In this document: one piece after another, positions 1-39,263 of the stretch
Layout of the letters: every line of letters starts with the position of its first letter
Position numbering within the stretch: the first letter of the stretch is position 1
Source of the DNA: Deltaproteobacteria bacterium
Lineage (GTDB): Bacteria > Desulfobacterota > Binatia > UBA1149 > CAITLU01
DNA length: 39,263 nt
NCBI GenBank assembly: GCA_016218925.1
Contig: JACRCR010000206.1
Span: forward strand, 1-39,263
Direction: 5' to 3'
Notes under the pieces: model-generated
Told to the model about the DNA's origin: nothing
Database searches by the model: none
What the model saw: only the letters and a program-made list of their open reading frames with translations
Position numbers and translations under genes: made by a program

Positions 1-1
1 G

Positions 2-118
2 CAATTGGCGCTGGTCGGCAGCGCCGTGCTGGGCGCGTTCGCGATTTCCTCGCTGGTCCTCGGAGTGGACGAGGATGAGCGCGTGCTGGCCAGAGCCGTG
101 CTCCGGCGCGTCGGATGA
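2..118 (+). CDS. C-terminal end of a polysaccharide flippase-like membrane protein (partial)
   Basis: The window opens inside a reading frame with 38 codons left before TGA at 116-118. The visible part is a hydrophobic helix (alternating V, L, A, G with F and I) followed by a charged tail ending in LRRVG. A last transmembrane helix followed by a short D/E/R-rich tail is how many MATE/PST-type oligosaccharide flippases end, and the sulfotransferase and exopolysaccharide genes next door fit that role. Only the tail is visible, so the family call is an inference from context and composition. Confidence 0.45.
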   Translation, partial: QLALVGSAVLGAFAISSLVLGVDEDERVLARAVLRRVG

Positions 119-176
119 GGAATTCACCAATCAGCTCCACGGGTGCGACATCGATGCCGCAAACGAGGCCGTCGCG

Positions 177-1106
177 ATGCTGAGAACCCCGCGCATCGCG
201 TTTCTCGCCGGCTACGGGCGCAACGGTGGCACTCTGCTCGACCGCACTCTCGGCTCCTTCCAGGGCGCGGTCTCGCTCGGTGAGCTGCGTTTCGTCTGGC
301 GCAAGGGACTGCAGCGCAACGAACTGTGTTCGTGCGGTCTCGCCTTCAGAGATTGTCAGTTCTGGCGCGAAGTGTTCGACCTCGCCTACGGAGGCTTCGA
401 GCGCGTCGACGCCGATGCGATGATTCGCCTCTACCGCGCGGTCGACCGCACGCGCTACGTTCCATTTCTCGCTTCTGCGTTGCGTCCCGCGGGCTTCGAG
501 CAAAGGGCGACCGAACTGGCACGGCGGTTATCCCCGCTGTACGCCGCGATCGCGCAGGTAAGCGGCGCCGAGGTGCTGGTCGATTCGTCGAAGTTCGCCG
601 GCTACGGGTGGATCCTGTCGCGCCTCGAGGGATTCGAAACTTACACCATTCATCTGGTGCGCGATCCGCGCGCCGCTTCCTACTCCTGGTCGAAGAGCGT
701 CCGCAAGCCGGAGGTCGCCAACTCCGAGGCGTTGATGCCACGCGCCAACCCCGTCTCTGCGGCCGTGCAGTGGACGTATCGCAATCTGGCCGCCGAGACT
801 CTGCGCAGGTGCAGCACTCGGTACCGGCGGGTGCGCTACGAGGATTTCGCGCGTGCCCCGCGCGAGCAGGGCGAGGAGCTGGCGCGCTGGCTCGGCCTGG
901 AGCCGGCGGTGCGATCTGCGTTCATCACCGACAACGAGGTCATGCTCGAGCCCGGACACACACAATCGGGTAACCCGGTGCGCTTTCGCAGCGGCGCAAC
1001 GACGATCAAAGTGGACGACGAATGGCGGACGAAGATGCCGCGCACGCAACGGTTGACAGTCGGATGCCTGACCGCCCCACTACGGTCGCGCTACGGATAT
1101 CGCTGA
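177..1106 (+). CDS. Sulfotransferase family protein
   Basis: Predicted PAPS-dependent sulfotransferase of 309 residues that would transfer sulfate to a carbohydrate or other acceptor. The 5'-phosphosulfate loop is visible near residues 11-22 (GYGRNGGTLLDR). A 3'-phosphate-binding segment follows mid-protein (HLVRDPRAASYSW), with a conserved VDSSK just before it. ATG 177 is preferred because GAGG at 165-168 gives an 8-base Shine-Dalgarno spacing and it lies after the upstream stop; a longer frame from 75 would overlap the preceding gene. The neighbours (flippase-like end, Wza/Wzc exporter) suggest it modifies a surface glycan, but the acceptor cannot be read from the sequence. Confidence 0.85.
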   Translation: MLRTPRIAFLAGYGRNGGTLLDRTLGSFQGAVSLGELRFVWRKGLQRNELCSCGLAFRDCQFWREVFDLAYGGFERVDADAMIRLYRAVDRTRYVPFLASALRPAGFEQRATELARRLSPLYAAIAQVSGAEVLVDSSKFAGYGWILSRLEGFETYTIHLVRDPRAASYSWSKSVRKPEVANSEALMPRANPVSAAVQWTYRNLAAETLRRCSTRYRRVRYEDFARAPREQGEELARWLGLEPAVRSAFITDNEVMLEPGHTQSGNPVRFRSGATTIKVDDEWRTKMPRTQRLTVGCLTAPLRSRYGYR

Positions 1107-1158
1107 ACGCCACACTCTGGATGCGCCGCACTTGTGGTGCACGGCTCAGGACTTGGGG

Positions 1159-1401
1159 TTAGCGTGCCGAGGCACGGGCGACATGGTCAGATATGATCGA
1201 GAATAGAACCTCGGGGTGTCCATCGTCCCCTTGAATCTGACGATTCTCCTCGAGCAGTTCGGGCAGCATCCTCCCGAGACTTGCGACCAACTCTTCGATC
1301 GAGTCAGCTTCGGTGGCCAATCCCCAGACTTCCTCACTGGTAGCGACCCAGACTCCCGCCTCGTTGTCCCATTCGGCTCGTATCAGATAGCGCTTCGGCA
1401 T
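1159..1401 (-). CDS. hicB: Orphan HicB-type antitoxin, DUF1902 family
   Basis: 80 residues. The opening RYLIRAEWDNEAGVWVATSE and the following GLATEADSIEELV...LPELLEEN segment are characteristic of DUF1902/HicB-fold proteins, which fold like a degraded RNase H and neutralise HicA mRNA interferases. In the usual operon a small hicA is adjacent. Here the 50 bases after the stop run into the sulfotransferase end, and nothing HicA-like is visible on either side. This is probably a solitary remnant of a toxin-antitoxin pair; a regulatory role in trans is possible but unsupported. Confidence 0.75.
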   Translation of the reverse strand: MPKRYLIRAEWDNEAGVWVATSEEVWGLATEADSIEELVASLGRMLPELLEENRQIQGDDGHPEVLFSIISDHVARASAR

Positions 1402-2025
1402 GACGCACCCGTTCCTCAGCTATGTCGTCTCTACGCGACACTTGCTCGATATCTGCGAGCCTAACTTCTGCACGATTCTCAAACCACGCTCGGGTGCCGA
1501 TCAGGACGCCTTCGGGCCGTAAAGGTCGTGTTCGATATTTCATCCCTGGAATGATTCGCTGACTGAGCAGAAAAGCGGCCTTGAAAGGCTGCTTTCGTTC
1601 TTGCTGCCACTCGACTTCTTGCTTATCGTTCGCCCATGGTCAGTGCTGCCGCATTGTTCCAAACAGAGGTTCGATCACCGGGCGACCGCCTTCGGCTGAC
1701 ACGATCACCCGGCTTCGTGCGGTCTTCGTCCTGGGAACCGCGCGACCTTGAAATCGTACCGACGTGGCTGCACTCGGCGCCCCACAGCATTGACGAACCT
1801 CGCGGGGATCGATGCCAGCCGCCGCCGCCGATCGCCCCGGACGTCAGCGTCGATTCGATGTCGCGCATCGACAGGCAGCGAGTGAAAATGCGCGCGCGGA
1901 TCCATTCACAGGATATACCCGATCAGCTCCTCCAGAAACACGCGGCGGGCGCACTGGTCAGTCTTGACGCCGAGGAATACCCGCAAGTTGGCGCGTGTGC
2001 TAACCCGAGGATATGGTGCTGATCG
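1402..2025. other. Gene-poor stretch with possible decayed coding sequence
   Basis: About 620 bases without a gene I can support. The minus strand holds open segments with protein-like composition, for example one ending near 1916 that reads ARRVFLEELIGYIL then stop. They are broken by stops and I do not recognise them. An imperfect hairpin lies at 1572-1595 (AAAGCGGCCTT / AAGGCTGCTTT, 2-base loop). Read on the minus strand it is followed by a few T residues and could be a weak terminator. I read the stretch as remnant DNA between the two toxin-antitoxin-like loci. Confidence 0.4.
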
Positions 2026-2316
2026 ATGCGCGTCCGATACTACATCGATCCCGCCACACAGACCCCGCATATCTACAACCATGCGGTCGATGAAGGCGAG
2101 GTAGAGAACGTGCTCGAGCGAGCCGTCGAAGATCGACCGGGTCGCGAAGGATCCCGCATCGCAATCGGCAAGACGGACAACGGTCGGTATCTTAGAATCA
2201 TTTATGTGCCGGATCCCGAACCCGACAGTGTCTTTGTAATCACCGCATACGAACTCAGCGGGAAGCCGCTCCAGGCCTACCGGCGGAGGCTACACCGTCG
2301 GGGGAAAGCAAGATGA
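2026..2316 (+). CDS. BrnT/DUF4258-like small protein, putative toxin of a TA-like pair
   Basis: 96 residues. The N-terminus MRVRYYIDPATQTPHIYNH, the central DRPGREGSRIAIGKT segment and the C-terminal YVPDPEPDSVFVITAYELSG look like a small beta-rich fold related to BrnT/DUF4258 RNase toxins, where a late strand ends in VITAY. The last four bases (ATGA, 2313-2316) overlap the start of the next gene, so the pair is probably translationally coupled. Toxicity is inferred from the fold resemblance and the two-gene arrangement; catalytic residues are not certain. Confidence 0.6.
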   Translation: MRVRYYIDPATQTPHIYNHAVDEGEVENVLERAVEDRPGREGSRIAIGKTDNGRYLRIIYVPDPEPDSVFVITAYELSGKPLQAYRRRLHRRGKAR

Positions 2317-2522
2317 GCAAGCAGCAGCAATTTCCTCCCGGATGGGATGAGCAGAGGGTGCGCCGTGTCATCGTTCACTACGAAAGTCAGAGCGAGGACG
2401 AGGCGGTAGCAGAAGACGAGGCCGCGTTCGAAGCAGCCGGCCAAACCGTAATGGAAGTACCCACTGAGCTGGTACCGAGCATTCGCGAACTCATCGCCAA
2501 ACACGGGAACGCGGCCCGCTGA
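2313..2522 (+). CDS. Small acidic partner protein, putative antitoxin
   Basis: 69 residues, acidic in the middle (SEDEAVAEDEAAFEAAG), starting MSKQQQFPPGWDEQRVRRV. It starts inside the stop of the BrnT-like gene (ATGA overlap) and ends a two-gene unit. The order toxin then antitoxin matches brnTA-like loci. I see no clear DNA-binding motif. The W-D-E...V-I-x-H-Y-E pattern looks conserved, but the function is inferred only from the pairing. Confidence 0.6.
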   Translation: MSKQQQFPPGWDEQRVRRVIVHYESQSEDEAVAEDEAAFEAAGQTVMEVPTELVPSIRELIAKHGNAAR

Positions 2523-2600
2523 CAACCCAATCGAGCAGGCACGCATAGCCGCCGTAGCCGATGGGCATGCGCAGCGTCTCGTGCGCTCTGCTCATCGGCA

Positions 2601-3902
2601 TCACCCACCCGCCGCCGCCTCCGTCAGGCTGACCGCGTCGATCCACAACTCGCCGCCGAGGAACTTGTTGAACTGATCGGTGGACGCACGGGTCACCAGC
2701 ACGCGAATCCCCTCGCAACCCGCGGGGACTCGGAACTCGATCCGAAACTCGCGCCACGCAGAGGCCAGCTTCCACTCGGGACCTGCCGCCCACAGGCCGC
2801 AGTCGCCACCGGCGCCGCCGCCGGACACGTGGCGCGCGATTCCCCTCACCGCCACGCGAGGCCCGCTGGCGGAGGTGATGTGTTCGGCCTTGGCGTTGCC
2901 GCGCAGCAGATAGGCAGCGCCGGGCTCGACCGCAACGTCCTGCCAGACGCCGGCGTAGTGCGGGTTGTGCTTCCCATCGAAGACCAGGTGAAGAGCGCGC
3001 TCGCCATCGAGGCAATCGTCGCAAGAGGCGACTTCGGCCAGCACACCGTCGCCAGGTGTCAGGTACCAGCCGAAAGGCTTGTTGTCTTTCACCTGCTCGA
3101 AGTCGCCGTCGAGCACCGAAGCAGCGGCGGCCGGTCCCCCCGCAAAGCGCGCTTCCCACGCTTCGTGTACCTGACCGCTGCGCAGCAGCGACTTCGAGTA
3201 CGCGACACGCTGCCAGTCGCGTATCTCTACACCGTCGCGCGCGGCACGAGCCCACACCACGCGAGCGTCGGCCAGCGGACGATGCTGGAGTACGAACCCG
3301 AAATAGCGAATCAGGTCTTCGCCGACGAAGACGTGGTCGACGAGAAAGTCGGCCGTGTAGAGACGGTGCAGCGTGTCGTACAAGTCGTCGCCGCCTTCGC
3401 CGATTCCGCGCTGCGCAGCGGCGAACTCGCGGCCTGCTTCTTGGTCGCGCCCCAGCATCGCGTAGAGAGTCGCCGCGCGAAGTCGTGTCGTGGGATGCGA
3501 GCGTCCGGTGGCCACCGCATTCTCGATCGCTTCGGAGGGATCCTGGCCGAGCGCGGCCTGCGCTTCGGCCAGCGACATCCAGCACACCGCGCAGGCCGGA
3601 TAGTTGGCGATCGCTTTTCGATAGCGCGCTATCGCTTCGGCATACTCACCGAACGCCGCGAGGATCTGACCGAGCTCGAGGAAGTATCTCCAGTTCTCCG
3701 GGACCAGCGTTGCGGCGCGTTCGAGACCGGCGACGTGAGCCGCCGGCCCGGGTCTGGACGCGTAGTACGAAGCGAGCATCCCGCGCCCGCCGTAGGCCAC
3801 GCACAACAGAGCTACGCAAGTAAGCAAGCCACGCGCGAGCGGTCCGCGGCCACGAGCGACGGGCGAGGGCGCCTCACCCGTGGTTGCTGCGCGCTCGGAC
3901 AA
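2601..3902 (-). CDS. TPR-containing membrane-anchored protein of the polysaccharide cluster
   Basis: About 433 residues. A single N-terminal transmembrane segment (LARGLLTCVALLCVAYGG) is followed by tetratricopeptide-like helices with A/G/Y spacing, for example YFLELGQILAAFGEYAEAIARYRKAI. A C-terminal beta-rich domain begins near VLDGDFEQ and ends in LWIDAVSL, resembling carbohydrate-binding jelly-roll modules. It lies 20 bases downstream of the Wzc-type kinase stop, on the same strand, so it probably belongs to the export operon. The start is uncertain: TTG 3902 is the first codon after the upstream stop, and later GTG or ATG codons in the hydrophobic segment are possible. Longer in-frame versions would run into the kinase gene. 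Confidence 0.7.
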   Translation of the reverse strand: MSERAATTGEAPSPVARGRGPLARGLLTCVALLCVAYGGRGMLASYYASRPGPAAHVAGLERAATLVPENWRYFLELGQILAAFGEYAEAIARYRKAIANYPACAVCWMSLAEAQAALGQDPSEAIENAVATGRSHPTTRLRAATLYAMLGRDQEAGREFAAAQRGIGEGGDDLYDTLHRLYTADFLVDHVFVGEDLIRYFGFVLQHRPLADARVVWARAARDGVEIRDWQRVAYSKSLLRSGQVHEAWEARFAGGPAAAASVLDGDFEQVKDNKPFGWYLTPGDGVLAEVASCDDCLDGERALHLVFDGKHNPHYAGVWQDVAVEPGAAYLLRGNAKAEHITSASGPRVAVRGIARHVSGGGAGGDCGLWAAGPEWKLASAWREFRIEFRVPAGCEGIRVLVTRASTDQFNKFLGGELWIDAVSLTEAAAGG

Positions 3903-3922
3903 GCTGACGCCGCGACTGGCGC

Positions 3923-6316
3923 TCAGGCGTCCGCGCCGCCGCCGAGGCGCGGAGTCTTGCCTTCGGCCGGTCCACCGTAGGGCACGTGGCCGTAGCCGTA
4001 GCCGTAGGAGTGGCCGTAATAGCCTCCGTAGTAGGAATAGCTCGACCCGCGGGTGCTGACTTTGTTGAGAACCACACCGAGGACCTTCGACTGCATCCGC
4101 AGCAGGTACTCGGCCGCGTGCTTGAGGACGTGACGAGGCGTCGATCCCGCCTGCGCGACCACCAGGCATCCACCGCCGGCGCGATTGGCGAGCGTGGGAA
4201 CGTCGGCAAACCCCAGCGTCGGCGGAGCATCGAGCAGCACCAGGTCATAACGCTTCTCGAGCGCGTCGAGCAACTCCCCAAGCATCGGGGAGCCGAGCAG
4301 ATCGACCGGGTTGGGCGCCACCGGTCCAGCCGTGATCACGTCGAGGTTGGGATGGCCGCTCGGGCGGATGATGTCCTGGAGCGAAGCGTTGCCTGTGAGG
4401 TAGCTGCTCGTGCCCCGGGTGTTGTCGAGGCCGGCCGCACCATGCACGCGCGGTTTTCGCAGATCGCAATCCATCAGCAGAACGCGCCGGCCCATCTGGG
4501 CGAAGGCCAGCGCAAGATTGGTGGTCAGGCAGGTCTTGCCTTCGCCGGGACCCGAACTGGTCACCAGCAGACGATGCGGCAGACCTCCCGAAGCCGCCAT
4601 CAGCAGCGCCGCCCGCAGTGTTCGTATCGCTTCGGCGCCGGGAGATGTCGGCAGCAGTGCCACCTGGCGATCGGGCGTGTACGTAGCCAGCAGCGCCGGA
4701 TCATCCGGGACCGCGAAGACCGGTACCGCCGCCAGCGTAGGAAGTCTCGCCGCCTTCTCGACATCGTCGGGCGTCTTGACCGTGTCGTCGAGGTACTCCT
4801 GCGAAACCGCCACTCCGACGCCGCCGAAAATACCCAGCGCCAGCGCCAGCGCCAGATTGAGCGCGAGGAGCGGACGGTACTTGCGGATCGGCACCTCGGC
4901 CTTGTCCAGCACCGTGATGTTCGAGGCGCGTAGCGCGCCGGCCACCTCCACCTGCTTGTAGCGCGCCAGCAGGTTGTCGTAGAGCTGGCGGTTGGTGTCG
5001 ATGTCGCGCTTCATGATGTTGAAGGTGACCGACTCCGCCTCGAAGTTGCCGACCTCGGATTCGTGATCAGCCAGGGCTTTGCGCAAGTCGCGCTCGCGTT
5101 GAACCGCCGATTGGTAGGCGGCTTCGAGGCTGCGAACCAGGCCACTCTCGGTGTCGCGCACCTGGGCTTGCAGCGACGCCACCTTGGCGCCGAGCTGGCG
5201 CACCTGCGGGAACTCCTCCGAGAACGTCTGGCGCAGCAGCGCAAGCTGGGACTGCGCCTCGGAGAGCTGGTCCTTGAGGGTCTTGAGCAAGGGGTTGTCG
5301 ATGATCCCCTGCATGCTCGCGTGAATGGCGCTCTTGGCCTGCGCGTTGAGCGCTTCGGCCTCGATGCGTTCGGCCTCGGCCTGGGTCACCCGCTTGCTGA
5401 GATCGTCGAGACGATCGTGCAGAACCTTGCCCTCTTCCTCGATGGCGTAGATGTCCTTCCCGCGCGCGAAAGCCTGGAGCGCGACTTCGGACTCTTCCAG
5501 TCGGCCCTTGGTGATGCCGAGCTGCTGCTCGATGAACGCCTTGGCGGTGGCGGCCGAGTCGATGCTCTGGTCCATCGTCAGCTCGACGTACTGGCGGGCC
5601 ATGGTCGAGACGATGCGCTGGGCGAGTTCGGGACCATCGGCGATATAGGCCAGTTCGACCAGGTAGGAGTCTTCACCAGGAATGACCCGAACGTTGTCGA
5701 GCAGCAGGTTGATCAGCTTCTGGTGGGCTTTGTCGGCCTCCGCGGCCGGGTCGAGCACCTCTTCCTCTCCGGCCGGCAGCAGTCCGACCACCCAGTCCTT
5801 GACGTTGGCGACCACGCCGGGTGGCTGCAGAGCCGGATTGAACAGCGGCTCCTTGTCGAGCTCGAGTTGCTTGATCGTGCGACTGGCCAGGGCGCGGCTC
5901 GACAGCACGGAATACTGGGTCTGGAAGAAATCCTTGTAGGCCTGAACCTGATTGATGTTCTGTTCGAGGTTGGCGAACTCGACGATGTTGGGGCCGTTGG
6001 GTTGAATCTGCAGAACCGTGCGGGAACGGAACGTCGGGGTGGCAGCCAGCGAGTAGACGAGCGCCGCGACCACGCAAAAAGCCGTCGCGGCGCCAATGGT
6101 CCACTTGCGACGAAACAGGAAGTCGAGGTACTGGCGGAAGGAAACCTCTTCCTCCACCACCATGTAACCTTCGCCGTAGCGGAAGGCGTCGGGCGTCGCG
6201 GGCGCATATCCCTGCCAGGGTCCCGCCGGCTCGAGCGCGCCGCCGCTGCGGTTGTCGGCGCGGGGATCGCCACCGCGCGGCGCGAGTTCACGGCCCTCGT
6301 TGTCGTCGTTACTCAT
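3923..6316 (-). CDS. Wzc/GumC-type polysaccharide co-polymerase with BY-kinase domain
   Basis: 797-residue inner-membrane protein that controls chain length and export of a surface polysaccharide by cycles of tyrosine autophosphorylation. Seen in order: a Wzz domain with a first transmembrane helix near residues 72-90; a long periplasmic coiled-coil region; a second helix near 480-500; and a cytoplasmic kinase with Walker A (SSGPGEGKT, about 590), Walker A' (LLMDCDLRKPRVH) and Walker B (LVLLDAPP). The tail holds nine tyrosines within 25 residues (SSYSYYGGYYGHSYGYGYG), the usual phosphorylation cluster. ATG 6316 is chosen; a TTG at 6328 in the same frame is possible. It sits 55 bases after the Wza-type gene, its expected partner. 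Confidence 0.92.
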   Translation of the reverse strand: MSNDDNEGRELAPRGGDPRADNRSGGALEPAGPWQGYAPATPDAFRYGEGYMVVEEEVSFRQYLDFLFRRKWTIGAATAFCVVAALVYSLAATPTFRSRTVLQIQPNGPNIVEFANLEQNINQVQAYKDFFQTQYSVLSSRALASRTIKQLELDKEPLFNPALQPPGVVANVKDWVVGLLPAGEEEVLDPAAEADKAHQKLINLLLDNVRVIPGEDSYLVELAYIADGPELAQRIVSTMARQYVELTMDQSIDSAATAKAFIEQQLGITKGRLEESEVALQAFARGKDIYAIEEEGKVLHDRLDDLSKRVTQAEAERIEAEALNAQAKSAIHASMQGIIDNPLLKTLKDQLSEAQSQLALLRQTFSEEFPQVRQLGAKVASLQAQVRDTESGLVRSLEAAYQSAVQRERDLRKALADHESEVGNFEAESVTFNIMKRDIDTNRQLYDNLLARYKQVEVAGALRASNITVLDKAEVPIRKYRPLLALNLALALALGIFGGVGVAVSQEYLDDTVKTPDDVEKAARLPTLAAVPVFAVPDDPALLATYTPDRQVALLPTSPGAEAIRTLRAALLMAASGGLPHRLLVTSSGPGEGKTCLTTNLALAFAQMGRRVLLMDCDLRKPRVHGAAGLDNTRGTSSYLTGNASLQDIIRPSGHPNLDVITAGPVAPNPVDLLGSPMLGELLDALEKRYDLVLLDAPPTLGFADVPTLANRAGGGCLVVAQAGSTPRHVLKHAAEYLLRMQSKVLGVVLNKVSTRGSSYSYYGGYYGHSYGYGYGHVPYGGPAEGKTPRLGGGADA

Positions 6317-6371
6317 CTCTTCACTCAACCATCAACCGGCCATCACAACAGTAGCGCCTGCCGACCCGCCG

Positions 6372-7430
6372 CTAGAACGCCACTGCGTTGACGCCGACGC
6401 GAACCAGGCCGGTGATCTGCTCGAACACGAACTTCGGCCCCGAAACCGGTACCACGATGACGTCCTCCGCCTGTACCGGCGTGTCGGTCAGCTTGCCCGC
6501 GGCGATGTCGTTGACGTCGATCTCGATCGCCTCGCGCTGCCCGTTGGCTCGCTTGCGGTAGAGCGTGGTGCCCGACGCTCGCGCCAATGCCGGGTCAATG
6601 CCGCCGGCCGTGACCAGCGCCTGAGTTACCGTAGTCGCCGTCAGCAACGGATACGCGCCCGGCTTCTTGACCATGCCCTCGACGTAGAAGATCCCGGCCT
6701 TCGGCACGTTTATCACATCACCCGGCAGCAGCGATGGGTTGAGGCGCATGTCGCCGCTCTCGGCGAGTTGGTCGAGGTCGATCAGCACCGATTGCAGGCC
6801 GTTGTCGCTGGCACGGGTCAGCCGCACCGAGCGGCCGGCGTCGACGGTGAGGCCACCGGACATTGCCACCGCTTCGAGCAGGCTCTTGCGGCCACGCAGT
6901 TCGAGCACCCCCGGGTTCTTGACGTTGCCCACCACCGAAACTCGGAAGCTACGGTACTCGCGGATGAAAACGGTGATCTGCGGCTCGTGGATGAAGCGCA
7001 GATAGCTGCGCCGCAGTTCCTCTTCGAGTTCGAGGGGACCGAACCCCTCGGCCTTCACCTTGCCCACGTAGGGCAGCGTGATGAAGCCCGAGTTCGAGAC
7101 CCGCGCGACGATGACGCGCGGCTCGCCGTTCTGGCTCTCGATGTCGTAGAGGGTGACTTCGATCAGATCCTCGGGGCCGACCCGATAGTCACCCGGGGCG
7201 CTGGCACTCTGGGCGGCGATGGTCGAGAGGTCCTGATTGAAGGAGTCGACCTCTTTGGCCTTGGCGTCGGCCTCGGCCTGCTGGATTGCGAGCTGGCGCC
7301 GACTGACACCGCAAGCCCCCGACCCGATGGCGACGACCGCGAGCACGACGAGAACGGTGATGACGTTGAGGAATCGGGTGAGGCGGAACCGCGGACGTCG
7401 GCGACGAATCGGGGTCGGATGGATCGGCAT
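6372..7430 (-). CDS. Wza/GumB-type polysaccharide export outer-membrane lipoprotein
   Basis: 352 residues. The N-terminal signal segment is hydrophobic (VITVLVVLAVVAIGSGACG) with a Cys that could be lipidated, although the box before it (S-G-A) is not ideal. The Poly_export domain begins near DYRVGPEDLIEVTLYD. SLBB-type repeats follow, seen as SVVGNVKNPGVLEL and FYVEGMVKKPGAYPL. These proteins form the outer-membrane channel for capsule or exopolysaccharide and dock onto Wzc. ATG 7430 is chosen because an upstream TTG at 7484 falls inside the T-tract of the preceding terminator. It is the first gene of a minus-strand unit with wzc and the TPR gene. Confidence 0.9.
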   Translation of the reverse strand: MPIHPTPIRRRRPRFRLTRFLNVITVLVVLAVVAIGSGACGVSRRQLAIQQAEADAKAKEVDSFNQDLSTIAAQSASAPGDYRVGPEDLIEVTLYDIESQNGEPRVIVARVSNSGFITLPYVGKVKAEGFGPLELEEELRRSYLRFIHEPQITVFIREYRSFRVSVVGNVKNPGVLELRGRKSLLEAVAMSGGLTVDAGRSVRLTRASDNGLQSVLIDLDQLAESGDMRLNPSLLPGDVINVPKAGIFYVEGMVKKPGAYPLLTATTVTQALVTAGGIDPALARASGTTLYRKRANGQREAIEIDVNDIAAGKLTDTPVQAEDVIVVPVSGPKFVFEQITGLVRVGVNAVAF

Positions 7431-7475
7431 CGTAGTGGTGGTTCCCTCTGCGAGCACCAAGCCTTCCGCTGCCGC

Positions 7476-7516
7476 AAAAAGCAAGACGCCGCCACCCTTG
7501 GGGAAGGGTGGCGGCG
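7476..7516 (-). terminator. Intrinsic terminator after the FecR-like gene
   Basis: A perfect 13-bp stem (CGCCGCCACCCTT at 7487-7499 with its complement at 7504-7516) and a 4-base loop. On the minus strand it is followed by TCTTGCTTTTTG. It separates the FecR-like gene from the export gene, so the two are probably separate transcripts. Confidence 0.85.
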
Positions 7517-7568
7517 CGCTCGCTCATATCCGGATCAGAAAGCCTAGACCCGTGAAGCCGGAAGACGG

Positions 7569-8318
7569 TCAGTCGGGGCTGCCATCGTTGCCGCCGCCAT
7601 CAGAGGCTGTAACTGCGACCGCCGTGATCACGCCGGCCAGGGCAAGCCCGCCCACGACCCATGCCGCGATCAGGCCCTTGTTGCTCTTGGCTTCGGGAGC
7701 CGGCTCGGCCGGGGGCGGAGGAGGCGCGGCCGGCATCTCTTCGGGCTGCTGGGGCTCGCCGTAGGCGCCGGCAACCTTGACTGGCTCGACGGTCTGCGAG
7801 TCGAAGTGGAAACGCTCACCGGCCTTGACCGTGTGCTCGCTGCCACCCATCGCCACCTGCATCGCGCCGCGCTCGACGGTCAGGCTCTGGCCCCCGTCAA
7901 TGTACCCATCGGCCTTGCCGGTGCCCTTTACGGCAGCCCCGGCGCTCTCGAATCGCATCGGAGAATTCTCGCCGACGTGGAAGGCGACCTTGCCCTTGGC
8001 CACATCAATGACTGCGGCATCCGACGTCCCGGAGGTTCGCACTTCGGCGCCGGAATAGAGGCCTACCGTGCCCTGGGACCCGAGTTCCGCAAGAACGAAA
8101 CCCTTGTCGCCGGTCTTCAGGCTGTCTCCCGCGAGCAGCGGGCGAGTAGAGGACACTTGTGACCATTCGCTGGAGCCGGCGGCTACCCAGGCGGGCCCGG
8201 CACCCTTCACGGTCCCGAAGACGGACGGTGCGGCGCCAATGGACGGAACCTGGACGATGATCATCCCTGTCGAAACAGTGTAGGCCAGAACTCGTTTCCA
8301 GAGGGCGTTCTTCTCCAT
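7569..8318 (-). CDS. Secreted FecR-domain-like protein with Pro-rich linker and C-terminal membrane helix
   Basis: 249 residues. A signal peptide (about 1-30, ending SIGAAPS) is followed by a beta-strand-rich region with the FecR/LysM-adjacent pattern LLAGDSLKTGDKGFVLAELG...VGLYSGAEVRT...VAKGKVAFHV. Then come a Pro/Glu linker (EEMPAAPPPPPAEPAPE) and a last hydrophobic helix (GLIAAWVVGGLALAGVITAVAV). FecR domains usually sense or scaffold in the periplasm, but no partner sigma factor is visible. Position beside the exporter suggests an envelope or polysaccharide role. ATG 8318 or the GTG just before it could be the start; GAGG at a suitable distance supports either. It has its own promoter (TTGACA) and terminator. 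Confidence 0.75.
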   Translation of the reverse strand: MEKNALWKRVLAYTVSTGMIIVQVPSIGAAPSVFGTVKGAGPAWVAAGSSEWSQVSSTRPLLAGDSLKTGDKGFVLAELGSQGTVGLYSGAEVRTSGTSDAAVIDVAKGKVAFHVGENSPMRFESAGAAVKGTGKADGYIDGGQSLTVERGAMQVAMGGSEHTVKAGERFHFDSQTVEPVKVAGAYGEPQQPEEMPAAPPPPPAEPAPEAKSNKGLIAAWVVGGLALAGVITAVAVTASDGGGNDGSPD

Positions 8319-8427
8319 CACCTTATTCCTCTCCTGAGTCTGTCTTGGTTAGGGTCACAGCACGGCAGTGCCGTGCCGTCGAGTGAGGCGGCCCCCTGTG
8401 CCGCCCCTATAGCCATTTGATATCGGC

Positions 8428-8457
8428 AATCTATCCCCGGCTCTTGTTCGGTGTCAA
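8428..8457 (-). promoter_or_regulatory. Sigma-70-type promoter for the FecR-like gene
   Basis: On the minus strand, TTGACA (8457-8452), an 18-base spacer, then TAGATT (8433-8428). The -35 is a perfect consensus match and the -10 matches four of six. The leader that follows holds a 15-base odd palindrome, CACGGCAGTGCCGTG at 8361-8375, which could be an operator or a small hairpin. Confidence 0.6.
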
Positions 8458-8564
8458 GGCGGGGGACGCGCTTATGAAGTGGTTTCGGAAGACCCGAATA
8501 GGCCGTCTTGATCCTGGCATTTCGCGCACTCCGTGCGCTTCTCGCGGTGGTCGCGGACGGCTCT

Positions 8565-8594
8565 TTGACTTGCGAACCGGCCGGTCGCTATACG
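8565..8594 (+). promoter_or_regulatory. Sigma-70-type promoter for kdsB and the LPS gene run
   Basis: TTGACT (8565-8570), 18-base spacer, TATACG (8589-8594), giving a start near 8601 and a leader of about 54 bases before the kdsB ATG. It is divergent from the FecR-like gene promoter. No other good promoter is visible in this 336-base divergent region. Confidence 0.55.
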
Positions 8595-8607
8595 AGCCGC
8601 GGTCGCC

Positions 8608-8636
8608 GCGAGCCGCCGTCTTCAGAGGCGGCTCGC
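8608..8636 (+). other. Strong hairpin in the kdsB leader
   Basis: A perfect 10-bp stem: GCGAGCCGCC at 8608-8617 pairs with GGCGGCTCGC at 8627-8636, around a 9-base loop. It lies between the predicted transcription start and the kdsB ATG at 8655. No T-tract follows, so it is not a simple terminator. It could stabilise the mRNA or control initiation, since no Shine-Dalgarno is visible between it and the ATG. Confidence 0.6.
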
Positions 8637-8654
8637 GCGCGCAACCGACCCCAC

Positions 8655-11088
<2,434 letters not shown>

Positions 11089-11095
11089 CCATCCC

Positions 11096-11938
11096 TTGGA
11101 CGTGGTCCCGTTTTCGATCGGTGAAGGAACGCGGGCCGTCCGCGCAGGCGGCGGTGCGCTGTTCCTGATCGCCGGCCCCTGCGTAATCGAGTCGCGCGAC
11201 TCGGTGATGCGCCACGGCGAGAAGCTGGCCCGCATCAGCGACGCGGTCGGCATACCGATCATCTTCAAGGCATCGTGGGACAAGGCCAACCGAACCTCGC
11301 ACACTTCGTTTCGTGGCCTCGGTCTGGACCAGGGCCTGGCGCTGCTTGCCGAGGTGCGCGCGGCCAGCGGCCTGCCGGTGCTGACCGACGTCCACGAGAC
11401 CGTGCAGGTGGCGCCGACCGCCGAAGTAGCCGACGTGCTGCAGATTCCGTCGTTGCTGTGCCGCCAGACCGATCTCGTGCAGGCAGCGGCGGCAAGCGGC
11501 AAGCCGGTCAACATCAAGAAGGGGCAATTCCTGGCGCCGCGCGACATGCACCACGTACTTGCGAAGGCCCGCGAGGCCGGCGGCGCCAAGGTGCTGCTCA
11601 CCGAGCGCGGCACGACTTTCGGCTACGGAAGTCTCGTCAACGACTTCCGCTCGCTGCCGATCATGCGCGAACTGGGAGCACCGGTAGTCTTCGATGCCAC
11701 GCACTCGGTGCAGCTTCCCGGGGGTGCCGGCGACAAGTCGGCCGGCGAGCGTCACTTCATCGCGCCGCTGGCGCGCGCGGCGGTAGCCGTGGGAATTGAC
11801 GGGCTCTTCATGGAGGTGCACGAGAATCCAGAGGTCGCGCTCAGCGACGGCCCCAACTCGCTCCCGCTATCCGAGTTGCCGGCGCTGCTCGAGCGCCTGC
11901 TGGCCATTCACGACGCGGGCGCCCGGCCTCTGCGATGA
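11096..11938 (+). CDS. kdsA: 3-deoxy-8-phosphooctulonate synthase, metal-dependent class
   Basis: 280 residues. It condenses phosphoenolpyruvate with arabinose-5-phosphate to Kdo-8-phosphate. The core motifs are [12 protein letters not shown] and RGLGLDQGL. The residue after GP in [10 protein letters not shown] is Cys (position 29); in this family Cys at that site marks the metal-dependent class, and the matching His (FDATHSVQ), Glu (FMEVHENPE) and Asp (ALSDGPN) ligands are present. The start is TTG 11096 or GTG 11102, seven or thirteen bases after pyrG. The stop overlaps kdsD (ATGA). Confidence 0.96.
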
Positions 11939-12918
11939 AACGCAGCATCGACCCCGACTCGGCCCTACAGATCGCCCGCCGCGTGCTCCGCATCGAGCGG
12001 GACGCGCTCGAGGAAATCAGCGGACGCCTCGGCGAGGGCTTCGCCCGCGCCGTCGACCTGGTGCTCGCGTGCGACGGCCGCGTGGTCGTCACCGGCGTGG
12101 GCAAGTCGGGGCAGATATGCCGCAAGATCGCCGCCACGCTGTCGTCGACCGGAACTTCGTCGTTCTTCCTGCACGCCGGCGAGGCCGTGCATGGCGACCT
12201 CGGCATGTTCGCGCGCGGCGACGTCTGCATAGCGATCTCGTACAGCGGCTGCACCCAGGAGGTGCTCGCACTACTCCCGGGCGTCAAGCGCATCGGGCTG
12301 CCGCTGATCGCGATCACCGGCGACGCCGACTCGGCGCTGGCCAAGGCCGCCGACGCGGTGCTCGACGTGCGCGTCACTGCAGAGGCATGTCCGCTCAGCC
12401 AGGCTCCCACTGCCAGCACCACGGCGACGCTGGCGATGGGAGATGCGCTGGCCGTGGCGGTACTGGAGGCCAAAGGCTTCACCGACCGCGACTTCGCGAT
12501 GCTGCATCCGGGCGGAACGCTGGGACGCAAGCTGATGCGCGTCGAAGACGTGATGCGCCCGCGCGCCGCCGTTCCGCTGGTCGGCGACGACACACCGGTA
12601 CTGGATGCCTTGCGCAAGATCACCGATGGAGGCCTCGGCACCGCCGGCATCGTCGATTCCGGCGGTGCGCTGGTGGGCGTGATCACCGACGGCGACATCC
12701 GGCGCGCGGTGCTGCGCGTCGGAGACCTCTCGCCGCTGTCGGCCGGCGACGTGATGACACGAAATCCGAAGACCGTGGCGGCCGACGCGCTTGCCGAAGA
12801 GGCGCTGGCGACCATGGAGCGCCACCAGATCACCTCGTTGTTCATTCTGGAGGGAGCCAGCCGCCGCCCGCTCGGAATCCTCCACCTGCACGATCTGCTC
12901 AAGGCGGGTGTGGTTTGA
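11935..12918 (+). CDS. kdsD: Arabinose-5-phosphate isomerase
   Basis: 327 residues. It makes arabinose-5-phosphate from ribulose-5-phosphate for KdsA. An N-terminal SIS domain contains [20 protein letters not shown] and [13 protein letters not shown]. Two CBS motifs follow ([14 protein letters not shown]... and [12 protein letters not shown]...), as in KdsD/KpsF. ATG overlaps the kdsA stop by four bases. The kdsC phosphatase often found next in this operon is absent; the next gene is lptC. Confidence 0.95.
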
Positions 12919-12961
12919 GCCCGGACCCTCTTCACCGACCGCCGCAAGCACAGGTCCTCGA

Positions 12962-13549
12962 ATGAGTCGCCGCGCCTGGCGCATCGTTCTGGGCGTGGCC
13001 CTGTTCGCCGCTTTCGCGATGGTGGCGCTCAACCTGGGCAGGCGCGGCTCGCTCGAGTCGATGCTCGATTCCTCGCGCTTCGCGATGGAGAACCTGCCCG
13101 AACTCCTGCAGCGCATCCGTAACTTCGACCGCGTCATCACCCGCGAAGGACGCAAGGTGCTGCAGGTGTCGGCGAAAGAAGCGAGCTACTTCAAGAACGA
13201 TCGTGCGGTCGAGATAGTCGAACCGCGAGTGGTCTTCTACGAGAAGGGAGAGGTCACCGGCGAAGTTTCGGCGGAGCGAGGGCGACTCTACCTGGACGGC
13301 ACCGACGTGCAGGCCGTCGAGGTCACGGGCACCGTGCGGTTCGAACTCGGCCGGCTGCGCCTCACGGCCGAGAATCTCTCCTACGATCGCGCCGCCAACC
13401 ACATCCTGGTCAGGGGAACCGCCCGAATCGACGCGGCCGAACTGACACTGTCCGGTACAGACCTCAGCATAGACATGGTAGAACGCAGCGGCGTCATGAA
13501 CGGCAATGTCCACATGGTCCTGCGCGCAACCCCGGGAGAGGCGCAATGA
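12962..13549 (+). CDS. lptC: LPS export protein LptC
   Basis: 195 residues. A single N-terminal membrane helix ([20 protein letters not shown]) is followed by a periplasmic beta-jellyroll with repeats such as [25 protein letters not shown] and [17 protein letters not shown]. LptC links the LptBFG transporter to the LptA bridge. ATG 12962 is 43 bases after kdsD, and its stop overlaps the lptA ATG (ATGA at 13546-13549). Weak overall conservation is usual for LptC; the fold pattern and gene order decide the call. Confidence 0.9.
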
Positions 13550-14210
13550 AACGGCGGCATCTGCGGCTGTGGCTCGGTATCGCGTGCGTGATCGCAGCCG
13601 GCGCCACCCGCGCGGCTGCCGAGGAAACGGTCAAGAAGACCGAAGACGTCCTGTCGTCGGTGGCCGGCATAGCGCGCAATCTCGAGCTCGCCGACGTGCC
13701 GTCGCCGATCGACGTCACCGCCGATCGGCTCGAGTTCGACTACAACAAGGGCGTGCTGCGCTACAGCGGCAACGTGCGCATCGAGCACGCCGGAGCCACC
13801 ATCCGCGCGCAGCAGATCGAGATTTCCTTCGAGACCGAGGGCAAGCGCGCTCTCCAGAAGATCATCGCGCGCGGAGGCGTCGAGGTGCTTCGCGGAAAGG
13901 AAACGGCCCGCGGCGAAGTCGCCGAATACGACCCGAGGGCGGCTACCATCGTGCTCTCGCAGAACGCGCGACTGGGTTCGGGCCCGAACTCGCTCAGCGG
14001 AGAACGCGTAGTGGTCTACCTGCAAGAGGGGCGCGCGACGGTCCAGGGCGGACCGGCGGCCGCGGCCGCCGAGGGCAGCGGCGCTGCTCGAGGATCCGCA
14101 GGCGCGGCGCCTCCAGGCCGCGTCAGAGTCGTCATCATGCCCGATTCGATCAAGTCCAAGGACGACCCCAAGAGGGAGGGCGCCGGCCGCAGCGCCGAGG
14201 ACAAGAACCC

Positions 14211-14214
<4 letters not shown>
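13546..14214 (+). CDS. lptA: LPS transport periplasmic protein LptA (OstA-like)
   Basis: 222 residues. A signal peptide (about 1-25, ending ATRAAA) precedes an OstA/LptA domain with [33 protein letters not shown] and [14 protein letters not shown]. LptA forms the periplasmic bridge that carries LPS to LptDE. The C-terminal 50 residues are low in complexity (A, G, P, then charged [11 protein letters not shown]) and probably disordered. The start overlaps lptC and the end overlaps the GTG of lptB, so lptC, lptA and lptB form one coupled unit. Confidence 0.93.
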
Positions 14215-14939
<725 letters not shown>

Positions 14940-14990
14940 CAAGAATCGGGCAAAAGACTCCCGGACAAACCGGTTCGGGACCGGTCGCTG

Positions 14991-16481
14991 ATGGCGCTCG
15001 AACAACGACTACAGCTCAAGCAGAGCCTGCAACTGAGGATGACTCCTCAGTTGCGGCAGGCGATCAAGATCCTTCAGCTCTCGCGCCCCGAGCTCGAGAG
15101 CATGATCACCGACGAGCTTTGCCAGAACCCCGTCCTCGAAGAATCCGCCGAGCTGACAGTCGATCGCGACCTCGAACTGAGAAGCGGCGATCCCGAGGTC
15201 GGCGAGAGCGAGGCCGGCGAACCCACGATCCAGGACCACGAACCCGAAGCCGTCGAGCAGGTCGGACAGGTCGAACTCGAAGAGTACCTCGACCGTCATT
15301 CGGGCGACATCCACGGCTCCGTCGGCGCCGGCTCGGATCGCGACGACAATCGCGACCGCCTCTTCGAGAACGCCACCGCCATCGCCGACTCGCTGACCGA
15401 CGCGCTCATGGATCAGCTCGCGCTGCTGATGATGAGCGACGAAGAGCGACGCATCGCAACCATGATCGTCGGCAACCTCGACGAAGACGGTTATCTCACC
15501 GGCAACGTCGAGGAGATCGCTTTCGCCGCCGGCGTCGCTCTCGAAGCCGTTGAAGAAGCCAGGGAGATCGTCCAGGAACTCGAGCCGCCGGGCTGCGGCA
15601 GCATCGACCTTCGCGAGTGCCTGCTCGTCCAGCTTCGTCTGATCGGATACGAAGCCGACGACTACGTGGTGCAGGTGGTCGACCGCTACCTGAAGGAACT
15701 GGAATCACAGAAGTACGACAAGATCGCGCGCGATCTCGGTACCGAGCCGGCCGAAATAATCGAAGCCCATCGCATCATCCGAACGCTCGACCCCAAGCCG
15801 GGGCACAATTTCGGTGCGTCGGATACCCGTTACATCACCCCCGACGCCTACATCGTCAAACTCGACGATGAATTCCAGGTAACGCTGAACGACGACGGGA
15901 TCCCCTCCCTGCAAGTGAGTCCCTACTACCGCGAGATGCTGAAGACGCCCGCCGTGCAGATCAACGACGCCGGCGAAGCGAAGGGCTATCTGCAGGACAA
16001 GGTCCGCTCGGCGATGTGGCTCATCAAGTCGATCGAGCAGCGCCAGCGCACGCTGCGCAAGGTGGTGGAGAGCATCGTGCGCTTCCAGCATGAATTTCTC
16101 GTCCACGGAGTCAGCCAGCTTCGACCCATGGTCCTCAAGGACGTCGCAGCCGACATCGGAATGCACGAGTCGACCGTGAGCCGTGCGACTTCTGGCAAGT
16201 ACGTACACACGCCACAGGGTCTGTTCGAATTGAAGTGGTTCTTTACCAGTAGTCTGCACAGCACAGATGGGGGGGACGACGTCTCGTCGGAAAGCGTCAA
16301 GCGGAAGATAGAAGCCATCATTCAAAACGAGAGCCCGAGACAGCCTTTCAGCGATCAATACATCTGCGAGAAGCTGTCGACGGAAAACATTGACATCGCG
16401 CGCCGTACGGTAGCGAAATATCGCGAAAGCTTGGGAATTCTGCCTTCGTCCAAGCGCAGGCGCGTCGTTGCGCTCGACTGA
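14991..16481 (+). CDS. rpoN: RNA polymerase sigma-54 factor
   Basis: 496 residues. Region I is the Gln/Leu-rich N-terminus (LQLKQSLQLRMTPQLRQAIKILQLSRPEL) that contacts AAA+ activators. Region II is acidic (about residues 50-115). The core-binding region follows, then a helix-turn-helix near DVAADIGMHESTVSRAT. The RpoN box near the C-terminus is ARRTVAKYRESL, which reads the -24 element. It follows lptB by 51 bases, with a small hairpin (ACCGGT arms around TCGGG, 14969-14985) just before the ATG. At least one good target promoter lies in this window, upstream of glnB. Confidence 0.97.
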   Translation: MALEQRLQLKQSLQLRMTPQLRQAIKILQLSRPELESMITDELCQNPVLEESAELTVDRDLELRSGDPEVGESEAGEPTIQDHEPEAVEQVGQVELEEYLDRHSGDIHGSVGAGSDRDDNRDRLFENATAIADSLTDALMDQLALLMMSDEERRIATMIVGNLDEDGYLTGNVEEIAFAAGVALEAVEEAREIVQELEPPGCGSIDLRECLLVQLRLIGYEADDYVVQVVDRYLKELESQKYDKIARDLGTEPAEIIEAHRIIRTLDPKPGHNFGASDTRYITPDAYIVKLDDEFQVTLNDDGIPSLQVSPYYREMLKTPAVQINDAGEAKGYLQDKVRSAMWLIKSIEQRQRTLRKVVESIVRFQHEFLVHGVSQLRPMVLKDVAADIGMHESTVSRATSGKYVHTPQGLFELKWFFTSSLHSTDGGDDVSSESVKRKIEAIIQNESPRQPFSDQYICEKLSTENIDIARRTVAKYRESLGILPSSKRRRVVALD

Positions 16482-16574
16482 AAGTCAGGTCGAGTCATCG
16501 ATCGTGTATCGGACGGCACGCCACCCGAGACGACGCGGCACGCGAAGACGTCCTGCCGCACTGAGGAATTGATC

Positions 16575-17126
16575 GTGGAAGTATCAGTAACGTTTCGTCA
16601 CATGGACGCAAGTGATCCGCTTCGCAGCTATGCATCCGACAAAGTGGAGAAAGTCGCCAGCAAGTATCTGAAGAACGCCGTCGAGGCCCATGTCATCCTC
16701 TCGGCCCGCAAGAACCGCCACAAGCACGGCGCCGAAATCAACATCCACGCTTCGCACTTCGTCATCTCGGCGCACGCCGATCTCGACGACATGTACGCCG
16801 CGATCGACACCGCGGTCGACAAAGTCGAGGCCCAGCTCCGCAAGCACAAAGACCGTATCAACGACCGCAAGGGCCGCACCGGCACGCCGGCAGCGGCGAC
16901 CATGGTCCCGGTCGACGTTCTGACCAGCCACGACGACGAAGGTGGCCCTCGAGTCATCGAGACCGCGTCGCTTCCGGCCAAGCCGTTGTCGGTCGAGGAC
17001 GCCGTGCTCCAGTTGGATCTCCACCACAGCGAGTTCCTGGTATTCCGCAACGCTTCGACGAACTCGATCAGCGTGGTGTACCGGCGTAGAGACGGCAACT
17101 ACGGGCTCATCGTTCCCAACGTCTGA
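16575..17126 (+). CDS. hpf: Long-form ribosome hibernation-promoting factor
   Basis: 183 residues. The N-terminal S30AE/YfiA domain (VSVTFRHMDASDPLRSYASDKVEKV) binds the decoding region of idle ribosomes. After a linker, the C-terminal domain (KPLSVEDAVLQLDLHHSEFLVFRNASTNSISVVYRRRDGNYGLI) allows 100S dimer formation, which marks the long form. GTG 16575 is preferred over a TTG at 16569: TGAGGA at 16562-16567 gives a 7-base spacing to the GTG. Position after rpoN is the standard neighbourhood. Confidence 0.94.
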   Translation: MEVSVTFRHMDASDPLRSYASDKVEKVASKYLKNAVEAHVILSARKNRHKHGAEINIHASHFVISAHADLDDMYAAIDTAVDKVEAQLRKHKDRINDRKGRTGTPAAATMVPVDVLTSHDDEGGPRVIETASLPAKPLSVEDAVLQLDLHHSEFLVFRNASTNSISVVYRRRDGNYGLIVPNV

Positions 17127-17136
17127 GGCACGCCTG

Positions 17137-17610
17137 GTGCGGTTGGCGACGATCCTCGAGCCCGGCTGCGTCGTGCTCGACCTGCACGGCGGCAGCAAGC
17201 GCGAGGCACTCGCCCAACTGGCCGCGTCGATCGCGAGCATGCGCAGCGACATCGACGCGGCCGACCTGCTGGACGCGCTGGTCAAGCGCGAAGAAGCGAG
17301 CAGCACGGCGATCGCCGACGGCATCGCGATTCCCCACGCAAAGGTGCAACAGGGCGCTACCGTCATCTCGTGCTTCGGGCGTTCGCGAGCGGGCATCGAC
17401 TTCGAGTCGGTCGACGGGCGGCCCACCCAGTTGTTCTTCGTGCTGGTATCGCCGACCGCCGACCCTTCGCTCCACGTGCGGTGGCTCGCGCACATAGCCG
17501 GCCTGCTCGGCAACCCGGCCGTACGCAAGGCGCTGCTGGATGCGGCAACGGCTGAGGAAGTGCTCGAAGTCCTCGCCCGAGAAGAGAGCGCGCGCGAGGC
17601 CAGGGCGTGA
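17137..17610 (+). CDS. ptsN: PTS IIA-like nitrogen-regulatory protein
   Basis: 157 residues, PTS EIIA type 2 (fructose/mannitol/Ntr) fold. The phosphoacceptor His67 lies in GIAIPHAK, the family signature. Supporting motifs are REEASSTAIADGIA before it and FVLVSPTADPSLHVRWLAHIAGLL later. No IIB or IIC domain is attached, consistent with the nitrogen-PTS regulator rather than sugar uptake. GTG 17137 has GAGG (17125-17128) 8 bases upstream. It overlaps rapZ by four bases. Confidence 0.9.
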   Translation: MRLATILEPGCVVLDLHGGSKREALAQLAASIASMRSDIDAADLLDALVKREEASSTAIADGIAIPHAKVQQGATVISCFGRSRAGIDFESVDGRPTQLFFVLVSPTADPSLHVRWLAHIAGLLGNPAVRKALLDAATAEEVLEVLAREESAREARA

Positions 17611-18500
17611 GCGAACCGCTGGCGAGCATGTCGGCGGTCGACGTCGTGGTGGTGACGGGCATGTCCGGGTCCGGGCGCTCCACCGCCATCCACGCACTCG
17701 AGGACGCGGGCTACTACTGCATCGACAATCTACCTTCGGCGCTGGTCGCCCAGTTCGTCGCACTGTGCGCCGACGCTCGCGTAGGCAAGCCCAAGGTCGG
17801 ACTCGGCATGGACGTGCGCGACGCGACGTACGTAGAGACCTGGCCGAGCCTGCGAAAGGCGCTGGAAAAAGCCGGCCATACCGTCACCGTCGTCTACCTG
17901 GACTCGACCGACGACGTGCTGGTGCGCCGCTACTCGGAGACCCGGCGCGTCCACCCGCTCGGTGCCGGACGCGACCTGCCCGACGCTATCGGCGCGGAAC
18001 GGACCCTGCTGGCGCCGATGGAGCTGGCCGCCGACCTGGTACTGGACACCAGCGCCATGACTGTCCACGATCTGAAGAAGAGACTTCACCGGCTCGTGGA
18101 GGGCAGCGCCGCCTACGTCGGCCCCTCGGTTACGCTCAAGAGTTTCGGGTTCAAGTTCGGCGTGCTCGGCGACGCGGACATGATCCTGGACGTGCGCTTC
18201 CTGCCCAACCCTCATTTCGTCGATACGCTCCGCCCGCGCAGCGGCCGCGACAAGGCGGTCGCGGATTTCGTGCTCCAACGCGACGTGACGCGCGACTTTC
18301 TCGACCGCGTGATGAACCTTCTGGAGTTCGTCCTGCCGCTCTACGCCGAGGAAGCCCGTGCCTACCTCACCATAGCCTTCGGTTGCACGGGAGGGCGTCA
18401 CCGCTCGGTGACTCTGGCAGAAGAAGTCGGCCGGCGCCTGAGGCAGCATGGGGTATCGGTCACGATCCGTCATCGCGACATCGACAGAGAGGCCGCATGA
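17607..18500 (+). CDS. rapZ: RapZ-family P-loop nucleotide-binding protein
   Basis: 297 residues. Walker A is GMSGSGRST (about residues 18-26) and DLVLDTSAMTVHDLKKRL follows in the middle. The C-terminal signature FGCTGGRHRSVTLAEEV is diagnostic of RapZ/YvcJ. In enterobacteria RapZ directs RNase E to the glmZ/glmY small RNAs and tunes amino-sugar synthesis; in other phyla the role is less clear. GTG 17607 overlaps the ptsN stop; ATG 17628 is an alternative start. It overlaps ptsH by four bases. Confidence 0.94.
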   Translation: MSEPLASMSAVDVVVVTGMSGSGRSTAIHALEDAGYYCIDNLPSALVAQFVALCADARVGKPKVGLGMDVRDATYVETWPSLRKALEKAGHTVTVVYLDSTDDVLVRRYSETRRVHPLGAGRDLPDAIGAERTLLAPMELAADLVLDTSAMTVHDLKKRLHRLVEGSAAYVGPSVTLKSFGFKFGVLGDADMILDVRFLPNPHFVDTLRPRSGRDKAVADFVLQRDVTRDFLDRVMNLLEFVLPLYAEEARAYLTIAFGCTGGRHRSVTLAEEVGRRLRQHGVSVTIRHRDIDREAA

Positions 18501-18769
18501 GCCAGCTAGCGACCGCCGAGTTCGTCGTCAGTAACCAGCTCGGCCTGCACGTCCGGGCCGCAGCGATGGTGGTGCGCACCGTCCAGCCCTACCAGAGCAA
18601 GGTGACCATCCGCACCGATGGCGGGATGGCCGATGCCAGCAGCGTACTCGACCTGCTGACGCTGTCGGCAAGCAAGGGCACCACCATCGTGGTCCGCGCC
18701 GAAGGACCAGACGCCGAGGCGGCGGTGGCGGCTCTGGGAAACCTCATTACCCGGAACTTCGCCGAGTAA
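18497..18769 (+). CDS. ptsH: HPr-family phosphocarrier protein
   Basis: 90 residues. The phosphoacceptor His18 is in LGLHVRAAAM. The second regulatory site region reads ADASSVLDLLTL, where Ser49 matches the Ser that HPr kinase modifies in other lineages. ATG overlaps the rapZ stop. With ptsN it makes a regulatory PTS, but no Enzyme I gene and no hprK are in the window, although hprK often lies between these genes in deltaproteobacteria. Confidence 0.93.
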   Translation: MSQLATAEFVVSNQLGLHVRAAAMVVRTVQPYQSKVTIRTDGGMADASSVLDLLTLSASKGTTIVVRAEGPDAEAAVAALGNLITRNFAE

Positions 18770-18777
18770 ACCGTCGT

Positions 18778-18806
18778 TTGACCCCCGTCTCCGGGCCTTG
18801 TAGCTA
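18778..18806 (+). promoter_or_regulatory. Promoter of metK, candidate leaderless start
   Basis: TTGACC (18778-18783), 17-base spacer, TAGCTA (18801-18806). The metK ATG begins 8 bases after the -10, so transcription would start at or within two bases of the start codon. No Shine-Dalgarno is visible. Confidence 0.55.
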
Positions 18807-18814
18807 TTCGCGCC

Positions 18815-19978
<1,164 letters not shown>

Positions 19979-19984
19979 AACCGC

Positions 19985-20045
19985 GAGGCGTCTTCGCCTC
20001 TCCAGCTTGCGCATCGCTCTCGGTCTCGCCGGCCCGGGGAGACCG
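19985..20045 (+). other. Two hairpins in the metK-ahcY intergenic region
   Basis: GAGGCG/CGCCTC with loop TCTT (19985-20000) begins six bases after the metK stop. A 7-bp stem CGGTCTC/GAGACCG with an 11-base GC-rich loop (20021-20045) follows. No T-run comes after either, so termination would need Rho. I find no SAH-riboswitch core here. Confidence 0.4.
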
Positions 20046-20101
20046 CCGTCACATCCACCGTACGGGCCGCTTCGAAGGGAGCCACCGGTGGCCTGCCGCA
20101 A

Positions 20102-20130
20102 TTGACGTTACATAAAGATATCCGTATCTG
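20102..20130 (+). promoter_or_regulatory. ahcY promoter with overlapping palindromic operator (SahR-type candidate)
   Basis: TTGACG (20102-20107), 17-base spacer, TATCTG (20125-20130). The palindrome AGATATCCGTATCT at 20116-20129 (arms AGATA and TATCT, 4-base centre) covers the spacer and the -10. A repressor there would block RNA polymerase. An ArsR-type regulator fused to a methyltransferase is encoded just after ahcY, and SahR, an ArsR-family regulator, controls SAM-cycle genes in Proteobacteria. Confidence 0.6.
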
Positions 20131-20189
20131 TCCATACCACTACAACGGCGGCGGCTCGCGGCGCCCGCCTTTCAGAGGAAGCACAAATC

Positions 20190-21608
20190 ATGTCCACGCA
20201 GACGGCTCCCAAGCCGAACCAGGATTTCTTCGTTGCCGATCTTTCGTTGGCGGGCTGGGGCCGCAAGGAGATCGCCATCGCCCAAACCGAGATGCCCGGG
20301 CTGATGGCGCTTCGCGAGGAGTACGCGGCGAGCAAGCCGCTGGCCGGCGCACGGGTGGCCGGCTCGTTGCACATGACCATCCAGACCGCGGTGCTGATCG
20401 AGACCCTGGTCGAACTCGGCGCCGACGTGCGCTGGGCCTCGTGCAACATCTTTTCGACCCAGGACCACGCTGCGGCGGCGATCGCCGAGCGCGGCGTTCC
20501 GGTCTTCGCCTACAAAGGCGAGAGCCTGGAAGAGTACTGGGACTTCAGCCACCGCATCATGGAGTGGAGTGACGGCGGTACCCCCAACATGATTCTCGAC
20601 GACGGCGGCGATGCCACGCTGCTCGTCATCCTGGGTTCCAAGGCCGAGACCGATCGCTCCGTTCTCGACAACCCCGGCAGCGAGGAAGAGACCGTCCTGT
20701 TCGCCTCTATCCGAAAGCGCCTGGCCTCCGACCCGAAATTCTATTCGAAGATCCGCGCCAACATCCGCGGCGTGACCGAGGAGACCACCACCGGAGTGCA
20801 CCGCCTCTACGAGATGCAGAAGAGGGGCGACCTGCCGTTCCCGGCGATCAACGTCAACGACTCGGTGACCAAGAGCAAGTTCGACAACCTCTACGGCTGC
20901 CGCGAGTCGCTGGTCGACGGCATCAAGCGCGCCACCGACGTGATGATGGCGGGCAAGATCGCCGTGGTCTGCGGCTACGGCGACGTAGGCAAAGGCTGTG
21001 CGCAGTCGCTGCGCGGGCTGGGTTGCAGGGTGTGGGTCACCGAAATCGATCCGATCTGTGCGCTGCAAGCTGCGATGGAGGGCTATCGCGTAGTCACCAT
21101 GGATGATGCCTGCAAGCAGGGCGACATCTTTGTCACCGCCACCGGCAACGTGCACGTGATCAATCACGCGCACATGCGCGCCATGAAACACGAGGCGATC
21201 GTGTGCAACATCGGTCACTTCGACAGCGAGATCGACGTGGCCGGGCTGAAGTCCTACCGGTGGGAGAACATAAAGCCTCAGGTCGACCACATCATCTTCC
21301 CCGACGGCAAGCGCATCATCCTGCTGGCAGAAGGCCGCCTGGTGAACCTCGGCTGTGCCACCGGCCACCCGAGCTTCGTGATGTCGAACTCGTTCACCAA
21401 CCAGGTGCTCGCACAGATGGAGTTGTGGCAACGGCCGGGCAACTACCAGAAGGAAGTCTACGTGCTTCCCAAGCATCTGGACGAGCAGGTCGCACGGCTG
21501 CACCTGAAGAAGATCGGCGCAAAGCTGACGCGACTGACCGATCGGCAGGCGGCCTACATCGGCGTGACGGCGGACGGACCGTTCAAGCCCGATCGATACC
21601 GCTACTAG
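20190..21608 (+). CDS. ahcY: Adenosylhomocysteinase
   Basis: 472 residues, the usual length for the longer bacterial form. It hydrolyses S-adenosylhomocysteine to adenosine and homocysteine with bound NAD. Key motifs are [35 protein letters not shown], and the NAD-binding [15 protein letters not shown]. The protein ends with the conserved [14 protein letters not shown] 20190 has AGAGGAA upstream at good spacing. It follows metK and precedes an ArsR-type regulator, forming a SAM-recycling locus. Confidence 0.97.
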
Positions 21609-21704
21609 CTCGGGACGACCTCGATGCGACGGCTCCATGCGCGCCTTGCTACCGGCGGCGGCGAAGTGCCGTCTCCTCGAGCATAGGAAGGCGGGCGCGA
21701 CGCG

Positions 21705-22655
21705 ATGGACGCTCTGCTGGCCGGCCTGAGAGCTGTCGCCGAGTCTACGAGGCTGCGCCTGCTGGCGATACTGGCCGGCGGCGAGCTGACCGTCTCGGAG
21801 ATCACGCGCGTGATGCATCAGAGTCAGCCGCGCGTGAGCCGGCATCTCAAGCTGCTGTGCGATGCGGGGTTGCTCGAACGCTCGCGCGAAGGCGCCTGGG
21901 CTTTCTATCGTGTGGCCCGCAGCAGCCACGGTGGCGGACTCGCCGCGGCACTGCTCGAGTTGTTACCCGAGGACGATGCCGGGCTGGCCCGTGACCGCGA
22001 GCGTCTGGCCTTGGTGCGCAGCGAGCGCGCCGAGCGCGCTGCGGCGTACTTTCGTGAGAACGCCGAGAGATGGGACAGCATTCGCGATCTGCATGTCGGC
22101 GAAACCGCGGTGGAGCAGGCGATGCTGGAGGCTGCGGGTGCGGGCGAGTTGCCCGTGCTCGGCGACCTCGTCGATCTCGGTACCGGAACCGGCCGTGTGC
22201 TCGAACTCTTCTCGCCGCGCGTCGGCCGCGGCACCGGCATCGATTCGAGCCGCGAGATGCTCAATGTCGCCCGCGCCAACCTGGGCGCCCGCGGCATCGT
22301 CAACTGCCAGGTGCGTTTGGGCGACCTCTACGACGTTCCTATGGAAAGCGGCTGCGCCGACGTCGTCACGCTTCACCACGTCCTCCACTTTCTGGACGAT
22401 CCCGCGGCCGCGATTCGCGAGGGTGCGCGTCTGCTGCGCCCGCGCGGGCGCTTGCTGGTAGTCGATTTCGCCCCTCACGCCCTGGACTTCCTTCGCACCG
22501 AGCACGCCCACCGACGTCTCGGGCTCGCCGACGAGGAGATGGAGAGCTGGTGCAAGAGCGCCGGCCTGGCCACATGCGAGGTCCGGCATCTCGAGTCGAC
22601 CGGCGCCAACTCCCACGAAACGCTGACGGTGTCGTTGTGGACGGCGACGCGCTGA
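21705..22655 (+). CDS. ArsR-family HTH regulator fused to SAM-dependent methyltransferase
   Basis: 316 residues. Residues about 1-80 form an ArsR winged helix (LRAVAESTRLRLLAILAGGELTVSEITRVM, then QPRVSRHLKLLCDAGLL). After a linker, a class I methyltransferase domain starts near residue 145, with motif I LVDLGTGTGRVLELF and the acidic GIDSSREML. The methyltransferase may act as a SAM/SAH sensor rather than an enzyme. Position 96 bases after ahcY, and the palindrome in the ahcY promoter, point to control of the SAM cycle. Its target and ligand are inferred, not shown. Confidence 0.88.
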   Translation: MDALLAGLRAVAESTRLRLLAILAGGELTVSEITRVMHQSQPRVSRHLKLLCDAGLLERSREGAWAFYRVARSSHGGGLAAALLELLPEDDAGLARDRERLALVRSERAERAAAYFRENAERWDSIRDLHVGETAVEQAMLEAAGAGELPVLGDLVDLGTGTGRVLELFSPRVGRGTGIDSSREMLNVARANLGARGIVNCQVRLGDLYDVPMESGCADVVTLHHVLHFLDDPAAAIREGARLLRPRGRLLVVDFAPHALDFLRTEHAHRRLGLADEEMESWCKSAGLATCEVRHLESTGANSHETLTVSLWTATR

Positions 22656-22889
22656 GGCACACGCGCACGCGCGACAGCACGACCCGCATATTTCGAGCGA
22701 AGAGCACCGAAGGTTGGTTCCTGCCTCTCCCGCCTCTTGTCAAAGTCGGGGCAGGAATGTTACGTGAGCGGTCGTCCCGCCGAGCGCCGCGAGCCCTTGG
22801 GGACACCACCAAGACCCGACGAGTTCCCCGGCACTCGCGGGTCATAACGACGGTCGACATTCAAAGTCCGGACCGAAATGGAGGGATCG

Positions 22890-23603
22890 ATGCACAAGCT
22901 GATTCGAAGTGCGGCCGGCGCCGCGATGATGATGGTACTGGGTGCAGCGGTTGCGTTGGCCGCACCGACGCCCGAGCAGAAGTGCCAACAATCGAAGTTG
23001 AAGGCGCACGGCAAGCTTCTCTCCTGCCTCGCGACCAACGAGGCGGGAATGATCGGCGGCAAGGACGACGCGTCGGCCACCTGCCAGTCGAAATTCACCA
23101 CCGCGATCGGGAAGGCCGATACCAAGGCGGCGGCCGCCTCCGCATCGTGCCGCATTCTAGACAACGGCAACGGCACCTTGAGCGACCTGAACACCGGGCT
23201 GATGTGGGAACAGAAGGACGGATCTGGTGGCGGGCCCAACTTCACCGATCCGCACGATGTGGACAACCAGTACCAATGGAGCAGCAGCGGAACCATTCCC
23301 GACGGCGATACGTTCACGGACTTCCTTGCCCAGCTCAATGGCGGCACTACCTCCGATGGCACGACTACCACCGGTTGCTACGCCGGGCGCTGTGACTGGC
23401 GACTGCCGACCACCGAGGAACTGCTCGCCCTCGGCATTGTCGGCGCTGCATTCCAGCCCGACGCCGGCTCGTATCACTGGTCAGCCTCTACCGACGAGAC
23501 CGTCCCGGCGAACGCGTGGATCGTGAGCACCGGCGGGGGGCTCCCGAACTTCGATCCCAAGACGACCGCCTATCCCGTGCGTGCGGTTCGTTCGGGCCCG
23601 TAA
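22890..23603 (+). CDS. Secreted DUF1566 (Lcl-type) domain protein
   Basis: 237 residues. A signal peptide (about 1-25, ending VALAA) precedes a Cys/Lys/Ala motif region (QKCQQSKLKAHGKLLSCLA...ATCQSKF). A DUF1566 domain follows: CRILDNGNGTLSDLNTGLMWEQ, then CDWRLPTTEEL, and a YPVRAVRSG end. DUF1566 domains occur in secreted, often lectin-like or structural, proteins of deltaproteobacteria. ATG 22890 has GGAGGG 4 bases upstream, so it is preferred over ATG 22878. I do not know its ligand. It stands alone between the ArsR-methyltransferase gene and rpe. Confidence 0.8.
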   Translation: MHKLIRSAAGAAMMMVLGAAVALAAPTPEQKCQQSKLKAHGKLLSCLATNEAGMIGGKDDASATCQSKFTTAIGKADTKAAAASASCRILDNGNGTLSDLNTGLMWEQKDGSGGGPNFTDPHDVDNQYQWSSSGTIPDGDTFTDFLAQLNGGTTSDGTTTTGCYAGRCDWRLPTTEELLALGIVGAAFQPDAGSYHWSASTDETVPANAWIVSTGGGLPNFDPKTTAYPVRAVRSGP

Positions 23604-23730
23604 CTGGTTCGTCGCGTATTCAGTAGTTTTCCATCGACCTGGGTCGACTCCGGCGGATGACACGATTTCGGCTGTTTGGCGCGAGTTTCTTAAGAGGTTC
23701 GGCCTCGAGGAAACGACGGACACCCGCCGG

Positions 23731-23759
23731 TTGCCCGCCTGGCATCGTCTTCGTATAAG
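23731..23759 (+). promoter_or_regulatory. Promoter of rpe, candidate leaderless start
   Basis: TTGCCC (23731-23736), 17-base spacer, TATAAG (23754-23759). The rpe GTG starts only 5 bases after the -10, so transcription should begin on or at the start codon. This suggests a leaderless mRNA with a GTG start. Confidence 0.6.
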
Positions 23760-23764
23760 GCGCC

Positions 23765-24475
23765 GTGCCACTGATCGCTCCCTCGATTCTCTCGGCGGAT
23801 TTCGGTCGTCTCGGCGACGAAGTGAAGGCCGTGGCCGCCGCCGGTGCCGACTGGATCCACATAGACGTGATGGACGGACACTTCGTCGACAATCTGACGA
23901 TCGGTCCGGTTGTCGTCGCCGGCATCCGCGATCTGACCACGCTGCCGCTCGACGTGCATCTGATGATCGAGGAGCCCGAGAAATACGCACCGCGTTTTCT
24001 CGAAGCGCTGCATCGCAGCGATGGTAAGCACGCCGAGCGTTACGTTTCGGTGCACTGGGAAGTGGTCGGCAGCGTGGCCGGCGCCGAGCGCGCGTTTCGC
24101 ATCATCGAACAGCACGGCGCCAGACCCGGCATCGTCATCAACCCCGGTACCGCGGTGGACGGCGTATTGCCGCTGGTCGAACGTGCGGCGCTGATCCTGG
24201 TGATGAGCGTCGAGCCGGGCTGGGGAGGACAGCCTTTCGACGAGTCCTCGCTTCCAAAGCTGCGTGCGCTTGCCGAAGCCAGGGCCCGGTGCGGCAGTTC
24301 GTGCCTGCTCGAGATCGACGGAGGCATCAGCGCCGAGACGGCGCCGCAACGCCCGGTATCTACCGCGACCGCCGCCGCGCAGGCCGGTGCCGACGTGCTG
24401 GTGGCTGGCTCGGCGGTGTTTCGCAGCAAGAACTACACGGCGACTATCGCCGCCCTTCGCGGCGGCCCGGAATAG
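23765..24475 (+). CDS. rpe: Ribulose-phosphate 3-epimerase
   Basis: 236 residues, TIM barrel. It interconverts ribulose-5-phosphate and xylulose-5-phosphate. Motifs: IAPSILSADFGRLGDEV, WIHIDVMDGHFVDNLTIGP with the catalytic Asp, LDVHLMIEEP, VMSVEPGWGGQPF, and LLEIDGGISAE with the second catalytic Asp. It supplies pentose phosphate metabolism, including the ribulose-5-phosphate that KdsD uses. The start is GTG 23765, the only good start before the signature. A stretch near residues 79-92 is longer than in most family members. Confidence 0.93.
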   Translation: MPLIAPSILSADFGRLGDEVKAVAAAGADWIHIDVMDGHFVDNLTIGPVVVAGIRDLTTLPLDVHLMIEEPEKYAPRFLEALHRSDGKHAERYVSVHWEVVGSVAGAERAFRIIEQHGARPGIVINPGTAVDGVLPLVERAALILVMSVEPGWGGQPFDESSLPKLRALAEARARCGSSCLLEIDGGISAETAPQRPVSTATAAAQAGADVLVAGSAVFRSKNYTATIAALRGGPE

Positions 24476-24641
24476 GTTTCCCGGCCCCCGGACGGCGCGC
24501 CGTCAGCACCCTCGCGCGCGCCGCTGCAGGGCGCGTGGTCGGCACGGCCGCGCGTTGTCGCGCCGTCGCTCGGGGCTGCCCGCGGGCTTCGCTTTCCTGC
24601 CCTGCCGTGTTATTCGGTCCGGTCTTTCAGGAATCCCGAAT

Positions 24642-24718
24642 CGGGGTGTAGCTCAGCCTGGTAGAGCACTGCGTTCGGGACGCAGGAGCCGGAGGTTCAA
24701 ATCCTCTCACCCCGACCA
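24642..24718 (+). tRNA. tRNA-Pro (anticodon CGG)
   Basis: A full cloverleaf can be drawn. Acceptor CGGGGTG pairs with CACCCCG, the D arm is GCTC...GAGC, and the anticodon stem CTGCG/CGCAG holds loop TTCGGGA with CGG. The T arm is GGAGG/CCTCT with loop TTCAAAT, and an encoded CCA follows the discriminator A. CGG reads CCG proline codons. Confidence 0.95.
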
Positions 24719-24753
24719 CTTTTCCTCCCGATGATGCCTACCCGCGTTGCCGC

Positions 24754-25566
24754 GTGATTTACGGCCCCAACCTCGGCTGCCTGCTGTTTCTACTGCTGAT
24801 TCTGGCCGTAGGGGGCGGGCCGCTGCTGATCGGCCTGGCCCGCCTGGCGCTGTTCTTCGCGGTGTTCACCATGGCGGCGGCGGCCATCGGCAGTTGGTGG
24901 CTGCGGCGCCACGCGGTGCGCCTGTACACCAGCAGCCAGTCCGAGCGCCACAACCGCTACGTCGAAACGCTGGTATCGCTGCTGGTGCGGCTTGCCCAGG
25001 TCGACGGCCCGCTGGATCGCCGCGAGGTGACGGTGATCCGCCATTTCTTCGAGCGCGACCTTGGATATCAGGCAGAGCGCCTGCTGTGGGTCCGCGATCT
25101 CATCAAGGAGGCACAGACCTCCACCGAATCGGTGGCGGAGCTTTGCGAGAGACTGGTCGGCGACTTCGACTTCCAGGCGCGCCTGATCACGATCGAGGTG
25201 CTGACGCGCGTAGCCCAGGCCGATGGCGACGTGAGCCCAGCCGAAGCGGCCTTCCTCGAGGAAGTCGCTCAGCGTCTCGGGCTCGGACCGTTCATGCGGG
25301 GCTTTGGCCGGCGGGGCCGCTTCGAGGAGACACGAGGCTTCGGCACCATGCCTCGCGAATCGACCGCAGACGCCCTGGCCGTACTCGGCCTGGAGCCGGG
25401 GGCCGGCGCCGACGAGATCAAGCAGGCTTGGCGACGCCTGTCGATGGAGAACCATCCGGACCGTGTCACACACCTTGGCGAGGAGTTCCGGCGCGTGGCG
25501 GAAGAGCGCATGCGGCGCATCAACGCCGCCTACGACGTGCTGAAGTCGGTGGGTATGGTCACGTGA
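24754..25566 (+). CDS. Membrane-anchored TerB/DnaJ-domain (DjlA-like) protein
   Basis: 270 residues. One or two N-terminal hydrophobic helices (LGCLLFLLLILAVGGG and ALFFAVFTMAAAAIGSWW) anchor it. A TerB-like helical domain spans about 65-175 (LVRLAQVDGPLDRREVTVIRHFF and LTRVAQADGDVSPAEAAFLEEV, both with DG-type loops). A C-terminal J domain has ALAVLGLEPGAGADEIKQAWRRLSMENHPDRV with the HPD triad needed to stimulate DnaK. This is the architecture of DjlA, a membrane co-chaperone. GTG 24754 starts 35 bases after the tRNA. Confidence 0.88.
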   Translation: MIYGPNLGCLLFLLLILAVGGGPLLIGLARLALFFAVFTMAAAAIGSWWLRRHAVRLYTSSQSERHNRYVETLVSLLVRLAQVDGPLDRREVTVIRHFFERDLGYQAERLLWVRDLIKEAQTSTESVAELCERLVGDFDFQARLITIEVLTRVAQADGDVSPAEAAFLEEVAQRLGLGPFMRGFGRRGRFEETRGFGTMPRESTADALAVLGLEPGAGADEIKQAWRRLSMENHPDRVTHLGEEFRRVAEERMRRINAAYDVLKSVGMVT

Positions 25567-25619
25567 CGAGTCTGCCCACATGCCGTGCAGTGCCGTGTTT
25601 AGAGGCAGAGCGACGCTAA

Positions 25620-26156
<537 letters not shown>

Positions 26157-26212
26157 CGAGAAGCGCCGCCGTCAGGTCAGTGGATTCGCACTCGCAACGA
26201 ACGTAGCTATCA

Positions 26213-26275
26213 CAAAGTTCGCGCAATGTTTGCCGCAAAGTTCGCCGCAACCTATTCCGCGATGTTTTCGCAACG
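26213..26275 (+). promoter_or_regulatory. Repeat-bearing leader of glnA
   Basis: CAAAGTTCGC occurs at 26213-26222 and again at 26236-26245, a 23-base period. The related blocks GCAATGTTTGC (26223-26233) and GCGATGTTTTCGC (26259-26271) lie between and after them. The spacing of about two helical turns fits protein binding to one DNA face. A weak sigma-70-like pair (TTGCCG, 17 bases, TATTCC) overlaps the second copy. Confidence 0.4.
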
Positions 26276-26329
26276 CAGCCAGCGCGACGTAGACATCGAA
26301 TCGTCAGCACCAGAGGAGGACCATAACCA

Positions 26330-27742
26330 ATGACAGCGAAGGAAGCCCTGAAGTTCGCCAAAGAGAACCACGCCGAAGTGGTGGACTTCAAGTTCTGTGA
26401 TCTGCTGGGAACCTGGCAGCACTTCAGCATACCGATAAGCGAGTTCGAAGAAGAGATCTTCGAAGAGGGTCTGGGATTCGACGGCTCGTCGATCCGCGGC
26501 TGGAAGGCGATCAACGCCTCCGACATGCTGGTGATCCCCGAAGCCAAGACCGTACGCATGGACCCGTTCATGGAGCGGCCCACGCTTTCGGTGATCTGCG
26601 ACATCGAAGACCCTCTGACCCGCGAACGTTACTCGCGCGACCCGCGCAACATCGCGCGCAAAGCCGCCGAATTCCTGCGTTCGACCGGCCTGGCCGATAC
26701 CGCGTTCTTCGGACCCGAGCCCGAGTTCTTCATCTTCGACTCGGCCCGCTTCCAGACCAGCACCAACATGGGCTACTACGAGCTCGACTCGATCGAAGGC
26801 TGCTGGAACTCCGCCGACGACGGCGGGCAGAACCTCGGCTACAAGATCCGCTACAAGGAAGGCTACTTCCCGGTGGCGCCTACCGATCACTTCCAGGACA
26901 TCCGCACCGAGATGTGCCAGCTCATGGAGCAGGTCGGCATCCGCGTAGAGCGCCAGCACCACGAGGTCGCCACCGCAGGTCAGGCTGAGATCGACGTACG
27001 CTTCTCGCCGCTCGTCGAGATGGGCGACATCCTGATGTGGTACAAGTACATCGTGAAGAACGTGGCGCGCCGCCACGGCCGCACCGCTACCTTCATGCCG
27101 AAGCCTCTGTTCGGCGACAACGGCTCGGGCATGCACTGCCACCAGTCGCTGTGGAAGGACGGCAAGCCGTTGTTCGCGGGTGACAAGTACGGCGGCATGT
27201 CGCAGATGGCGCTGCACTACACCGCCGGCATCCTGCACCACGCCAAGGCGTTGTGCGCGATCACCAACCCGACGATGAACTCGTACCACCGTCTGGTGCC
27301 GGGCTTCGAAGCGCCGGTGAACCTGGCCTACTCGAGCCGCAACCGCTCGGCTTCGGTACGCATCCCGATGTACTCGCCGTCGCCGAAGTCCAAGCGCATC
27401 GAGGTGCGTTTCCCGGACCCGGCCGCCAACGGCTACCTCGCGTTCTCGGCGATGCTGATGGCCGGTCTCGACGGCATCGAGCGCAAGCTCGATCCGGGCC
27501 AGCCGCTGGACAAGGACATCTACGCGCTGTCCAAGGCCGAGTTGAAGGACGTCCCGAGCGTTCCCGGTTCGCTCGCCGATGCGCTCGCCGCGTTGGAGAA
27601 GGACCACGCGTTCCTGCTCAAGGGCGACGTGTTCACCGAGGACTTCCTGTCGACCTGGATCGAGTTCAAGCGCACGCGTGAAATCGATCCGATCCGGCTG
27701 CGCCCGCATCCCCACGAGTTCGAGATGTACTACGACTGCTGA
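26330..27742 (+). CDS. glnA: Glutamine synthetase, type I
   Basis: 470 residues. It makes glutamine from glutamate, ammonia and ATP as a dodecamer. Motifs: [40 protein letters not shown], the ATP-binding [17 protein letters not shown], and the glutamate-binding region NRSASVRIP. The Tyr in LDKDIYALS matches the adenylylation site of the GSI-beta type, so PII and an adenylyltransferase probably control it. ATG 26330 has AGGAGG 11 bases upstream. A strong terminator follows. Confidence 0.97.
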
Positions 27743-27770
27743 AGTCGCAGCGACTCCGGCCTCACGCAAG

Positions 27771-27813
27771 AACGGCCCGCCACCTTCACCGGTGGCGGGC
27801 CGTTCGCGTTTTT
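27771..27813 (+). terminator. Intrinsic terminator of glnA
   Basis: A perfect 14-bp GC-rich stem (AACGGCCCGCCACC at 27771-27784 with its complement at 27791-27804), loop TTCACC, then CGCG and a run of five T. It lies 28 bases after the glnA stop. Confidence 0.92.
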
Positions 27814-27912
27814 CAGGCTGAGCGCTGATCGCCAACTCGGCCCGCCCGTGTGGCGAGTCCGAATCAACTTCGAGTCGTGTTGGCGCGGCTGGCGCGGCTG
27901 AAAATCAACTTC

Positions 27913-29088
27913 TCAAAGGCACGAATACAGCGCGTCGATCAGACGGCGATTGGTCGGGTTGTGCCAGCGCGGTCCCATGCGGTTCATCACGTAGCCGAAC
28001 GCCACGCCGGCCACCGGGTCGGCGAATCCGACCGAGCCGCCGGCGCCGAAATGCCCGAACACGCCGGGATTCGAACCGATCGGGCGCTCGGGCGTCGGAA
28101 TCTGAAATCCCAGGCCGAACCTGCTCGGTCGATCCAGCACTGCGTCCAACCCGTTGACGTGCTCGGTTGTCGCCTCCTGGAGAACGCTGCGGCCGACGAT
28201 CTCGATCCCGTCGATGGTGCCTCCCGCACACAGCGCCGCGTACACCCGCGCCACGCCGCGGGCCGTGGCGTGGGCGTTCGCCGAGGGAATCTCCGCGCGA
28301 CGCCACGGTGAAGTGTTGACCACGTCGTGGCCGGAGAAGCCGCGCGGATTGAAGTAGGTGTTGAACCGCATCAGTTGTTCGTCGCTCATCTGTTCGATGC
28401 CGAAGTCGGGAATCCCCAGATCCGGCAGCCAGACGAACTCTGCCACGCGCGCTTCGTCGCCCGGCGCCACGCCGATGTAGACGTCCGCACCAAGCGGGCC
28501 AGTGATTTCGTCGCGCAGAAACGTTCCGAGCGTGCGGGCGCCGCGGGCAGTGCCGGCCGAGGCACGGCGCACCACTTCGCCGACCAGAAAGCCGAAGGTG
28601 TTGACGTGATAGCCGTGCCTGGTTCCGGGCGTCCACCACGGCTCCTGCGCCGCCAGCGCCTCGGTCATCACCTGCCAGTCGAACATCGCGTCGTCCGCCA
28701 GCTGGCGGCGAATCGCGGGAAGTCCGGCCTGATGACACAGGAGCTGGCGGACAGTGATGGCTTCTTTGCCGGCGGTCGCGAACTCCGGCCAGTAGCGCGC
28801 AACCGGCGCGTCCAGGTCGATGAGACCGCGGTCGACGAGCACCAGCGCACAAAGGGTCGTAAAGGCCTTCCCCACCGAGAAGACGTCCGCCAGCGTGTCG
28901 CGCTGCCACGGCGAGCATCGCTGTGGATCAACGTGGCCACCCCACAGATCCACGACGGTGTGTCCGTCCTTGATCAGCGTGACCGCCGCGCCGTATTCGT
29001 CGTTCTCCTCGAAGTTGGTCGCGAAGGCTTCGCGGATCGCCGCAAACCTTGCGTCGCACTTGCCTTCGATGGCGGGGATGGTGCCCAT
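27913..29088 (-). CDS. Beta-lactamase-fold serine hydrolase (class C / EstB-like)
   Basis: 391 residues. The catalytic SxxK is S71-V-G-K74 in DVFSVGKAFTTL. The second motif is near YHVN (HGYHVNTFG, about 155), and a late HFGAGGS takes the place of KTG. That set is typical of esterases and carboxypeptidase-like members of the family rather than true beta-lactamases. No signal peptide is visible, so it is probably cytoplasmic, and the substrate is unknown. It ends 100 bases from the glnA terminator and starts 7 bases before the lspA stop. Confidence 0.88.
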   Translation of the reverse strand: MGTIPAIEGKCDARFAAIREAFATNFEENDEYGAAVTLIKDGHTVVDLWGGHVDPQRCSPWQRDTLADVFSVGKAFTTLCALVLVDRGLIDLDAPVARYWPEFATAGKEAITVRQLLCHQAGLPAIRRQLADDAMFDWQVMTEALAAQEPWWTPGTRHGYHVNTFGFLVGEVVRRASAGTARGARTLGTFLRDEITGPLGADVYIGVAPGDEARVAEFVWLPDLGIPDFGIEQMSDEQLMRFNTYFNPRGFSGHDVVNTSPWRRAEIPSANAHATARGVARVYAALCAGGTIDGIEIVGRSVLQEATTEHVNGLDAVLDRPSRFGLGFQIPTPERPIGSNPGVFGHFGAGGSVGFADPVAGVAFGYVMNRMGPRWHNPTNRRLIDALYSCL

Positions 29089-29095
29089 CTAAAAC

Positions 29096-29596
29096 CTAGT
29101 CGCTCGCTTCGCGGGAGGAACGCAGTGCGCTGATGACGAGCAGCGCAACACCGACGGTGATCGCGCTGTCGGCTACATTGAATGCCGGCCAGTGCCAGCC
29201 GCGCACGTAGACATCGAGAAAGTCCACCACCTCTCCGAAGCGGATGCGGTCGTAGAGATTGCCCGCCGCCCCGCCGATCACCAAGGTCAGGGCGGCGCGC
29301 TGAATCAGATCCTGCACGGGCGTCTTACGCAGCATCCACACCAGCAGTGCCACCGTGCCGAGCGCGAAGACGATGAAGAACGCCTGCCCCCAGAGGCCGG
29401 GAAGATCCGCCAGCAAGCCGAAGGCTCCGCCGCGGTTGCGCACGTAGGTCAGCGAGAACAGGCCTGGAATCAGCACCGTGGATTCGCCGACCCCGTCGCC
29501 TTCGAAGAAGTCCAGGATCAGCCCCTTCGTGATCTGATCGGCGACGAAGACCAACACGGCTAACAGCACTGCGCTACGACCCTTCAACGTCCACAC
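29096..29596 (-). CDS. lspA: Lipoprotein signal peptidase II
   Basis: 166 residues with four membrane helices. The catalytic Asp residues are in GEVVDFLDVYV (Asp125) and FNVADSAITVG (Asp143); the conserved GGAAGNLYDRI precedes them. LspA removes signal peptides from prolipoproteins, which would include the Wza-like lipoprotein here. The GTG start at 29596 is 12 bases after the ileS stop; ileS-lspA is a widely conserved pair. Confidence 0.96.
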   Translation of the reverse strand: MWTLKGRSAVLLAVLVFVADQITKGLILDFFEGDGVGESTVLIPGLFSLTYVRNRGGAFGLLADLPGLWGQAFFIVFALGTVALLVWMLRKTPVQDLIQRAALTLVIGGAAGNLYDRIRFGEVVDFLDVYVRGWHWPAFNVADSAITVGVALLVISALRSSREASD

Positions 29597-29608
29597 TCCC
29601 GCCTCAGG

Positions 29609-32398
<2,790 letters not shown>

Positions 32399-32480
32399 GG
32401 GTCCAGGGCTCGCGGCGTCGTTGGGCTCGAACGACAGGCGAAAATACCTAGTTCGCTGGCGTTGCCGGAGGGGTGGTCGG

Positions 32481-32509
32481 CTCATACCAACGCCGCCCCG
32501 GGCTGGCAA
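32481..32509 (-). promoter_or_regulatory. Promoter of ileS-lspA
   Basis: On the minus strand, TTGCCA (32509-32504), 17-base spacer, TATGAG (32486-32481). The leader to the ileS ATG is about 75 bases. It is divergent from the small gene at 32541. Confidence 0.45.
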
Positions 32510-32540
32510 CCCTCGCCGGTCCGCGCTAAGGAGGGCCGCG

Positions 32541-32753
32541 ATGGCAAAGCGACTCCAGCTCAACTTCCGCCAGACCGGACCCACCATGGTAGACGAGAAC
32601 GGGCAGCCCCGTCCGTGCGCGATGGGGGTTCAATGGGTGAACGAGCACACGCTCCAGACGCTGCACAAGGTGTCCGTTCCGCGCACCGATGCCAAAGGGC
32701 AGCCGATCCGACCCGCCGGTGGCGCGGACGACTCTGCTTCACGCAAGTCCTGA
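32541..32753 (+). CDS. Small conserved hypothetical protein
   Basis: 70 residues: starts MAKRLQLNFRQTGPTMVDENG, has GVQWVNEHTLQTLHKVSVP in the middle, and ends with a hydrophilic tail. No known domain is recognised. A strong Shine-Dalgarno, AAGGAGGG at 32528-32535, 5 bases before ATG 32541, makes the start convincing. It is divergent from ileS and converges on the DUF3553-like gene, leaving 10 bases between their stops. Confidence 0.7.
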   Translation: MAKRLQLNFRQTGPTMVDENGQPRPCAMGVQWVNEHTLQTLHKVSVPRTDAKGQPIRPAGGADDSASRKS

Positions 32754-32763
32754 GCGCCGCCGA

Positions 32764-33054
32764 TCACTCTCGCGAATTGGCCAGCCGTCCCCGCGATCGC
32801 GCCGGGACTTTTCCCATCTTGTCCCAATCGAAGGTCATCTCGCGGCGCAGGCCCATGAAGTAGCCGCACATCTCGTGGTCGAGATCGTTGTGGAAGGTAC
32901 GCTGGACGCCGTCCTCGAACATGATGCGCACCAGACAGGTGCCGCCGACGATGGTGGAGGTCATCTCCTCGACCACGGTTCCGGAGCCCCAACTCTCGCG
33001 AGCCTGATGATAGACCCGGTCCCCGAGTCGCAGGTATAGACGCTTCCCGTCCAT
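32764..33054 (-). CDS. DUF3553-like small protein
   Basis: 96 residues. The segment LRLGDRVYHQARESWGSGTVVEEM...TCLVRIMFEDGVQRTFHNDLDHEMCGYFMGLRRE reads like a small SH3/Tudor-type beta domain of the DUF3553 kind (position of GDRV, W-G-x-G, then a beta hairpin), which occurs at the C-terminus of some UvrD helicases and alone. Function is unknown. A -10-like TATGGT lies 8 bases before the ATG, so it may also be leaderless, but the -35 is weak. Confidence 0.65.
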   Translation of the reverse strand: MDGKRLYLRLGDRVYHQARESWGSGTVVEEMTSTIVGGTCLVRIMFEDGVQRTFHNDLDHEMCGYFMGLRREMTFDWDKMGKVPARSRGRLANSRE

Positions 33055-33229
33055 GCCGCGCCACCATACACGGCGCCCCGCTTTCTGACCAGGAATTTTC
33101 TACGCGAAGGCGTCTCGAAATCGGGCGGGCGGTTACCGCGACGCTTGCGCTGGTGCCGGACAACAATGGCGCCCGAATGATGTCTCCGTTATTGCTCCGC
33201 GTGCGGACCGCCGCACCAGGAGACCGACC

Positions 33230-33628
33230 ATGGCAGTAGAAGTTCCGGCATCCCATCGTGATCTGCTCAGCAAGAAGGCGTTTGCTCACCTGGCGACCGT
33301 GACGGCCGACGGCCGTCCTCAGGTAACGCCGGTTTGGTTCGATTTCGACGGCACGTTCATCCGCGTGAATTCCGCGCGCGGGCGCGCCAAGGACAAACAC
33401 ATGCGCCGCGACGGCCGCGTCGCGCTTTCGATCCTCGATCCCGACAACGCCTACCGCTACCTGGAGATCGGCGGCGCGGTCGTCGACATCACCGAGACCG
33501 GCGCCGACGCGCACATCGACGCGCTTGCGAAGACCTACATGGGAGTGGACACGTATCCGTTCCATCAAGCCGGCGTGCAGCGAGTGATCTACAAGATCGA
33601 GCCGCTACGCTTCTCAACGATGGGCTGA
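33230..33628 (+). CDS. PPOX-class (pyridoxamine-5'-phosphate oxidase fold) F420/FMN-dependent protein
   Basis: 132 residues, split-barrel flavin-binding fold. Typical motifs are FAHLATVTADGRPQVTPVWFDFDG, RVNSARGRAKDKHMRRDGRVALSILDPDN, and a C-terminal YKIEPLRFS. This pattern is that of PPOX-class F420-dependent reductases or related proteins; the cofactor cannot be settled from the sequence. ATG 33230 has AGGAG at 8 bases. It stands alone. Confidence 0.85.
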   Translation: MAVEVPASHRDLLSKKAFAHLATVTADGRPQVTPVWFDFDGTFIRVNSARGRAKDKHMRRDGRVALSILDPDNAYRYLEIGGAVVDITETGADAHIDALAKTYMGVDTYPFHQAGVQRVIYKIEPLRFSTMG

Positions 33629-33649
33629 GACCGCGACGCCGCCGGCGTG

Positions 33650-34216
33650 TCAGCGCGGCGGGAAGAGATCCGCGGCGCACAGGCGAAGATCCAGCGGAGT
33701 CGGCGGTATGGCTTCGTCGCCCGCAGCCACACCGCTCTGGCGGTATCGAGACGCGTTCGGATCCGGCGCGCTGAACCATTCCACCCGGCGATCGCGCAGG
33801 TTGACGAGCCAGTAGTCCGGCACGTCCGCCGCCGCATAGATCCTCGACTTGGTGAGGCGATCCTGTCCGACCGAACTGTCGGCGACTTCGACGACGAGCA
33901 GCGCGTGGTCGGGGTGCGCATCCTGATAACCGTCGGATCGCAGCGCAACCACGGCCACGTCGGGTTCCGGTACCGAGTCAACCGCGGCAAGCAACGGAAG
34001 CTGAGAGCGAACGATCGCGCGATCACCGACCAGCGCGCCAAGCCTGCCGCTGATCCACCAGACCGTGGCCGCATGCGCCGGCTGCTGCGGCGACATCGAA
34101 ACGATGAGGCCGTGAAGCAGCTCTACCTTCTCGTCGGGAGCCAGCAGGCCAGCGTCCACGAGCGCGAAGTACTCATCGGACATGCAGCGGGTCTCTTGTT
34201 GGGCGGCTTCGTCCAT
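33650..34216 (-). CDS. Uma2-family (PD-D/ExK) endonuclease
   Basis: 188 residues. The DUF820/Uma2 core is clear: MSDEYFALVDAGLLAPDEKVELLHGLIVSMSP, then PEPDVAVV, then LLVVEVADSSVGQDRLTKSRIYAAADVPDYWLV. The PEPDVAVV Asp, the VEVADSS Glu and the Lys of TKSRIYA would form the nuclease site. The family is abundant in cyanobacteria and other large genomes, and its role is unclear. No partner gene is visible. Confidence 0.85.
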   Translation of the reverse strand: MDEAAQQETRCMSDEYFALVDAGLLAPDEKVELLHGLIVSMSPQQPAHAATVWWISGRLGALVGDRAIVRSQLPLLAAVDSVPEPDVAVVALRSDGYQDAHPDHALLVVEVADSSVGQDRLTKSRIYAAADVPDYWLVNLRDRRVEWFSAPDPNASRYRQSGVAAGDEAIPPTPLDLRLCAADLFPPR

Positions 34217-34435
34217 GCCGGGCGCATCGTAACAAGGAAGGCCGAGCGAGGGAAGGTCGCGCGATGACGGAGGTGGTATCGGATTGCGGCGTGCCGTTCG
34301 TCTCCTTCCACGCCAACGCGTAACGCACTTCCCGCCGTGACGGCGAAGCAGGCGCTGCCAAACTCTGTTCTGGCGACCGACCGCGTGAACTGGGAGTCGC
34401 GGTGGACCAGAGACGGCAATAGACGGGGAGCCGCG

Positions 34436-34840
34436 CTACGGCCTGAACACCATTTCGGCTCGGACCCAGTACCCGGCGCGGGGAGGTTTTCCGTAGACGT
34501 CGTGCGCGACTGCCTTCTGCAGGCACGCTGCAACCGGACTTTCGGGTCGCACAAGTGTCCGCACTACCGCTCCAGCAGCGTCGAGTTCCATCAGAAGGTT
34601 GAAGGTCGCGAAATTCTTGTCGGCCGCATCGACGGCGCACTGGACCATCGTGTTCTCGTGGACCTTGCCGAACTGCTTGCCGAGTTCCGCGTCGAACGCC
34701 GCGCCTTCCGGAGTCGCCACGTTGGCTTGCGCCGCGGTCATTGCCGTATCGAACGACGCCGGCGCTCCTCCCTCGGCCCGGCCGTGTCCGACCGGAACAC
34801 CGAGTACGAGGGCGATGACGAACAACGGTGTGACTCTCAT
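34436..34840 (-). CDS. Secreted small hypothetical protein
   Basis: 134 residues. A signal peptide (about 1-22, MRVTPLFVIALVLGVPVGHGRAEG) precedes a helical segment with repeated A and F, then FNLLMELDAAGAVVRTLVRPESPVAACLQKAV and a YWVRAEMVFRP end. The last part resembles energy-transducer or TonB-like C-terminal strands, but weakly. AGAGGA precedes the ATG at good spacing. The call is a secreted protein of unknown function. Confidence 0.65.
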   Translation of the reverse strand: MRVTPLFVIALVLGVPVGHGRAEGGAPASFDTAMTAAQANVATPEGAAFDAELGKQFGKVHENTMVQCAVDAADKNFATFNLLMELDAAGAVVRTLVRPESPVAACLQKAVAHDVYGKPPRAGYWVRAEMVFRP

Positions 34841-34937
34841 TTGGTGTTCCTCTGTCTTCTTCGATTCCGCGCGACTCTAGCTCATCGCTCCCGCGCGAGC
34901 GAGGCGGGCGCTTCGGCTATCGCTATCGCGCACCGCC

Positions 34938-34966
34938 GCACGAGGTGCAAACCACGGCCCTCGTGC
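34938..34966 (-). other. Hairpin downstream of the DUF6632-like gene
   Basis: GCACGAGG (34938-34945) pairs with CCTCGTGC (34959-34966), loop 13 bases. It lies 55 bases past the stop of the minus-strand gene. It could act in termination, but no T-run follows. Confidence 0.3.
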
Positions 34967-35021
34967 CGGCGGTGAAGAGGGATCCCTGGCGCTCCGCGCG
35001 TGACGCCACGCTTCAGTTCCC

Positions 35022-35426
35022 TCAGCCCTCCGGAGGTGGTGGAAACAACCTGCGAGGATGAAGCCACAACAGCACCGCGGCCAGCACGAAGAGCAGAGGC
35101 ACGTCGCCCATCAGGTGCATGAGTTCGTGCTCTTGCGCAAACGCGTCGTATGTCATGACGGCACCGTGGAGAACGCTCGACAAGATCGTGAAGTCGATGA
35201 GAATCACGTGTCGCTGAGGATTGAACGCAGTCGGTATCAAGCACAGTCCGAGGGCGACGTAGATCGCAATGATCATGTGCTCGTACGCCGGGTGCTGCGC
35301 CGGGTGTGCCCACCGGAAACCACCGGGCCACAGTCCGAACATGAATGGCAGCACCAGAACCAGAAACGCCGCCGTAGCGAGCAGCACCACTTTGAGCAGA
35401 GTTCGTCGCGCTTCGGTTGTCAACAT
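35022..35426 (-). CDS. Four-helix membrane protein, DUF6632-like
   Basis: 134 residues with four hydrophobic segments (LLKVVLLATAAFLVLVLPFMFGL, HMIIAIYVALGLCLI, FTILSSVLHGAVMT, VPLLFVLAAVLLW). YEHMI, SSVLHGA and HLMGDVPLLF match the small DUF6632 membrane family as I know it. ATG 35426 has GGAGG four bases away (35431-35435), so the longer GTG-type start at 35450 is less likely. It lies left of the last attC-like site. I see no attC after it, so it is probably chromosomal. Confidence 0.7.
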   Translation of the reverse strand: MLTTEARRTLLKVVLLATAAFLVLVLPFMFGLWPGGFRWAHPAQHPAYEHMIIAIYVALGLCLIPTAFNPQRHVILIDFTILSSVLHGAVMTYDAFAQEHELMHLMGDVPLLFVLAAVLLWLHPRRLFPPPPEG

Positions 35427-35603
35427 ATTGCCTCCATGTGACTCGTTCACCGAGGTGCACTTCCAAGCAAGTCTGGCAATTCAAGTAACGGGCGGCGGCT
35501 GCCGTCGCCCGCGATGGGTACAGAGCGCGACCGGCCGTTCGGTCGAGTGGAGTTATGGGTCCGCGGGACTAGCAGCACGTTGTGCTCTCGCTACTGGCTA
35601 TAG

Positions 35604-35692
35604 AGACACAATGTTGCACCTGAGCAGCCAGCGCGAGATGCGTGAGTTCGCCGATCGCCGTCATGCCGGCCTGCTCGAGGTGCTGGTTATGC
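35604..35692 (-). repeat. attC site E (after hepT), degenerate R'
   Basis: On the minus strand R'' is GCATAAC (35692-35686) and contains the hepT stop. L'' CAGCACCTCGAGCAG pairs imperfectly with CTGCTCAGGTGC on the other side, with unpaired bases as in attC stems. The expected R' (GTTATGC) is not found; the bases there read CATTGTG. This is probably the old distal end of the array. Confidence 0.6.
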
Positions 35693-36022
35693 GTTGAGAA
35701 TCGATTTGAGTTGGCACTGCAGTTCCGGAATGCGCTTCTGCACCACGTCCCACACCAATTCGTAGTCGACACCGAAGTAGTCGTGAATGAGTCGGTCGCG
35801 CATACCAGCCATGGCCCGCCATCCAACGGCGGGATGTTGCGCGCGAAACTCGTCAGGAACTTTCGTCGCCGCCTCTCCAATGATCTCGCGGCTTCGGACG
35901 AACGCTCTCCGTAGTGTGTCGTTCACCGCGAACTCATCGAAGCTTACGCCGGCACTCCGGCCCACCAGGTAGTCCGCTTCGAGCAGGATATGGCGGAGAT
36001 AGTCACGTGGCTCGAAGGACAT
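35687..36022 (-). CDS. hepT: HepT-like HEPN RNase toxin
   Basis: 111 residues, DUF86/HepT fold. The active-site motif R-X4-H-X-Y is R75...H80-D-Y82 in [18 protein letters not shown] toxins cleave RNA and are inactivated by MNT partners, in known cases by AMPylation of the Tyr. The start lies 20 bases inside mntA. Its stop is in the R'' core of attC site E, so the pair is a cassette. Confidence 0.92.
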
Positions 36023-36320
36023 CGTGCGCCTCCTCCAACATGCGTGGCCCGAGGAATGGCGACAGCGCTTCCTGTGTTACGAGTTCGACCGAGTGTCCGA
36101 GGCGGGCTTCGAGCAGTTCCGAAAGCGCAAAGAAGTGGAGGTATGTCTTGGCACCTGGAGTGAACTTGACGAGCAGATCGACGTCGCTGTCTGGACGAGC
36201 CTCGCCCCGCACGACTGAACCGAACAAGGCGAGCCGCTCAACACCCAGGGCGCGGATCTCCGCCTCAGATGCGACCAAGAGCGCGACCGCCCGTTCTCGT
36301 GAAAGTGGTGTCAACTCCAT
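36003..36320 (-). CDS. mntA: MntA-like minimal nucleotidyltransferase antitoxin
   Basis: 105 residues. The nucleotidyltransferase signature GSX10DXD is G34-S35...D46-V-D48 in [21 protein letters not shown] third acidic residue is plausible in SVELVTQE. MntA AMPylates HepT to silence it. ATG 36320 is seven bases after a -10-like TAGATT, with no room for a Shine-Dalgarno beyond GGTGG. The gene overlaps hepT by 20 bases. Confidence 0.92.
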
Positions 36321-36327
36321 CGCCACC

Positions 36328-36357
36328 AATCTACCCTCACTGTGGCATCCGAGCCAA
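36328..36357 (-). promoter_or_regulatory. Cassette-borne promoter of mntA-hepT, candidate leaderless
   Basis: On the minus strand, TTGGCT (36357-36352), 18-base spacer, TAGATT (36333-36328), then 7 bases to the mntA ATG. It lies inside the 57 bases between the R' core of attC A and the gene, so the cassette carries its own promoter. Confidence 0.5.
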
Positions 36358-36371
36358 ACGCTCGACGGGAG

Positions 36372-36470
36372 GCATAACGATTGCCGTAAGATGCAGCGGC
36401 AGCGGACGCGACGCAACGAGCCCTGAAGACCTCGCGCACGGCCGCTGTCAGCTTGAGGTCATTGTTCGGC
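36372..36470 (-). repeat. attC site A (after the DUF2283 gene)
   Basis: 99 bp on the minus strand. R'' GCCGAAC (36470-36464) and R' GTTATGC (36378-36372). The arms AAGCTGACAGCGGC and GCCGCTGCATCTT pair with bulges. R' matches the reverse complement of the R'' in site E (GCATAAC) exactly. Arms are closely similar to site B. Confidence 0.85.
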
Positions 36471-36472
36471 AT

Positions 36473-36742
36473 CTACGCCGCCAGAAGAGGTGCGATTTCC
36501 GCGCGTCGGATTGGATCTTGGCCGAGTTGCCGGAGGAGACGATTCAGAGCCGTCAACGAAAGCTCGCCGGGTGCAGTAATCTCGATGCCGATCGGACGGC
36601 CGCTGCGGCTATAGTCCACGAGGAGCCCGACGTTCGAGCGTTCGGTCCGGTAGCTCTTCTGCCCAAGTCGACGAGGCAGGTAGTAATACCCCGCGATCGG
36701 TTTCCCGTGGCGAAATGTGACTTCCAGGTAGGATTGCTGCAT
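36473..36742 (-). CDS. DUF2283-like antitoxin
   Basis: 89 residues: starts MQQSYLEVTFRHGKPIAGYYYLPRR, has SNVGLLVDYSRSGRPIGIEITAPGELS, and ends in a helix (LTALNRLLRQLGQDPI). The GLLVDY...GRPIGIEI pattern is that of DUF2283, a beta-rich family usually paired with DUF4258. It follows a broken DUF4258 gene by 5 bases and is itself intact. Its stop is 2 bases before the R'' of attC A. ATG 36742 is chosen; a longer frame would overlap the partner. Confidence 0.75.
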   Translation of the reverse strand: MQQSYLEVTFRHGKPIAGYYYLPRRLGQKSYRTERSNVGLLVDYSRSGRPIGIEITAPGELSLTALNRLLRQLGQDPIRRAEIAPLLAA

Positions 36743-36747
36743 ACGCT

Positions 36748-37011
36748 TTACCCTGCGGTCGGATAGGCCGTGATGACGACTAGCAATTGAGCACTCGTGT
36801 CCGGTTCGACAATGATCTCCCACGCCCGGCGTCGAAGGCGTGCCCGAATCAACCAGCGACTTGGCACTACGTCCCGCTCTACGCCCTAAGCGTGCTGCAG
36901 CATAGTCCGGAGATCGATCTCCGTAAACCGCCGGTCTTCCATCCGCTTGAGAAGATGAGGACTCAGCTCAAGCTCCCAATCCCACCAAAGCGGCCATCGA
37001 CGCAGGACCAT
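36748..37011 (-). pseudogene. DUF4258 toxin gene broken by an in-frame TAG
   Basis: On the minus strand, ATG 37011 reads MVLRRWPLWWDWELELSPHL then LKRMEDRRFTEIDLRTMLQHA. A TAG follows (codon 42, 36888-36886), and then the same frame continues as GVERDVVPSRWLIRARLRRR and AWEIIVEPDTSAQLLVVITAYPT to TAA 36750-36748. WELSPH...RRAWEIIVEPD...VVITAYP is the conserved shape of DUF4258 (a predicted RNase fold). One substitution explains the damage, since the frame is intact on both sides. AGGAG lies 10 bases before the ATG. The cassette has no room for a promoter of its own. Confidence 0.85.
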
Positions 37012-37036
37012 CCGTTACTCGCTCCTGTCTATTGTT

Positions 37037-37134
37037 GCCGAACGACTGCCGTAGCTGCAGCGGCCGCGTTCTCCACATCACGAATCCACGCGACCGCACT
37101 CGCGGCCGCTGACAGCTTGGCGGCGTTGTTAGCC
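37037..37134 (-). repeat. attC site B (after the RelE/ParE-like gene)
   Basis: 98 bp on the minus strand. R'' GGCTAAC (37134-37128) contains the toxin stop; R' is GTTCGGC (37043-37037). Arms AAGCTGTCAGCGGCCGCG and CGCGGCCGCTGCAGCT pair almost fully. R' is the exact reverse complement of R'' in site A (GCCGAAC). Confidence 0.88.
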
Positions 37135-37383
37135 GACCAATTCGTCGTACTCGGCATGTGTGCCAACCCAGAACCAAAGAACGCGTCCTTCCGCATCGAC
37201 GCCAAGTGCACGATGGTGAATACCGACGCGACATGACCAGAAATGCCCGATCTTCTTGAAATGGAGAGAGGGATGACGAGGGTCGTTCTTGAGAAGCTCG
37301 AACTTCTCGTCGGCAAGCCGACGAATCGGATCCGGCAAGGCCCGATAGTGAACCCAGAAACGAGGTGAAGCAGAATGCTTCAA
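37129..37383 (-). CDS. RelE/ParE-superfamily toxin
   Basis: 84 residues: starts MKHSASPRFWVHYRALPDPIRRLADEKFELL, then HPSLHFKKIG and WSCRVGIHHRALGVDAEGRVLWFWVGTHAEYDEL. The strand order and the VGIHHRALG...WVGTHAEYD end are typical of small ribosome-dependent or gyrase-targeting toxins. ATG overlaps the antitoxin stop by four bases (37380-37383). Its stop is in the R'' of attC B. The precise target is not evident. Confidence 0.85.
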   Translation of the reverse strand: MKHSASPRFWVHYRALPDPIRRLADEKFELLKNDPRHPSLHFKKIGHFWSCRVGIHHRALGVDAEGRVLWFWVGTHAEYDELVG

Positions 37384-37580
37384 AGATCAGAACACTTGCC
37401 AGATCTGTAGTCTCGCAGCGCTTCGTCGGCGAGCCCGTCCAGTTTTCCGAGCCGAGCGTCTTCCGCGATCTGGCTATCCCACGATGCCGCGTCGAATTCG
37501 GCGAACCAAGCCCGGAAAGCGGCGAGTTCCTCTCCGGAGAGCGACGCGACTTCTTCCTCGATGGCCTCGATACGATTCAT
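37380..37580 (-). CDS. Antitoxin of the RelE/ParE-like pair
   Basis: 66 residues, acidic and helical (MNRIEAIEEEVASLSGEELAAFRAWFAEFDAASWD...ALRDYRSGKCSDL). The W-F-x-E-F-D-A...W pattern and short length fit antitoxins partnered with such toxins. It precedes the toxin with a 4-base overlap. A -10-like TACCTT lies 6 bases before its ATG, so initiation may be leaderless. Confidence 0.8.
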   Translation of the reverse strand: MNRIEAIEEEVASLSGEELAAFRAWFAEFDAASWDSQIAEDARLGKLDGLADEALRDYRSGKCSDL

Positions 37581-37586
37581 GGCGCC

Positions 37587-37615
37587 AAGGTAGCACCGCT
37601 TCGATTTCTGGCCAA
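37587..37615 (-). promoter_or_regulatory. Cassette-borne promoter of the RelE/ParE-like pair, candidate leaderless
   Basis: On the minus strand, TTGGCC (37615-37610), 17-base spacer, TACCTT (37592-37587), then 6 bases to the ATG. Same design as the mntA promoter. Confidence 0.4.
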
Positions 37616-37643
37616 CTCGATGAAAAAAGGGCGGCTGACGGAA

Positions 37644-37730
37644 GGCTAACGACTGCCGTGACCGGACGCCGCGGAGCGCTCGTGCCGCGCGCCGACGATG
37701 ATGCCGGCCCGGTCGACGGCGTGGTTAAGT
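37644..37730 (-). repeat. attC site C (after vapC)
   Basis: 87 bp on the minus strand. R'' ACTTAAC (37730-37724) fits RYYYAAC fully; R' is GTTAGCC (37650-37644). Arms CACGCCGTCGACCGG and CCGGTCACGGCAGTC pair imperfectly. R' is the exact reverse complement of R'' in site B (GGCTAAC). Confidence 0.85.
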
Positions 37731-37776
37731 GCTTTGGCCACGCGGGCCACTTACCAGGCCTCAACGTCGAGCGTTT

Positions 37777-38139
37777 CTATCGCGCCAAAGTGTTGGTCAC
37801 GAGTCGCGACGGTGAGATCGTGTGCCGGGCAAGCGCCGCGATCCAGATGTCGTTCTCGGGTATGGGACGTCCGAGCTCGCGCAAGCGGTTCTTGATGGCT
37901 CCGTAGCGCTGCGCTGTCGATCCGTCGCATACGAGGACATCGGATGCCAGCGCGAACTGCTCGATGCGTTCGAGATTGGAAGCGACACGCGCAGACTTAC
38001 GTGCCCCGTAATACAGCTCACCAAGCGCGATCGTCGGAACGAAAGCCGCGCGTGCCTGGCTAAGTTTCAGCAGGACTTCGGGATCTCCCCGAAAAAGGGA
38101 GATGATGGCGCTCGTGTCGAGAAGGAATCTACCATTCAT
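37777..38139 (-). CDS. vapC: VapC-like PIN-domain RNase toxin, C-terminus frameshifted
   Basis: 120 residues. PIN motifs are visible: LLDTSAIISLF (first Asp), ALGELYYGA (Glu) and IPENDIWIAALAR (third acidic). The family usually continues LVT-x-D-x-HF...LxVExW. Here the frame reads LVTNTLAR and stops, while the overlapping frame reads HFGAIETLDVEAW to a TAA at 37753-37751. A 1-base deletion (or 4 bases) near 37802 would explain this and remove the fourth acidic residue. It starts 11 bases inside the antitoxin. Confidence 0.82.
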   Translation of the reverse strand: MNGRFLLDTSAIISLFRGDPEVLLKLSQARAAFVPTIALGELYYGARKSARVASNLERIEQFALASDVLVCDGSTAQRYGAIKNRLRELGRPIPENDIWIAALARHTISPSRLVTNTLAR

Positions 38140-38356
38140 CGAGATCGACTTGTTCGCATCCAGCGTCGATGACGTCGCTCATAGCCTCAAGGTCGGCCGC
38201 CTCGATAGACCCGACGAAACGCGACAGTTCTTGTGGCGCGCGGTTGGTGGCGGCTTGAGCCGCGAGTGCTCGGACATAAGCGAGCACCTCTCGTTGCCGG
38301 GCGGGCGCGAGGTGCTCGAGCTGTTCGCGCAATTCTTTCTCCAGTGTCAGTTCCAT
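38129..38356 (-). CDS. VapB-like antitoxin
   Basis: 75 residues (MELTLEKELREQLEHLAPARQREVLAYVRALA...), with a helical N-terminus like the DUF2281/VapB type and an acidic C-terminus (DVIDAGCEQVDLDEW) suited to blocking a PIN active site. GAGGAGG lies 8 bases before the ATG, so this start is well supported. It overlaps vapC by 11 bases. Confidence 0.8.
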   Translation of the reverse strand: MELTLEKELREQLEHLAPARQREVLAYVRALAAQAATNRAPQELSRFVGSIEAADLEAMSDVIDAGCEQVDLDEW

Positions 38357-38393
38357 GGCGAGAAACCTCCTCAGAAGCGATCACCCGATCGGC

Positions 38394-38423
38394 ACTGTAT
38401 CTCGTCACCCGCGCGTCAGCCAA
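38394..38423 (-). promoter_or_regulatory. Cassette-borne promoter of the vapBC-like pair
   Basis: On the minus strand, TTGGCT (38423-38418), 18-base spacer, TACAGT (38399-38394). The antitoxin ATG follows 37 bases later with a clear Shine-Dalgarno, so this is not leaderless. Confidence 0.45.
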
Positions 38424-38439
38424 CCCCGCTCCCCGAAGC

Positions 38440-38526
38440 AACTAACGATTCGCGTGAGCAGCCGGCCCGCAACGTGTGCACGAAGCGTCTGCGTTTGAGC
38501 CGGACTGCTCCAGGCGACTGTTACAC
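38440..38526 (-). repeat. attC site D (after the NDT/TIR-like gene)
   Basis: 87 bp on the minus strand. R'' GTGTAAC (38526-38520) contains the gene's stop; R' is GTTAGTT (38446-38440). Arms GAGCAGTCCGGC and GCCGGCTGCTC pair with one bulged base, a typical attC feature. R' resembles, but is not identical to, the reverse complement of R'' in site C. Confidence 0.8.
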
Positions 38527-39081
38527 ATCGCGCTCGAAGATGGCGCGAAGATGATTGCGTAGCGCCGCCTCCACCCCGCTCTTACCAGCAATGGTGTTGT
38601 CGTAGAACACGCACCGATATCCCGTAATGTCGAAAGGTAACGTCTTGCCCCTCTCCGCTAGTAGGATCGTCGGCTTCCCGAGCGCATGGGCATACCCAAG
38701 CTCGTAGAAGACGTTCTGATTCGCGGGCGTAATCTCTGCGATTACGACTTGCGCGTCCACGATGCCCTGAACGATGTCTTGCAGGACAATCCCGGGCCCA
38801 TAGACCTCTCCGGCGTGATAGGCTTCCAAATCGAAGTCTTGGGCGACGGGCTTGATGACTTCCGCATACAGTTCTTGGTACGGCGTGGTGAACTGCATTA
38901 CGACGAACGCTTTCCCGGAGCGTCGAGCATAGGAAGCATCAGAGAAATGAACAGGCAGTCCGCCCCAAGCGTAGAGCCCGATCTGTCCTCCCGATAGCGG
39001 GGCATCCAGCACCGTCGCGAGTACGCGGACGCCATCCACCGAAAAATGAAGCCGTTGCCCCAGAAGCGTAGCTTCGAGCAC
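38521..39081 (-). CDS. NDT/TIR-like effector with N-terminal LamG remnant, 5'-truncated
   Basis: 186 residues from GTG 39081. Residues about 1-55 look like the end of a LamG/DUF1080-type beta-sandwich (LHFSVDGVRVL...LSGGQIGLYAWGGLPVHFSD). The rest is a nucleoside 2-deoxyribosyltransferase or TIR-like domain: KAFVVMQFTTPYQELYAEVIKPVA, VQGIVDAQVVIAEITPANQNVFYELGYAHALGKPTILLA, PFDITGYRCVFYDN. Such domains can cleave nucleotides such as NAD in defence systems. In-frame coding continues upstream of the GTG to a TGA at about 39131, so the original 5' end was probably lost. Confidence 0.75.
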   Translation of the reverse strand: MLEATLLGQRLHFSVDGVRVLATVLDAPLSGGQIGLYAWGGLPVHFSDASYARRSGKAFVVMQFTTPYQELYAEVIKPVAQDFDLEAYHAGEVYGPGIVLQDIVQGIVDAQVVIAEITPANQNVFYELGYAHALGKPTILLAERGKTLPFDITGYRCVFYDNTIAGKSGVEAALRNHLRAIFERDV

Positions 39082-39198
39082 GTAGTCAGTTTCGCGCTCT
39101 AGGTTCGCGGCGCTGCCTGCATAGTATGCGTTCGGTCACCCGCGTCTCGATCCACTGCGCTCTGAGTGCGAAGATCCCGTGCCAGGAGGCACAGGGAT

Positions 39199-39263
39199 AT
39201 GGGCACGAAACGAACGGAGTGGGCGAGCCGGGTTCGGCAGTGGCGACGCAGCGGTGTGACCGC
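39199..39263 (+). CDS. N-terminal part of an IS66-type transposase accessory gene (partial)
   Basis: ATG 39199 with AGGAGG at 39184-39189 (9-base spacing). The 21 visible residues, MGTKRTEWASRVRQWRRSGVT, match the start of IS66-family orfA/HTH proteins, with a W-x-x-R-V-x-x-W-x-x-SG pattern. The frame runs off the right edge. The insertion sequence would begin near 39120-39130, where the reading frame of the NDT/TIR-like gene is lost. I cannot define the inverted repeat from this one end. Confidence 0.6.
   Translation, partial: MGTKRTEWASRVRQWRRSGVT

Follow-up and report, generated by a model that had tools for sequence, protein, structure and literature searches.

A 22-bp inverted repeat in the ahcY promoter of a Binatota bacterium is, we are confident, where a SahR-type repressor acts as on an operator; its gene is the second of an ahcY-sahR pair, and repression would be relieved by S-adenosylhomocysteine (SAH), a toxic methylation by-product, in a feedback loop. 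The operator sequence, its conservation, the family of the regulator, the gene order and the apparent uniqueness of the site in the genome all point to this reading. The window, the whole 39,263-nt stretch of DNA analysed, carries on its forward strand metK (18815–19978; TIGR01034, 553 bits), the S-adenosylhomocysteine hydrolase gene ahcY (20190–21608; TIGR00936, 626 bits), which its tree assigns to the proteobacterial type, and sahR (21705–22655), a 316-aa ArsR-methyltransferase fusion identified by HTH_5 and Methyltransf_11 matches above cut-off and by its tree. The last two are separated by 96 bp, as the initial annotation had reported for its fusion regulator. Directly after sahR, at 22878–23603, lies a gene whose product is probably secreted and carries an Lcl C-terminal domain.

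The predicted operator in the ahcY promoter

A short palindrome over the ahcY −10 had originally been proposed as a 14-bp repressor site. The string, AGATATCCGTATCT, is indeed present at 20116–20129 (+), where it overlaps a plausible ahcY promoter in its spacer and −10, but its symmetry is incomplete: the AGATA and TATCT arms pair (5+5), and the TCCG centre between them is unpaired. Because the window holds 79 perfect 5-4-5 inverted repeats, two of them within the 211-bp ahcY leader, the 14-mer is by itself no more than chance would give and is not evidence for an operator.

The longer element that encloses it is far beyond chance. The predicted SahR operator, TACATAAAGATATCCGTATCTG, spans 20109–20130 (+) and centres on GAT|ATC at 20119/20120, so that the original proposal was off by 3 bases in its centre (20122/20123) and by about 8 in length, the operator measuring 20–22 bp. 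A matrix built from 78 proteobacterial sahR promoters, with the window's own family left out, scores 20109–20130 at 24.1 bits. No window position clear of the operator exceeds −1.2 bits with the same matrix, and a simulated first-order Markov sequence of genome size (4.66 Mb) contains no site of at least 14 bits. The left half and centre, 13 consecutive bases (ACATAAAGATATC), are those of the proteobacterial consensus; the right half is degenerate, and the dyad pairs at 7 of 10 positions. Such pairing is common, with 292 20-mers reaching at least 7 of 10, and promoters are AT-rich, as would suit a palindrome that arose by chance in such a promoter and binds nothing. The 13-base identity with the proteobacterial SahR operator, and a core kept in three genomes whose leaders differ, make that very improbable. 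A literature search with the operator string returned only unrelated papers.

The operator is embedded in the promoter itself. The −35 box, TTGACG (20102–20107, +), retains TTGAC in two related Binatota genomes, and the inferred −10 box, TATCTG (20125–20130, +), follows after a 17-bp spacer and overlaps the right half of the operator. This −10 is weak, and a scan for the strict sigma-70 consensus called neither box, but the aligned −10 in one relative, G003, is TATATT. Occupying the promoter between TTGACG and the −10, a SahR dimer bound to the 20–22-bp dyad would keep RNA polymerase out. As for RNA-based control of the ahcY leader by an SAH or SAM riboswitch, an Rfam search of 18700–23000 with E up to 5 gave no match barring three unrelated chance hits.

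Conservation in the two relatives, G001 and G003, fixes the extent and centre of the element. In both, the same ahcY precedes the same fusion gene, with AhcY 92% and 85% identical and the regulator 87% and about 61% identical to those of the window, respectively. Upstream of ahcY the sequences read TTGACATCATATAAAGACATCCATATGCGCCCATG in G001, TTGACTAAATATAAAGATATCGTTATATTTGCATG in G003 and TTGACGTTACATAAAGATATCCGTATCTGTCCATA in the window; TTGAC-N4-YATAAAGAYATC-NN-TAT is common to all three, and the rest of the leader differs. The G003 operator, the best in the family at 32.9 bits, is nearly perfectly symmetrical (AATATAAAGAT|ATCGTTATATT, 10 of 11 pairs); the dyad centre is therefore GAT|ATC and the element spans 20109–20130. 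These alignments also bear on whether the 14-mer might be a separate operator for another repressor, with its own centre at 20122/20123. Its five outer pairs are perfect in the window, but the aligned sequences in G001 (AGACATCCATATGC) and G003 (AGATATCGTTATAT) lose the AGATA/TATCT pairing, and we rejected the 14-mer as an operator and regard a second repressor there as most unlikely. The sahR gene of G003 (L036:1597–2550, −) contains an in-frame TAA at codon 39, within the recognition helix, which could mark a pseudogene, a strain variant or an assembly error.

The SahR-type regulator and its probable effector

The regulator belongs with the proteobacterial SahR proteins. SahR is an SAH-responsive ArsR-family regulator of ahcY, metH, metF and metK (PMC4239095), and the window protein has the layout of the Sinorhizobium-type proteins: an ArsR-type winged helix (about residues 1–86), a long helix (92–128) and a C-terminal class I methyltransferase fold with an intact SAM/SAH-binding motif, DLGTGTG. 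An alignment-based structure prediction (pLDDT 92) finds its best PDB match in Rv2258c, a methyltransferase solved with SAH, which covers both domains in a different arrangement. A methyltransferase-fold sensor, initially thought unusual, is the usual SahR build. Identity is 50–61% with the closest proteobacterial proteins, reaches 62% with gammaproteobacterial ones, and is 47% with the sahR-metF gene of Sinorhizobium meliloti; the last value, together with nesting in the proteobacterial clade, makes the window regulator an orthologue of published SahR. The S. meliloti gene, which precedes metF, is 1023 bp long, and the same length is reported for sahR of Ensifer aridi (PMC8877191).

Proteobacterial sahR loci carry the same operator. 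We collected 80 loci, all but one proteobacterial or of the window's family, and metF lies near the regulator gene in 76 of them (we rely on the metF count alone, as the metH matches nearby include antisense frames). The site occurs 5' of the locus's own sahR in all 78 loci outside the family (consensus GATATAAAGATATCTTTATATC). It also precedes the sahR genes of S. meliloti and R. leguminosarum (both sahR-metF loci) and of M. bullatum, and among 24 ahcY promoters taken from these genomes 15 have it, for example AACATAAAGATATCTTTATGCT. The element at 20109–20130 before ahcY is, like these, a palindrome of about 20 bp at a SAM-cycle gene. The window system shares with the Sinorhizobium/Ensifer sahR-metF systems (PMC4239095, PMC8877191) its protein architecture, operator sequence and ahcY target. 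It differs from alphaproteobacterial SahR in its Binatota host, in a sahR that follows ahcY rather than preceding metF, in targets apparently limited to ahcY-sahR and in its degenerate right half-site.

Two operator types pair with two recognition helices within Binatota. The window regulator carries the helix QSQPRVSRHLK, as do proteobacteria with the ATAAAGATATC operator. Other Binatota with sahR beside ahcY encode regulators only 29–38% identical to it, with the helix PQSTVSRHLK, and all 17 main-clade cases of this kind have ATCCG-N6-CGGAT in their promoters. As a sequence pattern, this motif fits the ATC-10nt-GAT consensus common to gamma-proteobacterial SahR and SamR sites (PMC4239095); the window has no exact copy of it. 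These operons resemble that of the window in placing an ArsR-methyltransferase fusion beside ahcY and an operator at the promoter, but they differ in regulator, helix and motif and in having sahR first. The operator type varies in step with the regulator type, and this links the window regulator to the window site.

Further fusions also occur in the phylum. Four in Binatota family f5 (L015, L019, L021, L024) do not lie beside ahcY and have AATATT-type dyads upstream (TGTGAATATCGCAATATTCGCA in L015), possibly representing a further subfamily with another target. A third, divergent clade (L026, L027, L028) has ATCAGGAT-like upstream sites in L026 and L028.

General ArsR/SmtB and arsenite methyltransferase models match the two halves of the regulator, as would be expected if it joined an ArsR sensor of metals or arsenic to a functional methyltransferase and sat beside ahcY by chance. 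But the arsenite methyltransferase match falls far under cut-off (56 vs 263 bits), the recognition-helix region LTVSEITRVMHQSQPRVSRHLK lacks the cysteine pair of metal-sensing ArsR/SmtB proteins, and SAM-cycle genes are neighbours in the window's and related genomes, leaving metal sensing with very little probability.

The strongest alternative keeps the same repressor and operator and changes only the effector. SAM and SAH are both ligands of the class I methyltransferase fold, and the signal could be SAM or the SAM/SAH ratio, as suggested for SamR. SamR of Xanthomonadales, a distant SahR homologue on methionine/SAM genes, is proposed to answer to SAM, and it acts through a 24-bp motif on methionine-synthesis targets (PMC4239095). 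The window site differs in being of ATAAAGATATC type and in standing, apparently, before ahcY only. Its target is the enzyme that clears SAH, the regulator groups with proteobacterial SahR, and the SAM-synthesis genes have no site. We consider SAM as effector unlikely, though the least unlikely of the alternatives. SAH is the published SahR effector, SAM being only suggested for SamR (PMC4239095).

An apparently small regulon and its proposed feedback

The regulon is apparently reduced to ahcY-sahR. Published SahR regulons vary in size between genomes, and of the published core (sahR, ahcY, metH, metF, metK) only ahcY-sahR has a site here: metK, metF and metH have no operator upstream, and sahR has none of its own. 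Genome scans, made with patterns allowing mismatches rather than with the matrix, revealed no further credible site, although one may have been missed, the genome being about 94% complete. The sole other near match, AGAAAGATATCTTTCT at G000:C72 (13.6 bits), lies within an apparent clpP gene, and a second-copy match in G001 falls within an apparent ispG gene; we rejected both. The initial annotation had held that lack of a second copy near SAM-cycle genes would speak against the circuit. That absence does count against it, but is outweighed because the site is conserved before orthologous ahcY genes and matches proteobacterial sites. Also against the model stand the degenerate right half and the stop codon in G003 sahR. 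On balance the proposed SahR-type circuit on ahcY has good support: the phylogeny of the regulator, the operator match and the conservation of the site all favour it.

We propose that this arrangement forms a feedback loop. DNA binding by the regulator and SAH as its inducer are expected by analogy with the SahR family, in which SAH releases the repressor (PMC4239095; Desulfovibrio work as cited in PMC8877191); repression and co-transcription we infer. When SAH accumulates, it would bind the methyltransferase-fold domain and SahR would leave the DNA. AhcY would then be made and clear SAH. As sahR probably follows ahcY on one transcript, the repressor would rise alongside and close the loop.

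Probable proteobacterial origin of the cassette

The cassette apparently originated in proteobacteria and took the place of a native ahcY. In both the SahR and the AhcY tree, the three family members fall within the proteobacterial side beside the same two genomes, labelled Gammaproteobacteria and Candidatus Muproteobacteria. The SH-aLRT support for this is 85 (SahR) and 98 (AhcY), in quick trees built without bootstrap. Another five genomes belonging to the same order (L185, L186, L187, L188, L189) carry a different ahcY behind rapZ-npr-metK, one only 39–40% identical to that of the window, and neither of the two SahR operator types turned up in these stretches. No ahcY follows metK in G001 and G003, where the cassette lies elsewhere, and a further full-length ahcY was found neither in these nor in the window's genome. 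The shared locus of metK and ahcY noted originally exists here, but the two sister genomes do not preserve their adjacency. Contamination is an unlikely source, because three separate genomes agree and because the metK/rapZ side of the window is of the family's own type (93% and 88% identical to G001, respectively). It appears somewhat probable that a self-contained, SAH-responsive cassette of promoter-operator, ahcY and sahR was transferred from Proteobacteria to a single Binatota lineage, supplanted the native ahcY after metK and was kept as a single-operon regulon in three chromosomal neighbourhoods.

The regulatory mechanism itself is already understood in outline; new here are the phylum, a regulon of apparently just ahcY-sahR, and trees that place both genes among proteobacteria. 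The findings bring SahR control to Binatota, outside the Proteobacteria to which the published regulons belong, match two operator types to two recognition helices inside one phylum, and provide a fairly clear example of an enzyme gene that changed phylum in company with its own repressor and operator.
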